Shown here: positions 1-64,000 of the stretch, piece by piece
How positions within the stretch are numbered: the first letter of the stretch is position 1
How the letters are laid out: each line of letters starts with the position of its first letter
Source: Thermoflexus sp.
GTDB taxonomy: Bacteria > Chloroflexota > Anaerolineae > Aggregatilineales > Aggregatilineaceae
Direction: 5' to 3'
DNA length: 64,000 nucleotides
Assembly: GCA_020724465.1 (NCBI GenBank)
Contig: DYGX01000006.1
Span: 193,603-257,602 of the forward strand
The notes under the pieces: model-generated
What the model saw: only the letters and a program-made list of their open reading frames with translations
Databases searched by the model: none
What the model was told of the DNA's origin: nothing
Made by a program: the position numbers and the translations under genes

Positions 1-1650
1 CTCTACAAGTGGATGGAAGCCGCCGCCTACGCCTTGCTCGACGACGATCCACAGACGGCGGTCATCCGCGCCCGGCTCGACGAGGCGATCGACGCCGTTT
101 TGCCTGCCCAGGGCGCCGACGGGTACCTCAACACCTATTTCGGCAACGACCCGAGCCGCCGCTTCCACAACATCGCCGTCGATCACGAGCTGTACTGCGC
201 GGGGCATTTCATCCAGGCGGCCATCGCGCATCACCGCGTCACCGGCGAGCGCCGCCTGCTCGACGCCGCGATCCGCTTCGCGGATTATCTGACGACCGTC
301 TTCGGACCCGGCCTGCGCCAGGAGCCGCCCGGCCATCCGGAGATCGAGCTGGCCCTCGTCGAGCTGTACCGCGAGACGGGTGAGCGGCGCTATCTGGATC
401 TGGCCGGCTTCTTTCTGGAGCGCATCGGCATCGCGGATTTCACACGCTTCGAGGGACACGCCGTCCGCGCGGCGTACTGCGCCGCCGGCGCGACCGACTA
501 CTTCCTGGAAACAGGCGATCCGCGCTGGCGTGACGGGCTGGAGCGCCAGTGGGACGATATGGTTCGCACCAAGCTGTACGTCACCGGCGGGATCGGCGGG
601 CGCTATCGCGGCGAGTCGGTCGGCACGGCCTACGAGCTGCCCAACCAGCGCGCCTATGCCGAAACCTGCGCCGCGCTGGCGACGATTTTCTGGAACTGGC
701 GCCTGATGCAGATCGCGGGCGAGGCGCGCTACGCCGACGAGCTGGAGCGCACGCTGTACAATGGCGCGCTGGCGGGCGTCTCGCTGGACGGCACGCGCTA
801 CTTCTACGTCAATCCGCTGGCCGATCATGGCCAGGCCGAGGGCGATCCCTGGTATCCGTGGGCGCGGCGCGAGCCGTACCAGCGCCAGACCGATTTCCCT
901 TGCAACTGCTGCCCGCCCAACGTCGAGCGGTTCCTCGCCTCGCTGCCGGGGTACTTCGCCAGCACCAGCGACGACGGCCTCTGGGTCCACCTCTACGACG
1001 CGGCGCGCATCCGCTGGCGGCTGGCGGACGGCACGCCCTTCACCCTGACGCAGCACACACGCTATCCCTGGGACGGCACGATCACGCTGGCGATTGAGCC
1101 GGAGCGCGCCGCCGAGTTCACACTCTACCTGCGCATCCCGGCCTGGGCGCCCGCTGCCACCCTCACGCTGAATGGCGAACCTGCCCCCGGTGCCGCGCCG
1201 CAGCCGGGGCGCTATCTGGCGCTGCGCCGCACCTGGCAGCCCGGCGACCGCGTCTCGCTGGCGCTGGACATGCCCGTCACCCTGCTCGAAGCCGACGCAC
1301 GCGTGCCGGAGACGCGCGGCAGTGTCGCGGTGCAGCGCGGCCCGGTCATCTACTGCGCCGAAGGGGTCGACCACGGCGGGGCGGACGTGCGCTTTGCCCG
1401 GCTGGATGCCAGCACGCCGCTGGTGCCGCATTTCGAGGCGGACCTGCTCGGCGGGGTGACGGTGCTCGACGGCGCGGGGTGGTTGCTGGCGGACGAATCG
1501 CCACCCCCGGCGCTTTACCGCCCGCGCGGCCAGCGCCCGCCGGACGTGCTGCGCCCCGCCCGGCTGCGGCTGGTGCCATACTACGCCTGGGCCAATCGCG
1601 GCCCGACCTCGATGGCTGTCTGGCTGCTGCTGGACGGGAGCGGGATATGA
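1..1650 (+). CDS. GH127-family beta-L-arabinofuranosidase-like glycosidase (5' truncated)
   Basis: The reading frame is open from base 1, so the N-terminus lies outside the window and about 549 residues are visible. The HELYCAGHF motif (about residues 58-66 counted from the Met at base 13) and the downstream ETC plus CNCC cluster (bases 661-669 and 901-912) match the DUF1680/GH127 family. In that family a Glu and three Cys bind zinc and one Cys is the nucleophile that releases beta-L-arabinofuranose from plant or glycoprotein glycans. All of these residues are present, so the enzyme is probably active. No signal peptide can be judged because the start is missing. It is followed 105 bases later by a GH38 mannosidase and a URO-D-like gene on the same strand, suggesting a glycan-utilisation operon. 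The substrate assignment is by family only. Confidence 0.88.
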   Translation, partial: LYKWMEAAAYALLDDDPQTAVIRARLDEAIDAVLPAQGADGYLNTYFGNDPSRRFHNIAVDHELYCAGHFIQAAIAHHRVTGERRLLDAAIRFADYLTTVFGPGLRQEPPGHPEIELALVELYRETGERRYLDLAGFFLERIGIADFTRFEGHAVRAAYCAAGATDYFLETGDPRWRDGLERQWDDMVRTKLYVTGGIGGRYRGESVGTAYELPNQRAYAETCAALATIFWNWRLMQIAGEARYADELERTLYNGALAGVSLDGTRYFYVNPLADHGQAEGDPWYPWARREPYQRQTDFPCNCCPPNVERFLASLPGYFASTSDDGLWVHLYDAARIRWRLADGTPFTLTQHTRYPWDGTITLAIEPERAAEFTLYLRIPAWAPAATLTLNGEPAPGAAPQPGRYLALRRTWQPGDRVSLALDMPVTLLEADARVPETRGSVAVQRGPVIYCAEGVDHGGADVRFARLDASTPLVPHFEADLLGGVTVLDGAGWLLADESPPPALYRPRGQRPPDVLRPARLRLVPYYAWANRGPTSMAVWLLLDGSGI

Positions 1651-1755
1651 CAGGCACCGCGTGATCCTGTATGATGATACGTATAAACGCGTACCTTCCC
1701 GTGCCGGGACGCGCTCCCGGCCCGCGCTTGCCTTGTCGCAAGGACACAAACCACA

Positions 1756-4473
1756 ATGACACCCTATCACGCCACGCTGGTCAGCCATACCCACTGGGAC
1801 CGCGCCTGGTACGTGACCTTTCAGGAATACCGCATCCGGCTGGTGCGCCTGGTGGACCGGCTGCTCAGGTTGCTGGACGACAACTCCGATTTCCGCGTGT
1901 TCATGCTCGACGGCCAGATGAGCGTGCTCGAAGATTATCTTGAGGTCCGCCCCGAGCGCGCCGCCGCGCTGCAAGCCCACACCCGCGCCGGCCGGATCCA
2001 GGTCGGGCCGTGGTACGTGCTGGCCGACGAGTTCCTGGTCAGCCCGGAGTCACTGATCCGCAACCTGATGCGCGGGCGCAAGATGGGCGAGCCGTACGGG
2101 GGCGTGATGCCGATCGGGTACGTGCCGGACGGCTTCGGACATATCGCGCAACTCCCGCAGATTCTGCGCGGCTTCGGGCTGGATAACGCGTTCTTCTGGC
2201 GCGGGATGGGCGCCGAGGGCGACCGGCTGGGGACCGAGTTCACCTGGTGCGCGCCGGATGGCTCGTGCGTGACGGCGATCCTGATGCCCTGGGGCTATCA
2301 CAACGTCACCAACCTCGGCTATGGCATCCACTGGGGCGATGTGTCGCAGATGGCGTTCGACTGGGATCTTGCGCAGGAGAAGATCGAGCGCGCCATCGAC
2401 AAGCTGATCCCGATGGCGAACACCGACGCGCTGCTGCTGATGAACGGCATCGACCACGCTGAGGCCGAGCCGCGCATCCCGGAGATCATCCGCCGCGCCA
2501 ACGAGCGGTTGGACGGCGTCCGGATCGAGCACGGCACGCTGGCCGATCACCTGGCGCGGGTGCGCGCGTCCGGCGTCGAGCTGCCCGCCTTCGAGGGCGA
2601 GTTCCGCTGGGGCCGCTACTCCGAGATTTTGCAGGGCGTCTACTCCACGCGCATCCACCTCAAGCAGCAAAACCACGCGGGCGAGGTGCTGCTGGAGCGT
2701 TACCTGGAGCCGCTGGCGGCGCTCGCCTGGCTGTCGGGCGCGGATGTGCCCGAAGGCACCCCGGCGCTGGTGGACGAGGCGTGGCGCTGGCTGCTGCTCA
2801 ATCACCCGCACGACGACATGTACGGCAGCGGCATCGACGAGGTCCACCACGAGATGCTGTTTCGCTTCAGCCAGTCGCGCCAGATCGCCGAGGCGCTGGT
2901 GCGCGACAGCCTGCGTCAGATCGCCCGGCAGGTCGACTTCAGCGCGCAGCCCGGCACGCCGCTGCTGGCTTACAACCCGCTGGGCTGGGATCGCGACGAA
3001 GTCGTCGAAGCGGCGATCGAGTTCGACTTCGACGATCCCACGGCAGATGACTTCCAGATCGCGGACGCGCGAGGACAGATCGTCCCGCATCAGGTGATCG
3101 GTGACGAGCAGCGTTTCTGGATGGAGGTGCTCAAGCCGAACCGCAAGCGGGTGGTCCAGGTGCTGTTCCCGGCGCAGGTGCCGGGGATGGGCTATCGTGT
3201 GTTCTTCGCGCAGCCGCACGCTCCGGGCGCTGCCGCGCCTGCCACCGATCTCGCCGTCCACGAGCGGGGCGCCGAAAACAGCTTCCTGTGGTTTGAGATC
3301 GCAGACGACGGCGGCCTGACCGTCACCGACAAGCAGACCGGCGCGACCTACCCGGGCCTGCACCACTTCTTCGACGTCGAAGATGCGGGCGACGAGTACA
3401 CCTTCTGCCCGCTGCCGGAGCACAGCGAGATTGTCAGCACGGTCGGGCAGCCGGCGAGCATTACATGCGTCGCGGCGGGGCCATGCCTGGCCGCGTTCAG
3501 CATCACGCGGGAAATGCAGATCCCGGCGTCTCTCGGCGACGACCGCGCGCGCCGCTCGGCAGAGCGCGTCAGCCTGCCGGTCAAATCCGAAATTCACCTG
3601 TACGCAGGGACGCGCGGCCTTTACATTACCACCGAGATCGACAACCGGGCGCGCGACCACAAGCTGACGGTCAACTTCCCGACCGGGCTGCGGGTTGAGC
3701 ACGCGCACGTCGACGCGTCGTACATGGTCGCCGAGCGCGCCCTCGCCCTGCCCGACTCGACCGGTTGGGTTGAGGACCCCACGCCACTGATGCACCAGCG
3801 CGCCTTCACCGATCTGAGCGACGGCGCGCGCGGGCTGGCGATCCTCAATCGGGGCCTGCCCTCGGTCGAGGTGATCGCGGACGGCACGATTGCGCTGACG
3901 CTGCTGCGGGCGGTCGGGTGGCTCTCGCGCGATGACCTGTGGGTGCGGCGCATCGCGGCGGGGCCGCTGGTGCCCACCCCCGGCGCGCAATGCCTGGGCG
4001 TTTATCGCTACCAGTACGCGATCCTGCCCCACGCGGGTGACTGGCGCGCGGTCTACCCGGTGGCGTACGCCTACAACGCGCCGGTGCTGGTCCGCCGCGC
4101 CGACACGCACCCCGGCCTGGACCTGCGCGAGATGAACATCACCCGCGACGATCCGGCTCGCGTGCGGGCGATCCCCTGGCCGCGCGGCGGTCCGCTGCCG
4201 CCGGATCTGCGCGTCGTCGGGGTGGAACCGGGCGCGCTCGTCCTCAGCGCCGTGCGCCGTAGCGAGCGCGACACGCTGATCGTCCGCTGCTATAACATCA
4301 CGCGCCAGCCGGTGCACGGCACGATCCGCTGCGGGCTGCCGGCGCGCGAAGCGTATCGCACCACGCTGGCCGAGGAGCGCCTAGTGCCGCTGGCGCTCGA
4401 CGGCGGCGCCGTGACGGTCCAGGCGCGCGGCGGCGAGGTGGTGACAGTCGAGTTCGTGCCCGAAGGAGCGTAA
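1756..4473 (+). CDS. GH38 alpha-mannosidase
   Basis: A 905-residue protein with the GH38 signature. HTHWD at residues 11-15 supplies zinc-binding His and Asp. PDGFGH follows, whose Asp125 is the expected nucleophile and zinc ligand. HPHDDMYGSGIDEVHHEM near residue 350 supplies another conserved His. The C-terminal 500 residues are the beta-rich domains usual for the family. It hydrolyses alpha-mannosidic bonds, probably in the cytoplasm since no signal peptide is seen. The upstream 105 bases contain no clear promoter, so it may be cotranscribed with the GH127 gene. The next gene starts 7 bases downstream. A second, more diverged GH38 lies at 45397-48609. Confidence 0.93.
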   Translation: MTPYHATLVSHTHWDRAWYVTFQEYRIRLVRLVDRLLRLLDDNSDFRVFMLDGQMSVLEDYLEVRPERAAALQAHTRAGRIQVGPWYVLADEFLVSPESLIRNLMRGRKMGEPYGGVMPIGYVPDGFGHIAQLPQILRGFGLDNAFFWRGMGAEGDRLGTEFTWCAPDGSCVTAILMPWGYHNVTNLGYGIHWGDVSQMAFDWDLAQEKIERAIDKLIPMANTDALLLMNGIDHAEAEPRIPEIIRRANERLDGVRIEHGTLADHLARVRASGVELPAFEGEFRWGRYSEILQGVYSTRIHLKQQNHAGEVLLERYLEPLAALAWLSGADVPEGTPALVDEAWRWLLLNHPHDDMYGSGIDEVHHEMLFRFSQSRQIAEALVRDSLRQIARQVDFSAQPGTPLLAYNPLGWDRDEVVEAAIEFDFDDPTADDFQIADARGQIVPHQVIGDEQRFWMEVLKPNRKRVVQVLFPAQVPGMGYRVFFAQPHAPGAAAPATDLAVHERGAENSFLWFEIADDGGLTVTDKQTGATYPGLHHFFDVEDAGDEYTFCPLPEHSEIVSTVGQPASITCVAAGPCLAAFSITREMQIPASLGDDRARRSAERVSLPVKSEIHLYAGTRGLYITTEIDNRARDHKLTVNFPTGLRVEHAHVDASYMVAERALALPDSTGWVEDPTPLMHQRAFTDLSDGARGLAILNRGLPSVEVIADGTIALTLLRAVGWLSRDDLWVRRIAAGPLVPTPGAQCLGVYRYQYAILPHAGDWRAVYPVAYAYNAPVLVRRADTHPGLDLREMNITRDDPARVRAIPWPRGGPLPPDLRVVGVEPGALVLSAVRRSERDTLIVRCYNITRQPVHGTIRCGLPAREAYRTTLAEERLVPLALDGGAVTVQARGGEVVTVEFVPEGA

Positions 4474-4480
4474 AAAATCC

Positions 4481-5656
4481 GTGGCGGAAATGACTGCTAA
4501 ACAGCGGATGATCACGGCACTGGACGGCGGCCAGCCCGATCGCCTGCCGGTGACCACGCATCACGTCCAGCCCTACTTTCTCGACAAACACCTGGGCGGC
4601 ATGGACTATCGGGACTTCTTTACCGCGTTTGGCTTCGACCCGATCCGCTGGGTGGTGCCCTACAAGCCGGACGAGGCACGCGGCGATTACTACGACCCGA
4701 CGCAGACGGAAGTCCACCCGCTCGACCTGACCCGCCGCGTCGTGTCCGACAACTGGCGCATCGTGCCGGAGCCGCTTCCCGATCCGGAATACCGCACCAC
4801 GCGCTACCACTTCATCACACCGCGCGGCACGCTCAGCATGGTGCTCCAGGGCACCGCCTACACCGACTGGGTGGTGGAGCCGCTGATCAAGCACCCGCGC
4901 GATATCGACCTGATCGCCGACTACGCGACACACCCGCTGTGCGATGTCGAGACGGTCAACCGCGTGGCAGATGAAGCGGGCGAGGGTGCCCTGATTCGCG
5001 GGCACATCACCTATTTCGACGTCTACGGCCAGCCGGGCTGCTGGCAGGATGCGGTCGAGCTGGTGGGAACCGAGCAGCTTATTCTGGCGACCTACGACGA
5101 CCCCGAATGGGTACACGAGCTGCTGAGGATCTTGCAGGCGCGCAAGAAAACGTTCATCCGCTCGCTGAAAGGGGCGCGCTACGACGTGCTGGAGCTGGGC
5201 GGCGGCGCGGCGTCCTCAACCGTGATCTCGCCCAAAATCTTTGACGAGTTCGTCGCGCCCTACGACGCCGAGCTGATCGAGCTGGCGCACGCGGTCGGGC
5301 AGCGCATCGTCTATCACACCTGCGGCGGGATGATGCCCATTCTGGAGCGCATCGCCGACATGCAGCCGGATGCGATGGAAACGTTCACGCCGCCGGGCAT
5401 GGGCGGCGACGTGCGCCTGGCCGAGGCCAAACGGCGCATCGGCGACCGGGTGTGCATGATCGGCGGCTTCGATCAATTTCACTTTTTCGTGGCCTGCACG
5501 CCGCAGCAAACACGCGCCGAGGTGCGGCGCTGCTTTGAAGAAGCCGGGGCGGGCGGCGGCTATATCCTCTGCCCGTCCGATCACTTCTTCGACGCCGAGC
5601 CGGAACTGCTGCGCGCCTTCGTGGACGAAGCCCGGCAGTGCCGCTACGACGCATAA
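4481..5656 (+). CDS. Uroporphyrinogen decarboxylase (URO-D/MtaA) family protein
   Basis: A 391-residue URO-D-fold protein. It has HTCGG near residue 279, the His-x-Cys pair used by MtaA/MtbA-type corrinoid methyltransferases to bind zinc, and the typical GGFDQF and CPSDHFFDAEPE stretches near the C-terminus. True HemE enzymes lack this HxC pair, so a methyltransferase-like role is more likely than haem synthesis. The GTG start at 4481 is chosen because a GGAG lies 13 bases upstream, overlapping the end of the mannosidase gene; an ATG at 4490 is further from it. It sits 7 bases after GH38 and is likely cotranslated. Its substrate is unknown; a link with methylated sugars would be speculation. 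It converges with the GH31 gene 34 bases away. Confidence 0.82.
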   Translation: MAEMTAKQRMITALDGGQPDRLPVTTHHVQPYFLDKHLGGMDYRDFFTAFGFDPIRWVVPYKPDEARGDYYDPTQTEVHPLDLTRRVVSDNWRIVPEPLPDPEYRTTRYHFITPRGTLSMVLQGTAYTDWVVEPLIKHPRDIDLIADYATHPLCDVETVNRVADEAGEGALIRGHITYFDVYGQPGCWQDAVELVGTEQLILATYDDPEWVHELLRILQARKKTFIRSLKGARYDVLELGGGAASSTVISPKIFDEFVAPYDAELIELAHAVGQRIVYHTCGGMMPILERIADMQPDAMETFTPPGMGGDVRLAEAKRRIGDRVCMIGGFDQFHFFVACTPQQTRAEVRRCFEEAGAGGGYILCPSDHFFDAEPELLRAFVDEARQCRYDA

Positions 5657-5690
5657 GCGCCGCGCTGCGCCAGGCCGGGCCGCGCCCTCG

Positions 5691-8129
5691 CTACCAATGC
5701 ACTTCCAGCGCCCACGCCTCGCGGACGGACCGCTCGCCGATCTCGACCGTGAGCCGCTCGCGCTCCGCGTCCCACGTCCAGGCATCGGCAGGCAGAGCGG
5801 CCCCGTCCAGCCGGACCTCCCCCGGCTGGCGTGCAAAGCGCACCCGCACCTCAAAACTCCGCGCTTCGGGCATCCCCTCGTACCCGCCTTCGACCGGCCC
5901 GACCGACAGCGTCAGAGCCGCGTCGTCGGCGCGCAGCCGCAGCGGCAGGCGCGAAAACGCCCCGGCGCGGTAAGCCGTCGAGCGCCCGTCGTCCTCGTAC
6001 AGCGCCAGCGTGTCGACCGCCGTCGTGCCGGGCGCGTTGGGGAACAGATCGAGCACCAGACGCTCCGGCACGGGCAGCGGCGAGCGCAGCGATGGGAGCT
6101 GGCGCGGCAGGATCGTTCCCGCCCGGCTGTAGAGCGGGATCTGGTTGAACGGAGCGTGAACGGTCAGCGTGCGCGATCCGCTGAACAGCGGACCGCCGCT
6201 GCCGGCGTGAGTGCCCGGCGACAGCCAGGTCCACCAGTGCCCCGCCGGCAGGTACACGCGACGCAGCCCGCCTGATGCGGTCACCGGCGCGACCAGCAGC
6301 CGGTCGCCGAGCAAATACTCGTCCAGGTGCGTGTAAGCCGCGTCGTCGTCCGGGTAGTGCAGGTAGAGCGGGCGGCAGAGCGGCAAACCGTGCTGGTATG
6401 CGTCGGCGCCCAGGTGGTAGAAGTACGGCTGAAGGCTCATGCGCAGGTGGGTGACCTGGCGAAAGGCGTCCAGGAATTCCGGCCCGTAGGCCCACGGCTC
6501 GCGCACGTTGCCGTAGGTGCTGTGCACCCGCGCGATGGGCGAGAGCATCCCGAACTGCACCCAGCGGATGTACAGCTCCGGGTCCATCGGCATCCCCGTC
6601 TGCGGGATCTCGAAGCCGTGCATGTGCCCGCCGAGATCGTGGCTCCAGTACACCTGCCCCACGTTGCCTGCCCGCGCGGTGAACTCGACTTCGTGGGCCA
6701 GCACGCCCCAGTCGCAGACCGTATCGCCGCCGAACCCGATTGGGTAACGGTGCGCGCCCAACCCGCCGTAGCGGCTGAAGATCAGCGCGCGCTCGCCGGG
6801 GCGCCGCTCGGCAAGGTCGGTGTAAAAGAGGTGGTTGGTCCAGAGCTGGTTGTTCATGCCGGGGGTCGTGCCGTTCTGCCCATCCAGCCACAGGAAGTCC
6901 GCGCCGTCCTCGTACAACGGCCCGATCAGGTGGTCGAAAACGGCGCCTGCTTCGCGCCGGTCGCCCAGGTCGAAGGTCCACAGATCGTCGGGCGCGCCGG
7001 TCACCCGGTTGGTCGGCGTGTCGGCACCGGGCGCCGCATACGCCTCGATCTGGGCGGTGAAATCCTGCCCCAGATGGGCGGCAATGTCGGGCAGGCAGCG
7101 CGTATTCCAGGGGGCGCCGTCCAGGTGCAGGTTGAGCGTCGTGCGCACGCCCTGATCGTGCATCCAGGCCAGCGCGGCGCGCGGCTCGGGGAACAGCGCC
7201 GGATTCCAGTCGAACCCGCACCAGTGCGCCGGGTAGTGCCACTGCATATCAATGACGTACACATCGAGCGGCAGATCCAGCTCGTTGTGCCGTTCAATGC
7301 GGCGGCGCTGCTCGTCGTCGTCCACATCTGCCCAGTAGCTGTACCAGTAGCCGAACGCCCAGCGCGGGATGAGCGGGATGCGCCCGCAGAGCGTCACGAA
7401 GTCCTCGAGCGCGCGGGCATAGTCGCGCCCGTAGGCGAAGAAATACCAGTCCTGCGCGCCCGGCATGGGCGGCCCGGCCTGCCAGCCGGTCTCTGGATCG
7501 AGCCGGGCAGTGCGGCTGTCGTTCATCAGAAAGTAACCCGCGCGGCTCAGCACGCCCGGCGGATAGCGCAGCCGCTGCTCGATGATGTGGCGCGTTTCGT
7601 CGCTCAGTTCATCCCAATGCTGGCGTGCAATGCGCCCTGTCATAGGCCGCACCAGCGGGTAATCTCCGCCCTGCGTGCGGTGCAGGTCGTCGCGCACGAC
7701 AATGAGCAGCTTCCACGGGTTGTAGAGCAGATCGGCTTCGATCAGGTCTTCGTCCACCCCGGCGGGATGCACCCCACGCGCGACCAGGTCCTGATTGATG
7801 TTGTCCAGGCTGAAAAATGTACCGCCCAGGTTGGCCGCGTCCTTCATGCCGGGGTGCCACACGCCGGACATCCCCCCGGCGCGCCACTCGACCCGCAGTG
7901 TCTCCGGGCTAAAGACGTCTCCGGCGCGGTAGGTGATCGTGAAATGCTCGCCGGTCAGCACGGTCCCACTGTCCGTCTGGCGTACCTCGGCGAAGGGCTG
8001 CGCGGGCGGGCGCGTGTAGGCGCGGATCGATGGGCGATCGTCGAACGGCGCATATTGCAGGCGCAAGAGGTGCGGGGTTAGCAGGCTGAAGCGGGCGCTG
8101 CCAACCGTCACACTGTGTCGTGTAGGCAT
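5691..8129 (-). CDS. GH31-family alpha-glycosidase
   Basis: About 812 residues from the ATG at 8129. The GH31 barrel begins with PRWAFGYWYSYW and continues with LPLDVYVIDMQWH. The nucleophile region reads FLWLDGQNG (Asp416), and the acid/base region is RYPIGFGGDT (Asp469), followed by YWSHDLGGH. Family members hydrolyse alpha-glucosides, alpha-xylosides or sulfoquinovosides. The residues after the nucleophile differ from the common DMNE form, so specificity cannot be named. There is no signal peptide. Starts at 8141 (ATG directly abutting an AAGG) or 8180 (GTG) are also open; 8129 leaves about 12 bases to AAGG. It is convergent with the URO-D gene and is probably part of the same glycan-degrading region. 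Confidence 0.9.
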   Translation of the reverse strand: MPTRHSVTVGSARFSLLTPHLLRLQYAPFDDRPSIRAYTRPPAQPFAEVRQTDSGTVLTGEHFTITYRAGDVFSPETLRVEWRAGGMSGVWHPGMKDAANLGGTFFSLDNINQDLVARGVHPAGVDEDLIEADLLYNPWKLLIVVRDDLHRTQGGDYPLVRPMTGRIARQHWDELSDETRHIIEQRLRYPPGVLSRAGYFLMNDSRTARLDPETGWQAGPPMPGAQDWYFFAYGRDYARALEDFVTLCGRIPLIPRWAFGYWYSYWADVDDDEQRRRIERHNELDLPLDVYVIDMQWHYPAHWCGFDWNPALFPEPRAALAWMHDQGVRTTLNLHLDGAPWNTRCLPDIAAHLGQDFTAQIEAYAAPGADTPTNRVTGAPDDLWTFDLGDRREAGAVFDHLIGPLYEDGADFLWLDGQNGTTPGMNNQLWTNHLFYTDLAERRPGERALIFSRYGGLGAHRYPIGFGGDTVCDWGVLAHEVEFTARAGNVGQVYWSHDLGGHMHGFEIPQTGMPMDPELYIRWVQFGMLSPIARVHSTYGNVREPWAYGPEFLDAFRQVTHLRMSLQPYFYHLGADAYQHGLPLCRPLYLHYPDDDAAYTHLDEYLLGDRLLVAPVTASGGLRRVYLPAGHWWTWLSPGTHAGSGGPLFSGSRTLTVHAPFNQIPLYSRAGTILPRQLPSLRSPLPVPERLVLDLFPNAPGTTAVDTLALYEDDGRSTAYRAGAFSRLPLRLRADDAALTLSVGPVEGGYEGMPEARSFEVRVRFARQPGEVRLDGAALPADAWTWDAERERLTVEIGERSVREAWALEVHW

Positions 8130-8324
8130 CAGGTCAACCATCCTTGTGTGGTGCGAGAACGGCGCTCTCTGATGATACACGCGAGGGCGCTCCGGCGCAT
8201 ATGCGGGTCCGGGCCCCGGACAGCAAAAAAACAGCGCGTGACAGCCCCACGCAGCCCGGAACTTGCAGGCTGTACCTCGCTGTTTTTGCTGCTTTTGGTG
8301 GTTGTAGCCGATCCTGGCGGGTCT

Positions 8325-8861
8325 TTAACTCTCCGCGACGCGTACGAAGGCGTTGCGCACGATAAACAGCAGGTCCTCAAAAGCCTCGTCGCTGACCGGC
8401 GCGGCCCCGTCCGCCGCGATCGCGTCGATCTCGACCACCGTCGCGCCCTCGCGCAGCAGGGCATAGCGCACCCGGTCGGTCTGTGCCACATCCGCTGTCA
8501 CGCGCTGCGGAGCGCGGTTGCGGTCCAGCGTCAGCCCCTGAAGCTGAAGCTCGCGCAGGCGGCGGGCGGCGGCGACCTCGGCGGCGTCGTCGGTGGGGTG
8601 GACCTCGATCACGATGTACGCGATGGCCTCATCCGGCCCTTCATAGAGCAGGGTGACATGGCCGGTATTCAGCACGGTGCTGGAGCGCAGACGGACAGTC
8701 TGCCGGTCATCGCGCTCCCAGTCGTTGTACTCCAGCGGCATAAAACTGGCGAATTTGTCCGCCATGGCGCGGGGCGCGGCACCGCAGGCACTCAAGGCCA
8801 CGCTCGTCAGCAGCAGAACCGCCAGCAGCCCGGACAGCACCCACACACGCTTGGTCATCAT
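8325..8861 (-). CDS. Putative lipoprotein of unknown function
   Basis: A 178-residue protein with a textbook lipoprotein signal: MMTKR, a hydrophobic stretch of about 17 residues, then LSAC with Cys26 as the lipidation site. The mature part is acidic and mixed alpha/beta, with no family I recognise. The start at 8861 is preceded by GGGGAG at a good distance; the frame extends further upstream but only by overlapping livF. It lies 13 bases after the livF stop on the same strand, so it is the last gene of the branched-chain amino-acid transporter operon. The context suggests an outer-surface accessory, but no function can be given. Confidence 0.72.
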   Translation of the reverse strand: MMTKRVWVLSGLLAVLLLTSVALSACGAAPRAMADKFASFMPLEYNDWERDDRQTVRLRSSTVLNTGHVTLLYEGPDEAIAYIVIEVHPTDDAAEVAAARRLRELQLQGLTLDRNRAPQRVTADVAQTDRVRYALLREGATVVEIDAIAADGAAPVSDEAFEDLLFIVRNAFVRVAES

Positions 8862-8874
8862 GTCCGGCGCTCCC

Positions 8875-9588
8875 CTAATGTTCGCCCAGATACGCCGCAC
8901 GCACCATTTCGTTCTGGCGCAGTGCCTCGACCGTATCGGAGAGGATAATTTTGCCCGTTTGCAGCACGTACCCCCGATGAGCAACCGCCAGCGCCATGAG
9001 GGCGTTCTGCTCCACCAGCAGGATCGTCGTCTCGTGCTTGTTCAGGTACTCGATCACGCGGAAGATGTCGCGCACCAGCAGTGGAGCGAGGCCCATCGAC
9101 GGCTCGTCGAGCAGCAGCACGCGAGGTCGCGCCATCAGGGCGCGCCCGATCGCCAGCATCTGCTGCTCGCCACCCGAAAGCGTGCCCCCAAGCTGCTTTT
9201 GGCGCTCGCGCAGGCGCGGGAAAGTGTGGAACACAAACTCGAGATCGCTGGCGATCCCGTGCGGGTCCGTACGGGTGTAGGCGCCCATCTCCAGGTTTTC
9301 CATCACCGTCAGCCGCTGAAAAATCTTGCGCCCTTCGGGGGCCTGGACGATCCCACGCTCGACGATCTTGTGCGGCGCCAGCATGGTGATGTCTTCGTCG
9401 TCCAGCACCACCCGCCCCGCCCCGGCGCGCACGATGCCGCAGATGGTGTTGAGCGTGGTGGTCTTCCCCGCGCCGTTGCCGCCGATCAGCGTGACGATCT
9501 CACCCTGTTCGACCGTGAGCGAGATGCCTTTCAGCGCGTGGATTTTGCCGTAATAGGCGTGGAGATTTTCAACTTCCAGGAGTGCCAT
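8875..9588 (-). CDS. livF: Branched-chain amino-acid-type ABC transporter ATPase LivF
   Basis: A 237-residue ABC ATPase with Walker A GGNGAGKTT, the Q-loop region APEGRKIFQRLTV typical of LivF, signature LSGGEQQM, Walker B VLLLDEPSMGLAP and the switch His in LLVEQNA context. It energises uptake by the LivHM permease. The start at 9588 puts MALLEVENLH at the N-terminus as in homologues, with an AAGG about nine bases upstream; an ATG at 9597 is the alternative. It follows livG by about 20 bases. The substrate could be amino acids, amides or urea-like compounds, as HAAT transporters vary. Confidence 0.93.
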   Translation of the reverse strand: MALLEVENLHAYYGKIHALKGISLTVEQGEIVTLIGGNGAGKTTTLNTICGIVRAGAGRVVLDDEDITMLAPHKIVERGIVQAPEGRKIFQRLTVMENLEMGAYTRTDPHGIASDLEFVFHTFPRLRERQKQLGGTLSGGEQQMLAIGRALMARPRVLLLDEPSMGLAPLLVRDIFRVIEYLNKHETTILLVEQNALMALAVAHRGYVLQTGKIILSDTVEALRQNEMVRAAYLGEH

Positions 9589-9609
9589 CCCTGCCATCCT
9601 TCGCCTGCA

Positions 9610-10428
9610 TCATTCGCCCCCCAGGAACCCGGAGACCAGCTCATCGGCTGGCGCGCCCAGATAGGCTTCGATCACCAGCGGGTCGTTCTGAACCTGCTCC
9701 GGCGTGCCTTCCGAGATCTTGCGCCCATAGTCGAGCACCGTAACCTGATCCGAAATCGACATCACGACCTTCATGTCATGCTCGATCAGCAGGATAGTCA
9801 GGTCGCGCTCGTCGCGCAGGCGGCGGATGAATTGCATCATGGCTTCCGTTTCGTGCGGGTTCATCCCGGCTGTTGGCTCGTCCAGCAGAAGCAGGTAGGG
9901 GTCGCTGGCCAGCGCCCGTGCGATCTCCAGGCGGCGCTGGTTGCCGTAGGCCAGGTTGGTCGCCAGCGTATCCGCTTCCTGGGCCAGATCGACAAACTCC
10001 AGCAGCTCATAGGCTTTGACCAGGGCCGCCTCCTCTTCTTCCTGAGTGAGCGGCATGCGCAGCATCGCCCCGACAGGCGTCGCGCGCAGGTTAGAGTGAA
10101 TCCCGACCAGCACGTTTTCCAGGGCGGTCATCCCGGCGAAGAGGTGAATGTTCTGATAGGTGCGGGCGATGCCCATCGCGCTGATCTGGTCCGGGCGCAG
10201 GCCGTGGATCGGCACGCCGTAAAAGAGTAGCTCACCTTCGTCGGGCGTGTAGAAGCCGCTGATGCAGTTGAAGAAGGTGGTCTTCCCGGCGCCGTTGGGG
10301 CCGATCACGCTGGCGATCTGATTCGGCCAGACGACGAGATCGAGGTCTCCGACCGCGATCAGCCCGCCGAAGCGTTTGGTCAGGCGCCGGCTTTCGAGCA
10401 CCGGCACGGCAGACTTGTGGTCGTTCAT
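9610..10428 (-). CDS. livG: Branched-chain amino-acid-type ABC transporter ATPase LivG
   Basis: A 272-residue ABC ATPase. Walker A is GPNGAGKTTFFN, the signature is the LivG-type LAYGNQRRLEIARAL, and Walker B is LLLLDEPTAGMNPHE, followed by the switch region LLIEHDM. The C-terminal tail with VIEAYLG is the LivG hallmark. It pairs with LivF as the nucleotide-binding heterodimer on the cytoplasmic face. Its ATG overlaps the livM stop by four bases (ATGA), implying translational coupling. Confidence 0.94.
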   Translation of the reverse strand: MNDHKSAVPVLESRRLTKRFGGLIAVGDLDLVVWPNQIASVIGPNGAGKTTFFNCISGFYTPDEGELLFYGVPIHGLRPDQISAMGIARTYQNIHLFAGMTALENVLVGIHSNLRATPVGAMLRMPLTQEEEEAALVKAYELLEFVDLAQEADTLATNLAYGNQRRLEIARALASDPYLLLLDEPTAGMNPHETEAMMQFIRRLRDERDLTILLIEHDMKVVMSISDQVTVLDYGRKISEGTPEQVQNDPLVIEAYLGAPADELVSGFLGGE

Positions 10429-12788
10429 TCCTGCACTTCCTCCTGAGCGCGCCCCGGGTTCCGGGCCTGGGCAAGCTGCCTGGCGCGCGCCGACAGCTCA
10501 GGCGTGGGCGCGGGCAGCAAACCGCGTGGCCGGATGATGACCATCGCGACCAGCAGCGCGCCAAACACCAGGATGCGATAGGTCGCCAGCTCGCGCAGCA
10601 CTTCGGGTATGCCGATCAGCACGATCGCGCCCATAATCACACCGGGGATGCTCCCCATCCCGCCGATGATCACCAGGCTGAGGACTTCAATCGAGACGTC
10701 GAGCCGGAAGTCGCCGGGGAAGATATTGCGCTGGCGCGCGGCGAACAGCACCCCGCCGATCCCGGCGAACATGGCGCCAATGGCGAACGCCGTCAGCTTG
10801 GCCTGGACCAGGTTGATGCCCATCGACTGCGCGATCTTCTCGTCGCTCTTCATCGCGCTCCACGCCCGCCCCGTGCGCGACTGCTTGAGCCGCGCCGAGA
10901 GAAAGGCGATCAGCGCCGAGCCGAGCAGCACCAGATACAGCAGCGCCAAATAGCTCGCCGGTCCAGAGACATTCTCCGGCAGGGGCCGGGGAATCTGCAG
11001 GACGCCCTGCGGCCCGCCGGTAAAGCTGCGCAGGTTGTTGAACAACAGGCGGATGATCTCGCCAAAGCCGAGCGTCACGATGGCCAGATAGTCCCCGCGC
11101 AAGCGCAGCACTGGAATGCCGAGCATAATGCCTGCGATTCCCGAGACGATCACGCCCGCCACCAGCCCGATCAAAAACGGCGACGCACCTGAAAAGAGGC
11201 GATCGTAGAGCGACGAGCCGTCGAGCAACATCGCGACCAGCGCGCTGGTACCCACCGCCAGCACCACCAGGAGCACCGAGACCCCGGTCGATGGCCGGGG
11301 CGCGACCCCGATCAGCGGGCGACGCACCAGCGCCGCCTTCGCGCGCCCGGCCTGGACGCGGCGCCAGCGCCACAACCCGGCCGCGATGACCGCCGAAGCG
11401 ACAAAGAGCGTGATGGTCAGCCAGCCGGCGGCGCGCACCACGGCCTCGTCGTTGCCGGCGAACTTCAGCCCGATCGGCTGGTTGTTCGAGTCAAACACCA
11501 TCTGGTTCGACGACAGAAAGGCGTAGGTATAGGCGCCCAGCGCGAAGAACGCGACATAGCCCAGGTCGAGCAGGCCCGCGTAGCCGACGACGATGTTCAG
11601 CCCCAGCCCCAGCATAATATTGATCCCGACCAGGGTCATCACGTCCGTCTGGTACTGGTCGAGATACAGCGGCAGGATCATCAGCACGGAGAGGGAGGTC
11701 GCGATGGCGAACTGGCTCTCGAAGCGGCCGGGTCGGCGCAGCAATACCGCGCTCTGGATGATCAACGCGGCGCCAGCGATCACCAGCGCCAGCGCGCTGA
11801 GCGTCTGGCTGCCGCGCGGCTCGCTGACCGGCGCGATAAACGTCGAATTGTTCCCCGTAATCCGCCCGATCCCGATCAGCACCAGCGCCCCAACCGAGGC
11901 CGCTACAATTCCAATGCGCGCCGTGTACCCCAGCCCCCAGTCGTTCGCTTCGGCTGAGCGCATGGCAACCAGCGCCCACAGGATGATCAGAAACGCGATG
12001 AGCAGTTGCGCCTCGCGCTCTCCCGCCCGCAGGCGCAACACCGGATCGACCACGCCCTGGCCCTCAGTCAGCCAGAACAGCCCGAAAAACAGCACCGGCA
12101 ACAGCAGAATCGCCCACCGTGCCACCGGGTTACCCGTCAGCCGGCCGCTGAACTGCCGCCGGTAGCGCCCAACATCCGCCGCCAGCCAGGCCCAGGTCAC
12201 GACGGCAGCCAGCGCCGAGGTCAGCATGAGCAGCACGACGAACCCATACAGGCCGCCGATGCGCAGGTTCAGGTCGAAGACCGAGTCGCCAGTCATCCCG
12301 AACTTGAGGCGCAGGCCCGTTTCTTCGTTGAACGTCAGGCGGAAGGGATCGGTGCGCACCGGCCTGCCCTCGACATACCGCCCCGTGAGCGGGTCGATCG
12401 GCGGGTTGGGGTGCAGCTCTGCGGCGGGAACGCCCGACAGCACGGTGACCGTCTGCGTGGACACCGAATCAAAATACCGCTTCACGTCGATACCGCGCGC
12501 CTGCCAGCGGTTGACCAGCGCCATCAACAGCAGGACCATCACCCCCGCCAGCAGCCCGGCGACCAGGGCGTTGCTGAGCACATCGCCCAGGCCCGCGCGC
12601 CACAGCCGGCGGCCAATTCGTATCCCGAAGATTGCCGTCGTCAGCAGCAGCGAAAAGAGCGCCAGATTCTCCAGCCGGACCGGGACGCCGATCAGGATCA
12701 GGAAGAGCAGGATCAGCCCGGTGATGAAGCCGGCGCTCAAACCTTCGCGCAGTGCATCGGACCAGCCGTGTAACCGATTCTGCAACAT
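10425..12788 (-). CDS. livM: LivM-type ABC permease with large N-terminal membrane extension
   Basis: A 787-residue polytopic membrane protein. Roughly residues 390-787 form the LivM core, recognised by GLNIVVGYAGLLDLGYVAF, the GGPQG segment and the cytoplasmic loop SMGINLVQAKLTAFAIGA. The preceding 390 residues hold about seven more hydrophobic segments and a soluble stretch (about residues 105-175) with no LivM counterpart; ordinary LivM is about 300-420 residues. It forms the translocation channel with LivH. It starts three bases after the livH stop and overlaps livG by four bases. The frame is continuous and GC use is uniform, so the extension looks genuine rather than a frame error. Confidence 0.88.
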   Translation of the reverse strand: MLQNRLHGWSDALREGLSAGFITGLILLFLILIGVPVRLENLALFSLLLTTAIFGIRIGRRLWRAGLGDVLSNALVAGLLAGVMVLLLMALVNRWQARGIDVKRYFDSVSTQTVTVLSGVPAAELHPNPPIDPLTGRYVEGRPVRTDPFRLTFNEETGLRLKFGMTGDSVFDLNLRIGGLYGFVVLLMLTSALAAVVTWAWLAADVGRYRRQFSGRLTGNPVARWAILLLPVLFFGLFWLTEGQGVVDPVLRLRAGEREAQLLIAFLIILWALVAMRSAEANDWGLGYTARIGIVAASVGALVLIGIGRITGNNSTFIAPVSEPRGSQTLSALALVIAGAALIIQSAVLLRRPGRFESQFAIATSLSVLMILPLYLDQYQTDVMTLVGINIMLGLGLNIVVGYAGLLDLGYVAFFALGAYTYAFLSSNQMVFDSNNQPIGLKFAGNDEAVVRAAGWLTITLFVASAVIAAGLWRWRRVQAGRAKAALVRRPLIGVAPRPSTGVSVLLVVLAVGTSALVAMLLDGSSLYDRLFSGASPFLIGLVAGVIVSGIAGIMLGIPVLRLRGDYLAIVTLGFGEIIRLLFNNLRSFTGGPQGVLQIPRPLPENVSGPASYLALLYLVLLGSALIAFLSARLKQSRTGRAWSAMKSDEKIAQSMGINLVQAKLTAFAIGAMFAGIGGVLFAARQRNIFPGDFRLDVSIEVLSLVIIGGMGSIPGVIMGAIVLIGIPEVLRELATYRILVFGALLVAMVIIRPRGLLPAPTPELSARARQLAQARNPGRAQEEVQE

Positions 12789-12791
12789 GGC

Positions 12792-14336
12792 CTAGACCTT
12801 CTTTTCCGAAAGCACTTCGCCGAAGATGCCGGTGGGCCGGAAGATCAGCACCAGCACCAGCAGGCTAAAGGCGATCACATCCTTGTACTCGGTGGGGATG
12901 CCGAGCATCGTGGGGCCGAGCGCTTCCACCAGGCCCAGGAAAAAGCCGCCGAACATCGCGCCGGGGATGTTGCCGATGCCGCCCAGCACCGCCGCAGTAA
13001 ACGCCTTCAGGCCGGGGATGAAGCCCGTGCGGAAGTTGAACGACAGGTTGTGAAAGCCCATCATCACGCCTGCCGCGCCCGCCAGCAGCGCCCCAATCGC
13101 AAAAGTGACCACGATCACGTGATCGACGTCCACGCCCATCAGCGCGGCGGTGTCTTTGTCCTCGGCCACCGAGCGCATCGCGCGGCCCGTCTTCGAGCGC
13201 TGCACGAAGGTGTACAGCAGAACCATCAGCACAATCGACACGATCACGATGATCACACCGGTCTTGGTCACCGGAATGACTCCGATATCCGCGACCGGGA
13301 TGTTCCAGGTGCCGTCGATCAGCGGGGGACGGACATAAAACCGCTGGCCGGGGCCAAAGATGTTGAGCATGGCCTGCTGCAGAAAGAAGGACGCCCCAAT
13401 GGCGCTGATGAGCGGGGTGAGGCGCGGCGCGTGGCGCAAGGGCCGGTATGCTACCCGCTCCAGCCCGATCGCCACCAGCATCGAGGTTAGCATCCCCGCC
13501 GCCACAATGAACAGCAGCCCCATCACCGTGATGACAATGCGGTAGATCTGCGGGGCGAAGGCGCCCAACGCCTGGAGCAGCCCGAAGCCGACCAGCGCCC
13601 CGACCAAAAAGCGCACCGGCAGCGTGGAGAGTGTCAGCAACCAGGTGGAGCTGACCTGTGCGCCGCTGGTGCGCTCGCGCCCCCCGCGCGAAACAAGCAG
13701 CTCCAGCGGCAGGAACAGAATCGCCATGACCAGCGGCAGAAGAACGCCCGCCACCTGCGCCGCCCCCACCTCAAACATGCCGCCGCCCAGGTCCACCAGG
13801 TAGGTGAAGGCAAAATAGCCGCCAAACGTGCCCAGCACCAGTACCTCGCCGTGCGCGAAGTTGATCATGAAGAGTATGCCATAGACCAGCGTGTATCCGA
13901 GCGCGACCAGCGCGTAGACGCCGCCCAGCACCAGCCCGTTGGTCAACTGCAGCCCCCACACGGTGATGGGGAACGCCTGCGCCTCGACGACAGCCTGCAC
14001 CCGGGTCGAAAGGAGCAGAAAGAAGATCACGCCCGCGTAATTGATGATCACCCGGCCGGAAGAAATGTACTGCTCTTGCTGCGCCCGCCCGGCCAGGATT
14101 CCCACCAGGGCGATCAGCCCCAGGCCCGCGTAAACCCACAGCAACACGCCTAAGCCGGTTTCAATATCGGACAGGACAGGGCTGGGCGGCGAGCCTAAAA
14201 GGCCCGAAGTCCGGGCGATCACCCACAGCATCCGGGCTGAGGCGATCAGCGCCCCGATGCCGAAATATCTGCCGCTGAGGCGATCGTAATCAAGGTCCAG
14301 GCGGTCCTGCCAGCGGGCCTGCGTTACTTGTGCCAT
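12792..14336 (-). CDS. livH: LivH-type ABC permease with extra membrane segments
   Basis: A 514-residue membrane protein; typical LivH is about 300. The LivH core starts near residue 128 with TNGLVLGGVYALVALGYTLV and FMINFAHGE. It resumes with ERVAYRPLRHAPRLTPLISA, and the cytoplasmic loop is RSVAEDKDTAALMGVDVD. About 127 residues precede the core, with several hydrophobic segments. A further insertion of about 80 residues with membrane segments separates FAHGE from the YRPLR motif. It is paired with LivM. A GGAG lies six bases before the ATG. It is separated from the upstream substrate-binding-protein gene by 227 bases holding two hairpins. Confidence 0.88.
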   Translation of the reverse strand: MAQVTQARWQDRLDLDYDRLSGRYFGIGALIASARMLWVIARTSGLLGSPPSPVLSDIETGLGVLLWVYAGLGLIALVGILAGRAQQEQYISSGRVIINYAGVIFFLLLSTRVQAVVEAQAFPITVWGLQLTNGLVLGGVYALVALGYTLVYGILFMINFAHGEVLVLGTFGGYFAFTYLVDLGGGMFEVGAAQVAGVLLPLVMAILFLPLELLVSRGGRERTSGAQVSSTWLLTLSTLPVRFLVGALVGFGLLQALGAFAPQIYRIVITVMGLLFIVAAGMLTSMLVAIGLERVAYRPLRHAPRLTPLISAIGASFFLQQAMLNIFGPGQRFYVRPPLIDGTWNIPVADIGVIPVTKTGVIIVIVSIVLMVLLYTFVQRSKTGRAMRSVAEDKDTAALMGVDVDHVIVVTFAIGALLAGAAGVMMGFHNLSFNFRTGFIPGLKAFTAAVLGGIGNIPGAMFGGFFLGLVEALGPTMLGIPTEYKDVIAFSLLVLVLIFRPTGIFGEVLSEKKV

Positions 14337-14469
14337 CGCATACTCCGTCCACGTTGTGCGCCAGATCAGCGCACTCGCGCCTGCAAGGGCCCGACCGCGT
14401 TCCGTACATTGGGCGATGAGGAATTCAGGTACGGCGGGCCACCCGCAGCCCTCAAAAAATAACCAGAAG

Positions 14470-14510
14470 CAGCCAGCGCCGCTGCGAGCCAGTTAGCTGA
14501 GCGCTGGCTG
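14470..14510 (-). terminator. Stem-loop between the Liv binding-protein gene and livH (distal)
   Basis: Perfect 10-base arms CAGCCAGCGC and GCGCTGGCTG enclose a 21-base loop. On the minus strand it is followed after about a dozen bases by a run of six T, so partial termination is possible. It works in tandem with the hairpin at 14521-14553. Confidence 0.5.
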
Positions 14511-14520
14511 CACCCTCTCC

Positions 14521-14553
14521 AAGCCAGGTGAAACGGGTTGCTTCACCTGGCTT
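14521..14553 (-). terminator. Stem-loop directly after the Liv binding-protein gene (proximal)
   Basis: Perfect 12-base arms AAGCCAGGTGAA and TTCACCTGGCTT enclose a 9-base loop, starting 10 bases downstream of the stop codon at 14564. There is no T run on the minus strand. It is therefore better explained as an mRNA-stabilising or attenuating hairpin, which would keep binding-protein mRNA in excess over permease mRNA, than as a full terminator. Confidence 0.65.
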
Positions 14554-14563
14554 TATTGTACTC

Positions 14564-15790
14564 TTATTCGGCTTCCATCTCCAGCAAGTCTTCCGGCACT
14601 TCAACCGGGACCCACTGACCGTCTTCCACCATATTGATGCCGATCGAGCCGGCGCCGCAGTCACCCTTCTCGTCGCAGGACAGGGTGCCCGTCAGCCCTT
14701 CGTAGTCCGTCGTGTTGCGGATCGCCTCGATCAGCGCCTCGCGATCAACGACCAGATTGCCGTCGTCATCCACTTCGGCCACTTCGAGCAGGGCGTTGAA
14801 GATGATCCAGGCCGAGTCGTAGGCGTGCGCGTGGAAGGGACCTTGCTCGTCCGGGTATTTCCCGAACATCTCGCGATATTTCTCGTCGAACTCGCGGTTC
14901 GCTTCTGCGCTCACTTCGGCTTCTTGCACGAAGCTGGCATAGGCGCCTTCTGCCGCCTCGCCCGCGCCGTCGATGAACGCCTGGGCGTAGACGCCGTCGT
15001 CGCTGAAGAAGATCACGTCACCCAGGCCGACATCCCGCATCTGGGTCACCAGCAGAATAGCCTGCTCTTTGTAGCCGCCGAAGAAGATCGCATCGGGCTG
15101 GGCCGCCGCCAGCGGGGTCAGCACCGGGCGGTAGTCCTGGTCGTCCACGTTGATCCCTTCAAAGCCGACGACTTCGCCACCCAGTTCGGTGAAGACATCG
15201 CGCACCACTTCGGCCAGGCCAAGGCCGTACGAGTCGTTGTCGTGCAGGACGGCCAGCTTGCGAGCGCCGAGAATCTTGTAGAGATAGTGCGCGTCAACCG
15301 TGCCCTGGACGTCATCGCGGAACGCGACGCGGTTCATCACGTCCAGCCCGCGCTCGGTCACCAGTGCCGCGGTCGCGCTGGGCGAGACCATCGGGATGCG
15401 CGCATCCTCATACACATCCGAGGCCGAGATCGTGGCGCCGGAGCAGATGTGGCCGACCACCGCGACGATCTTCGGGTCCGAGACGATGCGGTTGGCGACC
15501 ACTGTGCCCTCGTCGCCGGAGCAGCGGTCGTCCTCGACCACGAACTCAACCGGGAAGCCGTGGATGCCGCCGGCCTCGTTCAGCTCCGTCAAAGCCACTT
15601 CCGCGCCCTGCTGGATGTCGAGGCCCATCTCAGCGATCGGACCGGTCAGGTCGGTGACGACCGCGACCTTCACGGATTCGCCGGGCGCGTAGACGACAAC
15701 GCCTTCATCTTCCTGCGCGTAGACCGGGCTGAGCGCCGCCGCGAGCAGCGCGATCAGGATGAGATAACGTATCATTGAAACGCGACGCAT
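14564..15790 (-). CDS. livK: Periplasmic/extracellular substrate-binding protein of a Liv-type ABC transporter
   Basis: A 408-residue type I periplasmic binding-fold protein. The signal peptide is MRRVSMIRYLILIALLAAAL followed by SPVYA-Q. Then come the classic VAVVTDLTGPIAEMG opening and the LNEAGGIHGFPVEFVVEDDRC segment of the Leu/Ile/Val-binding family. The start at 15790 is set by an AGGAGAGGG six bases upstream; a longer frame begins at 15973 but has no support. It captures the solute and delivers it to LivHM encoded downstream. Neither the lipid-anchor Cys nor an LPXTG anchor is present. It is the first gene of the operon. Confidence 0.9.
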   Translation of the reverse strand: MRRVSMIRYLILIALLAAALSPVYAQEDEGVVVYAPGESVKVAVVTDLTGPIAEMGLDIQQGAEVALTELNEAGGIHGFPVEFVVEDDRCSGDEGTVVANRIVSDPKIVAVVGHICSGATISASDVYEDARIPMVSPSATAALVTERGLDVMNRVAFRDDVQGTVDAHYLYKILGARKLAVLHDNDSYGLGLAEVVRDVFTELGGEVVGFEGINVDDQDYRPVLTPLAAAQPDAIFFGGYKEQAILLVTQMRDVGLGDVIFFSDDGVYAQAFIDGAGEAAEGAYASFVQEAEVSAEANREFDEKYREMFGKYPDEQGPFHAHAYDSAWIIFNALLEVAEVDDDGNLVVDREALIEAIRNTTDYEGLTGTLSCDEKGDCGAGSIGINMVEDGQWVPVEVPEDLLEMEAE

Positions 15791-16231
15791 GGTTTTCCCT
15801 CTCCTCATGAATGAACAGACTCGTGTGATCGAAAGCTTCTGCCTCAAAAGCCGCGTTCGTGCCTGCGCACCGAACGTCCTGGGGGAGTTGGGATAGGTTT
15901 CTTCTTTCGATAGTCGCTGTTCCCTCCTTGTGTAGGTAAGCGTAGCGTTTCGTGCCAGGGGAGAATACCGCATTGGCCGGCTTCAGGCGTGCATCATCCG
16001 CAAGGGGAGCTCGGAACAAACCAAGGGAGTCGAACGGTAGTTTGTTGTCCCAATTCTTGTCAAACCGAGGAACTTGTTGCCAGGTTCTGAAGACCGGTTG
16101 GCACGATACGTTACAATACCGAATCCGCCAGCCGAAACCGAATGACACGCTTGTGCAAAATATACAAGCGTGCGTGATTTTCGTCGAGATTCTCCCCGAA
16201 ACTTCCCCTGGCGGCGCGCCGCAGCCCCGCG
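15791..16231. other. 441-base intergenic region upstream of the Liv operon
   Basis: This holds the leader and presumably the promoter of the leftward Liv operon, plus the 3' end of the leftward sugar operon. The AGGAGAGGG ribosome-binding site lies next to 15790. I could not find a convincing -35/-10 pair. It contains one clear hairpin, listed separately. Open frames crossing it are extensions of flanking genes without start signals. Confidence 0.6.
16146..16172 (-). terminator. Stem-loop downstream of the UgpE-like permease gene
   Basis: Perfect 9-base arms CACGCTTGT and ACAAGCGTG with a 9-base AT-rich loop lie 60 bases after the stop of the last gene of the sugar operon. The minus-strand sequence beyond it is only moderately T-rich, so it is a candidate rather than a certain terminator. 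Confidence 0.5.
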
Positions 16232-17113
16232 CTACTTGTCGCGCGTGAGCGTGAAGCCGCTCATGAACTGCTTCTGCAGCAGGATGAACACCAGCACCGG
16301 CGGCAGGCTGGTAAACACCGCACCGAGCATCAGCGGCCCGAACTGCAGCGCGCCCCCGCTGGAGCGCAGCGCGCCGATCCCGGTCTGGATCGTTTGCAGG
16401 TCCGGATTGGTGATGATCATGTTCGGCCACAGGTACATGTTCCAGGCGTAGATCACCTGTACCACTGCCAGGGCTCCGATCGTGTTCCAGCTCATCGGGA
16501 CCAGCACGCGGAACAGGAACTGCAGCGGATTGGCTCCGTCGAGCTGTGCTGCTTCCGACAGTTCTGCCGGGATGCTGGCGAAGTGCTGGCGGAACAGGAA
16601 TGTCCCCGTCGCGCTGGCGGTGAACGGCACAATCAGCGCCAGATAGGTGTTCTGCCAGTTCAGGTCGTTGATGAAGCGGAAGAGCGCGATGATCAACACC
16701 TCGGTCGGCATCATCAGCGTGATCAGCACAAAGCCGAACACCAGCCACTTGCCGGGAAACCGGAAATAGACAAACGCCAGGCCAGACAGCAGCGAAAACA
16801 GCGTCTTGAAGAACGTGATCCCGGCGGCCATGATGACGCTGTTGATCATGTAGTCGTGCAGATGGCGCACGTTGAAAACCAGATTCCAGTTCTCGGCCAG
16901 GCCCGTCCCCGGCGTGAACTGATAGCGAAAGACCTCGGCGTTGGTCTGCGTGCTGACAATCAGCGCGTAAAAGAGCGGGATGCCCGACAGAAAACAGGCT
17001 GTGATCAGGATCACGTGCGCATACCACCGCTTCGGAATCCACCGCCGCAGCGTGCTGCGCCAGTCGGCGACGCGCGTCGTCGTGCGGACAGCCTCTTGAG
17101 TTACGCCGCTCAT
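16232..17113 (-). CDS. CUT1-family sugar ABC permease (MalG/UgpE-like)
   Basis: A 293-residue permease with six predicted membrane segments. The cytoplasmic EAA loop is EAAQLDGANPLQFLFRVLVP, which docks the shared ATPase. Its C-terminus is the usual QKQFMSGFTLTRDK-type tail of MalG/UgpE proteins. It starts 4 bases after the preceding permease gene ends. No ATPase gene is nearby, as is common for CUT1 systems that share an MsmK/UgpC-type ATPase encoded elsewhere. The substrate is likely an oligosaccharide or a glycerol-3-phosphate-like compound. Confidence 0.9.
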   Translation of the reverse strand: MSGVTQEAVRTTTRVADWRSTLRRWIPKRWYAHVILITACFLSGIPLFYALIVSTQTNAEVFRYQFTPGTGLAENWNLVFNVRHLHDYMINSVIMAAGITFFKTLFSLLSGLAFVYFRFPGKWLVFGFVLITLMMPTEVLIIALFRFINDLNWQNTYLALIVPFTASATGTFLFRQHFASIPAELSEAAQLDGANPLQFLFRVLVPMSWNTIGALAVVQVIYAWNMYLWPNMIITNPDLQTIQTGIGALRSSGGALQFGPLMLGAVFTSLPPVLVFILLQKQFMSGFTLTRDK

Positions 17114-17117
17114 AGTC

Positions 17118-18317
17118 TCACACTCCGTAGGTGACGCGCCGCTCGCCCGAGCGGAAGAGCAGCAGCGTCAGGCCAATGACCAACAGGAACAGCACAATCG
17201 ACTGTGCCGCGGCCTTGCCCATGTCGTTATTGCGAATGCCCAGTTGAACCACCTGGTACATCATGGTGGTGGTCGACTTGAGCGGGCCGCCGCCGGGTGT
17301 CAGGTAGTCGATGGTGGCGTAGGTCTCGAAGAATGCATACGTCAGGTTGGTCACGATCAGGAAGAACGTGGTCGGCGAGAGCATCGGCCAGACAATATGC
17401 CAGAAGCGGCGCAGCACGCCCGCGCCGTCAATCGCCCCGGCCTCGATCAGGTCTTTCGGGACGTTTTGCAGCCCGGCGATATAGAACAGGATGTTGAATC
17501 CCATCGACTTCCACACGCTCGCCAGGATCACCGTCCAGGGGGCGACTTTCGGATCGTTGAGCCAGCCCAGCTTGACGCCGAACCATTGGCCCGTCAGGTG
17601 ATTGATGATGCCGCCCGCGGGGTTGAACATCAGCAGGAAGATGATGCCCGCCACCGCCGGCGAGATCGCATATGGCCACACCAGCAGCACCCGGTAGATC
17701 GACGCGCCGCGCACCGGCAGATAGGCCATCGTCGCGATCAGCAGCGACAGCGCCATGCTCAGCACGACGATCACCGCCGAAATCCACAGCGTGCGCCCGA
17801 CGATGTCCAGATACTCCGCGTCGTGCACCAGGCGCGTGAAGTTGTCCATGCAGACGGACACTTCCCGTCGCGCCCCCAGGCGCGACAGCTTCGTCGACAG
17901 GCGCAGCGTCTCGACGGATGGGTAATACAGAAACAGGACCAGAATCGTCAGCGTGGGCAACAGCAGCGGAAAGGCCAGCCACCAGTGTTTGAACGTACCG
18001 GTCGTGATTTGCGACTCGGAGATCAGGCTCTGCCGGCGGATCAACCGCTCGCTGATCCAGCTTGCCGGCGCCAGCACCAGCGCCATCCCGGCGACCACCA
18101 GCAGCATGCCGAAGATCACGTCGAGTGTCTCGCGCTCGGCCTCGAAGGTGCAGTAGTCCAGCGGCGCCATGAACAACAGCGAGCCAAGCGCCCCGCCGGC
18201 GGCTCCCAGCGCCATCCCCACCGGGGTTCGCCCACCGGCCCGCCGGAAGACGCTCCCCAGAACACCGGCGCCGATCACAGCCGCTCCCAGGATCAGAAGC
18301 TGCGGAGAGACAATCAT
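17118..18317 (-). CDS. CUT1-family sugar ABC permease (MalF/UgpA-like) with N-terminal extension
   Basis: A 399-residue protein. The C-terminal 290 residues are a UgpA/MalF permease, with [20 protein letters not shown] as the EAA loop and DYLTPGGGP near the end. The first 110 residues add about three hydrophobic segments that ordinary UgpA lacks. It partners the permease encoded at 16232-17113. The start at 18317 lacks a strong ribosome-binding site. It is 42 bases from the hairpin that follows the binding-protein gene. Confidence 0.87.
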   Translation of the reverse strand: MIVSPQLLILGAAVIGAGVLGSVFRRAGGRTPVGMALGAAGGALGSLLFMAPLDYCTFEAERETLDVIFGMLLVVAGMALVLAPASWISERLIRRQSLISESQITTGTFKHWWLAFPLLLPTLTILVLFLYYPSVETLRLSTKLSRLGARREVSVCMDNFTRLVHDAEYLDIVGRTLWISAVIVVLSMALSLLIATMAYLPVRGASIYRVLLVWPYAISPAVAGIIFLLMFNPAGGIINHLTGQWFGVKLGWLNDPKVAPWTVILASVWKSMGFNILFYIAGLQNVPKDLIEAGAIDGAGVLRRFWHIVWPMLSPTTFFLIVTNLTYAFFETYATIDYLTPGGGPLKSTTTMMYQVVQLGIRNNDMGKAAAQSIVLFLLVIGLTLLLFRSGERRVTYGV

Positions 18318-18359
18318 AAGGCTGCTACTCGACTTTCTACGTCACTCAAACAATATGAT

Positions 18360-18389
18360 GGCAGGGGCGGCACGCGCGCCGCCCCTGCC
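18360..18389 (-). terminator. Stem-loop between sugar-binding-protein gene and permease genes
   Basis: Perfect 12-base GC-rich arms GGCAGGGGCGGC and GCCGCCCCTGCC enclose a 6-base loop, 23 bases beyond the binding-protein stop. The minus-strand sequence after it (ATCATATTGTTTG) is AT-rich without a solid T run. It probably stabilises upstream mRNA or attenuates read-through. Confidence 0.68.
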
Positions 18390-18412
18390 GATCGTGCGGT
18401 CGAACGGCCCGC

Positions 18413-19765
18413 CTAAGGGGCGTTCAGCAGGTTGTATTCCTCGATGATCAGATTCGCGTCGGCGGCAGCCTGCTCGAGAACCGCTGCCGGGTCGTCGTCG
18501 GTCAGCAAGACACGGTCGATGGCGGCCGTCACCACATTGCGGATGGCCGGGAAGCCGCCCACCAGCGCGCCGCTGGTCGCCGGGGTGACGGTGCTTTCCG
18601 AGAGCTGCCGGGCCGCGACGGTCTGATTCGGGTTTTCGTCGAACCACCCTTCCTCTTCGAGCAGGCGGTTGGCGCTCTCGCGGATGGCGATGTAGCCGGT
18701 CAGCTTATGCCAGTCGGCTGCATTCTCGGTATTGGTCAGATAAACCAGGAAGGTCAGCGCGCCCTCTTCCACTTCGGGATCGAGGCCGTCCACCAGCCAC
18801 AGCGTCGCGCCGCCGATCAGGTTGCCCGTCCAGCCGGTCTCATCATTATAGGGATAGAACGAGGCCACGGTCTCGAAGCCGTTGTCCAGACCCATCTGGG
18901 TGTAGAGGGTCGTGTCCGAGCTGCTGTAGACCGCCATAGCGACCTGCTGGGTCTGGTACGACTGGTCCACCGTCACCCAGGAGTCGCCGCCCTGGGCGCC
19001 GCTGTAGTACAGGTAGCCCTTGTTGTACTGATCGTCGAGCCACTTCAGAATGGCGAGGCCCGCCTCGCTGTTGAACGCCACCTCGGTGGCCCGTGCGGAG
19101 CGGCCGTTGTCGTTGTTGACATACAGGGCGTTCTGCTGGGCCAGCCACTGCTCGAAGAACCAGCCGTGATTGGGGAACGTCCAGCAGTATTCCGGCGCGT
19201 TGTCCAGCGCCATGATTTTCTCGCAGGCAGCGTCTATTTCGCCCCAGGTCGCGGGGGGCGTCTCGATCCCCGCCGCGCGCAGGAAGTTCATGTTCGAGAA
19301 CATGATCGACGAGGATGTGTTCCACGGCATCGAGGTGAACTTGCCGTCCAGGGTGTAGTAGGCGATCACCGGAGCGACGAAGTCTTCCAGGTCCACCGGC
19401 AGGCCGTTGATCTCGGTGCGACCCGCCAGCGCATCTGCGATCGGCTTGAACAGCCCACTGTCACGCGCGTCCTGCGTGCCAGCCTCGAAGAACTGAACGA
19501 CTGCCGGAAGCTGGTTCTGCTCGGCGGCCACGGCCACCTGCGCGAAAACAGCCTCGTAGCTGAAGCCGCCCGTGATCACAACCTCATACTGCGGGAACAT
19601 CTCGTTGAACTCGGCGGCTTTTTCGTTGGTCCAGTCCAGCCGGTAGTCCTGGAACGCGATCCAGACGTCGACGCGCGTCCGGTCCTGCGCCTGGATGGTT
19701 GACGCAGGCACAGCCAGCGCCAGAACAAGGGCAAACATGAGCGCAGCAAAGACGAGTTTCTTCAT
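18413..19765 (-). CDS. CUT1-family extracellular solute-binding protein (UgpB-like)
   Basis: A 450-residue binding protein with signal peptide MKKLVFAALMFALVLALAV ending near TIQAQ. The mature chain opens with VDVWIAFQDYRLDWTNEKAAEFNEMFPQYEV. It has the VVQFFEAGTQDARDSGLFKPI segment of the UgpB group, which binds glycerol-3-phosphate or its diesters in characterised members. AGGAGAT lies nine bases before the ATG. It is the first gene of the operon and is divergent, across 538 bases, from a phosphodiesterase gene. The exact ligand is unknown. Confidence 0.9.
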   Translation of the reverse strand: MKKLVFAALMFALVLALAVPASTIQAQDRTRVDVWIAFQDYRLDWTNEKAAEFNEMFPQYEVVITGGFSYEAVFAQVAVAAEQNQLPAVVQFFEAGTQDARDSGLFKPIADALAGRTEINGLPVDLEDFVAPVIAYYTLDGKFTSMPWNTSSSIMFSNMNFLRAAGIETPPATWGEIDAACEKIMALDNAPEYCWTFPNHGWFFEQWLAQQNALYVNNDNGRSARATEVAFNSEAGLAILKWLDDQYNKGYLYYSGAQGGDSWVTVDQSYQTQQVAMAVYSSSDTTLYTQMGLDNGFETVASFYPYNDETGWTGNLIGGATLWLVDGLDPEVEEGALTFLVYLTNTENAADWHKLTGYIAIRESANRLLEEEGWFDENPNQTVAARQLSESTVTPATSGALVGGFPAIRNVVTAAIDRVLLTDDDPAAVLEQAAADANLIIEEYNLLNAP

Positions 19766-20303
19766 TCCTGATTATCTCCTTAAATGCGGATGCTATTGCT
19801 GGCCGGTCTGGCGCGCACACAAACCGCTAATTCCCCTGCGCCAACCCGGAAACGACGAGAACGGAACCTGGCACTTGCCTTGGCAGTCGGAGCTGTCGGT
19901 TGTCCACCCTCCTTTCGATTCGCCAACGAATCCAATCCCAGAGTCACCTCATCCCACTGCCGCCGCGTGGCAGCAGCACAGCTCGCGTGGGTGATGGGGA
20001 ATCGCGTCGCTATCCAGCGGTGACCATACTCCATAAGCGTTAATAATACAACAAAGACCAGTAAAATCTCTTTTCCTCGGACGCTGCACGCCGGCCGGCC
20101 TGGCTGAGCGTTTGTTGTTTGTTAGTGTATAGCGACTCCAGCCATCGCACAACCCTTCTCCCCGCCGATGCTTTTTCGCATTTCGGCCAGCAGCGCGCGC
20201 GCACGTTCTGCGCTACGATTAACCCCGGCGGCGGCTCGTGCGGCAGGCCGTCGTCCTGAACATCTGCCGCACACCAACCCGCATCGAGGTGCAAGACAGC
20301 CCT
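19766..20303. other. 538-base divergent intergenic region
   Basis: This separates the leftward UgpB-like operon from the rightward phosphodiesterase gene and should hold both promoters. The centre (about 20035-20080) is AT-rich. The short matches I found (for example TACGAT at 20214-20219) lack a partner -35. Frames crossing it have no credible start or family. No repeats or RNA motifs were recognised. Confidence 0.5.
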
Positions 20304-21113
20304 ATGCCTCCCACTCCCCCTGCCGTGATCATCGTCTTCGACGGCTGCCGCCCGGACGGCCTGGCGCAGGCTGCTACCCCCCACGTGGATTCGCTGTGGC
20401 AGCGCGGCGCGTACACCTGGGCCGCCCAATCCGTGGTGCCCAGCTACACGCTGCCCACGCACACGACCATGTTCCGCAGCGTCCCACCGGACAGGCACGG
20501 CGTGCTCAGCAACACGTTCAACCCCGCTGCCTGCGCCTACCCCAGCATCCTGGACGTCGCGCACGCCGCCGGGCTGCACACGGCCATGTTCTACAGTTGG
20601 GGCGAGCTGCGCGACCTGGCCTCGCCCGGCAGCCTGGAGTTCAGCTACCTGCGCGCGCCGCGCCCCGATGAAGACATCGATGCGCATCTGGCGAGCGTCG
20701 CGGCAGACTACCTGGTGCGCGAGCGGCCGGACCTGACCTTTCTCTACCTGCAACAGAGCGACATCGCCGGGCACGACGCGGGCTGGATGTCGCGCCCCTA
20801 CCTCGACGCGATCGAGGCGATGGACCGCGCGCTGGGCCTGCTGCTGGCGCGGCTGGAAAGCGCCGGCCTGCGCGAGCAGATCACCTTCCTGCTGCTGGCC
20901 GATCACGGCGGGCAGGGCCGCACGCATGATGGCAGCGCGCCCGAAGACACGCTTATTCCCTGGATCATCAGCGGGCCAGCGATCCGGCGCGGTCACGCGC
21001 TGCGCCAGGCCGTTCATCTGGCGGATACCGCGGCAACGCTGGCGCACGCCCTCGGCCTGAGCGCGCCGGCCACCTGGGAAGGACGGCCCGTGCGGGAAGC
21101 GTTCTATGACTAG
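20304..21113 (+). CDS. Alkaline-phosphatase-superfamily nucleotide pyrophosphatase/phosphodiesterase
   Basis: A 269-residue cytoplasmic enzyme. The first metal-binding Asp is in IIVFDGCRPDG (Asp13). The nucleophilic Thr is expected in PSYTLPTHTT (about Thr49). The later QSDIAGHDAG and LLLADHGGQG stretches carry the remaining metal ligands of the type I phosphodiesterase/NPP family. It is shorter than typical NPPs. The start at 20304 has GAGGT 13 bases upstream; an earlier ATG-like start at 20238 lacks support. It overlaps the MFS gene by eight bases. It lies divergent from the UgpB-like transporter, so it may process an imported phosphodiester, but that is inference. Confidence 0.85.
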   Translation: MPPTPPAVIIVFDGCRPDGLAQAATPHVDSLWQRGAYTWAAQSVVPSYTLPTHTTMFRSVPPDRHGVLSNTFNPAACAYPSILDVAHAAGLHTAMFYSWGELRDLASPGSLEFSYLRAPRPDEDIDAHLASVAADYLVRERPDLTFLYLQQSDIAGHDAGWMSRPYLDAIEAMDRALGLLLARLESAGLREQITFLLLADHGGQGRTHDGSAPEDTLIPWIISGPAIRRGHALRQAVHLADTAATLAHALGLSAPATWEGRPVREAFYD

Positions 21114-22380
21114 TGCGGCGCTGCGCGGCTGGCGCGCGGGTTTCTCGCACGATCGCGCGCTGTTCGTCATCGGGCTGGGCGTCGCGGTCTCGCTGCTCGG
21201 CGACCTGACGCTCTACGTCGTTCTGCCGACGCACACGCGCGCCGCCGGGATCGCCCTGGCAGACGTGGGGCTAATGCTCTCCGCCAACCGCCTGATCCGG
21301 ATCGTGATCAACGGCCCGGCGGGGATGCTGATCGAGCGCCTGCCGCGCCGCCGGATGCTGGTTCCCGCGCTGTTCCTCGGCGCGCTCTCGTCGCTGCTGT
21401 ACACGATCCCCGGCTTCTGGCCGCTGCTGATTGGCCGCCTGCTGTGGGGGACCGCCTGGGCCGGGGTCTGGCTGGGCGCCAGCACGATGGTGCTTGACCT
21501 CGCCCCGCCGGAGCGACGGGGGCGCTACATCGGGCGGCTGCAAGCCTGGTTCTTTATCGGCTCGGGCGGCTCGGCGCTGATCGGCGGCGTGCTGACCGAC
21601 TGGCTCGGCTACGCCCCGGCACTGCGCGTCTGCTCGCTGCTGACCCTCGGCGCGGCGGTGCTATGGCTGCTGGCGCTGCCCGAAACGCGCCCGATCAAAC
21701 CGTCCCGGCCCGCCGGCGCGCGGGCGTCCGCCAATCCCGGCGCCGCGCCGCAGGCCGCTTCGTGGCGCGCCTCGACGCTGCCGCTGGCGACGGCGGTTGC
21801 CCTGCTCGGCGTCAACTGGCTGATCTTTATCGGCTTCCTGGGCGCGACACTGCCGCTGCTGCTGGAGCAGCGCATCGGCGATACGATCGTGCTGATCGGC
21901 CTGCTGATCCCGCTGGCGTCGTTTACGGGTGGGCTGTCCGCCGCCAACCAGGTCCTCGGCCTGATCGCGTCGCCGCTGTCCGGCTGGCTGTCGGACCGGA
22001 CCGGCAACCGGTGGGCGCTGGCGGTCGGCGCGCTGGCGCTCGGAACGGGCGCACTGGCTCTGACGGCGGTCGGCTATGGCGTGCTGGTCGTGCTGGCGAC
22101 GATGCTCGGCGCGGTGGCGACCAGCGTGCTGCAGACGCAGGTGATGACGCTGGCGGGCGATTACGCGCCGCATGGCCAGCAGGGGCGCATCCTGGGCATC
22201 CTCAACACGGTCGGCGACATCGGCAGCGCGGCAGGGCCGCTGCTGGCCTACGCGCTGCTACCGCTGATCGACTTGAGCGGCATCTTCTGGCTGGCGGCCG
22301 GGCTGATCGCGCTGTTTCTCCCCTGGACGGCGTGGATCAGCGCGCGCGAAGCCCGGCGTCTGGCCGCGCTCCGGGTCTGA
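21106..22380 (+). CDS. Major facilitator superfamily transporter
   Basis: A 424-residue protein with about 12 membrane segments. The MFS motif A-like loops are IERLPRRRML after helix 2 and SGWLSDRTGNRWAL after helix 8. A hydrophilic loop of about 30 residues (RPIKPSRPAGARASANPG) separates the halves. It is translationally coupled to the phosphodiesterase gene by an eight-base overlap. It could export or import a small molecule; nothing in the sequence fixes the substrate. It converges with the DapA-like gene five bases away. Confidence 0.88.
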   Translation: MTSAALRGWRAGFSHDRALFVIGLGVAVSLLGDLTLYVVLPTHTRAAGIALADVGLMLSANRLIRIVINGPAGMLIERLPRRRMLVPALFLGALSSLLYTIPGFWPLLIGRLLWGTAWAGVWLGASTMVLDLAPPERRGRYIGRLQAWFFIGSGGSALIGGVLTDWLGYAPALRVCSLLTLGAAVLWLLALPETRPIKPSRPAGARASANPGAAPQAASWRASTLPLATAVALLGVNWLIFIGFLGATLPLLLEQRIGDTIVLIGLLIPLASFTGGLSAANQVLGLIASPLSGWLSDRTGNRWALAVGALALGTGALALTAVGYGVLVVLATMLGAVATSVLQTQVMTLAGDYAPHGQQGRILGILNTVGDIGSAAGPLLAYALLPLIDLSGIFWLAAGLIALFLPWTAWISAREARRLAALRV

Positions 22381-22385
22381 GCGCG

Positions 22386-23288
22386 TCAAACGTCCTTGCC
22401 CACCTGGCGCAGCACGGCGCGCAGCCGCTGGCGCTGGGCGTCGTTGAGCGGGCGGATGGGGCGGCGCGGCGGCCCCACCGGCACGCCAAGCAGCTCCAGC
22501 GCCGCCTTGACCGGGGCGGGATACGACCCGCCGATGCCGGGCAGCGCCTCGCGCAGCAGCGTGACCCGATCTTGCAGCGCCCGCGCGCGGGCGTGATCGC
22601 CGGCGCAGAACGCGTCATAGACGCCGACGAGCAGCTCCGGAATGACGTTGGCCGTCATGGCGACCGCCCCGACCGCGCCATAGCACAGCCCGGCGTAGAG
22701 CAGCGAGTCGCGCCCGACGAAGACGCGGAAATCGGGCGGGCAGGCGCGGATCAGCGCCGCCGTCTCGGACAGGTCCCCGCTGGAGTCCTTGACGCCGACG
22801 ATATTGGGGAACTCCGCCGCCAGCCGCGCCTGCGTCTCCGGCGCCAGGCGGACACCCCCCGTCCGGCCAGGGTTGGAGTAGGCCAGGACCGGGATCGAGA
22901 CCGCCGAGGCGATCTCGGCATAGTGCGCGTAGAGTTCGTCCTGCGTGGGCGTGATGAAATAGGGCGTGATCACCGACAGGCAGTCCGCTCCGGCGGCCTC
23001 TGCCGCGCGCGAGAGGGCGACCGCATCGCGGGTGGTGATCGCGCCCGTGCCGGCCATCACCGGAACGCGCCCGTTGACGGCATCCAGCACGGCGTCGAGC
23101 ACCTGCCGCCGCTCGTCGGCGGACAGCGCGAACGCCTCGCCCTGGCTGCCGGTGGCGAAAACGCCGTGAACACCCGCCGCCAGCACGTACTCCACCAGCG
23201 GCGGGATTGCGGCCAGGTTGAGCGTTCCATCGTCATGTAGCGGCGTCGCCAGCGGGGGAATCACGCCGCGGAGCTGCGTCCGGTCCAT
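22386..23288 (-). CDS. DapA/NanA-family class I aldolase (dihydrodipicolinate synthase-like)
   Basis: A 300-residue TIM-barrel lyase. Lys167 in GVKDSSGD is the Schiff-base lysine, and Tyr137 in LAYSNPGRTG is the general acid/base. The usual GTTGE loop of DHDPS reads GSQGE at residues 47-51, so the substrate-binding threonine pair is missing. This makes true lysine-pathway DapA doubtful; a sugar-acid or 2-keto acid aldolase/dehydratase is likely. The start at 23288 is fixed by GGAGGT eight bases upstream; the frame extends to 23315. It is divergent from ftcD. Confidence 0.87.
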   Translation of the reverse strand: MDRTQLRGVIPPLATPLHDDGTLNLAAIPPLVEYVLAAGVHGVFATGSQGEAFALSADERRQVLDAVLDAVNGRVPVMAGTGAITTRDAVALSRAAEAAGADCLSVITPYFITPTQDELYAHYAEIASAVSIPVLAYSNPGRTGGVRLAPETQARLAAEFPNIVGVKDSSGDLSETAALIRACPPDFRVFVGRDSLLYAGLCYGAVGAVAMTANVIPELLVGVYDAFCAGDHARARALQDRVTLLREALPGIGGSYPAPVKAALELLGVPVGPPRRPIRPLNDAQRQRLRAVLRQVGKDV

Positions 23289-23387
23289 CCTGCCATACCT
23301 CCGTGTTGCCTTCACGCACTCCGCTCAATCGTAGCCCGCTCTGCGCCACGCGCAAGCCGTGGATCACATGCTGGCGAGCGGGCTGAT

Positions 23388-23416
23388 TTGACAAAGCCTG
23401 CCCGGTGCGGTAGCAA
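23388..23416 (+). promoter_or_regulatory. Candidate sigma-70-type promoter for ftcD
   Basis: A perfect TTGACA at 23388-23393, a 17-base spacer and a weak TAGCAA at 23411-23416 lie about 90 bases before the ftcD ATG. The -35 is strong and the -10 poor. Confidence 0.4.
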
Positions 23417-23502
23417 TACGCACGTCGGAACCGGACCGGCAGCACGCCAACAGAAAGGGGTTGCGCGAGACCCGCCCGCAGGGGCCAGCCGCGCGTCAAC
23501 AG

Positions 23503-25119
23503 ATGCCAGCAAAACGACCACTTGTCGAATGCATCCCGAATTTTAGCGAGGGCCGCCGCCCGGAAGTCATCGAGGCGATCATCCGCGCCATGCAGCAAGC
23601 GGCGGCGATCCACGTGCTCGACACCAGCAGCGACGCCGACCATAACCGCACTGTCGTGACGTTCGTCGGGGATATCGAAGCCGTTGAGCGCGCCGCCTTC
23701 GCCGGAATCCAGACGGCGGCTGCCCTGATCGACCTGAACCAGCACACCGGCGAGCATCCGCGCCTGGGCGCCGCCGACGTCGTGCCGTTCGTGCCGATCC
23801 GCGACGTGACGATGGACGACTGTGTTGCCATCGCGCACCGCCTGGGGCAGCGGGTCGGCAGCGAGCTGGGCATCCCGGTCTACCTCTACGAGGCCGCCGC
23901 CACCCACCCCAGCCGCGAAGACCTGGCGCGGCTGCGTTCCACCAAGTTCCAGTACGAACAGCTTCGCGAGGTGATCGGGATCGACCCGGAGCGCATGCCG
24001 GACTATGGCCCGGCGGAGCTAGGCCCGGCGGGCGCGACCGTGATCGGGGCGCGGCCCGCGCTGGTGGCGTTCAACGTCTATCTGAACACGGCGGATGTGG
24101 AGATCGCGACCAAGATCGCACGCGCCGTGCGCAATTCGAGCGGCGGCCTGCGCTACGTCAAGGCGGCCGGGTTCCTGGTCGAAGGGCGGGCGCAGGTGTC
24201 GATGAACCTGACCGACTTCCACAAGACGCCGGTGCACCGCGTGGTCGAGCTGATCCGCCGCGAGGCCGCGCGCTATGGCGTGGCGGTCGTGTCGAGCGAG
24301 CTGGTCGGGCTGGCGCCGCAGGCATTCTTCATCGACGCGGCGCAGTGGTACCTGCAGCTTGACGGGTTCAAGCCGGATCAGATCCTCGAATATCGCGTGC
24401 AGCAGGCGGAGGCCGAGCCCTCGCCGCTGGACGAGGAAGAGCCGCCCATCCCCGAAGAGGCGACGCAGAAGGTGCCGGCGGTGGCCCCGCCCTCGATCAG
24501 CCCGGCAGCGTTTGTTGAGGCGGTCGCCGAAGGCACACCCACGCCCGGCGGCGGGGCGGTCGCCGCGCTGGCCGGGGCGCTGAGTGCGGCGCTGGCCGAG
24601 ATGGTCGCCCGGCTGACAGCCGGCAAGAAGCGGTATGCCGAGGTCGAGGAGACGATGCACGCGGTCGCCGCCGCCGCGCAAGATCTGCGCACCAAGCTGC
24701 TCGCCGCCGTCGACGAGGATATCGCCGCCTTCGACGCGGTGATGGCCGCCTATCGCCTGGACAAAGACGACCCGGAGCGCCCCGCCGCGATCCAGGCCGC
24801 CATGATCGGCGCGGCGGATGTGCCGCTCAACGTGGCGCGGATGGCGTTGGAAGCGATGCGGCTGGCCGATCAGGTGGCCCGGCTGGGCAGCCACACCGCC
24901 GCGAGCGACACGGCGGTCGCCACCCTGATGGGCCTGGCCGCGGTCGAGGGCGCGGTGCTGAACGTGCGCGTCAACGCCGCCAGCCTGGATGACCCCGCGC
25001 TCGCGGCCCGCTATCGCAGCGACGCCGCCGCGATCGTGTCTCAGGCACGCGCCCTGCGCGAGAGCGCCGTCGCAACCGCCGAGGAACGCGCGGGGATCGC
25101 GCCCGGTCCGGCCGGGTGA
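23503..25119 (+). CDS. ftcD: Glutamate formimidoyltransferase / formimidoyltetrahydrofolate cyclodeaminase fusion
   Basis: A 538-residue two-domain enzyme. Residues 1-300 are the formiminotransferase, opening with LVECIPNFSEGR and containing DTSSDADHNRTVVTFVG and NQHTGEHPRLGAADVVPF. After an acidic, Pro-rich linker (about residues 305-340), residues 345-535 are the cyclodeaminase, with EGTPTPGGGAVAALAGAL and the later SHTAASDTAVATL. Together they move the formimino group of histidine degradation to tetrahydrofolate and deaminate it to methenyl-THF. The fusion is known in vertebrates and many bacteria. The ATG at 23503 matches homologues; a TTG at 23461 would add 14 unsupported residues. The M23 lipoprotein gene follows closely. 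Confidence 0.93.
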   Translation: MPAKRPLVECIPNFSEGRRPEVIEAIIRAMQQAAAIHVLDTSSDADHNRTVVTFVGDIEAVERAAFAGIQTAAALIDLNQHTGEHPRLGAADVVPFVPIRDVTMDDCVAIAHRLGQRVGSELGIPVYLYEAAATHPSREDLARLRSTKFQYEQLREVIGIDPERMPDYGPAELGPAGATVIGARPALVAFNVYLNTADVEIATKIARAVRNSSGGLRYVKAAGFLVEGRAQVSMNLTDFHKTPVHRVVELIRREAARYGVAVVSSELVGLAPQAFFIDAAQWYLQLDGFKPDQILEYRVQQAEAEPSPLDEEEPPIPEEATQKVPAVAPPSISPAAFVEAVAEGTPTPGGGAVAALAGALSAALAEMVARLTAGKKRYAEVEETMHAVAAAAQDLRTKLLAAVDEDIAAFDAVMAAYRLDKDDPERPAAIQAAMIGAADVPLNVARMALEAMRLADQVARLGSHTAASDTAVATLMGLAAVEGAVLNVRVNAASLDDPALAARYRSDAAAIVSQARALRESAVATAEERAGIAPGPAG

Positions 25120-25139
25120 GTGGTGGGAGAACAGACATC

Positions 25140-26327
25140 GTGGGAGCCGTCTCATACCGCGCGCGTGGCCTGATCGCCGGGCTGGGCGCCGTGCTGATCG
25201 GATTGAGCGCCTGCGCGCAGCAGACCGAAGCCACACCGGGCCTCGGCTCGCTGGTTCTGTCCGGGGCTGCGATTGGCGCGCCGGGCGCCACGCCGGATAC
25301 GCTCGCGACCGTGATCGCGCTGCAGCGGGCCGCAACTGCTGTCCCAACAGCGACTCTGCCGCCCGCCCGCGAGGAGGCCGGCGTTGCCGCCGCAGCAGCA
25401 GCCAGCCCAACGCCCACCTTCGTGCTGCTGCCGACCAACACGCCGCGCCACACGCCGCTGCCAACCAACACCCCGCGCGCCGCGCTCACGCCCACCGCCG
25501 CGGATGTATCCGCCGTGTTCCCCAGCCCAACCCCGCGCCTGGGCGCGCCGCGCGAGATCGTCGATCACTATGTCTTCGGGCGCCCGTTCCCGCGCGATCC
25601 GAACAACCGCATCCAGGACTTCGCGGCGCGCAGCTACCCCTATGGCTCGACCAACTACGGCGGGCTGGCGACGCATCACGGCATCGACATCCAGAACCCG
25701 CTGGGCACCGAGGTGTACGCGGTCGGCGGCGGGACGGTGTTTTACGCCGGGACGGATAAGAGCGTCCAGTTCGGGCCGCAGACTGATTTCTACGGCAACC
25801 TGGTCGTGATCGAGCACGACTTCAGGCTGGCGGACGGGCGCCCGGTCTTCACGCTCTACGGGCACCTGTCGAATGTGGCGGTGGAGACGGGCGAGCGCGT
25901 CGAGGAACAGGACCGCATCGGCTGGGTTGGCGCGACCGGCGTCGCGCTCGGCTCGCACCTGCATCTCGAAGTGCGAATCGGCGATCCGTACGACTACGGC
26001 AACACCTATAACCCCGAACTCTGGCTGCGCCCCTGGCCCGACTATGGGACGATCGCCGGGCGTATCGTGGACGAGCACGGCCAGCGCGTCTATGAGGCCA
26101 CGATTACGTTTCAGATGAAGAACCGCTCCGGGCCCGTGCGCGACACCTTCAGCTACGCCGACGACACCGTCAACCCGGACCCGATCCTGGGCGAGCACTA
26201 CGTGCGTGGCGACCTGCCCGCTGGCGAGTACGACGTAGTCGTGAAGATCGGGGGCCTGATTCGCTATAAGGGCAGCGCGACGGTCGAGCCGGGCAAGACC
26301 ACCTGGCACGACATTCAGATCAAGTAG
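25140..26327 (+). CDS. M23-family metallopeptidase lipoprotein
   Basis: A 395-residue exported protein. The GTG start at 25140 is preceded nine bases upstream by GGGAG and gives a clean lipoprotein signal ending GLSAC (Cys25); a GTG at 25116 overlapping the ftcD stop is the alternative. A Thr/Pro-rich linker with two LPTNTPR copies follows. The LytM/M23 domain has HHGIDIQNPLGTEV (zinc His and Asp), LYGHLS and GSHLHLEV, so all ligands are present and peptidoglycan hydrolysis is plausible. The last 90 residues look like a carboxypeptidase-regulatory-type beta-sandwich. It is membrane-anchored and faces the cell wall. Confidence 0.88.
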   Translation: MGAVSYRARGLIAGLGAVLIGLSACAQQTEATPGLGSLVLSGAAIGAPGATPDTLATVIALQRAATAVPTATLPPAREEAGVAAAAAASPTPTFVLLPTNTPRHTPLPTNTPRAALTPTAADVSAVFPSPTPRLGAPREIVDHYVFGRPFPRDPNNRIQDFAARSYPYGSTNYGGLATHHGIDIQNPLGTEVYAVGGGTVFYAGTDKSVQFGPQTDFYGNLVVIEHDFRLADGRPVFTLYGHLSNVAVETGERVEEQDRIGWVGATGVALGSHLHLEVRIGDPYDYGNTYNPELWLRPWPDYGTIAGRIVDEHGQRVYEATITFQMKNRSGPVRDTFSYADDTVNPDPILGEHYVRGDLPAGEYDVVVKIGGLIRYKGSATVEPGKTTWHDIQIK

Positions 26328-26354
26328 CGGCGGGGCAGAGATCGCCGGCGGCGC

Positions 26355-27965
26355 TCAGTCGAACTGGCGGAAACGCCACACCCCGCCGACCATGGTCCCC
26401 AGCACGCGCGTCTCCAGGATTTCGTCGGGCGGGATCGCGGTCAGGTCGCGGTCCAGCACAACCAGGTCTGCCAGATAACCCGGCGCCAGCATCCCCAGGT
26501 CGCGCTCCATCCCGGCGGCGTAAGCCGGGCCCTGCGTGAAAGCGCGCAGCGTCGTGTCGATATCCAGGCGCTGTTCGGGGAACCAGCCGTCCGGCCCCGG
26601 CGAGCCATCCGGGCGGCGCCGCGTGACCGCCGCGTAGATCCCTTTGAGCGGCTCGAACGGCTCGACGGGCGCATCCGAGCCGAACGCCAGCACCGCCCCC
26701 GCCTCAAGCTGCACCCGCCAGTTGTAGCTCAGGCGGGCGCGCGCACCCCAGTACCGCTCCGCCATCTCGTAATCGGACGTGGCGTGGATCGGCTGCATCG
26801 AGGCGATGATCTGAAGCTGGCCCAGGCGCCCGGCGTCGTCGGGATGGATCAGTTGGACGTGCTCGATCCGGTGGCGGCGCGCCTGGGGCGGGATGCCGCG
26901 CGCTGCCTCGTCCCGCCGGACGGACTCGTACACGTCCAGCACATCGTGCACGGCGCGGTCGCCGATGGCGTGGATGGTCGAGGGGATGCCCGCCGCGCTC
27001 GCCCGGCTGACCAGCTCGTACATCTGCTCTTTGTCGGTCACGACGATGCCGGTATTGCCCGGCTCGCCTTCATACGGCTCGATCATGCTCGCCGTGCGCG
27101 GGCCGAGCGCCCCGTCCGCGAAGATCTTCAGCCCGCCGATGCGCAGCCACTCGTCGCCAAAGCCCCAGCGAATGCCCAGCGCGTGGGCGTGTTCGATGAA
27201 CGGGTCGTTGATGTTTTTCACCACGCGCAAGCCCAGCTCGCCGCGCTCGCGCAGGATCTGCAGCGCGACCAGGCAGCTCGGGTCGTCGAAATCGTGGATC
27301 CCCGTCAGTCCCGCCGCCCACGCCTGGCGCTGAGCCTGGGCCATCCAGTCCGCCGTTTGCTCGGGGGTGAGCGTGGGGACGCAGCGGTAGACCAGGTCCA
27401 TCGCGGACGACTCAAGCAGCAGCCCGGTCGGCTGGCCGGATGCGTCGCGGACAATGCTCCCGCCGGGTGGATCGGGGGTGCGCGCGCTGAGGCCCGCCGC
27501 CCGCAGAGCCGCCGTGTTCACCCAGGCCGCGTGACCGCTTTTGGCCTTCAGATAAACCGGGTTGTGCAGCGCGACCGCGTCGAGGTCGGCGGCGGTGGGG
27601 AACGCCCGATCGGCCCAGTACGCCTGCGACCAGCCCCGCCCCACGATCCACTCGCCCGGCCGGCTGGTGCGGACGCGCTCGGCCACGCGGCGCAGCGCCT
27701 CGTCTTTGCTCGGCACTTCGAAGACATCCACCTCTGACAGAGTTTCGGCCACGCCTTCCCAGTGAATATGCGCGTCGGTCAGGCCGGGAATAACGGGGCG
27801 TCCCCCGGCGTTGTCAATCGCGGTCTGCGGCCCGGCCAGGGCGCGGATGGTCGCGTCGTCACCGACCGCCACGATCCGCCCGCCGGCAACGGCCAGGGCG
27901 CTGGCGTGCGGCTGCGCCGGGTCGAGGGTGATCAGGCGTGCGTTGAGGATGATGCGCTCGATCAT
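26355..27965 (-). CDS. YtcJ-like metal-dependent amidohydrolase
   Basis: A 536-residue amidohydrolase-superfamily protein. It has the metal-binding DAHIHWEG, the KSGHAAWVN segment, [16 protein letters not shown] and the final metal Asp region [12 protein letters not shown], all typical of the YtcJ/NfdA group (N-substituted formamide deformylases and relatives). The start at 27965 follows GAGGGG by seven bases. It precedes nothing downstream on its strand except the convergent M23 gene. The upstream PfkB gene lies about 45 bases away on the same strand, so the two may be cotranscribed. The substrate is unknown. Confidence 0.88.
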
Positions 27966-28010
27966 GGGCTGCCCCTCGCACAAGGTAGATATCCAGACCA
28001 GACAGGTTGT

Positions 28011-28880
28011 TTAGCGTTTGGGCGGTTCGACTTCAACGGCGGCCAGCGCCTCGGCCACTTCCTCAGGCGTGGGCGCACCCAGAAAGCCGCGCCGCGTGAC
28101 CGACTTCGCCGCCAGACGCGCCGCCACATCGATCGCGCGCCACAGATCGCCGAGCTGGTAGCGGACGATGTGTAGCACCGTGGCGAAGATATCTCCCGCC
28201 CCGGTCGGATCAACCTGCTCGGCGGGATAGGCGTCGTAGTGGTGCGGCTCGCCGTGGATGTAGACGGTCCCGCCCTGCTCGGCGCGGGTCAGGAACAGCA
28301 CCGGCGCCAGCGCGGCGAATTCTGCCTCCAGAGCAGGGTTGTGCGCGATGTCTTCGACGCTCAGCACGGCCAGATCACTGCGCGGCAGCACGCGCGAGGC
28401 GGCGTCCCAGCCGATGGGGCGGATCCGCCCATCCGGCTCGCGGTGACGCATCCAGCCCTGGGGCGTCACGCACAGCGGCGTCTCGGCAAACAGATCGGCG
28501 AAGGCCGGGTCCACCTCGTACGCGATCGGCCCGAAGTGCACCTGGCGGGCGCGCCGCCAGGCCGGGGGCAGCATCGACACGTCCAGCGTGCGCGCGCGGT
28601 GATACATGTACTGCACGCGCCCGTCCGGCCGGTAGATGTTCTCAAACGTCGTCGTGTGATCGGCGGGAATGCTGAGCACAAGCACGCCCGGCGGCAGTTT
28701 CGCCAGCAGCGGCTCGTCGGGCGCGGTACTGGTCAGCAGGGCGACCTTTAGCCCAAAAGCCGCCGCCGTGTGCGCGGCGTAGGAGACGGTCCCGCCAAGC
28801 TGCGGGCCATAGGGGGTGACATCGTGGGTGATGTGCCCAATGAGCAGGTAGTCGGGTACGATCTCGGCGGCCTCTGGCAT
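28011..28880 (-). CDS. PfkB-family carbohydrate kinase
   Basis: A 289-residue ribokinase-fold protein. The catalytic signature DPTGAGDIFATV is present with Asp230 as base. The N-terminus YLLIGHITHDVTPYG and GGTVSYAAHTAAAFGLKVALLT correspond to the substrate-binding PfkB signature 1. It should phosphorylate a sugar, nucleoside or polyol in the cytoplasm. Some PfkB members of this form are called inositol or adenosine kinases, but the sequence does not decide. It is separated from jag upstream by a terminator-like hairpin and probably starts a new unit with the amidohydrolase. Confidence 0.87.
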   Translation of the reverse strand: MPEAAEIVPDYLLIGHITHDVTPYGPQLGGTVSYAAHTAAAFGLKVALLTSTAPDEPLLAKLPPGVLVLSIPADHTTTFENIYRPDGRVQYMYHRARTLDVSMLPPAWRRARQVHFGPIAYEVDPAFADLFAETPLCVTPQGWMRHREPDGRIRPIGWDAASRVLPRSDLAVLSVEDIAHNPALEAEFAALAPVLFLTRAEQGGTVYIHGEPHHYDAYPAEQVDPTGAGDIFATVLHIVRYQLGDLWRAIDVAARLAAKSVTRRGFLGAPTPEEVAEALAAVEVEPPKR

Positions 28881-28912
28881 GAGTCTCCCTGAGCGGCTAG
28901 GCCAACAACAAC

Positions 28913-28939
28913 GTGCCGCAACCTCGCAGGTCGCGGCAC
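28913..28939 (-). terminator. Probable terminator of the rpmH-jag operon
   Basis: An 11-base stem with one mismatch (GTGCCGCAACC against GGTCGCGGCAC) and a 5-base loop lies 22 bases after the jag stop. On the minus strand it is followed by GTTGTTGTTGG, an interrupted T-rich tail. It fits an intrinsic terminator between jag and the pfkB-like gene. Confidence 0.6.
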
Positions 28940-28960
28940 CGGAACCGGCAGTTCAACTGC

Positions 28961-29782
28961 TCAACTGCGCCGGCGGGGGATGATCGTCACCTTGCGGTTC
29001 TCGCCCTCGCCCACGCTCTCGGTCACCACGTCGGGATGGTCGCGCAGCGTCAGGTGTACGATGCGGCGCTCGTAGGGTGGCATCGGCTCCAGCGAGACAG
29101 TGCGCCCCAACTGGATCGCCTGCTCGGCCATGCGCGTCGCCAGCCGCCGCAGGACTTTCTCGCGGCGGGACTTGTAGCCCTCGACATCGAGCACGATGTT
29201 GGCGCGGCGCTCAAGGTCGCGGCTGGCGATCAGCCGGGTGATGTACTGCAGCGCGGCGAGCGTCTCGCCCCGCCGCCCGATCAACATCCCCAGGTCGCGC
29301 CCGCGAATTTGCAGCACCCACGGTGCCTGCTCGCCGGGCGCCGCTTCCGAGCGGAAGACCACGATCTCAGCGTCGATGTGCATTTTGTTGAGCAGCTCTT
29401 GCAGCGTCGCGCGGCCCACGCGCGCGTCGTCGTCCAGCTCGCTTTCCGGCGACGGCTCGACGCGCATCTCGTCCTCTTCCGGCTCGGCCACGCGCTCCGC
29501 CACGGCGCGTCTGGCGGCAGGGCGAGGGGCGGGCTTCGCCGCCACCGGCTCAGGCTCGGCAGGGGGCGGTTCGGGGGCTGGCGGCGTTTGATAGCGGGGC
29601 GGCGCCGCCGTCGTGAGGCGGATCCGCGCCTGGCGCGCGCCCAGGCCGAGGATCCCGCGGCTGGGTTCTTCGAGAATTTCGACAATCACGCTCTCGCGCG
29701 AGACGCCAAGCTGCTCCAGGCCGATCTCAATCGCTGCCTCAATATCGGCGGCAGTCGTTTCTACAGACCGCGTTTCGCTCAT
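28961..29782 (-). CDS. jag: Jag/KhpB RNA-binding protein (Jag-N, KH, R3H)
   Basis: A 273-residue protein. The Jag-N domain (about residues 10-57) ends with SRGILGLGARQARI. A Pro/Ala/Glu-rich linker spans about 60-120. A KH domain follows with the GxxG loop LIGRRGETL. The R3H domain carries YERRIVHLTLRDHPDV near the end. KhpB binds RNA with KhpA and affects cell elongation and membrane-protein biogenesis. The start at 29782 is chosen for AAGGGGGTG five bases upstream. It follows yidC by 27 bases, the conserved order in many bacteria. Confidence 0.94.
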   Translation of the reverse strand: MSETRSVETTAADIEAAIEIGLEQLGVSRESVIVEILEEPSRGILGLGARQARIRLTTAAPPRYQTPPAPEPPPAEPEPVAAKPAPRPAARRAVAERVAEPEEDEMRVEPSPESELDDDARVGRATLQELLNKMHIDAEIVVFRSEAAPGEQAPWVLQIRGRDLGMLIGRRGETLAALQYITRLIASRDLERRANIVLDVEGYKSRREKVLRRLATRMAEQAIQLGRTVSLEPMPPYERRIVHLTLRDHPDVVTESVGEGENRKVTIIPRRRS

Positions 29783-29809
29783 AGCACCCCCTTTTGGCGG
29801 GTCACGCAC

Positions 29810-30805
29810 TCAACTCTTGGCTTTGCTCTTGCTCTGGCTGCGCTCCAGACGCGTGTCCCGAATACCACTACGCTTGGGTTTGACGATGGGCGCGGCGCTG
29901 CTGGTGTTTGGTTTGGGCGCTGGCTTCTTGGGCTGCGCCTGCTTCTGCTGAGCGCGCGCCGCCTTGCCCGTGCCGCGCTTGGGTTTGGCTTGAACCGCAT
30001 CTTCGGCCACCTCGTCCGCCACCGGGTCCGCCTCGGCCGTCCTAGGCAGCCCCTTCGCCTCAGCCTCGGCAGGGGCGCGCCCCGACACGGACTGCCAGCC
30101 GATCTTGCCCATCAACGCGTATTGCGCAATCCCAATCAGGTTCGAGGCAATGAAGTAGATCGACAGGCCGGACGCAAACGACAGCGAGAAGATACCGAAC
30201 ATCAGCGGCATGATAGTCATCATCTGGCGCGACATCGCTGCTGCCTGGTCCGACTTCTCACTGCCGCCGCTCGACGCGGACGCCGGCATCAACAGCTTTT
30301 GCTGCAGCCAGGTCGTCACCACTACCAGCACCGGCAACACATACAGCGGGTCCGGCACGGCCAGATTCAGCCACAGGAACTTGTTCTGCAGCGGGACTTC
30401 CGAGGCCAGCGCCGGGACCCACAAGCGCCCCGACAGATCGAGCAGTTCCAGCGGAGTCGCAGCCAGCGTGGCCACAATCGCCCGGTAGAGGCCGATCAGG
30501 ATCGGGAACTGGATCAACAGGGGCAGACAGCCGGCCAGCGGGTTGACGCCGTACTGGCGATACAGCTCCATCTGCGCCTGGGCCGCTTTTTCGCGGTCGT
30601 TCTTGTACTTCTCCTGGATGCGCTTCAGCTCGGGCTGAAGCTCCTGCATGGCTTTGGTCGAACGCTGCTGCTTGAGCGTCAACGGCATGGTCGCCAGGCG
30701 CACCAGAACGGTGAAGACCACAATCGCCAGGACGACGTTGCCACCCAGGATCTTGTACAAGAACAGCAGGATGGTGATAAACGGGTTGATGATCAGATCA
30801 AACAT
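29810..30805 (-). CDS. yidC: YidC/Oxa1 membrane protein insertase
   Basis: A 331-residue insertase of the short Gram-positive/Oxa1 type, without the large periplasmic domain. The first hydrophobic segment is FITILLFLYKILGG. The conserved groove Arg sits in VLVRLATMPLTLKQQ. The coiled cytoplasmic hairpin is KAMQELQPELKRIQEKYK. The CLPLLIQFPILIGLY helix follows, and the chain ends in a Lys/Arg/Ala/Pro-rich tail of about 90 residues that may contact ribosomes. It inserts membrane proteins alone or with Sec. It is third from the end of the operon started by rpmH. Confidence 0.96.
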   Translation of the reverse strand: MFDLIINPFITILLFLYKILGGNVVLAIVVFTVLVRLATMPLTLKQQRSTKAMQELQPELKRIQEKYKNDREKAAQAQMELYRQYGVNPLAGCLPLLIQFPILIGLYRAIVATLAATPLELLDLSGRLWVPALASEVPLQNKFLWLNLAVPDPLYVLPVLVVVTTWLQQKLLMPASASSGGSEKSDQAAAMSRQMMTIMPLMFGIFSLSFASGLSIYFIASNLIGIAQYALMGKIGWQSVSGRAPAEAEAKGLPRTAEADPVADEVAEDAVQAKPKRGTGKAARAQQKQAQPKKPAPKPNTSSAAPIVKPKRSGIRDTRLERSQSKSKAKS

Positions 30806-30849
30806 AGCTGGGCGCCTTCACACTCATCGACGGGACGCGGCAACCGGGC

Positions 30850-32004
30850 CTACTTGTTCGCATAGGTCCAGTCACGCTCACCGGTCGCCACGTTCAGGGC
30901 GACGATCAGATTGTCGCGATTATCGGTGCCCGCGACGACTGTCACCGGCCCATTTTCGTCCTCAGCCGGCACGCTGACCAGCTCGGTCAGGACCTTGCCT
31001 TCCACGTGCTTTTTCCACGCTTCCGCGCCGCTGGCGCGGTTCACGGCGTAAATATACCCATCGCGCGCCCCGACGATCACCAGATCGTCGGCCACCAGCG
31101 GCGTCCCGCGAATCGCTTCCTGCGTGAGGTTCACTTTCCAGTTCTGGCTGAAACCGTCGTCGCCGATGGTGACGGCGTACAGGTTGCCGCCCAGATCGCC
31201 GATAAAGAGCTGGTCGTCGGCCAGTGCGGGGCTGCTCCAGACCCACTCTTCCGTCTGGAAGCGCCCAACGACGCGCCCCTCGACCAGATCCACCGCGGCC
31301 ACGCCCGCACCAAACGTGCCAACGTAAACGCGCTGGCGATCCGCATCATAGAGCATGTCACCCGGCGCGGCGCCACCCAGGTTGACGCTCCAAAAGAGAT
31401 CGCCCGTCGCGGGGTCGAGCGCGTAAAGCTTATGGTCGAGCGAGGTGACGAGCAGCACCGGCTCTCCACGGGGGCTGGTCTCGGCATCAAGATAGAGCGG
31501 CGTGCCCCACACGCCGTGTCCCGTCTCGAAGGTCCACACGCGCGAGGCATCCCCGCGCGAGACGGCCACAACATTGCGGCTGCCCAGACCAAAGAACGCC
31601 AGTTCCGGGCTGAGCGCCACCCCGCTGATCACCCGGTCGGCTGGGTCGGGCGACAGCGGGCCAATGAGCGTTTTGCGCTCCGGCTCATAGATCCACTGGC
31701 GCGCGCCGCTTTCGGCATCGATGGCGTGCAAGCGCCCCTTGTAATCGCCCACGTAGACGCTGCCATTATCGGCCACCGGCACGGCGAAGAACTGCGCGTC
31801 GCGGTTCTCGCTGTCCGGATATTCCCACAGCACCGCCCCGCTCGCCGCGTTGAGCGCCACCACGCTCCGGTCGTAGGCCACGTAGATCGTCTCGCCGCTC
31901 TGGCTGGAACTGACGCCGGCCCAACTGCCGCCGGCCACCCCGCCGCACGCCGCAAGCGCCACAGCCAGCAGCAGCAGAACCCCCAACCGCAGGCGGGGAC
32001 GCAT
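30850..32004 (-). CDS. PQQ-like beta-propeller lipoprotein (BamB-like)
   Basis: A 384-residue protein with lipoprotein signal MRPRLRLGVLLLLAVALAAC (Cys20) and then about seven repeated blades. Examples are YVAYDRSVVALNAASGAVLW, YVGDYKGRLHAIDAESG and YAVNRASGAEAW, as in PQQ-type beta-propellers without PQQ ligands. Such proteins scaffold assembly complexes (for example BamB) or bind ligands. The start at 32004 gives a compact signal; an ATG at 32049 would add 15 residues. It lies between yidD and yidC, an unusual insertion that hints at a role in membrane or envelope protein biogenesis. Confidence 0.85.
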   Translation of the reverse strand: MRPRLRLGVLLLLAVALAACGGVAGGSWAGVSSSQSGETIYVAYDRSVVALNAASGAVLWEYPDSENRDAQFFAVPVADNGSVYVGDYKGRLHAIDAESGARQWIYEPERKTLIGPLSPDPADRVISGVALSPELAFFGLGSRNVVAVSRGDASRVWTFETGHGVWGTPLYLDAETSPRGEPVLLVTSLDHKLYALDPATGDLFWSVNLGGAAPGDMLYDADRQRVYVGTFGAGVAAVDLVEGRVVGRFQTEEWVWSSPALADDQLFIGDLGGNLYAVTIGDDGFSQNWKVNLTQEAIRGTPLVADDLVIVGARDGYIYAVNRASGAEAWKKHVEGKVLTELVSVPAEDENGPVTVVAGTDNRDNLIVALNVATGERDWTYANK

Positions 32005-32068
32005 GTATTTCGAGGGGAAGATATTCAAGACGGTTTCCCTGACACTCATACTCGTTTGTAGACCCGCT

Positions 32069-32278
32069 TCACGGGACCGGATCGTAGCCGCCCGGCCCCA
32101 GCGGATGACAGCGGCCAATACGCTTCAGCCCCAGCCAGCCGCCCCGGATCAGGCCGTACTTCTCGATAGCCTGATAGGTGTACTGCGAGCAGCTCGGATC
32201 GTAGCGGCAGCTTGGCGGCAGCATCCGCGATAGGGTGCGCTGATAGATGCGAATAGCCAACAGACCCAGTGCTTTCAT
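32069..32278 (-). CDS. yidD: YidD membrane protein insertion efficiency factor
   Basis: A 69-residue protein with the complete family pattern: an amphipathic N-terminus IRIYQRTLS, then [28 protein letters not shown] and the terminal GGYDPVP. It helps YidC-dependent insertion at the membrane. Its start overlaps the rnpA stop by four bases, so the two are translationally coupled. Confidence 0.95.
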
Positions 32279-32634
32279 GGCGCATCATCCTTGGGCGCGT
32301 TTGTGTGCAGCCCTGCCCGCTGCAGGCAGCTTACCACGGCAGCTCGAATCGCCGCCAGGTCCTGCCCGGCGATCGCCTCTCGCGCAATGAACACGACGTC
32401 ATATCCCTGGGCCAGCGCCGGATGAGCCTGCCGGACCGCCTCTCGCAGCAAGCGCCGGATTCGATTCCGCTGGACCGCATTCCCCAACCGCTTGCCAATT
32501 ATAAACCCGTAGCGATTGTGCGGGAGAGCATTGGGCGCGGCGCTCATGATCACGAAGGGATGGCGCCAGACCTGCCCGGATGTGCGGAGACGTGCGAAAT
32601 CCTCTTTGCGGCGCAGGCGCAAGGGGCGCTGCAT
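32275..32634 (-). CDS. rnpA: Ribonuclease P protein component
   Basis: A 119-residue basic protein. [15 protein letters not shown] is the N-terminal RnpA motif, and the RNR signature reads [20 protein letters not shown]. It binds RNase P RNA and assists tRNA 5' processing. The ATG at 32634 is the only start that fits homologues; the frame continues upstream through rpmH but that is out-of-frame read-through. It begins 23 bases after the rpmH stop. Confidence 0.95.
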
Positions 32635-32657
32635 GGCGGCAGGCTCACGGGCTGAGG

Positions 32658-32837
32658 CTAGTCGCTCTTCCAGTTGATCTTCTTGACGTGGTTGTTCATC
32701 GTCGGCGCGAGCACCTTGCGGCCCTTGGCGCGGCGCGCCTTGAGCACCTGGCGCCCAACGCGCGTGCGCATCCGCTGGCGGAAGCCGTGCACGCGGACCC
32801 GACGACGCCGCTTGGGTTGATACGTACGCTTTGGCAT
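32658..32837 (-). CDS. rpmH: 50S ribosomal protein L34
   Basis: A 59-residue protein read directly from the sequence: [20 protein letters not shown], then [20 protein letters not shown], then a tail ending [10 protein letters not shown]. The first 44 residues are standard L34, which is usually 44-47 residues; the remaining 15 or so are a C-terminal extension. AAGGA lies eight bases before the ATG. It is the first gene of the rpmH-rnpA-yidD-yidC-jag block. Confidence 0.95.
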
Positions 32838-32974
32838 GGATGCGATCCTTCTTCCAAAAAACGCGCACAGGGCGCGGGTTCGACCAGTCAGCCGGTCACT
32901 CGGTCCGGCGCGGCCCGCTGATCAGACCCGGATTGGCGCTGTGCGGGCCGGCGATCGTGCGGTCAAGGACGGCA

Positions 32975-33003
32975 AGTATAGCGTATGGCCCCAGGCCGGT
33001 CAA
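32975..33003 (-). promoter_or_regulatory. Promoter of the rpmH operon
   Basis: Read on the minus strand: TTGACC (33003-32998), a 17-base spacer and TATACT (32980-32975). Both hexamers match consensus at five of six positions. The predicted start is near 32968, giving a leader of about 130 bases before rpmH. Confidence 0.75.
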
Positions 33004-33040
33004 GCGTGCATTGGCCGCGCGGCGCGGGGGCGCTCGCCGC

Positions 33041-33682
33041 TCACCGGCGCCCGTTCAGCACGTGGCGCAGGCGCCATTCCAGTTCGCTGAGCATGATCGC
33101 CGTCGCACCCCAGACCCGGTAGCCCTGCACATCATACCAGGGCACGCGCAGGCTGTAACCCTCAAACAGCCAGTCCTCGACGTGCTTGCGCGCCTCGTCC
33201 AGCAGCCCGCCGAGCGGAAGCTCCAGCACCTCAACTACTTCATCCGCCTGCGGTTGCCAGCGGGGTCGCCCCGCCAGCGTGCCCACAAAAGGCGTGACCT
33301 CGAAATCGCTTGGTGGGATGTAGAGCGGCGCCAGCCGGCCTATGATCTGCACCGCCGCCCTGACCCCCAGCTCTTCGCGCGCCTCGCGCAGCGCGGTTTC
33401 CAGCGGAGTCTCGCCCGGTTCCTGCGCGCCACCCGGCAGGCCGATCTGCCCGCTGTGGACGTCGCCCGGATGCTCGGCGCGGCGAATCAGCGGAAAGGCC
33501 AGCCCGTCGTCGCCGGGATAGAGCAGCACGATCACGCTGGCCTGATGCGGCTGGCCCGGACGGTTCTGCGGGCGGCGCAGCACGCGTGGCTGCGGCGCCA
33601 TGCGACGCTGGGCTTGCAGCGGGTCGAAGCCATCCAGCGCCAGCGCCGCCCGCACATCGTCGAGCGAGACCGGCGCAGTCAT
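33041..33682 (-). CDS. Nudix hydrolase, CoA pyrophosphatase (NudL)-like
   Basis: A 213-residue protein. The Nudix box runs from Gly85 (GAQEPGE, then RE at 99-100, EE at 103-104 and LGV) and is intact. The upstream FPLIRRAEHPGDVHSGQIGLPGG is the UPF0035 signature of the CoA-pyrophosphatase subfamily, so CoA or acyl-CoA is the likely substrate. It is the last gene of the minus-strand E1/E2/JAB operon, overlapping the gene before it by four bases (ATGA). Whether its activity serves that system or is incidental is unknown. Confidence 0.88.
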   Translation of the reverse strand: MTAPVSLDDVRAALALDGFDPLQAQRRMAPQPRVLRRPQNRPGQPHQASVIVLLYPGDDGLAFPLIRRAEHPGDVHSGQIGLPGGAQEPGETPLETALREAREELGVRAAVQIIGRLAPLYIPPSDFEVTPFVGTLAGRPRWQPQADEVVEVLELPLGGLLDEARKHVEDWLFEGYSLRVPWYDVQGYRVWGATAIMLSELEWRLRHVLNGRR

Positions 33683-34020
33683 GCCCGGTACCAGGCCCGC
33701 CGCTTGCGCAGGGAAATGCCCGCGTCGGTCTCATCCCGCTGCGTGGTCCGTACCCGCCCGCGCGGGTCGATGTGTATCTGCCCGGCCTGCTGCAGGCGCG
33801 CGAACTCTTCCGGCGTGATGTCCGGCGCCGGCTCGCCGCCGAGCCGCTCCAGGCGCGACACCAGATCGTCTTGAGCCGTCCCGGTGGGCGACTCGGCGGT
33901 CACCTTCGGCGGCTCAGTGCCGGGGGCGGCCTGTTCCGGCGGGGCGGACGGGGTTGCCGGCTCGCTGTCGGGAACCGGTTCGTCGGGAGTCGGGGTGTTG
34001 GGAGTCAGATCATCGGTCAT
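33679..34020 (-). CDS. Small Pro/Thr-rich protein of unknown function in E1/E2/JAB operon
   Basis: A 113-residue protein starting MTDDLTPNTPTPDEP. The first 60 residues are an acidic, Pro/Thr/Ser-rich, probably disordered stretch. The C-terminal half (DITPEEFARLQQAGQIHIDP, ending RKRRAWYRA) looks folded and basic. There is no transmembrane segment and no C-terminal Gly-Gly, so it does not look like a ubiquitin-like modifier. A GAGGAAG lies about nine bases before the ATG. It overlaps the E1-like gene by 11 bases and the Nudix gene by four. Confidence 0.75.
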   Translation of the reverse strand: MTDDLTPNTPTPDEPVPDSEPATPSAPPEQAAPGTEPPKVTAESPTGTAQDDLVSRLERLGGEPAPDITPEEFARLQQAGQIHIDPRGRVRTTQRDETDAGISLRKRRAWYRA

Positions 34021-34969
34021 TAGCGTTTTCTTCCTCGTTTGTCTGGCTGCTCCGGCTGCGCGGAGCGTCTTCCGCGGCACGCGCCGGATCGTCCTCAAAC
34101 GACACGCCGCCGAGCGCGGCCAGGTCGTCCAGCGAGACCGCGCGGGCGGTGGTGTGCGGCTTGCGGCAGCCGCATACCAGGCAGTCCGGATTGCAGGGCA
34201 CGGTCACCCACTCGGCGCCATAGGGCGGGGTGATGCGCCCCTCGTAGATTTCAAGCTGGCGGTTGGCGAGGATCACCGTGTTGCCCGGCATCTCGTGGTA
34301 GGCTTCGGTGTCTTCCAGCAGGGCGTTGAGCGCCAGATCGGCCTGCGTGGCGGCGATGCGCACCACGTGCAGCCACAACCCCGGCTCGGCGGCGAGCGTG
34401 CCATCCGGCCCGATCATCCCGTAATCCAGCTCGGCCACGTCGCCCACCGGCTCGGCCAGCCCCTCGCGCAGATGCTCGGCCCAGCAGGCATAGCACGGCC
34501 CTTCGTCCGGGCGAATGACGCACACATCGCCCCCCTCGCCACGCTCGTAGACTCCGGCATACACCGCCGTCCGTCCCGCCGCCAGACACGCCTGGTTGAT
34601 GGCGTACTTCGGCCCTTCGGCATCGACGCCCACCACAACCAGATCCATCTGGGCCAGCTTCTCCAGGTGATGCTCGATCCGCCCGTGAATGGCTTCGACG
34701 GCGGCGGCCGGGTTGCGCTGGTGGATCAGGTTGGCGACGGCGGCGGCCTTTGAGCGGCCCAGATCGCGGCGGTCGGCGGCGTGGCGCACGATGTTCGCCG
34801 GTTCCAGCACGTCGTCATCGATCAGGATGAAGCGCCCCACGCCGCTCATTGCCAGCGCCACCGCAGCAAAGCTGCCGCCCGATCCCAGGCCGATCACGCC
34901 CACAGTGCGCTCGCGTAGATAGGCCAGCACACCCTGCCCCAGCAGCCGCTCGACGCGATCCCAGCTCAT
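34010..34969 (-). CDS. E1-like (ThiF/MoeB superfamily) adenylating enzyme lacking the usual catalytic Cys
   Basis: A 319-residue E1-like protein. The nucleotide loop is VIGLGSGGSFAAVALAMSG (Gly27, 29, 31), followed by LIDDDVLEPANIVRH and RSKAAAVANL, as in ThiF/MoeB/E1 adenylation domains. CYAC and CLVCGC form the two halves of a zinc site. The crossover loop, SCAEAGVLG in the MoeB encoded at 38377, reads AELDYGMIGPDG here, with no Cys. The start at 34969 gives a four-base ATGA overlap with the JAB gene; an ATG at 34999 with GAGGAG upstream is possible. It should adenylate a C-terminal carboxylate, perhaps of a ubiquitin-like partner not evident here. Confidence 0.88.
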   Translation of the reverse strand: MSWDRVERLLGQGVLAYLRERTVGVIGLGSGGSFAAVALAMSGVGRFILIDDDVLEPANIVRHAADRRDLGRSKAAAVANLIHQRNPAAAVEAIHGRIEHHLEKLAQMDLVVVGVDAEGPKYAINQACLAAGRTAVYAGVYERGEGGDVCVIRPDEGPCYACWAEHLREGLAEPVGDVAELDYGMIGPDGTLAAEPGLWLHVVRIAATQADLALNALLEDTEAYHEMPGNTVILANRQLEIYEGRITPPYGAEWVTVPCNPDCLVCGCRKPHTTARAVSLDDLAALGGVSFEDDPARAAEDAPRSRSSQTNEEENANDR

Positions 34970-36105
34970 TGCCCGCCGTCCTTTTTCTGCGCCTGCCATT
35001 CCATCTCCTCATAGTGCCGCGCCAGCTCCACCAGCGTGCGCTTGCTGTCCCACTCCCAGGTGGGCATTTCGGTCAGCAACAGCGGGCGCGAGGCGGCGTA
35101 AAGCTGTTCGAACTGATCTTCGCCTTCGGCCACGCGCACCAGCGGGGCGACGCGCAGCGCGGGCTTCTCGTAGGGATAGTCGGCAGACGTGATCAGCAGC
35201 AGGACGTGGGTCGCGCCTTCCTTGTGAACCGCGAAGCAGATCTCGTAGGGCGGGCGCCCGTCGGCATCCCAGCGCACGACATCCACGATGTACCCGTCGT
35301 CAATCAGCAGGCGGTATTCCTGGTCGAAGCGGTGCGGGTGCGCCAGATGCCACGCCAGGGCGGGCAGGCCCGGCAGGCGCTCGTTCTCCCAGACCTCTGG
35401 CGAGACGGGCACGAACTTCTTCTTGCGCCGGCTCATGTACCAGAAGTCGATGCGAACTTCCCACCCCGCCGCTTCGTCGCGCACGGTGATCGCGTTAGGC
35501 GGCAGTGTGGGTTTGGCGGAGAGCGGCGGCGCGGCCTCGCCCGCCGGCTCCCCGCCCTCGACGGCAGGCGCGGCCGGCTCGACCGGCTCCGGCTTGAGCG
35601 GGTGAAGGGTGACGATCGGCGCGACAAGCTGCTCGATTGGCGTCTCGTGGTCTTCGATCATGCGGCGCGCGGTGGCCGCGTCCCCTCCCGAGGGCGCGAC
35701 CATGTCGCCCGGCTGCTTGTGCCAGTCGCCCACGTGTGCCAGCGGCGCGTCCCATTTGGCCGCCAGCGCGTTCCCATACGAGGGACGGCGCAGCTCGCGG
35801 AATGCCTCCCAGTTGATATATAGCCAATGGAAAACATCGCCCTGCCAGTCGTCCCCCTGCTCGAACATGCCCCACTCGCGGACGGCCCGCTCGCCGGGGC
35901 TGATCGTATCGAGGATGTAGATATCCGGCTCGGGGCGCCCCCGCTGCGGGACCACCAGGCCGATCATGGCTTCGCCGGTTTCCGGCTCCGGATAGAGGAG
36001 CGCGCCACGCTTGATCTTCTCGATCACGCGCTGGGCAACGATGACGCGGGGCGCATCACGCGGCAGATCGCGCCCGGTGTCATTCGTCGGGTCATCCATC
36101 ACCAT
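34966..36105 (-). CDS. JAB/JAMM-domain protein with C-terminal E2/RWD-like region
   Basis: A 379-residue protein. The N-terminal 150 residues resemble prokaryotic JAB metalloproteases: Glu45 in TGEAMIGL, then GDWHKQPG and APSGGD with His129, Ser139 and Asp142. The second zinc His of HxH is Gln131 (codon CAG), so activity may be altered. Residues about 150-205 form a Pro/Ala/Glu linker. The C-terminal 175 residues, with YEICFAVHKEG, SADYPYEKPALRV and TWEWDSKRTLVELARHY, resemble a UBC/RWD fold without a catalytic Cys; this second assignment is tentative. A GGAGG precedes the ATG by about eight bases. It overlaps the E2 gene by seven bases. Confidence 0.82.
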   Translation of the reverse strand: MVMDDPTNDTGRDLPRDAPRVIVAQRVIEKIKRGALLYPEPETGEAMIGLVVPQRGRPEPDIYILDTISPGERAVREWGMFEQGDDWQGDVFHWLYINWEAFRELRRPSYGNALAAKWDAPLAHVGDWHKQPGDMVAPSGGDAATARRMIEDHETPIEQLVAPIVTLHPLKPEPVEPAAPAVEGGEPAGEAAPPLSAKPTLPPNAITVRDEAAGWEVRIDFWYMSRRKKKFVPVSPEVWENERLPGLPALAWHLAHPHRFDQEYRLLIDDGYIVDVVRWDADGRPPYEICFAVHKEGATHVLLLITSADYPYEKPALRVAPLVRVAEGEDQFEQLYAASRPLLLTEMPTWEWDSKRTLVELARHYEEMEWQAQKKDGGQ

Positions 36106-36581
36106 CGCAACCTCCTCCTGCGCCGGTCATCCTTCACCGGCGGCATCCGTTCTTCCACCCCCGGCCAGACCCCGGTTGCCCGCCAGGTGTAATAGGCATA
36201 CAGCCACTGGATCGCCCAGCCCGCGACGGTCACCGCGGTGGATGTGCTGGGGTTCCAGCCATAGGTCACGCCGTCTTTTGGGTTGAACAGGCAAAGCTGC
36301 CCGTCTTCATACTGGTGCTTCTCGCTGTACACGCTTGGCTTGAGGACGTACGCCTCCGCCGGGCGGTTGGGGTAATCCTCAGGATACACGATCTTGAGGG
36401 TGTGAACGCGCTGGGGAATCCCGGCCAGGTTGATCTCAACCTCCCCGATCCAGTACAGCAGATCGCGCTTGGGCACCACCAGGCGGAATGTGTCCGCAAA
36501 TGTGGCGCGCATCATCTCCACCTCCAACCGCAGACGGTTGGAGACGCGCTCGCGCGTTCCCCACCAGGCTTCCTTCGGCAT
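36099..36581 (-). CDS. Bacterial E2-like ubiquitin-conjugating-fold protein
   Basis: A 160-residue protein with the UBC pattern: KIVYPEDYPNRPAEAYVL (the YPxxPP strand), His89 in EKHQYEDGQLCLF with Cys97 as expected catalytic Cys, then GWNPSTSTAVTVAGWAIQWL as the post-Cys helix. It matches prokaryotic E2-like families found beside E1 and JAB genes. It ends in a very basic DDRRRRRLRW. It should carry a thioester to a ubiquitin-like protein or transfer it to a target. It sits between the membrane-protein pair and the JAB gene, translationally coupled to the latter. Confidence 0.88.
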   Translation of the reverse strand: MPKEAWWGTRERVSNRLRLEVEMMRATFADTFRLVVPKRDLLYWIGEVEINLAGIPQRVHTLKIVYPEDYPNRPAEAYVLKPSVYSEKHQYEDGQLCLFNPKDGVTYGWNPSTSTAVTVAGWAIQWLYAYYTWRATGVWPGVEERMPPVKDDRRRRRLRW

Positions 36582-36628
36582 ACCTTAAGTTATCCTCCCC
36601 CTCCATCTTCTGCCGTCCCGCCGGGCGG

Positions 36629-37339
36629 TCAGCGCCGGTCAAACCGCGCCCGCGCCGGGGGCTGCTCCTCCTGATCGGCCAGCAGCTCGGACAGGCTGAC
36701 CGCCTGACGCTGGCGCGCGGCCAGGGCCTGCTGCAGCGCGTCGGACAGCTCGCCATCGCTGGCGATATAGCGCTGGATCACGCCCCCGCCGACGGGCTGC
36801 CAGCCGAAGCGGTGCACCGCCAGCAGGGTATCGCCCGCCAGCAGGCGCAGCGTCCACTCGCCGCGCGAGATGCCCTTACCTTCCAGCGGCAGCCACGTGC
36901 CGGGCACAATCGTGTTGCGCCCGCCGTCCAGATCGTACTGGGCCTCGTCCGCGTAGCGCAGCCGCCCCTCGCCGTCGATCAGCTCGAAGCGCACCTCGCC
37001 GCTCGCCGGATAGGGCAGAAGCAGGTCGGCGAAGGGCCGCAGATAGCGCGTGTCCATCAGGACGGCGCCGCCGCGCACCAGCTTCGGCTCGTTGGCATAC
37101 CGGTAGGCCAGCAGGCCGAGGTCGGCCACCTGCACGTAGTCGCTGCTGGCCTCATAGCCCGCGCGCGCCATCGCCTGCCGGGCCGCTTCGGAGATCTGCA
37201 ACTGCTGGCGCCGCCGGGCACGGCGAGCACGCGCATCCTGTACGGCCGCGCTGCCGGACGACGTGTAAAAGGCAAACAGCAGCACCAGGAAAAAGAGAAT
37301 GAACGCCAGAAAGATCACGCCATCCATAGCGCCCATCAT
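36629..37339 (-). CDS. Membrane-anchored beta-rich protein, paralogue of the gene at 37350 (unknown)
   Basis: A 236-residue protein with one N-terminal membrane segment (VIFLAFILFFLVLLFAFY), then a basic coiled stretch RARRARRRQQLQ and a domain opening SEAARQAMARAG. The core runs from VADLGLLAY through GEVRFELIDGEGRLRYADEA to GEWTLRLLAGDTLLAVHRF, a beta-sandwich-like pattern. The tail SDGELSDALQQAL...VSLSELL matches its upstream paralogue. No known family is recognised. The gap to the paralogue is 10 bases and to the E2 gene 47 bases, so it is part of the E1/E2/JAB operon. Confidence 0.8.
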   Translation of the reverse strand: MMGAMDGVIFLAFILFFLVLLFAFYTSSGSAAVQDARARRARRRQQLQISEAARQAMARAGYEASSDYVQVADLGLLAYRYANEPKLVRGGAVLMDTRYLRPFADLLLPYPASGEVRFELIDGEGRLRYADEAQYDLDGGRNTIVPGTWLPLEGKGISRGEWTLRLLAGDTLLAVHRFGWQPVGGGVIQRYIASDGELSDALQQALAARQRQAVSLSELLADQEEQPPARARFDRR

Positions 37340-37349
37340 ATCCGCACCG

Positions 37350-38132
37350 TTACCCCTCGCGGCGCTGGCGGCTCTGCTGGCGCAGCAGCTCTTCCAGGCT
37401 CAGCGGGAGCGAGACGTCTTCCTCGTCCTCGCTGCGCCAGACGCGCTCGCGCAGTTCGCCGTCGGCGGCCATCTGGCGGCGACGCATCGCCAGCGAGGGT
37501 GTCAGGCTGAAGGAGTGAATCCCCAGCATCCCGCCATCGACCTCGAAGTGGACGGTCCACGCGCCGGGCTGAAGCACGCCCTGCTGGTTGCGGCGGATCG
37601 GCAGCCGGTAATCAGGCAGGATGGCGTTTTCGCCGGGCTGAAGCCACTTGTCCGCCTCGTAGATGTACTGCGGCTTGCCGCTCTCGTCACGCAGCTCGAA
37701 GCGCACGCGCCCCACGCGGCTCGCCAGCGGCTCGGGCACGTAGATCGTGGCGAAGGGGCGGATCCCGTCGTCGTCGAGCGAGATGAAGCGCCCGCGCCGC
37801 AGCGCCAGGCCGTCCGGCCGGGGTTCGTCGACGATCAGGCCGATGTCGAGCAGGCGTACCACCGCGTCATAGCGCGGGTGCGACCGGGCGCGCGCCATTG
37901 CCTCGCGTGCGACCTCGGACGGTTCGAGCGCGGGCGCCCGGCGCTGCGGGAGCGCCTCGACCAGTGTGCTGATGTCCACGCCCCGGGCGATCGCCGCCAC
38001 CAGCGCCAGATAGGCCAGCAGCAGCCCCGCGCCAACCAGGGTCGGCACGTTGCCCGCGACCAGCGTCAGCGCCAGCGCCAGCCCGACGATCAAAAGCCAA
38101 ACCAGCGTGCCGCGATGACTTTGTCCGAACAT
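37350..38132 (-). CDS. Membrane-anchored beta-rich protein, first gene of E1/E2/JAB operon (unknown)
   Basis: A 260-residue protein with two N-terminal hydrophobic segments (LVWLLIVGLALALTLVAG and LVGAGLLLAYLALVAAIARG). Then come PSEVAREAMARARSHPRYDA, LLDIGLIVDEPRPDGLALRR, VRFELRDESGKPQYIYEA, GAWTVHFEVDGGMLGIHSF and the tail ADGELRERVW...LPLSLEELL, all matching the neighbouring paralogue in order. It may be an envelope or cytoplasm-facing membrane scaffold. It ends in a single Gly, not Gly-Gly. AAGGGGAAGGG lies just before the ATG. The divergent MoeB-rhodanese gene starts 245 bases away. Confidence 0.8.
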   Translation of the reverse strand: MFGQSHRGTLVWLLIVGLALALTLVAGNVPTLVGAGLLLAYLALVAAIARGVDISTLVEALPQRRAPALEPSEVAREAMARARSHPRYDAVVRLLDIGLIVDEPRPDGLALRRGRFISLDDDGIRPFATIYVPEPLASRVGRVRFELRDESGKPQYIYEADKWLQPGENAILPDYRLPIRRNQQGVLQPGAWTVHFEVDGGMLGIHSFSLTPSLAMRRRQMAADGELRERVWRSEDEEDVSLPLSLEELLRQQSRQRREG

Positions 38133-38376
38133 GCCCTTCCCCTTCGCTTCGCCCCGATGATACCACGCCGCGCCGGGGGCAGCCGTTGGTTATACTCCGA
38201 CCGGATCCGATCTTACCGCATTCTCAGCCCATTTCATGGCCTCACTTCTCAATTTCTCTACGCAGCCACTCCCGACAAGTTGCAGGCCACGCCGGCCCTG
38301 GCAGCCCGCCGCACCAGAGGGTATTGTTAGAGTATCGGATTCCATCTATCCAGTTGACGACGGCACAGAAACGCTC

Positions 38377-39552
38377 ATGACCCTACCAACGCAGATCTCC
38401 GACCTCACCCCGGCCGAACGCCAGCGCTATGCCCGCCACCTGATCCTGCCGCAGGTGGGCGAAGAGGGGCAGCGGAAGCTCAAGCAGGCGCGCGTGCTGA
38501 TCATCGGCACGGGCGGCCTGGGCAGCCCCGCGGCACTCTACCTGGCCGCAGCAGGGATCGGCCACCTGGGGCTGGTCGATTATGATGTGGTGGATGTCAG
38601 CAATCTCCAGCGGCAGGTCATTCACGGCGAGAGCACCCTCGGCGTGCCCAAGGTCGAGTCCGCGGCGCGGCGGCTGCGCGACCTCAACCGGCACGTGACG
38701 GTCGAGGCGCATCACGAGCCGCTCACCCGTCACAACGCGCTGGACATCATCGCCCGCTACGACGTGGTGGTCGACGGGACGGACAACTTCCCGACGCGCT
38801 ACCTGGCTAACGATGCCTGCGTGATGTTGGGCAAGCCGCTGGTCTACGGCAGCGTCTTCCGCTTCGAGGGGCAGGCCAGCGTCTTCGGGCTGAAAGACGG
38901 GCCGTGCTACCGCTGCCTGCTGCCGGAGCCACCCCCGCCGGACAGCGTGCCGAGCTGCGCCGAAGCGGGCGTGCTGGGGGTGCTGCCCGGCACAATCGGC
39001 ACAATCCAGGCGACCGAGGCGCTCAAGCTGGTCCTGGGTGTGGGGGAGCCGCTGGTCGGGCGGCTGCTGCTCTATGACGCGCTGGACATGACATTCGACA
39101 CCATCCGCCTGCCCAAACGCGCAAACTGCCCGGTCTGCGGTGAGCACCCCACCATCACCGAGCTGATCGACTACGAGGCGTTCTGCGGCGTGCCGGGCCA
39201 CCCGCCCATCGACCCGCCTGCCGCCGATCCCCTCGCGCCCGAACTGGCCCCGCGCCAGATCAAGGCCCGGCTGGATGCAGGCGAACCATTGCTGCTACTC
39301 GACGTGCGCGAGCCGTTCGAGCTTCAGTTCAGCCGGATTGATGGGGCGCTCAACATCCCCATGAGTCAGATGGCGGAGCGGTGGAGCGAGATCCCGCGCG
39401 ACCGCCCGGTCGTGGTCTTCTGCCACACGGGGGTGCGCAGCGCCAACCTGATCGACGCGCTGCGCGAGGTGGGTTACACCAATCTGATCAATCTGACGGG
39501 CGGCATCGACGCCTGGTCGCGCGAGGTGGACCCCAGCGTCCCGCGCTATTGA
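38377..39552 (+). CDS. MoeB-type adenylyltransferase fused to rhodanese (MOCS3-like)
   Basis: A 391-residue fusion. Residues about 1-260 are MoeB: GTGGLGSPAALYLAAAGIG, LVDYDVVDVSNLQRQVIHG, CYRC and CPVC zinc pairs, and catalytic loop PSCAEAGVLGVLPG (Cys194). Residues 285-391 are a rhodanese with LLLLDVREPFE and active-site CHTGVRS (Cys349). Such enzymes adenylate and thiocarboxylate ThiS/MoaD-type sulfur carriers. The ATG at 38377 is the family-consistent start; an upstream frame from 38236 is unsupported. It is divergent from the E1/E2/JAB operon, so two E1-like proteins lie within 3.5 kb. It converges with the STAND ATPase gene. Confidence 0.92.
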   Translation: MTLPTQISDLTPAERQRYARHLILPQVGEEGQRKLKQARVLIIGTGGLGSPAALYLAAAGIGHLGLVDYDVVDVSNLQRQVIHGESTLGVPKVESAARRLRDLNRHVTVEAHHEPLTRHNALDIIARYDVVVDGTDNFPTRYLANDACVMLGKPLVYGSVFRFEGQASVFGLKDGPCYRCLLPEPPPPDSVPSCAEAGVLGVLPGTIGTIQATEALKLVLGVGEPLVGRLLLYDALDMTFDTIRLPKRANCPVCGEHPTITELIDYEAFCGVPGHPPIDPPAADPLAPELAPRQIKARLDAGEPLLLLDVREPFELQFSRIDGALNIPMSQMAERWSEIPRDRPVVVFCHTGVRSANLIDALREVGYTNLINLTGGIDAWSREVDPSVPRY

Positions 39553-39564
39553 GTCAGGGGCGGT

Positions 39565-39655
39565 GAAAAGCAGTGAAGAGCAGCGAGAGACAGCTACGCG
39601 AAGCGGGATATCCGCCGGTCGTAGCTGTCTCCGTTTTCCACGCGCTCGCCGCTTT
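39565..39655. repeat. Inverted repeat with decamer-like elements at a convergent gene junction
   Basis: Perfect 12-base arms GAGACAGCTACG (39587-39598) and CGTAGCTGTCTC (39620-39631) enclose 21 bases. The left flank has GAAAAGCAGTGAAGAGCAGC, related in reverse complement to the GCTGTTCTT decamers at 52691 and 58301. It could act as a bidirectional terminator between the MoeB-rhodanese and STAND genes. Confidence 0.65.
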
Positions 39656-42315
39656 TAGCCGCCCTCGTCCAGCGCCGCCTGGGCATAGTCGCGCAGGTTA
39701 TCTTCCGGCAGCATCAGCGTCACGCCCGCATTGGTCAGGCGCTCCTGGCGGGTCTTGGCGCGGCTGAGCAGGCGGCGCGCCTCGGTATCATCCGGCAGCC
39801 GCTCGACCGCCGCCTCAAGAAGCTGAACCACGCGGTTCAACTGGACCGTGTCGTGCATCAACATGCGCGCCAGCGCCAGCATACTGGTGCCGATCGCTTC
39901 CTGGTCGTCCAGTTCAAAGGCCAGATGCAACGCGTGACGGTAGGCCGACTGCGCGCCCGCGTAATCGCCGCTTTCTTCCAGGACGCTGCCCAGCCGCGAG
40001 AGAACCGCGAACGTCTGCGCCTGATCGCCGGCGGCGCGGGCCAGCGCGACCGCCCGGCGATATGCCCGGCGCGCTGCCAGCCAGTCCAGCTGGGCCGCGT
40101 GCGCCTCGCCGAGCTTGTCCAGCGCCTGGCCAAGCAGATCCATGCGCTCCACGCGCTCGAAAATCGGGACGGCCTGATCCAGCACGGCGATCGCGTCCGG
40201 GATGCGGCCGGCTTCGAGGTACAGCTCGCCGAGCCTGTCCAGCGCCTGGCCGATCTCAAGCCAGGCTTCGCCCGGCCGCAAGGCGCGGATCGCCTCTTGA
40301 AACGCCATTTCGGCGCCTTCGGTCCGCCCAAGCTGCATCTGCAACTCGCCCAGCAGGATCAGCAGCTTGCCCTCGCGCTGCGGGTCGTCCAGCTCTTCGG
40401 CCAGCGCCATCCCGCGATCGACATAGTCGAGCACGCCCTGATAATCGGCCCGCTCCAGGCTGAGCGCGGCCAGCGCCTCAAGGGCGGCCAGCTCGTCGGA
40501 GATGTCGCCATTGGCGTGAAAGGCGTCCGCCGCCTGGACGTAATACTCGATGGCGTGCTCGGTGTCATGCGCCTCGGCGGCGCGCTGCGCCAGCTCGCGC
40601 AGCCGGGACGGATCATCCGCCGCAGCGAGAGCCTCGGCAGCAGGAGCGGGCTGCTCTTCCGGCATCGAAGGCGGCGCCGCCGGTCCCGGCGGTACGGCTG
40701 GCTCCGGCGCCGGTTCTTCATGCCACTCCTCGACCGGCTCGCTGGCGGCTTGTTCCAGCACGGCGGTCAGATCGTCGATCGCGGCGTCGGCCTCGTCGAG
40801 CGGCTCCAGATCGGCCGAGTAGTCCGGCCCGGCAGGGACGGTGTCCTGCTCGCCCCACTCTGAATCTGCGGCCAGTTCCGCCCCGGCTGGCGGAGTCGCT
40901 TCGGGTTCCGCTGCGGCCTCAGCCTCCGGCCCGGCTTCCCCGGCGGGGAGCGCATCTTCGGAGGGCGAAGCGAGCGGCGGGGCAGGCTGCTCGGGTTCCG
41001 GCTCGTCCAGTTCCTCGTCCTCAATCGGCTCGTCGGCCCAGGCCAGCAGCGGGACGCTGGCCGCCTGCGGCTCGTCCACCAGATGCCACAGCCATTTCAG
41101 CTCGATGGTGAAGCCGCGGGCGCTGGCGAAATCATCCGAGTGAGACGGGTCCAACCGCAGGACCAGCTCCTCAAGCTGTTCGGTGCGGCCGTGGCGGGCT
41201 GCATAGCGCGCGGCAGCCAGCACCGATCCCATCTCGGCGGCCAGCCGGTCGTGATTGGCGGCTTCGTTGGTGCCGGTCTGACGCTTGACATAGCGCACCA
41301 GGCCGTCCAGATGCCGCGCCCGGATGGCCTCAAGCTGGTTTTTGCGGTGCAGGAAAGCCTTGGCGAAATGGCGCACCAGCTCGTGCGCCGTGTAATACGG
41401 CTCGCCGTAGACGGTAGTGCTCACCGCGAAGCCGCGTTTCACCAACTGGCGTAGCGCGGGGCGCAGCGTTTCGGCAGGTGTCTCGGCCACATCCGCCAGC
41501 AGCGCCTCGCTCGCGCCGGCGCCAAAGGTCGTGCCCAGCAGCAGAACGGTACCCTGCAGCGCGGGCGGCAGCAGGCGATAGGACGCCATGATGATCCCCA
41601 GCATACGGTTGACTGCGCCGCGCGGCAGGTCGGGCAGCCGCGCCCGGAACTCGTCCGGCGAGATGCCCGCCGTCGCCAGCGCCCGCCCGGCCACCACGAT
41701 CCCCAGCGGATAGCCGCCGGTAGCCTCGGCCACCCGGTTGATCTCGCTCACGTCTGCGTCGACATCCGGCCCGGAGACCAGGATCAGCAGCGCTTCGGCA
41801 TCGTCCCGGCTCAGCGGCCCGACGCTGTGCGGAGTCCACGGCCCGCGCCCCCGGTGCGAGTGTGTCAGCAAAACCGGCAGATCGGCGGCGCAGTGTTCCA
41901 CAAAGGCGCGTGCCGCCGACAGGTTGACCACGCCGTCGAACACGATCAGGGGGCGGTGATCGTGCAGCAGGTCACGCACGGTCGCGATCTGTGCGTCCCG
42001 GTCGCTGTCCGGCTGGAGCGCCACGCCATAGGCGCGCGCCGTGCGGGCCAGCAGCGAGCGCAGCGAGTCCTCGGCAAGCTCCAGCCACAGCACCCCCCCG
42101 TCGGAGCCGGTACGCTCGGCGGCGACGGTCGCAGCCAGCGCAGATTTGCCGCTGCCCGGCGCGCCATGCAGCAGCAGCGCCCGGTTGGCTTTCAGCGCCA
42201 GGTGCACCGCCGCCAGATCGGCATCGCGGCCTAAGATCAACTCAGGCGGGCGCACGGGCAGGTGATCTGGATCGCGCAACGGCGCGTCGTGGGGGACAAC
42301 AGACGGTTGGCTCAT
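39655..42315 (-). CDS. STAND/NB-ARC NTPase with TPR repeats
   Basis: An 886-residue cytoplasmic signalling-type NTPase. The P-loop is GAPGSGKS at residues 51-58, Walker B is LIVFDG with Asp127, and ATGGYPLGIVVAG is the STAND GxP motif. A winged-helix-like segment follows near residues 300-345. Residues 430-580 are an acidic Glu/Pro/Ala linker. The last 300 residues are TPRs (for example GEAWLEIGQALDRLGELYLEAGR). STAND proteins act as switches that oligomerise when the sensor repeats bind a trigger. No effector domain is visible at the N-terminus, so the output is unknown. It stands alone on its strand. Confidence 0.85.
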   Translation of the reverse strand: MSQPSVVPHDAPLRDPDHLPVRPPELILGRDADLAAVHLALKANRALLLHGAPGSGKSALAATVAAERTGSDGGVLWLELAEDSLRSLLARTARAYGVALQPDSDRDAQIATVRDLLHDHRPLIVFDGVVNLSAARAFVEHCAADLPVLLTHSHRGRGPWTPHSVGPLSRDDAEALLILVSGPDVDADVSEINRVAEATGGYPLGIVVAGRALATAGISPDEFRARLPDLPRGAVNRMLGIIMASYRLLPPALQGTVLLLGTTFGAGASEALLADVAETPAETLRPALRQLVKRGFAVSTTVYGEPYYTAHELVRHFAKAFLHRKNQLEAIRARHLDGLVRYVKRQTGTNEAANHDRLAAEMGSVLAAARYAARHGRTEQLEELVLRLDPSHSDDFASARGFTIELKWLWHLVDEPQAASVPLLAWADEPIEDEELDEPEPEQPAPPLASPSEDALPAGEAGPEAEAAAEPEATPPAGAELAADSEWGEQDTVPAGPDYSADLEPLDEADAAIDDLTAVLEQAASEPVEEWHEEPAPEPAVPPGPAAPPSMPEEQPAPAAEALAAADDPSRLRELAQRAAEAHDTEHAIEYYVQAADAFHANGDISDELAALEALAALSLERADYQGVLDYVDRGMALAEELDDPQREGKLLILLGELQMQLGRTEGAEMAFQEAIRALRPGEAWLEIGQALDRLGELYLEAGRIPDAIAVLDQAVPIFERVERMDLLGQALDKLGEAHAAQLDWLAARRAYRRAVALARAAGDQAQTFAVLSRLGSVLEESGDYAGAQSAYRHALHLAFELDDQEAIGTSMLALARMLMHDTVQLNRVVQLLEAAVERLPDDTEARRLLSRAKTRQERLTNAGVTLMLPEDNLRDYAQAALDEGG

Positions 42316-42522
42316 CGAAAACTGCCTTCCCGACCAGGGCGCAAAATCCGGTTTTACGAGCAGTATAGCAGAAGCGGCAGGCTTCGACTAGCGAGGGACA
42401 CTCCGCGCGCCGCGCCATCATCGGGCGCGGGATTGCCGGGCGCGCATGCGCAGCGCAGACAATAAGCCCGGCGTCAACGCCGCCGGGCGCACCACCGCAT
42501 GAGCCAGACTTGCCAAGCAGCG

Positions 42523-42786
42523 TCAGTCTTCGTCGGGGGGCGGAACGGGCAGGTCTTCAATGGCGACGTCTTTGTACTTCTCACCCACCTCGACCAGCAT
42601 CACCGGGATCCCGTCGCGGATCGGGTACTTGTAGCCCGAATCGGGCGAGACCAGCCAGCAGCCGTGAACCAGTTCCAGCCGGCCCGGGTCGTCTCCCCGG
42701 TCGGTGTAATGCACTGCCACCGGACAGCGCAGCAGTTCCAGCAAGTCCGGACTGATCGGGGATTCGGACGTGGTTTGCTCGGCCAT
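42523..42786 (-). CDS. Trm112-like/UPF0434 family small protein
   Basis: An 87-residue protein with LLELLRCPVAVHY near the N-terminus, GCWLVSPDSGYKYPIRDGIPVML in the middle and an acidic PPPDED end. This is the fold of YcaR/Trm112-like small proteins, though only one Cys of the usual zinc set is left near the start. Trm112 activates methyltransferases; bacterial YcaR homologues are of unknown role. The start at 42786 follows GAGGA by seven bases. Confidence 0.82.
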   Translation of the reverse strand: MAEQTTSESPISPDLLELLRCPVAVHYTDRGDDPGRLELVHGCWLVSPDSGYKYPIRDGIPVMLVEVGEKYKDVAIEDLPVPPPDED

Positions 42787-42884
42787 GGTGCGGTCCTCAA
42801 ACACCTTCCCTGGTTTCTATGCTCGGCGCAAGTATAGCCGCGTGAAGCGGGCGCGTCAAACCCGTCGCCGCGCGCTCGCGCGGG

Positions 42885-43919
42885 TCAGATCAGAAGCGCC
42901 ATCGCCTGCGCGACCAGATTCACCCGTTCCAGGCGTGGCAGCCAGCCGTTGCGGCAGATGCGCAGGGTGCTGGCCGCCCGGTAGAACCGCGCCCGGTGGG
43001 CAAGCGCCTCGCGGTCCCAGTCCGCCGGCAGCGCGTTGAGATACGCCTGCTGCGTGAAGCGGATGATCTCCGCCGCCTCGTCGTCGTTGCCGCCCTGCCG
43101 CACGATGCCGTGCGCGACCTCGGCGGTCAGCCGCCCGAGGTCGCTGGCCGGGTCCGCGATCCACATCCGCTCCCAGTCGATGGCGACCAGGCCGCCGTCT
43201 CCTGGCACGATGAAATTGCTGGTCGTCGCGTCGCCGTGAATGTGGACGGGCACATAGTCCTGCATCGCCGGGTCCGCCGCCCACCGATCCACCAGCCGGA
43301 GCAGCGCGCCGGTGACAAGCGGGTTGCCTTCCAGCACGCCCGCCCGCGCCAGGTCGTCGATATACTTACGAGCATCCGCGACCTCGTGGCGAAACACGCG
43401 CTCGGCGTCCGGCTCCTGGCTGCAGTGATGCAGCACGGCGAGCAGGCGCGCCGTCCGGTCCAGGATGGAGAGCAGCAGCCCCGGACGGTTGCGGCGGACG
43501 GCGATGGCGTCTTCCAGCGTCAGCCCGTCGATGTACTCCAAAAAGAGCACATCCCGGTAGCGGTGCAGCGCGCGCGGTGCCCGGATCGGCCCCTCGCCCA
43601 GGCCGAAGGACTGCGCCTGCTGCGTGCGCTGGAACTCGTTGGCGGCGTATCGCTCGGCCTGCGCGCTCGAACTCACCTTGGCGCTGTAGAACTTGACCAG
43701 CAGCGTTTTCTGCGTCGCCCTTTCGCGGTAGAGATAGACGGCTTTGGACAGGCGAGCCGTCTCCCAGCTTTGGGGCGGGTCCGGCAGATCCCACAGATAG
43801 TTTTGAATGTACGCGACCACAGGGTTACCGCCCGGCACATCGAACCAGTCGTTCCACCGGAAAGCGGGCAGGTCTTCGGGCGGCTCAAGCACGTAATCGA
43901 CAGGCTGGACGACGCTCAT
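42885..43919 (-). CDS. Aminoglycoside-phosphotransferase-like kinase (APH family)
   Basis: A 344-residue APH/ChoK-fold protein. The catalytic loop is HIHGDATTSNFIV, the metal-binding motif IDWERMWIADPASDLGRL follows, and the N-lobe lysine is plausible in TLLVKFYSAK. Many members phosphorylate small metabolites rather than antibiotics. Resistance cannot be inferred. The substrate is unknown; it lies near the Trm112-like and hydrolase genes without clear operon structure. Confidence 0.84.
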   Translation of the reverse strand: MSVVQPVDYVLEPPEDLPAFRWNDWFDVPGGNPVVAYIQNYLWDLPDPPQSWETARLSKAVYLYRERATQKTLLVKFYSAKVSSSAQAERYAANEFQRTQQAQSFGLGEGPIRAPRALHRYRDVLFLEYIDGLTLEDAIAVRRNRPGLLLSILDRTARLLAVLHHCSQEPDAERVFRHEVADARKYIDDLARAGVLEGNPLVTGALLRLVDRWAADPAMQDYVPVHIHGDATTSNFIVPGDGGLVAIDWERMWIADPASDLGRLTAEVAHGIVRQGGNDDEAAEIIRFTQQAYLNALPADWDREALAHRARFYRAASTLRICRNGWLPRLERVNLVAQAMALLI

Positions 43920-44106
43920 CGGCTGCTCCTTTGAACGGCAGGCAAGGGGCCAGGGTCATGCGGGATGGGCGTGCTCTCATCCCGGCCAGGATTTTACCGG
44001 AACCGCTGGCGGCGCGCCCTTCCGCTCCAGCAACCGCCGGGTGGCACACGATCGGCACGCCGGGTACACTTGAAGCGGTGTGGACGTGCAGCCGGAGACA
44101 TGAGAT

Positions 44107-44874
44107 ATGCCGGTGATCGACCTGCCCGACGGCACGCTGTACTATGCAGAGAAACACGACGCCACGAGCGCCTATCCGCCGCTGGTGCTGGTGCATGGCG
44201 CGGGCGGCTCGCATCTGGACTGGGCGCCCGATCTCCGGCGGCTGCATGGCGCGCGCGTCATCGCGCTCGATCTGCCCGGTCATGGCAAATCGATCGCGCC
44301 GGTGCGCGAGACGATCGACGCCTACGCCCGCGATGTGATCGCCCTGCTGGACGCCCTGGCGCTGCCCCCGGTGGTGATCGTGGGGCACAGCATGGGCGGC
44401 GCGGTGGCGCAGCAGGTCGCGCTGGATGCCCCGCAGCGCGTCGCCGGGCTGGTGCTGCTCGGCACGGGCAGCAAGCTGCCGGTCGATCCGGCACTGCCGC
44501 GGCGCATCGTCGAGGAACCGGACGCGGTGGTGGACTGGCTGGTCGAGTGGTCCTGGCATCCTTCCACCCCGCCGGAAGTCAAGGCGCTGGGGCGCGAGCT
44601 GGCCAGCGCGGCCCCGCGCGTGGTCGTCAGCGCGGACTACCGCGCCTGCCAGATGTTCGACACACGCGACCGACTCGAGCAGATCGCCGCCCCGACACTG
44701 GTCATCGGCGCAGCGGACGACCGCATGGTCCCCCTGAAGTTCAGCCAGACGCTGGCCGAGCGCATCCCCAATGCCCGGCTGGTCGTCATCGAGAACGCGG
44801 GGCACATGTTTCCGCTGGAGCGCCCCCGCCAGGTCGCCGGGGCGATTGAGTCGTGGCTGGCGGAGATCGTATGA
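44107..44874 (+). CDS. Alpha/beta-hydrolase
   Basis: A 255-residue hydrolase. The oxyanion region is LVLVHGAGGSHLDW, the nucleophile elbow GHSMGG, the acid IGAADDRMVP and the catalytic His NAGHMF, so the whole triad is present. There is no signal peptide, so it is cytoplasmic. The substrate could be an ester, lactone or other small molecule. It overlaps the following gene by four bases (ATGA), indicating coupling. Confidence 0.9.
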   Translation: MPVIDLPDGTLYYAEKHDATSAYPPLVLVHGAGGSHLDWAPDLRRLHGARVIALDLPGHGKSIAPVRETIDAYARDVIALLDALALPPVVIVGHSMGGAVAQQVALDAPQRVAGLVLLGTGSKLPVDPALPRRIVEEPDAVVDWLVEWSWHPSTPPEVKALGRELASAAPRVVVSADYRACQMFDTRDRLEQIAAPTLVIGAADDRMVPLKFSQTLAERIPNARLVVIENAGHMFPLERPRQVAGAIESWLAEIV

Positions 44875-45356
44875 TCAAGGCGCTGCGCTGGCTGGCAGGG
44901 ATGGCCGTGCGATGGGGTGGTGCTTCGGCGGCGGCGCGCGTGCTGCACGCCGCGGCGACCACCCTGCCGGAGCGTGCCAACCGCACGGAAACGCAGGTCT
45001 TTACCGTCACCCCACCGATCACCGTCTATGTGCGCGGCAGCCAGTGCCGCGTGACCGTGTCGCGCGGGGCCGATCCGCGCAAGGTCGTGGTGCGGGTGAA
45101 TCTGGTGCGCGCCTTCGGGCTGGAGCTGGCCGCCGAGCAGGACGAGGCGGGGGTGTATATCGTGGCCCGCCAGAAGCCGGTGGTCGGCAGGCTGTCCCGC
45201 GCAGAGTTCTCGATTGCCGTCCCGGCTGAGACGCACCTGGTCTTCCGTCTGACGCCGGGCGACGTAGTTCTCAACGATCTCGACGGCATGCTCGAGCTAC
45301 CCGCCAGCATTCTGGCCCCGGCTGCCGAGGCCGCGCCGGGCGAGCCGCCGTCGTGA
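44871..45356 (+). CDS. Hypothetical protein coupled to the hydrolase
   Basis: A 161-residue protein. The N-terminus is a weak hydrophobic, basic helix (IKALRWLAGMAVRW) and the rest is beta-rich, including VTPPITVYVRGSQCRVTV, KVVVRVNLVRAFGLEL and RAEFSIAVPAETHLVFRLTPG. The last segments resemble the repetitive beta-strands of DUF4097-like adhesin/sheet proteins, but I do not claim that family. GGAG lies seven bases before the ATG at 44871, which overlaps the hydrolase stop. The C-terminus is Pro/Ala-rich. Confidence 0.7.
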   Translation: MIKALRWLAGMAVRWGGASAAARVLHAAATTLPERANRTETQVFTVTPPITVYVRGSQCRVTVSRGADPRKVVVRVNLVRAFGLELAAEQDEAGVYIVARQKPVVGRLSRAEFSIAVPAETHLVFRLTPGDVVLNDLDGMLELPASILAPAAEAAPGEPPS

Positions 45357-45396
45357 CCGGCTTGCGCTTCTTTTCCCCCATTCTGGAGAACGCTGT

Positions 45397-48300
45397 ATGC
45401 ATCTCACCTTCGAAAAACTGACCGAGCTGACTAAACATCTCTCGGCCACCATCTACCGCAACGCCGTCCCGCTGACCGGGTGGCAGGTCGTCGACGGGTT
45501 GGGCTATGGCACGCCGCTGCCCCCCGCCGACGACCCCGCCTGGCAGCCCCTGCCGGACGGCGGGCTGTGGTCCGGGAGGCTGCGCTGGGCGTGGATGAAG
45601 ACCCAGGTGACCATCCCCGAAATGTTCGCCGGCAAGCCCGCCGTGCTGCGCCTGGCGTTCGAGGCGCTGCCCAACCGGCCGGGAACCGAGATCTTCAGCC
45701 CGCCCGAGGCGCTGGTGACGGTCAGCGGCGTGGACGCGCCCCCCCAGACCATCGACCAGATCCATCACGAGGTCTGGCTTGCGGAGCAGGCACCGCCCGG
45801 CCAGCCGGTCGAGATCGTGCTGGACATGTTCGGCGGCAGCTCGATGGCAGCCGGTCATCGCGTGCGCTTCCGCCTGGCCGAGCTGGTCTGGGTCGATCGC
45901 GCAGTCGAAGGGCTGTACTGGGACGCGCAGGTGGTGCTGGCGACCGCCGCCGCGCTGCCCGAAACCGCGCCGGAGCGCAGCGCCTATCTGCGCGCTCTGG
46001 ATGCCGCGTTCTCCCGGATCGACTGGCGCAACCCGCCGGACGATGCCTTCTGCGCGAGCGTGGCCGAGGCCCGCGCCGCCCTGCACGCCGGCATCTTCTC
46101 GTCGCAAGGTGACGGCACCGGGCGACTGGCACCGCGCCCCCGGATCCACGCGCTGGGACACGCGCACATCGACGTCGAGTGGTTGTGGCCGCTGGACGTG
46201 ACACGCGGCAAAGCCGAACGCACTTTCTCGACCGCGCTGGCGCTCATGGACCGCTTCCCCGGCTACACCTTCACGCAGAGCCAGCCGCAGCTTTACAAGC
46301 TGATCGCCCAGACCCGCCCGGACATCTACGAGCGGATCCGGGCGCGCGTGCGCGAGGGGCGCATCAACGCCACCGGCGCGACCTGGGTCGAGCCAGACAC
46401 GAACCTGCCCGGCGCCGAGGCGCTGGTCCGCCAGTTCCTGTTCGGGATGCGCTACTTTCAGCGCGAGCTGGGCGTCCGGCCCGAAGTGCTGTGGCTGCCG
46501 GACGTATTCGGATACAGTGCTGCGCTGCCGCAGATCATGCGCCTGAGCGGCGTGCGCTATTTCTTCACCGCCAAGCTGAGCTGGAACCAGTACACCGAAT
46601 ATCCCTACGATACCTTCTGGTGGGAAGGGCTGGACGGCTCGCGCGTGCTGACGCAACTGGCTACTACGCCGGACAATCCCAACCCCGCGCCCGGCCAGAA
46701 CACGCGCATGACGACCTACGGCGCCCGCATGCAGCCGCTGGAAATCGTGCGGACCTGGGAGCGCTACAAGCAGAAGGCGTACAACCACCATCTGCCAATC
46801 GCCTACGGCCTGGGCGACGGCGGCGGCGGACCATCGCGGGAAATGGTCGAGCGCGCGGCGCGCATGGCCGACCTGCCCGGTCTGCCCGAAGTGCGCTTTA
46901 GCACCGCCGAAGACTTCTTCCACGCGCTGGAAGCGACCGTCCCCGCAGACCTGCCGCGCTGGGTGGGCGAGCTGTACTTCCAGATGCATCGCGGAACCTT
47001 CACCAGCCAGGCACGGACCAAACGCTACAATCGCAAGACCGAAGCCGCCCTGCACAGCGCCGAGGCGCTCTGCGCGCTGGCACATCTGCTCGGCGCGCCC
47101 TATCCGCAGGACGCGCTCAACGCCGCCTGGGAGATCGTGCTGCTCCACCAGTTTCACGACATCCTGCCCGGCAGCAGCATTCGCGAGGTGTACGCCGAGG
47201 TCGAAGCGCGCTACGAGCAGGCGCTGGCGCTGGCCTACGACGCGCTTGACGACGCGCTCGCCGCGATCGCCGCGCGCATCCGCCGCGACGATCCGGCCAA
47301 TGCACCGGGCTTCGCCGTGTTCAACACGCTTGGCACCACACTCGGCGGCCCGGTCGAGCTGGAGCTGCCCGGCACGGGGCCGGTAGCGGTCGTCGGACCG
47401 GACGGCGAGCGTCTGCCGCTCCAATGGATCGACGAAGACGCCCGCCACGCATTGATCCTGCCCGCCAATGTGCCCGCCTATGGCTACACCCGCTACACAG
47501 TCGCCCCCGCGCACGGCGACCCGGCCCCCGTCGAGCATCCGGTCGAGGGCACACCGGGCGCGCTCGACAACGGGCTGATCCGCGCCGAGTTCGACGCGCA
47601 GGGCCGGCTGGTACGCCTGTTCGATCATGAGCATGGTCGCGACGTGCTGGCCGCAGGCGAGATCGGCAATCAACTCTGGGCCTATGTCGACCGCCCGCAT
47701 CACTGGGATGCCTGGGACGTCGAAGCCTACGTGCAGGATCAGGGCTGGCCGGTCGAACCGGACGGCGCGCGGCTGATCGAGGCCGGGCCGCTGCGCGCCA
47801 CGCTCGAAGTCAGCTACGCCTTCAACCAGTCGCGCATCGCGCAGCGGATCAGCCTGCTGGCGGGCGAGCGCATGCTGACTTTCGAGACGGATGTGGACTG
47901 GCACGAGCGCCATATCCTGCTGCGCGTCCATTTCCCGCTGGCGATCCGCGCCATGAGCGCCACCTACGAGATTCAGTTCGGCGCCATCGAGCGGCCCACC
48001 CACGCCAACACGCCCTGGGACCAGGCGATGCACGAGGTCCCCGCCCAGCAGTGGGCCGACCTGTCCGAGGCCGGATACGGCGTGGCGCTGCTCAATGACT
48101 GCAAATACGGCCACAGCACGCGCGGCAACATCCTAACCCTGAGCCTGCTGCGCGCGCCGACGTACCCGGATCCCGAAGCCGACCAGGGCGCGCACACCTT
48201 CACCTACGCGCTGCTGCCGCACGCAGGCGACTGGCGCAGCGACGTGATCGAGCACGCGCGGCGGCTGAATCACCCGCTGCTGGTCGAGCCGCTGGGAGAA

Positions 48301-48609
48301 GCAGGCAACCGGGGCGCTGCCGGGCTGCCCGCCGCGCTGGCGCTGGTGACGTGCGACGCGCCCGGCGTGCAGATCGAAACCATCAAGCGCGCCGAGGACA
48401 GCAGCGACCTGATCGTGCGCGTCTATGAGGCGCACGGCGGGCGCACCGCGGCGGCGCTGCGCTTCGCGGCGCCCATCACCGCCGCCGAAGAAGTCAACCT
48501 GCTCGAAGAGCCGCTCGGCGGGGCCGAGTTCGCGGGCGACACGCTGCGCTTCACCCTGACGCCCTTCCAGATCCGCTCGTTCCGCGTGGCGCTCGGCCCG
48601 CTCGGCTAG
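45397..48609 (+). CDS. GH38 alpha-mannosidase (long, with N-terminal domain)
   Basis: A 1070-residue protein. Residues 1-245 form the N-terminal beta-rich domain of large bacterial and fungal-type GH38 enzymes. The catalytic domain starts at GHAHIDVEWLWPL; the nucleophile Asp lies in WLPDVFGYSAALPQIM, and the distal His motif is HQFHDILPGSSI. The remaining 400 residues are the usual C-terminal beta domains. There is no signal peptide. GGAG lies seven to ten bases before the ATG. It shares only the fold and motifs with the mannosidase at 1756, so the two are probably old paralogues with different linkage preferences. Confidence 0.94.
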   Translation: MHLTFEKLTELTKHLSATIYRNAVPLTGWQVVDGLGYGTPLPPADDPAWQPLPDGGLWSGRLRWAWMKTQVTIPEMFAGKPAVLRLAFEALPNRPGTEIFSPPEALVTVSGVDAPPQTIDQIHHEVWLAEQAPPGQPVEIVLDMFGGSSMAAGHRVRFRLAELVWVDRAVEGLYWDAQVVLATAAALPETAPERSAYLRALDAAFSRIDWRNPPDDAFCASVAEARAALHAGIFSSQGDGTGRLAPRPRIHALGHAHIDVEWLWPLDVTRGKAERTFSTALALMDRFPGYTFTQSQPQLYKLIAQTRPDIYERIRARVREGRINATGATWVEPDTNLPGAEALVRQFLFGMRYFQRELGVRPEVLWLPDVFGYSAALPQIMRLSGVRYFFTAKLSWNQYTEYPYDTFWWEGLDGSRVLTQLATTPDNPNPAPGQNTRMTTYGARMQPLEIVRTWERYKQKAYNHHLPIAYGLGDGGGGPSREMVERAARMADLPGLPEVRFSTAEDFFHALEATVPADLPRWVGELYFQMHRGTFTSQARTKRYNRKTEAALHSAEALCALAHLLGAPYPQDALNAAWEIVLLHQFHDILPGSSIREVYAEVEARYEQALALAYDALDDALAAIAARIRRDDPANAPGFAVFNTLGTTLGGPVELELPGTGPVAVVGPDGERLPLQWIDEDARHALILPANVPAYGYTRYTVAPAHGDPAPVEHPVEGTPGALDNGLIRAEFDAQGRLVRLFDHEHGRDVLAAGEIGNQLWAYVDRPHHWDAWDVEAYVQDQGWPVEPDGARLIEAGPLRATLEVSYAFNQSRIAQRISLLAGERMLTFETDVDWHERHILLRVHFPLAIRAMSATYEIQFGAIERPTHANTPWDQAMHEVPAQQWADLSEAGYGVALLNDCKYGHSTRGNILTLSLLRAPTYPDPEADQGAHTFTYALLPHAGDWRSDVIEHARRLNHPLLVEPLGEAGNRGAAGLPAALALVTCDAPGVQIETIKRAEDSSDLIVRVYEAHGGRTAAALRFAAPITAAEEVNLLEEPLGGAEFAGDTLRFTLTPFQIRSFRVALGPLG

Positions 48610-48693
48610 CGCCGGCCCGGATCGCCCCCCCGCCACCCGAAGGGGATCGGCTGCGCGCCGGTCCCCTTCTTTAGCCCACCGGCCAGCTCACCC

Positions 48694-48722
48694 TTGCCGG
48701 GCGGAGCGCAGTCTGGTATAGA
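48694..48722 (+). promoter_or_regulatory. Candidate topA promoter
   Basis: TTGCCG at 48694-48699, a 17-base spacer and TATAGA at 48717-48722; both hexamers match consensus at four of six positions. A TAGAAT shifted by two bases is a better -10 but with a 19-base spacer. Confidence 0.5.
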
Positions 48723-48739
48723 ATCTGCGGCGTCCGCCG

Positions 48740-48808
48740 GCTTGCTGCACAACCGGGCAAGCAAAGCGGCACTTGCCAGCCGCGAGCGAGGGTGGTACCC
48801 TACCGCGG
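48740..48808 (+). ncRNA. Structured topA leader with a T-box-like element
   Basis: The leader holds a hairpin with arms GCTTGC (48740-48745) and GCAAGC (48757-48762), then GCGGC/GCCGC arms around 48766-48782. AGGGTGGTACC follows at 48789-48799 with CCGCGG three bases later. The 11-mer matches the T-box antiterminator core, but the specifier loop and stem I motifs are not seen and topA is not a usual T-box gene. A chance resemblance is quite possible. Confidence 0.2.
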
Positions 48809-48883
48809 GATTGTCCAGCGCGCCCCTACCTGTCCGGCTGTTTTCACCTTTCCCACCGGTTTGCATGTGAGTGAGCACGGGTG

Positions 48884-51592
48884 ATGCCAGTGAGCAAGAG
48901 CAAGCTAGTCATCGTTGAATCGCCGACCAAAGCCCGCACCATCCGCGGCTATCTGCCCAAGGAGTACCGCGTCGAGGCCAGCATGGGGCACGTGCGCGAC
49001 CTGCCCGCCTCGGCCAGCGAGATCCCCAGCAAGCTGAAGGATCAGGAGTGGGCACGGCTGGGCGTCAATGTCGAGGCAGGCTTCGAGCCGCTCTACGTCA
49101 TCCCGCGCGACAAGAAACCGGTCGTCAAGGAGTTGAAGGCGGCGCTCAAAGACGCTGAAGAAGTCATCCTGGCGACGGACGAGGACCGCGAGGGCGAAAG
49201 CATCGCCTGGCATCTGGTTCAGGTGCTCGAGCCGAAAGTGCCGGTCAAGCGGATGGTCTTCCACGAGATCACGCGCGAGGCGATTCAGGATGCGCTCAAG
49301 CACTGCCGCGCCATCGACAACAAGCTGGTCACCGCGCAGGAAACGCGCCGCATCCTTGATCGGCTGGTCGGCTACACCATCTCGCCGCTGCTGTGGAAGA
49401 AGATCGCGCCGGGGCTGTCGGCGGGGCGCGTGCAGTCGGCGGCGGTCCGGCTGCTGGTCCTGCGCGAGCAGGAGCGCCGCACCTTCAAATCCGGCACCTA
49501 TTGGGACCTCAAAGCGACGCTGGCCGCCGGTCCGGAGACGTTCACCGCCGGGCTGGTCGCGCTGGGCGGCGTGCGCGTGGCGACGAGCAAAGACTTCGAC
49601 GACAAAACGGGAACCATCCCTAAGGGGCGCAAGGTCGTCTTGCTCGACGAAGCGCGCGCCAAAGAGCTGGCCGCCCGTCTGATCAAGGGCGAGTGGCGCG
49701 TGGCCGAGGTCAGCGAGCGCGACCAGGAACGCTCGCCCGCGCCGCCGTTCACCACCTCGACGCTGCAGCAGGAAGCCAACCGCAAGCTCGGCATGAGCGC
49801 CAAGCAGACGATGAGCGTGGCGCAGAAGCTCTATGAGCAGGGGTTGATCACCTATATGCGCACCGACTCGGTGCACCTGTCGAAGCAGGCGCTGGCCGCG
49901 CTGCGCCAGTGCGTGCGCGACAAGTACGGCGACGACTATCTGCACCCCACGCCGCGCCAGTACCGCACGCGGGCCAAAGGCGCGCAGGAAGCCCACGAGG
50001 CGATCCGCCCCGCCGGGCACAAGATGCCCACCGCCGACGAGCTGGGCCTGACCGGGCAGGAATACGCGCTCTACGACCTGATCTGGAAGCGCGCCATCGC
50101 CACGCAGATGGCCGACGCGCGCCTGCGCCTGAGCACGGTCAGCATCACCGTCGACGACGCGGAGTTCCGCGCGTCCGGGCGGCGCGTGCTGTTCCCCGGA
50201 TTCTTCCGCGCCTACGTCGAGGGTGCGGACGACCCGGCAGCCGCTCTTGACGATCAAGAGATGATCCTGCCGCCGCTGACGACCGGGCAGGTGCTCGACT
50301 GCCGCGCGGTCGAGCCGCAGGGCCACGAAACCAGCCCGCCACCGCGCTACACCGACGCGACGCTGGTCAGGGCGCTCGAAAGCGAGGGGATTGGCCGCCC
50401 CAGCACCTACGCCACCATCATCAGCACCATCCAGGAGCGCGGCTATGTGGTCAAGAGCGGCAAGCAGCTCATCCCGACCTTCACCGCGTTCTCGGTCAAC
50501 GCGCTGATGGAGCAGCACTTCCCCGAGCTGGTGGATACCAGGTTCACCGCGCAGATGGAGCAGGTGCTGGACGAGATCGCCGAGGGCAGCGCGGATAGCC
50601 AGCCCTATCTCAACGCGTTCTTCCTCGGCGAAAGCGGCCTGGCTCGGCAGGTCAGGGCCAAGGAGCAGGCCATTAACCCGCGCGACGTCCACGCGCTGGT
50701 ACTCGACGAGCTGAACGCCCGCGTGCGCATTGGCCGCTATGGCGCGTATCTGGAGCAGGAGCAGAACGGCAGCACGGTGCGCGTCTCGCTGCCCGATTCA
50801 ATCGCCCCTGCCGAACTGACGACCCAGCAGGCGGAGCAGCTTCTGCGCCAGAAGGAAAACGGCCCGCAGCCGCTCGGCTATCACCCGGAGACCGGCGAGC
50901 CGATCTTTGTGCTGGTCGGCCCCTATGGGCCGTATATCCAGCAGGGCGAAAACGGCGAGAACGGCGGCGCGGGCAGCGCCCGCAAACCGGCGCGCGTCTC
51001 GCTGCCGAAGGGAACGCGCCCCGAGTCGGTGTCGTTCGAGCAGGCGCTGGCCCTGCTCAGCCTGCCGCGCACGCTCGGCCAGCACCCCGAAACCGGCGCG
51101 CCGATTGAGGCCGGCATCGGGCGCTTCGGCCCATATGTGCGCCACCAGGGAACCTACCGCTCGCTCAGAGACGACGATGTGCTGACCATCACGCTCGATC
51201 GCGCCCTGGCGCTGCTGGCGGAAGAGAAGCGGTCGCGACGGGCCACCACGCCCCTTAGAGAGCTGGGCCAGCATCCCGACGACGGCGAGCCGGTCGCGGT
51301 CTACGACGGGCGCTACGGCCCCTTCGTCAAACACGGCAAGACCAACGCCTCGCTACCGAAGGGGATGGACGCCAGCGCGATCACGCTGGAGCAGGCAGTG
51401 GCGCTGCTGGCGGAAAAGGCGAGCAAGCCCGCCGCCAGGCGCCGGGCGAACAGCCGGAAGCCGGGCGACACGCAGTCTGACGGCAAATCGACCGGCAAGC
51501 GATCGACCACGAGCCGCACGACCACAAAGAAAACGTCGACCAAGAAGACGACACGCAAGCAGTCGAGCAGCCGCAAATCCACCCAAGAGTAG
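48884..51592 (+). CDS. topA: DNA topoisomerase I
   Basis: A 902-residue type IA topoisomerase. The TOPRIM domain opens with [18 protein letters not shown] and carries the Mg-binding [16 protein letters not shown]. The active-site Tyr is in [11 protein letters not shown] (about residue 324), and the [19 protein letters not shown] block is present. The C-terminus has no zinc fingers. Instead it has about four TOPRIM-C repeats (GxHPxxGxPIxVxxGxxGPYVxxG) and a Lys/Thr/Ser-rich basic tail. It relaxes negative supercoils. The ATG at 48884 is used; GTG at 48881 or 48890 are alternatives. Confidence 0.95.
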
Positions 51593-51677
51593 CGGCGATG
51601 CGCAATGCGGTGAGAGAACAAGAGGCGCCCCCGGCTTCGGAGCGCGCCCTGACGAGCCTGCGCTGCGAGGTTCCGTG

Positions 51678-52592
51678 ATGGGCATTCTCCGTGTTGCGCT
51701 GCTACAGATGACCGCTCACGGCAGCGATCAGGACGCCAACCGCACTAAAGGCGACGCGTTCTGCCGCCTGGCCGCGCAGATGGGCGCGGACATTGCGCTC
51801 TTCCCTGAGATGTGGAACACCGGCTACACGCCGTTCTGCGATCATCCGTGGTCGCCCAACTTTCATCCCGACGATCCAGCGTATGAGGCGATGCGGCGCG
51901 ACCTGCGCGAGATGGCGATTGGGCTGGATAGCGCGTTCGTGCTGCATTTTCGCCAACTGGCGCGCGAGCTGAACATGGCGATCGGCCTGACCTATCTGGA
52001 GCGGTGGGAGCCATCTCCACGCAACACAATCGCGCTGATCGACCGTCACGGCGAGATCGCGCTGACCTACGCCAAGGTCCACACCTGCGAGTTCGACGTG
52101 GAGGCGCTGCTCACACCCGGCGAGGCGTTTCCCGTGGCGACCCTAGATACCACGCAGGGACCGGTACGCGTCGGGGCGATGATCTGCTTCGACCGCGAGT
52201 TCCCCGAGACGGCGCGCCTGCTGATGCTTAACGGGGCGGAGCTGATCCTCGTGCCGAACTGCTGCCCCATGGAGATCAACCGGCTGTCACAGCTTCGAGC
52301 GCGCGCCTACGAGAACATGACCGCGATCGCGCTGGCGAACTACGCCGGGCTGGGACACTCCGTCGCGTATGACGGCGTGGCGTTCGCTGACGACGAGCGC
52401 TCGCTCGACATGACCGTCGTCGAAGCAGGCACCGCCGAAGGCGTCTACCTCGCGCCGATCGATTTGGACCGGCTGCGCGCCTACCGCGCGAGCGAGGTCC
52501 ACGGGAACGCGTTTCGCCGCCCGCGCCTCTACGGACCGCTGATCAGCGAAGAAGTGTCGGAGCCATTCGTCCGGAAGCTTGCGCGGCGCTAG
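51678..52592 (+). CDS. Carbon-nitrogen hydrolase (nitrilase superfamily)
   Basis: A 304-residue protein. The Glu of the EKC triad is in ALFPEMWNTGYT, the Lys in LTYAKVHTCEFDVE and the Cys in GAMICFDREFPETARLL. The fold matches amidases such as N-carbamoyl-D-amino-acid or N-carbamoylputrescine hydrolases. The ATG at 51678 follows GAGG by seven bases; a GTG at 51675 is equivalent. It lies 85 bases behind topA. The substrate is unknown. Confidence 0.9.
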   Translation: MGILRVALLQMTAHGSDQDANRTKGDAFCRLAAQMGADIALFPEMWNTGYTPFCDHPWSPNFHPDDPAYEAMRRDLREMAIGLDSAFVLHFRQLARELNMAIGLTYLERWEPSPRNTIALIDRHGEIALTYAKVHTCEFDVEALLTPGEAFPVATLDTTQGPVRVGAMICFDREFPETARLLMLNGAELILVPNCCPMEINRLSQLRARAYENMTAIALANYAGLGHSVAYDGVAFADDERSLDMTVVEAGTAEGVYLAPIDLDRLRAYRASEVHGNAFRRPRLYGPLISEEVSEPFVRKLARR

Positions 52593-52627
52593 CGCGCGAG
52601 GAAGCCGGGAATGGGCAGCAGGTAAGA

Positions 52628-52651
52628 ACGGGCCACGCATGCGTGGCCCGT
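52628..52651. repeat. 24-base perfect palindrome after the nitrilase gene
   Basis: ACGGGCCACGCA is followed immediately by its reverse complement, with no loop, 35 bases after the nitrilase stop. In RNA it would form a strong hairpin only with a small loop opened at the centre. It could act as a terminator for the plus-strand gene or bind a dimeric protein. Confidence 0.6.
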
Positions 52652-52680
52652 ACGATTCCGCTGATTTTCGCTTGATTTTC

Positions 52681-52750
52681 GCTGCCTTTAGCTGCTTTAT
52701 CGCTGTTCTTCGCTGTTCTTCGCTGTTCTTGGCTGCTTTTTGCCGTTCTT
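52681..52750. repeat. Tandem decamer repeats (CGCTGTTCTT family)
   Basis: Three exact CGCTGTTCTT units at 52701-52730 are flanked by degenerate units (GCTGCCTTTA and GCTGCTTTAT before; GGCTGCTTTT and TGCCGTTCTT after). The array fills the gap between the nitrilase gene and the convergent permease gene, ending 13 bases from its stop. The same units recur at 58301-58370. Confidence 0.75.
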
Positions 52751-52762
52751 CACCGCTCCCTG

Positions 52763-53854
52763 CTAGCCCTTGACCGAACCGGCCATCAGCCCCCGGATGA
52801 AATAGCGGCCCAGGAAGATATAGACCGCCAGCGTCGGCAGCGCAGCCAGCACTGCGCCAGCCATCGGCAGGTTCCACTTGACCGCCTCGCCGCCCGCCAG
52901 CAGCGCCAGCGCAACCGTGATCGGCTGCGACGCCTGGTTGGTCAGCGTGACGGCAAAGAGGAATTCGTTCCAGATCTGCGTGAACTGCCAGATGATCACG
53001 ACCACGAAGCCCGGCAGCGAGAGCGGGAACACGATCCAGCGGTAGATGCCGAAGAATCCGGCCCCGTCGATGGCGCCCGCCTCGATCAGATCGGTCGGGA
53101 CCTCGACGTAATAGTTGCGGAAGATCAGCGTTGTGATCGGCAGGCCATAGACAACGTGGGCCATGATCAACCCGATCAGCGAACCGCCCAGGTTGACGTT
53201 CTGCATGAACTGGAACAGCGGGATCAGGATACTCTGGTACGGGATGAACATCCCAAACAGCATCAGCGGAAAGACGACGTTCGCCCCCGGAAAGCGCCAC
53301 TTGGACAGCACATAGCCGTTCATCGACCCCATCATCGCCGAGATAATCGTCGCCGAGATAGTCAGCACAAAGCTGTTGCGCAGCTTGGGGCCGAGCATAT
53401 CCAGCGCCTCGCGGTAGCTGGCCCAGTTGATCGTCTGCGGCGGCCGCCAGACCTGGTTGAGCTGCCCGGCGGCATCGGGTGTTTTCAGGCTCGTCATCAC
53501 GACCGTGTAGACCGGCATCAGAAAGACGAGCACCATCGCGATCAGGAACAGGTAGATCAGGGGGCGGACCAGCTTGCCAGGCTGAAATGGCAGGCGGCGC
53601 GGCTCCGGTCGCCTGGCGAGGGCCGTCGCCAGCCCCACCGTCCCGGCGGGCACTCGCGCCGGCTGCGGACCGCGCCAGGCCAGATAGGCCCACAGCGGAA
53701 CGAGCAGCACCAGGTTCCCCACCGCGCCGATCAGCGCCCCGATCAGCGCGCCCACCTGCGCGTCGCGGCGCAGATAGTCGTAGAGAAGATAGGTGCCCAG
53801 GCTGCCAACCAGCGTGCCGAAAATTACCCAGTTGACGATCTGCGTCATCGCCAT
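52763..53854 (-). CDS. CUT1-family sugar ABC permease (MalG-like) with N-terminal extension
   Basis: A 363-residue permease. The C-terminal 280 residues are a MalG-type permease with [20 protein letters not shown] as the EAA loop and the [13 protein letters not shown] tail. The first 80 residues add hydrophobic segments ([19 protein letters not shown] and [20 protein letters not shown]). The start at 53854 follows AGGGGG by six bases; a longer frame to 53923 overlaps the gene upstream. It partners the permease encoded at 53865-55217. Confidence 0.9.
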
Positions 53855-53864
53855 GGCTGCCCCC

Positions 53865-55217
53865 TTAGACCTCGTGCTCGCCGCGTAGCGCCGTCGCCAG
53901 ATACGGGATGATGACCACGGCAACCATCACCAGCAGCACAATCGCGACCGCAGACCCGACCGCGAACTTGTTGCTGCGGAACATCGTCACGTACACCTGC
54001 ACGCCGGGCACGCTGACCGGCAAATAGTCCGTGCCGGCCATGGCGAAGATAAGGTCGAAGACTTTCAGCGAGATATGCCCCAGCACAATCGCGGCGCTCA
54101 GCGTGATCGGGCGCAGCAGCGGCAGGATAATCTTGGTGTAGACCTGAATCTCGCTGCAGCCGTCCACGCGCGCCGCCTCGCGCAGATCTTCCGAAATACC
54201 CCGGATGCCCGCCAGGTACATCGCCATCGTGTAGCCGGACATCTGCCACACCGCCGCCAGGATGATGCCCAGCAGCGCCAGATTGAACCCGAAATCCTCG
54301 CGGTAGTCGACATTCGGGAAGCGGTCCGCCGCGCCGAGCACGTAGGCTAGCAAGAACAGCCCGGCAGGGATGCCGAAGATCACTGCCCCGCGCCGGTGGC
54401 CGTTCCAGAGCCGGTTAATCACCACCGCCAGCAATCCCACCACAATCGCCGTCAAGACGTACTGCGGCACATCCTGCCAGTTGAACTTGCCATGCATGGC
54501 TGGCCTGGCGTCGTCCCAGGTCAGGAAGTCCGAGACGATCCAGGCGACAAAGATCGCGATCGGCACGCCGTAAAAGACCGCCCGCAGAAAGCGGCGGCGA
54601 ATGATCTGCTGGATCAGCACGAAAGCGAATAGCGCCAGGATCAGCACCAGCGTCAGCGTTGGGACCTCGTGCCAGTTGAAGGTATAGGCCTGGCGGTTGT
54701 TCAGCCACGAGAATGTCCACGCATCGGCGCCGAAAAGGGTTGGGAGCTGGTTGATGCCGCCGCGCGGGTTCAGCAGCCAGCGCCAGATCGTGCCGGTTAC
54801 GGCGAAGGACAGCGCCATCGGGAACAAGAAAACCGTGCGGAAGAAGCTCTCGCCCCGGATATTCTGGTCAAGCAGCACCGCCAGCAGAAACCCGAGCGAC
54901 AGGCAGCCCACCAGAAAGAACGCCGTGAAGAAGAAGGTGTTGACCAGTTCCTGGCGAAACCGATAGTTGAGCGCCGTGCTAAACAGGTTCTTGTAGTTTT
55001 CAAGCCCGATGTAGCTTTTCTGCGAGGCGTCCAGCCCTTCCCAGTCGGTCATGGACCAGAGGAACGTCTGGCCGATAAAGCCGTAGACGAAGATGGCCAG
55101 CAAGACGATGGATGGCAGAATGGTCAGAAACGCGAAGACGCGGTCCCGGCTCAGGTGCCGCAGCGAGTCGATGACCTCGCTCAAGCGACCCGAACGGCGG
55201 CCGGCTGAGAGTTGCAT
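53865..55217 (-). CDS. CUT1-family sugar ABC permease (MalF-like) with large insertion
   Basis: A 450-residue permease; MalF/UgpA-like proteins of this type are usually about 290-310. The usual N-terminal region ([21 protein letters not shown]) and the helices following WSMTDWEG are present. About 150 extra residues with four hydrophobic segments (for example [19 protein letters not shown] and [17 protein letters not shown]) lie between [12 protein letters not shown] and the EAA loop [20 protein letters not shown]. The reading frame is uninterrupted. The start at 55217 follows GGGAG by nine bases. It is the first permease gene after the binding protein. Confidence 0.88.
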
Positions 55218-55318
55218 GGCACCGCACTCCCTTCTTGGCTTAACGCACAGCCTCGCAGTGGTGGACAAGACGAGGTCCCACCCGCAGCCGGGTCGAGACC
55301 TCGTCGGTAGTGCAGTCG

Positions 55319-55360
55319 TTCACCTCAATCACGCCGGGCGGGTGGCCCGGCGTGGGTGAA
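55319..55360 (-). terminator. Stem-loop between sugar-binding-protein gene and permease genes
   Basis: An inner perfect 10-base stem CACGCCGGGC/GCCCGGCGTG with a 5-base loop is extended by outer TTCACC/GGTGAA arms across a 5-base bulge. It lies within 5 bases of the binding-protein stop at 55366. No T run follows on the minus strand. It is the third such hairpin in this window at the same position in an ABC operon. Confidence 0.68.
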
Positions 55361-55365
55361 GAGCC

Positions 55366-56631
55366 TTAGCCGGCAATACCGGCCTGCTCAGCCAGGGCCT
55401 GCGCTGCAGCGGCGGCGGCCTGCGCGTTGCGGCTGGCGAGGAACTGCTCCATCACCGTCGGGAACTCGCTGCTGAAGGTCTCCGGGGCCACAGCGCCATG
55501 CGCCAGGCTGCCGACGATCTCGTTCGACTGCCAGTCCTCCGCAGCCGACTGGAGATACTCGTTGTACAGCGACAGGTCGCTGTCGATGCGGGCCGCGATG
55601 GACCCCTTCAGCGGGTTGAAGATGTCCTGCCCTTCCTTCGAGCCGAGCAGACGCAGCCAGGCGATCGCGTTGTCGCGGTGCGGCGCGCCCACCGGCAGGC
55701 CGAACGAGTCGGACAGCATGTTGAACACGCCCTCCGTGCCCGGCGACGGCGCCCAACCGAAGCCCTCGCCAGGGGTCAGGCCCAGGGTGGTCACCATGTA
55801 GCCCGCGGCCCAGTCGCCCATGACGTTGAACGCGGCCTCGCCGTTCACCACCTTATCGGTGGCCTGTTGCCAGGGCAGCGACGCGGCATCCACGTCGATG
55901 TTGGTGCAGTCGAGGATCTGGCTGAACTTGTCCCAGACCGCCACGACATCCTCGTCGGTCCAGGCCTTCTCGCCGGCCCACAACTGGCGATAGCCCTCGG
56001 GGCCAAGCTCGGCCAGCGCGACGTTCTCCCACAGGTGGACGACCGTCCAGTTCTCGCCGACGACCAGCGGGATGACGCCCTGCTCCTCAAGGGTGGGGCA
56101 CATCTCCAGGAAGGCGTCCCAATCCGCGGGCACCTCGACGCCCCACTCTTCCAGATTGGCCGGGACGTACCACAGCACATTGGAGCGATGGATATTGACC
56201 GGAACCGACCAGATGCCCTCGTCCGTGCTCAGCAGTTCAATCAGGCCCTCGGGGAAGACATCCATCCAGCCCTCCTCCTCAAAGAGGAAGGTCAGGTCTT
56301 CCATCGCGTTGGCGACCACCCAGGTCCCGATCAGCTCCTGGCCGGCGTGGACCTGGAACGAGTCGGGCGGGTCGCCACCCAGCATGCGGGTCTTCAGCAC
56401 GGCACGCGCGTTGACGCCCGAGCCACCGGTGACGGTCGCGTTGATCACTTCCACGTTCGGATACAGCTCGTTGTATTTGGCGATCAGAGCTTCAAGAGCC
56501 GGGCCTTCGTCGCCTGCCCACCACGAGAAGATCTCCAGCTCGCCCGACAAATCGCCCTGTGCCAGGGTGGGCACGGCCGCCACCAGCAGCAGGGCAAGCA
56601 TTACTACTCCAGATACCAGACGCTTGGACAC
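55366..56631 (-). CDS. CUT1-family extracellular sugar-binding protein
   Basis: A 421-residue binding protein. The signal peptide [20 protein letters not shown] ends near PTLAQ. The mature chain begins [20 protein letters not shown] and contains the [13 protein letters not shown] and [13 protein letters not shown] segments of the glucose/mannose-type CUT1 binding proteins. A GTG start at 56631 is chosen because AGGAGGT (56643-56637) lies five bases before it. The longer ATG start at 56649 would put that ribosome-binding site inside the gene. It leads the operon at 52763-55217. The ligand is likely a monosaccharide or disaccharide. Confidence 0.9.
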
Positions 56632-56737
56632 TTTTGACCTCCTAAACATACACTTCCGGATTAACCATCTTGTCGATCCACGGCAGGGTTATGAGGCTCC
56701 CTGCCCACGATCCGGATCAGACTGCTTGCGCGCCTTT

Positions 56738-56743
56738 ATTATA
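56738..56743 (-). promoter_or_regulatory. Perfect -10 hexamer upstream of sugar-binding-protein gene
   Basis: TATAAT on the minus strand about 105 bases before the GTG start. No good -35 lies at 16-18 bases, so an activator may be needed. Confidence 0.4.
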
Positions 56744-56869
56744 GCCCGAAACGCGCAGTTTGAACCAGAGGGAATTTAACTAACGGCGTGCGCTCAATGA
56801 TCTATTTTGCTTACTTGTTTCTTACTTATTTTTGCATGTCGCGTTGCTACGACCTGTCGCCCCGCCCCA

Positions 56870-56898
56870 TTGACGGTGTATTGCATCCATGTTAAAGT
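56870..56898 (+). promoter_or_regulatory. Candidate promoter for the PIN-TRAM gene
   Basis: TTGACG at 56870-56875, a 17-base spacer and TAAAGT at 56893-56898 give matches of 5/6 and 4/6. The transcript would have a leader of about 280 bases. Confidence 0.55.
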
Positions 56899-57185
56899 GA
56901 GGATGTCAGGCGTGGCAGGGCAAGGCGTGCCTGCTGTGGCAGGCCGCAGGCGCACCGCATATTATCTCATATTATCTCGCGCCCGCGTGCCGGCGATCCG
57001 TCGCACAGCGCCGATCGGGGCTGTGACCGGTCGCGCCGCTGCTTGGCTTGACGCTCTTTCATACCAGACAGCCAAATCCTCCGCCGCGGGCCCGTCTGCC
57101 CACCGATCGGCCCCGTGCCCGCGCCGCGCTTTTATCCCTTATCTCGCCGCGCGGCAGGAACTGGCTGGGGAGGTTCGGACTTATC

Positions 57186-58250
57186 ATGAGCATCGACCTC
57201 ATCCTGCGGCTCGCCGGGATGATGATTTTCGCTTTGCTCGGGGCCATGCTGGGCACCGAGCTATCCGATGCCTTGCTGCTGCCCCCCGAAGCGACCGGCC
57301 TGATCTTCGCGCTGACCGGCGCGCTCGGCGGCCTGATCATCACCCCCTGGCTCACCACCTACCCCGCCCGCCTGGGCAAGCGCGCGCTGCAACGGATGCC
57401 CGTCGAGAACCTGGTCATGTCGGTCGCGGGCCTGCTGGCCGGGCTGCTGGCGGCGGCACTGCTTGCCTGGCCGCTCTCGCTGCTGCCCAGTCCCTTCGGC
57501 CAACTGCTGCCCACGCTAAGCGCGATCGCGCTGATCTACGCGGGCGTGACCGCCGCTACCGCTCGCGCCCAGGACGTTCTGGCGCTGTTCGGCGTGACGG
57601 CCGACCGGCGTCCCGCCCGGCGCTGGGTGCCTGCCTCGGAACCGGCCAATGATATCCTGCTCGACACCAGCGTGATCATCGACGGGCGCATCCTCGACAT
57701 CAGCCAGACCGGCTTTTTGCAGGGACGTCTGCTGATCCCCCGCTTTGTGCTGCACGAGCTGCAGCATGTGGCCGACTCGGCGGATGTGCTGCGCCGCAAC
57801 CGGGGCAAGCGCGGTCTGGAGATCCTCAGCGAGCTGCAGCAAGTCAGTCTGGCGCCGGTCGAGATCATCGACGACGACGTCGAAGGCGTGGACGAGGTGG
57901 ACGAGAAGCTCGTCACCCTGGCGCGGCGGCGCGGCATCCCGGTCATGACGCAGGACTTCAACCTCAACCGCGTGGCCGAGCTGCAGGGCGTGACCGTGCT
58001 GAATATCAACGCGCTGTCCAACGCGCTCAAGGCGATCTACCTGCCGGGCGAGGTGATCGATATCCACATCGTCATGGAAGGGCGCGAGCCTGGCCAGGGC
58101 GTCGGCTACCTCGACGACGGGACGATGGTCGTCGTCGAGGACGGCCAGCAATATCTGGACCGCACGATCCGCGTGCTGATCACGCGTTACATCGTGACCA
58201 ACGCGGGCCGGATGTATTTCGCGCAGTTGGAAGGCTCGCCCAAAACGTAG
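57186..58250 (+). CDS. PIN-TRAM domain membrane protein (YacL-like)
   Basis: A 354-residue protein. Three or four N-terminal membrane segments (LRLAGMMIFALLGAMLG, LIFALTGALGGLIITP, VAGLLAGLLAAALLAWPL) are followed by a PIN nuclease domain with ILLDTSVIIDGRILDI, acidic DVEGVDEVDEKL and MTQDFNLN. A C-terminal TRAM domain has GYLDDGTMVVVEDG. This is the architecture of YacL in Bacillus, near cysS and rlmB there too. The start at 57186 has GGGGAGG 12 bases upstream. It may cut RNA at the membrane. It converges with the deaminase gene. Confidence 0.88.
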   Translation: MSIDLILRLAGMMIFALLGAMLGTELSDALLLPPEATGLIFALTGALGGLIITPWLTTYPARLGKRALQRMPVENLVMSVAGLLAGLLAAALLAWPLSLLPSPFGQLLPTLSAIALIYAGVTAATARAQDVLALFGVTADRRPARRWVPASEPANDILLDTSVIIDGRILDISQTGFLQGRLLIPRFVLHELQHVADSADVLRRNRGKRGLEILSELQQVSLAPVEIIDDDVEGVDEVDEKLVTLARRRGIPVMTQDFNLNRVAELQGVTVLNINALSNALKAIYLPGEVIDIHIVMEGREPGQGVGYLDDGTMVVVEDGQQYLDRTIRVLITRYIVTNAGRMYFAQLEGSPKT

Positions 58251-58252
58251 CC

Positions 58253-58370
58253 AAGAGCAGCGAAAGGCAGCTAACATCGGACAAGGGGAACACCGCCCTT
58301 CGCTGTTCCTCGCTGTTCTTGGCTGTTCTTGGCTGTTCTTGGCTGCTCTTGGCTGCTCTTGGCTGTTCTT
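58253..58370. repeat. Inverted and tandem decamer repeats (GGCTGTTCTT family)
   Basis: Seven units of ten bases run from 58301 to 58370: CGCTGTTCCT, CGCTGTTCTT, GGCTGTTCTT twice, GGCTGCTCTT twice and GGCTGTTCTT. A reverse-oriented arm CCAAGAGCAGCGAAAGGCAG lies just before at 58251-58270. The element fills the 129-base gap between the convergent PIN-TRAM and deaminase genes and could fold into a long hairpin. Confidence 0.78.
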
Positions 58371-58379
58371 CGCTTCCCA

Positions 58380-59705
58380 CTACGCCCGATACTCGCGCAT
58401 CTGGCGCATATCCTGGTTGACCATGCGGAAAGCGCGCTGTTCCGCCTCGTAGAGAATCCGCTCCTCGTCGAGCGTCAACAGGGTGCGATCGCGCATCAAC
58501 AGGTGTCCATCGACCAGCACATGCGTCACGTCCGCGCCCACGGCGGTGTGCACCACGTTGGCGATCAGATCGTGGCGCGGGCGCAGGTGCGGCCGGTCGA
58601 AGTCGAGCAAAATCAGGTCGGCGGGCGCGCCCTCGACCAGCGCGCCGCTGTCGGAAAAGCCGAGCGCCTGCGCCCCGACCTGGCAGGCCATGCGCAGGGG
58701 CACGTCGCCGGGCAGCGATTCGGGATCCAGCCGCAGATACTTCTCCAGCAGCACCTGCTGGCGCATGATCTGGAACATGTCCATGGTCGCGTTCGAGGCC
58801 GGGCCATCCGAGCCAAGCGCCACACGCACCCCCGCCGCCTGCAGGTCGGTGACGTGATTGACCGGCATGGCGAGCTTCATGTAGGTGTTCGGCGTGCGCG
58901 CCACAAAGACACCCTTCTCCGCCAGAATCGCGCGGTCCTCGTCGCCGATCGCCAGTGCGTGCGCGGCGATCGCCCGCCCGTCGAAGAGGCCCAGCGCGGC
59001 GAGCTGCTGGACGGGTGTCTGGCCGTGGCGCGCCAGCGAGTTGTCGACCTGTTCCTGCGATTCGGCCACGTGCAGATGCACCGCCAGCCCGCGCTCGGCG
59101 GCGATCTCCGCGATGCGTTCCAGGAACTCCGGCGGGCAGACGTAGGGCGAGTGCGGCCCCAGGCAGGTGTGAATCCGCCCGTCCGCCGCGCCCTGCCACT
59201 GCGCGATGAAATCGAGCGTGCCGTCCAGCCCCGGTCCCACTTCTTTTTCCGCGCCGATCCCGAAGACGCACCAGGCAAGCTGCGCCTTCAAGCCGCTTTG
59301 CTGCACCACCTCGGCCACGCGGTCCATGTAGAAATAATGGTCGTTGAAGCCGATCGTCCCGCTGCGGATCATCTCGCAGGCGGCCAGCGCCGCACCCCAA
59401 TAGACATCGTCGGGCGTCAGGGCGCTCTCCGCCACCCAGATCTTCTCGTTCAGCCAGCGCGGGAAGGGTAAGTCTTCGGCCCAGCCGCGCTCGAAGGTCA
59501 TCGGAGCGTGGCTATGGGCGTTGAAGAAGCCGGGCAGCGCCACCTTGCCGCGCCCGTCGATGACCTCGTCTGCCTGCGTGCCGGGTGGGACCTTGCCCAG
59601 CCGCGTGATACGCCCGCCGTCGATCACCACATCCACGCCGCGCAGCACGCGCCCCGCCGCGTCCAGCGTGATCGCGTCCACCCCTTTGATCCAGATCTCG
59701 GCCAT
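58380..59705 (-). CDS. Amidohydrolase-family deaminase (MtaD/SsnA-like)
   Basis: A 441-residue metal-dependent deaminase. NAHSHAPMTFERGWAEDLP gives the metal-binding HxH, AVHLHVAESQEQV the next His, AAHALAI another, and LGSDGPASNATMDMF the metal Asp. This is the pattern of 5'-methylthioadenosine/S-adenosylhomocysteine deaminases and related chlorohydrolases. AAGGAGAGG lies four bases before the ATG at 59705. A perfect TATAAT -10 lies 38 bases upstream of the start. The substrate is not fixed by the sequence. Confidence 0.88.
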   Translation of the reverse strand: MAEIWIKGVDAITLDAAGRVLRGVDVVIDGGRITRLGKVPPGTQADEVIDGRGKVALPGFFNAHSHAPMTFERGWAEDLPFPRWLNEKIWVAESALTPDDVYWGAALAACEMIRSGTIGFNDHYFYMDRVAEVVQQSGLKAQLAWCVFGIGAEKEVGPGLDGTLDFIAQWQGAADGRIHTCLGPHSPYVCPPEFLERIAEIAAERGLAVHLHVAESQEQVDNSLARHGQTPVQQLAALGLFDGRAIAAHALAIGDEDRAILAEKGVFVARTPNTYMKLAMPVNHVTDLQAAGVRVALGSDGPASNATMDMFQIMRQQVLLEKYLRLDPESLPGDVPLRMACQVGAQALGFSDSGALVEGAPADLILLDFDRPHLRPRHDLIANVVHTAVGADVTHVLVDGHLLMRDRTLLTLDEERILYEAEQRAFRMVNQDMRQMREYRA

Positions 59706-59742
59706 ACGCCTCTCCTTCGTGTCTGACTCACCCGTCGCGCGC

Positions 59743-59748
59743 ATTATA
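59743..59748 (-). promoter_or_regulatory. Perfect -10 hexamer upstream of the deaminase gene
   Basis: TATAAT on the minus strand, 38 bases before the start codon. The expected -35 position is not a good match. Confidence 0.45.
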
Positions 59749-59779
59749 ACCCCGTTATACCACCACCCTTGAATTTCCC

Positions 59780-59808
59780 TTACCGCGCCGGGCGCTTTGC
59801 GCTACAAT
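59780..59808 (+). promoter_or_regulatory. Candidate cysS promoter
   Basis: TTACCG at 59780-59785, a 17-base spacer and TACAAT at 59803-59808. The -10 matches at five of six positions and the -35 at three. The leader would be about 113 bases. I see no T-box signature in it. Confidence 0.5.
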
Positions 59809-59927
59809 CGGACAGCAGTGAGCGGTTCGCCATCGGGAGTTAGCGCCCGGCAGCAGAGGGTCGGCAGGCTAGCGGCTGATTGCGAACCGCTGAAGCCGCA
59901 ACTTGTGAACGCGAGGGACGATACCTG

Positions 59928-61391
59928 ATGGCACTTGAAATCTACAACGTGCTGCACCGCGCGAAGGAGCCATTCGAGCCGCTGCACGAGGGCAAAGTCA
60001 ATATGTACGTCTGCGGCCCGACGGTCTACGATCATGCGCACATCGGCCACGCCAAGACCTACGTCTCGTTCGACGTCGTCGTGCGCTACCTGCGCTACAG
60101 CGGTTACGACGTGCTCTACGTGCAGAACCTGACCGACGTCGGCCACCTGCTCGACACCGGCGAAGACCGCATCCTCAAGAAGGCGCGCCAGACCCAGGCC
60201 GTCCCGATGCAGATCGTCGAAACCTACACGCGCAGCTACTTCGAGGATATGGACGCGCTGGGCGTCGTCCGTCCCGACATCAGCCCGCGCGCCAGCGGTC
60301 ACATCCCCGAGCAGATCAAGATGATCGAGCGCCTGATCGAAAAGGGCCACGCCTACGTCTCCAAAGACGGCAACGTCTATTTCGACGTGACCAGCTGGCC
60401 GTCCTTCGGCAAGCTCTCCAACCGCCAGATCGAGGACCAGCAGGCCGGCGTGCGCGAAGACGTGCGCGAAGACAAGCGTCACCCGGCGGACTTCGCGCTG
60501 TGGAAGATCGCCGAGCCGGAGCATATCCTGCGCTGGGACAGCCCGTGGGGCGTCGGCTATCCGGGCTGGCACATTGAGTGCTCGGCGATGGCGCACAAGT
60601 ATCTGGGCACCACCTTCGACATTCACGGCGGCGGCATCGACAACATCTTCCCGCACAACGAGTGCGAAATCGCGCAGAGCGAGGCCGCCAACGACGCCGA
60701 GTTCGCGCGCTATTGGATGCTGGTCGGCACGCTGATGGTGCCGGACGAGTTCGGCATCCCCACCAAGATGTCGAAAAGCCTGGGCAATTTCTACACCATC
60801 AAGGATGCGCTCAAGCTGCACCGGCCCGAGGTCATCCGGATGTTTATCCTCGGCGCGCACTACCGCAACCCGATCGTGTTCAGCGAGGAAGCGCTCGACG
60901 CAGCGCGGCGCGGCTGGGAGCGCATCTACGGCGCGGTGCGCCTGACCCGCGAGAAGCTGCGCACCGCCCCCGAAGGCGAGGCGGGGAACGCCTTCCTCGA
61001 CACGCTGGAGCAGGCGCGCCGCCAGTTTATCAGCGCGATGGATGACGACTTCAACGCGCCGGGCGGCATCGCCGCGCTGCACGAGCTGACGCGCGAGGTC
61101 AACATTCTGCTCAATGGCGAGCAGCCCGTCGGACGGGCCGTGCTCGAAGCCATCGATCAGACCTACCGCGAGCTGGGCGGCCAGGTTCTCGGCATCGTGC
61201 CCGAAGAGGCCGAAAGCGCGTCCGGCAGCGCCGAGCGCGAAGAAGGGCTGATCCGCCTGCTGATCGAGCTGCGTGCCCAGGCCCGCGCCGACAAGAACTT
61301 CCAGCTTTCGGACCTGATCCGCGACCGCCTGAGCGAGCTGGGCATCACGGTCGAGGATCGCCCCGATGGGACGGTCTGGCGCATCAACTAG
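59928..61391 (+). CDS. cysS: Cysteinyl-tRNA synthetase
   Basis: A 487-residue class I aminoacyl-tRNA synthetase. MYVCGPTVYDHAHIGHAKTY supplies the zinc Cys and HIGH motif, WHIECSAMAHK the second zinc Cys, GGGIDNIFPHNECE the zinc His and Glu, and KMSKSLGN the KMSKS loop. The DALR-type and C-terminal tRNA-binding domains follow. It charges tRNA-Cys. The ATG at 59928 matches homologues; GAGGGA lies about 12 bases upstream. It is followed 115 bases later by rlmB, as in many bacteria. Confidence 0.97.
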   Translation: MALEIYNVLHRAKEPFEPLHEGKVNMYVCGPTVYDHAHIGHAKTYVSFDVVVRYLRYSGYDVLYVQNLTDVGHLLDTGEDRILKKARQTQAVPMQIVETYTRSYFEDMDALGVVRPDISPRASGHIPEQIKMIERLIEKGHAYVSKDGNVYFDVTSWPSFGKLSNRQIEDQQAGVREDVREDKRHPADFALWKIAEPEHILRWDSPWGVGYPGWHIECSAMAHKYLGTTFDIHGGGIDNIFPHNECEIAQSEAANDAEFARYWMLVGTLMVPDEFGIPTKMSKSLGNFYTIKDALKLHRPEVIRMFILGAHYRNPIVFSEEALDAARRGWERIYGAVRLTREKLRTAPEGEAGNAFLDTLEQARRQFISAMDDDFNAPGGIAALHELTREVNILLNGEQPVGRAVLEAIDQTYRELGGQVLGIVPEEAESASGSAEREEGLIRLLIELRAQARADKNFQLSDLIRDRLSELGITVEDRPDGTVWRIN

Positions 61392-61506
61392 CAGCGCCGG
61401 ACGCCGGACGATTTCCATTAGCAACCCAGGGTGGCGGGGCGTTCGGTCGCTGCTCCGCCCCTTGAGATCGCGGTGATCGCGCGTCGCGCAGGCAAAAAGA
61501 GGACGT

Positions 61507-62274
61507 ATGACCGAATATCTCTATGGGCGCTGGCCGGTGTTGGAGACGCTGCGCGCCGGGCGGCGCAAGTTTGAACAGCTTCTGCTGGCCGAGGGGATCG
61601 ACGAAAAAGGCACCGTCACCGACATTCTGGAGGCCGCCGCCGGGCGCGGGATCAACGTCCGCCGGGTGCCGCGCCGCGTGCTCGACGATCTGTCGAAAAA
61701 CGGCAATCACCAGGGGGTGGCGCTGCGCGCAGGCGGCTATCCCTATGTCTCGCTCGAAGACACCCTGAGCGCGGCGCGCAGCCGGAATGAACGCCCCTTT
61801 TTGCTGGTCCTGGACCTGCTCAAAGATCCGCAGAACGTCGGCGCGCTGCTGCGCGTGGCGGACGCCGTCGGCGTGCACGGCGTTGTGCTTCAAGAGCGGC
61901 GCGGCGTGGATGTGACCCCCGCCGTGGTCAGCGCGTCGTCCGGCGCGGTCGAGCACCTCAACGTGGCGGTGGTCACCAACCTGGTCACGGCCATGCGCCG
62001 GCTCCGCGAAGAGGGCATCTGGCTTGTCGGGCTGGATATCGGGCCGGACACGGCGACGCTCGACAAGGTCGATCTCAATCTGCCGGTGGCGCTCGTCCTG
62101 GGCAGCGAGGGCGAAGGGCTGCGCCGGCTGGTGCGCGAAACATGCGATCTGCGCATCACGCTGCCGATGCGCGGCCATGTCTCCAGCCTGAACGTCGCGA
62201 CTGCCGGATCGATCGCGCTCTACGCGGCGTGGCAGGCGCGCCAGTGGGAAGGCTGGACTCCGCCCCAGCCCTGA
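61507..62274 (+). CDS. rlmB: 23S rRNA (guanosine2251-2'-O)-methyltransferase-like SpoU enzyme
   Basis: A 255-residue SPOUT enzyme. An N-terminal RNA-binding domain (EYLYGRWPVLETLRAGRR) is followed by the trefoil-knot motifs DPQNVGALLRVADAVG, LVLGSEGEGL and LPMRGHVSSLNVATAGSIAL. It uses SAM to methylate ribose 2'-O in 23S rRNA; assignment to G2251 is by family resemblance and the cysS neighbourhood. It is the usual length for RlmB/TrmH-like proteins. Confidence 0.93.
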   Translation: MTEYLYGRWPVLETLRAGRRKFEQLLLAEGIDEKGTVTDILEAAAGRGINVRRVPRRVLDDLSKNGNHQGVALRAGGYPYVSLEDTLSAARSRNERPFLLVLDLLKDPQNVGALLRVADAVGVHGVVLQERRGVDVTPAVVSASSGAVEHLNVAVVTNLVTAMRRLREEGIWLVGLDIGPDTATLDKVDLNLPVALVLGSEGEGLRRLVRETCDLRITLPMRGHVSSLNVATAGSIALYAAWQARQWEGWTPPQP

Positions 62275-62675
62275 CACGCCCGGTGGCCGCCGCGAAGCAT
62301 GACACTCGGCTTGCGGAAAAGGACTGCTTGACACTGGCGAGGCGAAAATGCGCCGCGCTATGCTGAGGGTGAAACCGAAGCCCGGGATCGCTGGAACCAA
62401 CACTCAGAGTGACGGGCCAGAACCGTTTTTAGCGGTGCCCACCTATTTGATTCAGGTTCAGAAGGTAACCAGGCTTCGGTTTCTTGCTGCCTGGTGCCCA
62501 CCCGCGCGGCAAGCTTTCCCTTGCGAGTCACTCCGCTCGGTGTTACGATCCGCTCCCGACGCGACCAATCCGACACGAAGCAGCACGAACTGGGGGGTGC
62601 CTTGCTGCGCTCGCTGGTCCTTTGTTTTTCGGCGGGCGCCCAACCGCGATCGCATTTTGAGGTGGAGAGCACGCC
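62275..62675. other. 401-base intergenic region before the TPR gene
   Basis: This contains a TTGACA at 62328-62333 without a matching -10 at 16-18 bases and a 7-base stem ACCAGGC/GCCTGGT near 62468-62495. No gene or repeat is supported. It probably holds the TPR gene promoter. Confidence 0.45.
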
Positions 62676-63953
62676 ATGTACATCCGGCGCGACAAATCCA
62701 ATTTGCACTTTGGCCGCCAGGCGCGGCGGCGGGGCAGCCGCTCGCTGCTGGTGATCTGGTCTGTCACGATGCTGATAGCTCTCGCCGTCCTGTGGCGCTT
62801 CAACACGGTCCAAAGCTGGGTCCTCGCCAGCGTCGGCACCAACGCGACCCCCACTCTCGATGCCATTTCCCGCGCCAAGCTCGGCGAGCGCGCCTACCTG
62901 GCCGGCAACCTGGAAGCCGCCATCCAGCACTACGAGCAGGCCGCGACGCAGGATCCGGATAACATCAACATCCTGTTTGAGTACGGGCGGATGCTGGTCT
63001 ACCGCAGCTACGCGGGACGCAGCTTCTTCTACCACGCCGAAAAGGCGCTGGAAGTGGCCCGGCACGCTGTGGAAATCGCGCCGGAGAGCGCCCAGGCCCA
63101 GGCTTTGCTGTGCCTGGCGCTGGTCGCCAATGGCCGCGCCGAGGAAGCGATCAGCGCCGGGTTGATCGCCCAGCAGCTCGCGCCGGACTACGCCGAAGCG
63201 AAAGCGTATCTGGCAACCGCCTACTATTACGCCGGGCGCCCGAACCAGGCGCTCCAGACAGCGGATACAGCCGTTAAGCTCAACCCGGACAGCGTGGACG
63301 CGCGCCGGGCGCTGGCGCTGGCGCTGGCCTATGTGGGCCAGTTCAGCGCGGCGGTGCAACAGTACGAGCGCGCCATCCAGATCCATCCGCGCCTGGATGT
63401 GCTGTATTTCGAGCTGGCGCTGTACTACAAGGCGCTCAACAACTACGACGCGTCGATCGCCGCCTTCGACCAGATCCTGGCAATGGAGCCGGAAAACGTG
63501 AAGGCGTACGTCCGCAAGTGCGAAACGTACTTCACCATGCGCCAGGACCAGGCCGCGCAAGAAGCCTGCGAGCAGGCAATTCAGCTTGATCCAGACTACC
63601 CCGAAGCCTATCGCCAGCTTGGTATGGTGCAGTACACGCGTCGCAACTACGAAGGCGCGATCGAGTCGTTCGAGAAATGCTCCGAGCTTCAGACGCAGCA
63701 GGGTGTGCCACTGATCAACCAGGAGATCGAGTGCTATTACGTGCGTGGGCTGGCACACACGCTGCTGGCGCGCTGCGACGAAGCCTGGCCCGTGCTGCAA
63801 ACCGCGCTGCAGATGAACCCCAACGAGCATATCAAGGGGCTGATCAACCAGGGGCTGATGTCGTGCGTCAACTATGGCGACTTCAGCATCGATCAGATCC
63901 CCACACCCATCCCGCCCACGCCGGTCCCGCCCGAACCCATCGGCGTGTTCTAA
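62676..63953 (+). CDS. Membrane-anchored TPR-repeat protein
   Basis: A 425-residue protein. A basic N-terminus (RRDKSNLHFGRQARRRGSRS) and one membrane segment (LLVIWSVTMLIALAVLW) precede about eight TPRs, for example AYLAGNLEAAIQHYEQAATQDPDN and NYDASIAAFDQILAMEPEN. The C-terminus is a Pro/Ile/Thr tail. GGAG lies nine bases before the ATG. The repeats face the outside if the basic end is cytoplasmic. TPRs mediate protein contacts; the partner is unknown. Confidence 0.85.
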   Translation: MYIRRDKSNLHFGRQARRRGSRSLLVIWSVTMLIALAVLWRFNTVQSWVLASVGTNATPTLDAISRAKLGERAYLAGNLEAAIQHYEQAATQDPDNINILFEYGRMLVYRSYAGRSFFYHAEKALEVARHAVEIAPESAQAQALLCLALVANGRAEEAISAGLIAQQLAPDYAEAKAYLATAYYYAGRPNQALQTADTAVKLNPDSVDARRALALALAYVGQFSAAVQQYERAIQIHPRLDVLYFELALYYKALNNYDASIAAFDQILAMEPENVKAYVRKCETYFTMRQDQAAQEACEQAIQLDPDYPEAYRQLGMVQYTRRNYEGAIESFEKCSELQTQQGVPLINQEIECYYVRGLAHTLLARCDEAWPVLQTALQMNPNEHIKGLINQGLMSCVNYGDFSIDQIPTPIPPTPVPPEPIGVF

Positions 63954-64000
63954 CCGGGTGGCCGTTAGTCGTGAGCGTAAGGCAGAAGGTGGGCGGCTCT

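Follow-up and report, generated by a model that had tools for sequence, protein, structure and literature searches.

The window, a stretch of 64,000 nucleotides from contig DYGX01000006.1 (Thermoflexus sp.), contains seven minus-strand open reading frames encoding proteins of 260, 236, 160, 379, 319–329, 113, and 213 amino acids. Two membrane paralogues, memA (37350..38132, 260 aa) and memB (36629..37339, 236 aa), are followed by an E2-like protein (36099..36581, 160 aa), a JAB/MPN protein (34966..36105, 379 aa), an E1/ThiF-like adenylating protein (34010..34969, 319 aa from ATG 34969 or 329 aa from 34999), a small protein referred to as p113 (33679..34020, 113 aa), and a CoA-pyrophosphatase-like Nudix hydrolase (33041..33682, 213 aa). 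The gaps of 10 and 47 bases and the overlaps of 7, 4, 11, and 4 bases described in an earlier sequence-only reading were reproduced; this spacing requires that E1 starts at ATG 34969, where the alignments of its relatives also begin, and p113 at ATG 34020. Among the seven gene products, only the E1 (ThiF) and the Nudix protein (NUDIX) exceeded the Pfam cut-offs. The seventh gene encodes an ordinary Nudix hydrolase. The operon of E1, E2, and JAB genes proposed by that reading is real, as all three assignments stand and the gene order is kept in relatives.

The E2-like protein matched the PADLOC E2 models (1e-16), and its matches in the PDB are E2 enzymes from CBASS-related and eukaryotic chains, including the bacterial chain 8hsb_B, which we take to be the E2 from CBASS. 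His89 and Cys97, already assigned as the retained catalytic pair, are located in the motif KHQxxDGQLCLFNP and are invariant in 109 sequences. The JAB protein was recognized by the PADLOC JAB model (1.5e-5), and structure prediction upheld this assignment: the AlphaFold model (pLDDT 89) matches BRCC36/Rpn11 with a Z of ~15 over ~150 residues. The four residues said to be kept in this protein, E45, H129, S139, and D142, are invariant in 108 sequences. The motif of an active JAMM enzyme, E...HxHP...SxxD, is not retained in the window protein, in which the second zinc-binding His is replaced by Gln131 (GDWHKQPG); this position is occupied by Gln in 93 and by His in 15 of the 108 relatives. The JAB domain comprises approximately residues 19–170. 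It is followed by a C-terminal domain (approximately 205–375) that lacks a catalytic Cys and, according to the AlphaFold model, consists of a helix, four strands, and two helices, with a YPxxxP motif. Structural comparison of the protein returned mainly JAB-domain matches, and in profile comparison the C-terminal part aligned weakly with the E2 family (E-value 5.5e-4, probability 30). From the order of helices and strands, the YPxxxP motif, and this weak profile match we infer an inactive E2/RWD-like domain.

The E1 protein matched ThiF (4e-31) and the PADLOC E1 model (5e-29). Its matches in the PDB are ThiF, UBA5, MoeB, and MccB, the first three being its nearest relatives by sequence. The adenylation loop is kept as had been claimed, with R72, K84, and D126 invariant in 101 sequences, and a Cys tetrad (169/172/273/276) is nearly invariant (99–101 of 101). 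Position 202, which was matched by eye, beyond the computed alignment, to the thioester-forming Cys of ThiF/UBA5, is occupied by Leu in 89 and by Ile in 11 of the 101 sequences; the tetrad and C138 are the only conserved Cys residues elsewhere. The thioester step may use a Cys at another position, or a transfer that does not involve Cys.

Both membrane paralogues are lineage-specific accessory components. MemA has one or more N-terminal transmembrane segments, a beta-rich domain, and a C-terminal helix with the sequence SLEELLRQQ, and the AlphaFold model of memB displays a long N-terminal helix and an Ig-like beta-sandwich. Such paralogues occur in the family of the window organism and some others, in up to three copies in some relatives, and are absent near E2 in most loci of family f2. 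The idea that the system is tethered to the membrane through these proteins does not hold as a general property, as most relatives carry the core without them; tethering may occur in the window's own family and is not part of the core. Comparison with beta-grasp folds, recommended at the time, identified no hidden ubiquitin fold: the membrane protein that was modelled, memB, is an Ig-like beta-sandwich.

The conserved synteny that the sequence-only reading had put forward as a check was found. The order E2-JAB-E1 is kept in about 80 independent contigs of relatives, mostly followed by p113 and often by the Nudix gene, which places the gene set far beyond chance. Of 101 relative genomes, 87 were found to encode the JAB protein (66 of the 69 of good quality) and 84 to encode p113; both were present in 83 and neither in 13 (Fisher 4e-12, a value that ignores phylogeny). 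In the five discordant genomes (G064, G069, G070, G100, and G061), the coordinates place the match near a contig end, and the absent partner is therefore plausibly off the contig. Throughout the order, which is probably Aggregatilineales judging from the labels on some member records, p113 occurs in 135 of 154 genomes with one full-length copy each. Among 298 genomes of the class, E2 (E <1e-55) and p113 were detected in exactly the same 20, all belonging to this order, and five others had distant E2s only. The possibility that p113 is a general Chloroflexota protein was dismissed, as these 298 genomes gave no convincing match outside the order. Elsewhere in the phylum, 400 genomes yielded no JAB-RWD protein, apart from one partial JAB match (E-value 1.5e-7). 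We concluded that the core set is E2-JAB-E1 plus p113 and that the cassette is a near-universal, single-copy core lineage trait of the order and not a sporadic defence island. The occurrence of a single-copy set in almost every genome of the order implies a core cellular role.

Every association test of this kind is confounded by common ancestry inside one order, and the genes might be neighbours that are inherited together but do not act together, with p113 serving, as a conserved small protein, in some other process. We regard this as highly improbable. p113 is retained together with the trio even where it is genetically unlinked, sometimes far away (at locus L071 a transposase-like gene separates p113 from E1), and p113 and the trio are jointly absent from families f3, f5, and f6. 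p113 is very probably a dedicated partner of the E1-E2-JAB trio.

p113 was overlooked earlier and is the most telling component of the cassette. Its N-terminus is variable, rich in Pro, Asp, Glu, and Thr, and disordered-looking. The tail (33685..33855, minus strand, 57 model positions, converted from G000:C17:227287-227457) is near-invariant over 56 residues up to RKRRAWY, with the consensus GEPAPxITPEEFxRL...GRVR...GVSLRKRRAWY (RLERLGGEPAP...SLRKRRAWY in the window). Beyond RAWY follow 0–16 unconserved residues, mostly 1–3. This short unconserved end makes p113 resemble a processed precursor, and its C-terminal end may be processed. Fourfold degenerate sites in the tail are 41% identical, compared to 49% in the E2 control, indicating that the tail is conserved at the protein level. 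A DNA-level element such as a recombination site or an RNA structure was ruled out, as third positions vary. None of the family libraries searched, including Pfam, PADLOC, NCBIfam, and PHROGs, recognizes p113, and these searches gave no match to a ubiquitin-like family for any of the seven genes. The earlier remark that no ubiquitin-like modifier is visible thus holds, none being recognizable near the cassette. p113 is best read, as far as its sequence allows, as not being a ubiquitin-fold protein.

About 30 genomes, from families f2 and f4, encode a methyltransferase of the PCMT type directly 3' of p113, including genomes in which p113 is not linked to E1. Its closest NCBIfam model is the FxLD methyltransferase, which the enzymes of relatives match with 249–275 bits, below the curated cut-off of 320. 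No such PCMT is present in the window genome. The residue after an Asp in the tail is Pro in 9 of 9 loci of the window's family, all without PCMT, and one of Ala, Ser, and Glu in 25 of 25 loci with an adjacent PCMT. Asp-Pro cannot form an aspartimide. Action of the PCMT on the tail Asp therefore fits this pattern, which one ancestral change could explain as well. This arrangement raises the possibility of a RiPP-like maturation, with p113 as precursor, an MccB-like E1, an aspartimide-forming PCMT in many relatives, and E2 and JAB as accessory enzymes, and an E1 without thioester Cys would suit such a scheme. We consider it improbable nevertheless: the PCMT scores are under the cut-off, the window genome lacks the enzyme, and the Asp-Pro pattern may be a single phylogenetic event. 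Furthermore, the leader of a RiPP is usually conserved and the core variable, which is the reverse of p113, and the invariant His and Cys of E2 imply thioester chemistry. RiPP-associated PIMT/FxLD methyltransferases (PMC13001092) share with the relatives of the cassette the location of a PCMT-type enzyme beside a small-protein gene, and differ in that the conserved end of p113 is its C-terminus.

Versions of the tail were also detected in other proteins. A model built solely from p113 matched an Rhs-type protein of G060 (E-value 7.8e-8) and, in G077, a reading frame associated with Rhs (2.6e-5). In both, the C-terminal half of the tail is located immediately before a C-terminal toxin-like region, between the Rhs core and the toxin (loci L142 and L143). 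Prophage scaffold proteins starting with the motif were found with this model in G071 (6.9e-4) and G407 (1.4e-3), which, based on weak E-values plus context, are weak candidates for tail carriers. One prophage of G410 gave two matches, to its scaffold (5.5e-6) and to its major capsid protein (2.7e-3). The G410 matches came from a later tail model that also included the rows from G060, G077, G071, and G407; with that model the E-values for these four are circular, and only the G410 matches are independent. PHROGs confirmed the scaffold and capsid assignments. Thus, four prophage head proteins begin with a version of the tail, and two Rhs toxin domains are preceded by one. The capsid protein of G410 has a 64% match to its G071 homologue from residue 29 onward, indicating that the leader with the motif is an additional segment. 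This leader resembles that of the G071 scaffold (E-value 9e-6), and in 14 of 15 records of capsid homologues from phages of other hosts the alignment starts no earlier than residue 36. The scaffolds of G071, G407, and G410 are related to each other, so their motifs may represent one acquisition. A pattern scan of all loci collected located the motif nowhere else, and viral scans for the tail and for the scaffolds revealed no further carriers. Three other matches were discarded as spurious: that in G091 lies on the reverse strand of another gene, that in G009 belongs to a tape-measure-like protein, and that at L152 to a ribonucleotide-reductase-like protein.

The constant partnership of p113 with the enzymes, together with the recurrence of its tail in phage head proteins and toxins, points to the tail as the thing that the enzymes handle. 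The explanation that we favor, at a probability of roughly one in three, is an order-wide chromosomal E1-E2-JAB conjugation cassette with p113 as its dedicated client, which would not be a beta-grasp ubiquitin, and with the tail as the recognition element. The JAB-RWD protein would cut just after the RRxWY/F motif, E1 would adenylate the exposed C-terminus of p113, and the acyl group would move to Cys97 of E2. p113 would then be joined to putative targets, and JAB would reverse the joining. This cut would also release toxins from Rhs proteins and strip the leaders from motif-bearing phage head proteins, so that a single cleavage could account for all three placements of the tail, namely as the C-terminal part of p113, in front of Rhs toxins, and as the leader in head proteins of phages. 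The logic would be that of type II CBASS, in which a CD-NTase, likewise not a beta-grasp protein, is conjugated by its tail. Conjugation of p113 is weakened as a model by the exact C-terminal residue, which is not a conserved Gly or Ala as in CBASS cyclases but varies, and further by an E1 without the usual thioester Cys and by the loss of the second zinc-binding His from most JAB proteins. The N-terminal position in phage proteins moreover indicates that the motif need not be a free C-terminus.

These same two features of the tail, its N-terminal position in phage proteins and the unconserved last residue of p113, keep readings of p113 as an adaptor or as a substrate under consideration. As an adaptor or scaffold, p113 would bring the enzymes to targets via its tail without itself being activated or conjugated, and the phage and Rhs copies would be docking mimics. 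A motif that is C-terminal, internal, or N-terminal depending on the protein suits a docking peptide, and in two related genomes a zinc-ribbon protein next to a PP2C phosphatase may carry just the N-terminal half of the tail (KGEPAPYI..EEL..LR.G; E-values 1e-3 and 7e-3). However, all 56 residues of the tail are conserved up to WY, which exceeds the usual requirement of a short docking motif, and we consider this role slightly less probable than conjugation of p113. A modifier might also be encoded elsewhere, in the form of a ThiS/MoaD-family beta-grasp protein that is activated by E1, with p113 as substrate or specificity factor. The window genome contains four ThiS/MoaD-family matches over the cut-off, the relationship of E1 to ThiF, UBA5, and MoeB would be in line with such a partner, and p113 as a substrate fits tail copies at any position. 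Yet the loci examined showed no such gene close to the cassette, proteins of the ThiS/MoaD family serve cofactor synthesis and are near-ubiquitous (present in 12 of 14 controls), and the ubiquitin-family searches were negative; we regard this arrangement as unlikely. Returning to the conjugation cassette with p113 as client, an extension that we hold to be doubtful is that the tail acts as a portable processing and conjugation tag and p113 as a disordered modifier without beta-grasp fold, and that resident phages, on their scaffold and capsid proteins, and Rhs toxins mimic this tag in order to take advantage of a near-universal pathway of the host or to evade it.

The sequence-only reading did not recognize the gene set as a described system, and this agrees with our comparison, in which the defining features of CBASS, Bil, Pup, and RiPP systems were lacking or unsettled. 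No published description of the gene set was found in a search that excluded subscription papers and preprints on Bil and Bub. Bil (BilABCD) and Bub operons comprise separate E1, E2, and JAB genes and a beta-grasp modifier. The cassette likewise has separate genes for the three enzymes in one operon; in contrast, a beta-grasp modifier was recognized in none of its genes. Pup is a small disordered modifier with a conserved C-terminal half that ends in GGQ or GGE and is ligated by PafA, not by E1/E2. p113 is similarly small and disordered-looking with a conserved C-terminal half, but ends in RAWY plus 0–16 residues. The closest mechanistic precedent by analogy would be type II CBASS, which also combines E1, E2, and JAB without a beta-grasp modifier and in which conjugation of a protein takes place through its tail (PMC10097602, PMC11153139). 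There, Cap2 and Cap3 conjugate and cleave the CD-NTase via its C-terminus without a ubiquitin fold, the conserved C-terminal Gly or Ala of the cyclase is essential, and the JAB enzyme also cuts tandem fusions (PMC10097602). The cassette differs in that E1 and E2 are separate genes and in its order-wide, near-universal occurrence. No CD-NTase is present among the seven genes, and none was recognized by eye among the recurrent neighbour clusters of about 80 loci. The cassette appears to work like E1/E2/JAB conjugation systems, yet we assign it to none of the CBASS, Bil, Pup, and RiPP classes.

The bacterial ubiquitin-like systems described to date mostly have a patchy distribution and a link to defence or to mobile elements (PMC1779556, PMC10097602). 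New here are the order-wide set of E2-JAB-E1 and p113, the p113 tail, and the copies of this tail in Rhs and phage proteins. The constant partner of the enzymes is a small protein with a tail motif, apparently not a ubiquitin fold. Should the tail prove to be the substrate, p113 would join the CBASS cyclases as a further protein that lacks the ubiquitin fold and is acted on by E1/E2/JAB enzymes. The copies of the tail in toxins and in head proteins of phages provide a natural probe of the role of the pathway. The combination of E1-like, E2-like, and JAB domains is shared with the bacterial operon types 6a–6e, which are sporadic across phyla, mostly fused, and in some cases accompanied by Ub-like proteins (Iyer et al. 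2006, PMC1779556). The cassette, in contrast, is unfused, restricted to one order, and equipped with p113 and a JAB-RWD fusion. The window genome also carries, at a separate locus (L001), an E1-JAB fusion that adjoins a metallo-beta-lactamase-like open reading frame, has the canonical WHSHP motif, and resembles operon type 6a.

Segments resembling the near-invariant tail (GEPAP...RKRRAWY) of p113, the 113-aa probable partner of the E1-E2-JAB trio, occur as N-terminal leaders of prophage capsid and scaffold proteins at L167 (1094-2077 and 2531-3241, minus strand), L159 (6201-6917, plus strand) and L153 (414-1133, minus strand). In G410, the leader is an addition ahead of a homologous capsid protein. 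The tail motif is also found in Rhs-associated proteins at L142 (638-1771) and L143 (734-1375), where a C-terminal toxin-like region follows it directly; the L143 protein is read in a different frame from that of the Rhs core. Finally, a GEPAPYI stretch resembling the N-terminal half of the tail is present in a zinc-ribbon protein adjoined by a PP2C phosphatase at L154 (940-1506) and L155 (997-1608, minus strand).

Within the window, the cassette adjoins rnpA, yidD, yidC and jag (KH/R3H) at 28961-32868, a cluster that usually lies close to the origin of replication. The comparison of loci showed yidC as a neighbour of the cassette only in the near-identical L032. On the other side, a divergent MoeB/ThiF-rhodanese gene (38236-39552, plus strand) adjoins memA, one of the two membrane paralogue genes. 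This arrangement is retained in close relatives only (L032-L034), and the gene may be unrelated to the cassette. An 886-aa STAND/AAA-type ATPase with TPR repeats (39655-42315, minus strand) resembles TPR proteins of the FxSxx-system.

Some relatives (L033-L036 and L039) have one more membrane paralogue, a third and more diverged copy (DIDPGLEL..AG), immediately 5' of E2. An iron-type ABC transporter, divergently transcribed upstream of E2, adjoins the cassette at L082, L098 and L107; this association belongs to one clade and was counted in about 30 loci. At L071 (10590-12104), a transposase-like gene is an insertion between E1 and an uninterrupted p113.

The genome containing the window encodes a second system at L001 (G000:C7, about 18.8 kb), an E1-JAB fusion with a canonical WHSHP motif adjoined by a metallo-beta-lactamase-like ORF. 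This pair resembles the 6a/6A-MBL type.

Follow-up and report, generated by a model that had tools for sequence, protein, structure and literature searches.

The decamer array that lies between a nitrilase-family gene and an ABC transporter permease gene in the 64,000-nucleotide stretch of Thermoflexus sp. DNA analyzed here (the window) is a lopsided, one-armed member of a family of long imperfect palindromes and carries a GC-rich hairpin on its inner side. The family is a genus-specific variant of extragenic palindromes, made of inverted decamer arrays at gene ends. A sequence-only reading of the window had pictured this array and another near position 58301 as two isolated repeats; both in fact belong to the genus-wide family. 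In two species (the host genome, G000, and its congener G001), the two arms of an element are established to be less alike than arms taken from different loci. We suggest, with a probability of about 0.45, that the elements are bidirectional, terminator-like hairpins at gene 3' ends which grow by tandem duplication, and that the removal of DNA hairpins with longer perfect stems, perhaps through SbcCD, keeps their arms unlike.

The focal array and its neighbors in the window

The focal gap is convergent, as the sequence-only reading had it, with the nitrilase-family gene (51675 to 52592, plus strand; Pfam CN_hydrolase, PF00795) on its 5' side and the permease gene (52763 to 53854, minus strand; Pfam BPD_transp_1, PF00528) on the other, the permease stop codon abutting the array. 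A periodic profile together with Tandem Repeats Finder places the array, the right arm of its element, at 52660 to 52764 on the plus strand; the latter program reports it as overlapping arrays at 52659 to 52740, 52691 to 52751, and 52700 to 52751. The three exact CGCTGTTCTT units picked out in that reading stand at 52701 to 52730 (plus strand). The claim that the array ends 13 bases from the permease stop is right for base 52750, but degenerate units run on to the stop codon itself. The greater AT richness reported for the array also holds, its GC content being 0.486 at 52681 to 52750 versus 0.672 at 52593 to 52659 and 0.669 in the whole window. The A/G-rich strand of the array is the one that would be read in the permease transcript, if the array is transcribed.

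The profile score of the focal array is 45.6, compared with a maximum of 13.2 among 300 dinucleotide shuffles of the gap, and the decamer with at most one mismatch occurs 21 times in the window versus 3.2 expected, a count reached by none of 100 shuffles. A chance origin of the repeats was rejected on the basis of shuffles of the gap and of the window, reversed-pattern controls, and counts of a 24-base motif. On the inner side of the array lies a perfect 24-bp palindrome, ACGGGCCACGCATGCGTGGCCCGT (52628 to 52651), a GC-rich hairpin that forms the core hairpin in the folds of both strands; the sole trace of a left arm is one weak, subthreshold unit-like match (52619 to 52629, minus strand; profile score, 7.7). 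Folding of the whole gap was no better than that of shuffles for the plus strand (z = −0.59) and moderately better for the minus strand (z = −2.78), which counts against reading the focal element as a 3'-end hairpin. At gathering thresholds, Rfam yielded no match within the window.

The array near 58301 has the same unit in the same orientation as the focal one, as the sequence-only reading had observed. It occupies 58298 to 58374 (plus strand; profile score, 62.1) between a PIN-domain gene and an amidohydrolase gene, both assigned by Pfam, and is a right arm with a short inverse left arm at 58249 to 58285 (minus strand; profile score, 14.6); its gap folds as a hairpin (z = −5.66). A weak third array (8269 to 8326, plus strand; profile score, 16.4) is a single arm adjoining a stop codon. 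In the convergent gap at 39552 to 39670, the flanks of a hairpin resemble the decamer (GTGAAAAGCAGTGAAGAGCAGCGAGAGACAGCTACG and its inverse) at a level under the array threshold.

The genes at the focal locus differ between species. In G001 and G002, the other two genomes of the genus, the permease gene comes next after a topoisomerase I gene, with no nitrilase gene between them; a nitrilase in that place (51585 to 52592) is found in G000 alone, and at 1e−60 no nitrilase match was obtained in G001 or in G002 (which is 73% complete). The best matches of the nitrilase, at 66% identity, are to Sphaerobacter and Chloroflexi MAGs, and the 2- to 4-kb loci of nitrilase homologs in three further genomes (G003, G004, and G007) have neither the topoisomerase nor the permease of the focal locus. 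The nitrilase gene was thus either gained in G000 or lost in the other two genomes. The array is present at the permease end in G001, with units that differ from those in G000, so the focal array goes with the permease end rather than with the nitrilase gene. In the focal gap of G002, no array was found above the profile threshold. A hairpin 3' of the topoisomerase gene has a T-run in G001 and is without one in G000.

A family of inverted decamer arrays at gene ends

The host genome carries about 170 elements by extrapolation, built from the degenerate decamer NGCTGYYYTT and located at gene 3' ends, a number derived from 18 elements in an unbiased sample of 464 kb (contig C4, 100 kb of contig C10, and the window). 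Arms were called with the periodic profile and, outside the window, genes were called by codon usage. At a profile score of at least 15, the unbiased sample contains 27 arms, which group into the 18 elements, versus 3 for the reversed control, all of them inside true arrays; at a score of at least 25, the counts are 19 and 0. The stretches from G001 and G002, and a second and third set from G000, were picked for containing arrays; two stretches (L214 and L259) were omitted, as they overlap others.

With up to three mismatches, a pattern of two units has 132 matches in the host genome and none for the reversed control. Of 61 genomes searched for two successive units, allowing up to two mismatches, the three that belong to the genus gave 170, 141, and 45 matches and the remaining 58 gave 0 to 3 each, with any match at all in 15; the reversed control matched once each in 6 of the 61. 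A 24-base pattern with at most one mismatch occurs 420 times in the host genome and once across 395 other genomes of the class; G001 and G002 were outside that draw and, searched separately with up to two mismatches, gave 440 and 147 matches. No arm was found in 264 kb from three sister genera. Among the genomes searched, these gene-end elements are thus confined to one genus.

In its usual form, an element is an inverted pair of decamer arrays with either a small loop or a GC-rich hairpin between them, and some one-armed elements have such a hairpin on their inner side. The decamer is not self-complementary; the palindrome is made by the two facing arrays. Adjacent arm pairs in the three species have the minus arm on the left and the plus arm on the right in 87 of 87 cases, and in the first 29 pairs the arms measure 40 to 155 bp, with a loop of 0 to 24 bp in 25. 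In two gaps folded as examples, the structure was far more stable than in shuffled sequence (z = −5.66 and −9.07). Some arms contain higher-order repeats, with alternating 20-bp units and a unit of about 50 bp (L141, 16140 to 16292; L146, 18104 to 18236), which look like signs of recent tandem amplification.

The elements sit at stop codons. Among 49 elements, 46 of 62 stop-facing edges overlap the stop codon or are at most 5 bp away from it, compared with 1 of 36 start-facing edges; the unbiased sample alone gives 15 of 21 and 0 of 15. Seventeen of the elements are in convergent gaps, 28 in tandem gaps, and 4 in divergent gaps, so that 45 of the 49 are downstream of genes; the four between divergently called genes, in whose gaps no tRNA genes were found, count against a reading tied to gene 3' ends. 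That the repeats are coding was rejected: in the unbiased sample, every one of the 27 arms is intergenic, and 2 of 52 arms in the targeted sample fall inside called genes (L201 and L202). Some elements lie 3' of a separate T-run hairpin, as at 85898 to 86176 of contig C10, implying that the decamer array is not always the terminator.

The spacing between GCTG cores is exactly 10 bp in 408 of at least 441 spacings, and the core is 96 to 99% conserved across units, a figure inflated because unit extraction demands a GCTG-like core. Strict spacing, a constant core next to a variable spacer, and an orientation fixed toward the element center would all suit a decamer that is the binding site of a recognizing protein, for example, one acting as a polar roadblock to RNA polymerase. 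We consider such a role distinctly unlikely, as ten-base spacing follows equally from tandem duplication and the core conservation is in part a product of extraction.

Persistence of place and turnover of units

Element places persist between species, and the decamer units turn over fast in place. In 29 orthologous gaps of G000 and G001, with flanks that are on average 93.8 and 94.5% identical, arms are present in both species, and yet 45 of the 51 shared arms differ in length by at least 8 bp (median, 24 bp). Since the G001 stretches were picked for arrays, the reverse mapping into the unbiased G000 sample is the fairer test: of 47 G001 elements, 13 (at 12 sites) map into that sample, and 13 of 13 coincide with a G000 array. 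Six gaps were comparable between G000 and the more distant G002 (flanks, about 83% identical); G002 is without an arm in one of them, and the shared arms differ in length in six of eight cases. The C content of orthologous left and right arms correlates poorly at position 6 of the decamer (r = 0.11 and 0.14, respectively), better at position 7 (0.22 and 0.48), and well at position 8 (0.66 and 0.71). Two G001 contigs (C294 and C122) end in one common element (L166, 5449 to 5491, and L258, 1 to 39; in G000, C4, 281421 to 281483), and such breaks suggest that the most perfect palindromes may be missing from the assemblies.

Dispersed, palindromic copies at gene ends would also be expected of a mobile REP- or MITE-like element spread by a Y1 (RAYT-like) transposase, and Y1_Tnp matches are present in the genus (three in G000 and one each in G001 and G002). 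Presence and absence could be compared with G002, which has an arm in five of the six gaps and none in the focal gap. We nevertheless regard mobility as highly improbable: all 13 G001 elements that could be placed in the unbiased G000 sample stand at the identical place there, Y1_Tnp is not genus specific (20 of 21 genomes searched), and the arms vary widely in length and end at stop codons without fixed termini.

Polymerase slippage, which the sequence-only reading had proposed, gains support, as between species, from the length differences of orthologous arms and from the higher-order repeats. Taken alone, it leaves unexplained the fixed inverted order, the location at stop codons, and the unlikeness of the arms. 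The stronger proposition, that the arrays are neutral, functionless slippage debris persisting in intergenic DNA, draws on the same fast length change and higher-order repeats and is in our judgment very unlikely, as it does not lead one to expect the inverted order, the stop-codon location, the shared positions, or the anticorrelation between arms described below.

Unlikeness of the two arms

The comparison of arms within a locus gave a result opposite to expectation: an element's own arms pair worse than arms swapped between loci. Across eight variants of the test on 29 pairs, own duplex energies were worse than swapped ones (z = +1.9 to +4.7). The longest perfect Watson-Crick stem averaged 10.0 bp in own pairs versus 12.7 bp in swapped pairs in G000 (39 pairs; 0 of 4,000 permutations) and 10.5 versus 12.5 bp in G001 (31 pairs; P = 0.00075), P values here and below being nominal per test with several variants of the arm test run; in G002, the difference was not significant (9.3 versus 9.6 bp; 13 pairs; P = 0.35). 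Pairs with an arm shorter than 30 bp were removed beforehand (0 of 39, 2 of 33, and 2 of 15 in G000, G001, and G002, respectively), and one further G000 pair, which had too few units, was excluded from the position 6 correction and the facing-unit test described below. Because assemblies break at some palindromes, the test was repeated with stems restricted to less than 15 bp; own stems were still shorter (P = 0.0005 in G000 and 0.01 in G001), so short-read loss of long perfect palindromes is not the explanation.

The unlikeness is visible in the units themselves. Identical unit pairs make up 2.6% of comparisons between own arms, 7.8% between swapped arms, and 16% within one arm (29 G000 pairs). 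The C contents of the two arms are anticorrelated in G000 and G001, respectively, at position 6 (−0.46 and −0.52), position 7 (−0.71 and −0.55), and position 8 (−0.73 and −0.65); in G002, agreement is limited to position 8 (−0.64; P = 0.01), and position 1 has the opposite sign (+0.70). Unlikeness is no greater between facing units than between offset ones, which argues that the acting force works on whole arms. A replication-strand bias was set aside as the cause, since contig C24 has two convergent loci, about 19 kb from each other, with opposite arm types.

The arms might be unlike by descent, if a single founding palindrome, its arms already different, gave rise to all elements and inversions between arms have since shuffled which side carries which type. 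The conservation of arm type at position 8 between orthologous arms is what such a founder would leave, at certain loci, L212 and L230 among them, the two species appear to have their arm types swapped, and in G001 the effect disappears on stratification by unit class (P = 0.55). However, the effect outlasts the same stratification in G000 (P = 0.005), and position 6, although nearly uncorrelated between orthologous arms, is anticorrelated between the arms of an element in both species, a result that holds when positions 7 and 8 are corrected for (P = 0.002 in G000 and 0.003 in G001). We therefore consider common descent a doubtful explanation, while noting that the stratified result in G001 and the lack of significant unlikeness in G002 count against the removal of like-armed hairpins as well.

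Proposed function and possible removal of like-armed hairpins

We infer from these comparisons that the elements may act as bidirectional 3'-end hairpins, which would assist transcription termination or protect the 3' ends of mRNAs. A transcript of either strand would contain A/G-rich units, then the loop, and then U/C-rich units. The length of the arms would change through tandem duplication and deletion, and where the arms became too alike, the DNA could form a hairpin with an uninterrupted stem long enough for cleavage or deletion, brought about by an SbcCD-type nuclease or by replication slippage. The survivors would be elements that have the GCTG clamp in common between the arms and differ in the pyrimidine spacer. 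More tentatively, the family may offer a genome-wide natural experiment in hairpin tolerance, in which arms able to match are held apart and the longest unbroken stem seldom goes beyond about 10 to 13 bp; the common clamps and the fast-changing spacers would then balance the usefulness of a hairpin in RNA against its proneness to deletion in DNA. The stem ceiling lies near the minimum stem for SbcCD cleavage, which a REP survey cites as 8 to 16 bp (PMC3733652). The SbcD family is matched above the cutoff in G000 and G002, and in G001 by two fragments below it; Rho was found in all three genomes of the genus.

The constraint could instead act on RNA, if RNase III, which is encoded in all three genomes, cut transcripts with long perfect stems. 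In G000 and G001, own pairs fall short of swapped pairs in stems that tolerate G·U pairs just as they do in strict stems, so the comparison does not point to DNA in particular; the REP survey names resistance to endoribonucleases among the possible reasons for unlike pairs (PMC3733652). On the other hand, among 36 tandem loci (one of 37 was dropped), differences in the transcribed strand are more often of the G·U than of the A·C kind (1.04 versus 0.81; 25 of 36 loci; P = 0.005, with orthologs counted twice), the reverse of what avoidance of RNA duplexes would produce. This measure amounts to a lower C content of the 3' arm, and tandem loci in all three genomes indeed have less C in the 3' arm than in the 5' arm, in the decamer sense; when the measure is split into inner and outer halves, the outer halves in G001 are not significant (P = 0.09). 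We consider an RNA-level constraint unlikely.

Relation to known repeats

As described in the survey (PMC3733652), REP and BIME sequences of the GTAG and CGTC superfamilies resemble the decamer family in being repeated extragenic palindromes that mostly lie downstream of genes, in convergent or unidirectional gaps, in having neighboring inverted units able to form larger hairpins, and in the preference of most families for unlike pairs (heterodimers). REPs are, however, palindromes of 20 to 40 bp tagged by GTAG or CGTC (PMC3733652), whereas the unit here is a nonpalindromic decamer repeated in tandem into the arms described above, and its consensus contains neither GTAG nor CGTC, GTAG arising in a few units through variation. 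The survey presents the preference for unlike REP pairs as having no obvious explanation and suggests escape from SbcCD or endoribonucleases (PMC3733652). The decamer family makes that suggestion testable in numbers: each genome has many loci, turnover is fast, the arms are anticorrelated alike in two species, and perfect stem length has a measurable ceiling. The unlikeness of its arms bears on how cells tolerate palindromes.

Intrinsic (Rho-independent) terminators likewise have a hairpin straight after the stop codon and a U-rich 3' side; the decamer arms are far longer and T-rich, many copies are apparently without a clear T-run, and the termination role is putative. The TAACTGA repeats of marine Beggiatoaceae are comparable in being short tandem units that are restricted to a lineage and occur at numerous intergenic sites; unlike the inverted decamer arrays, they are heptamers and are reported to be nearly all direct (PMC4679880). 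Rapid change in tandem copy number, here seen between two species, recalls minisatellites and VNTRs, from which the decamer loci differ by having two inverted arrays at gene ends with anticorrelated compositions. Word searches of the open-access literature found no paper describing the decamer family, which is weak evidence of novelty.

Two contigs from a viral database (39 to 41% GC) contain a regular decamer array with a similar unit (L280, L281, and L282). A viral origin of the family was rejected: an exact pattern scan of viral contigs returned these three stretches, and BLAST matched none of them to the host stretches compared. A separate palindromic family with CCCTCTCCC-like arms occupies gaps in another genome, G006 (L220, 11488 to 11662; L222, 9675 to 9963), and one gap on contig C4 of the host genome (L131, 11824 to 11948) has a sequence similar to those gaps.
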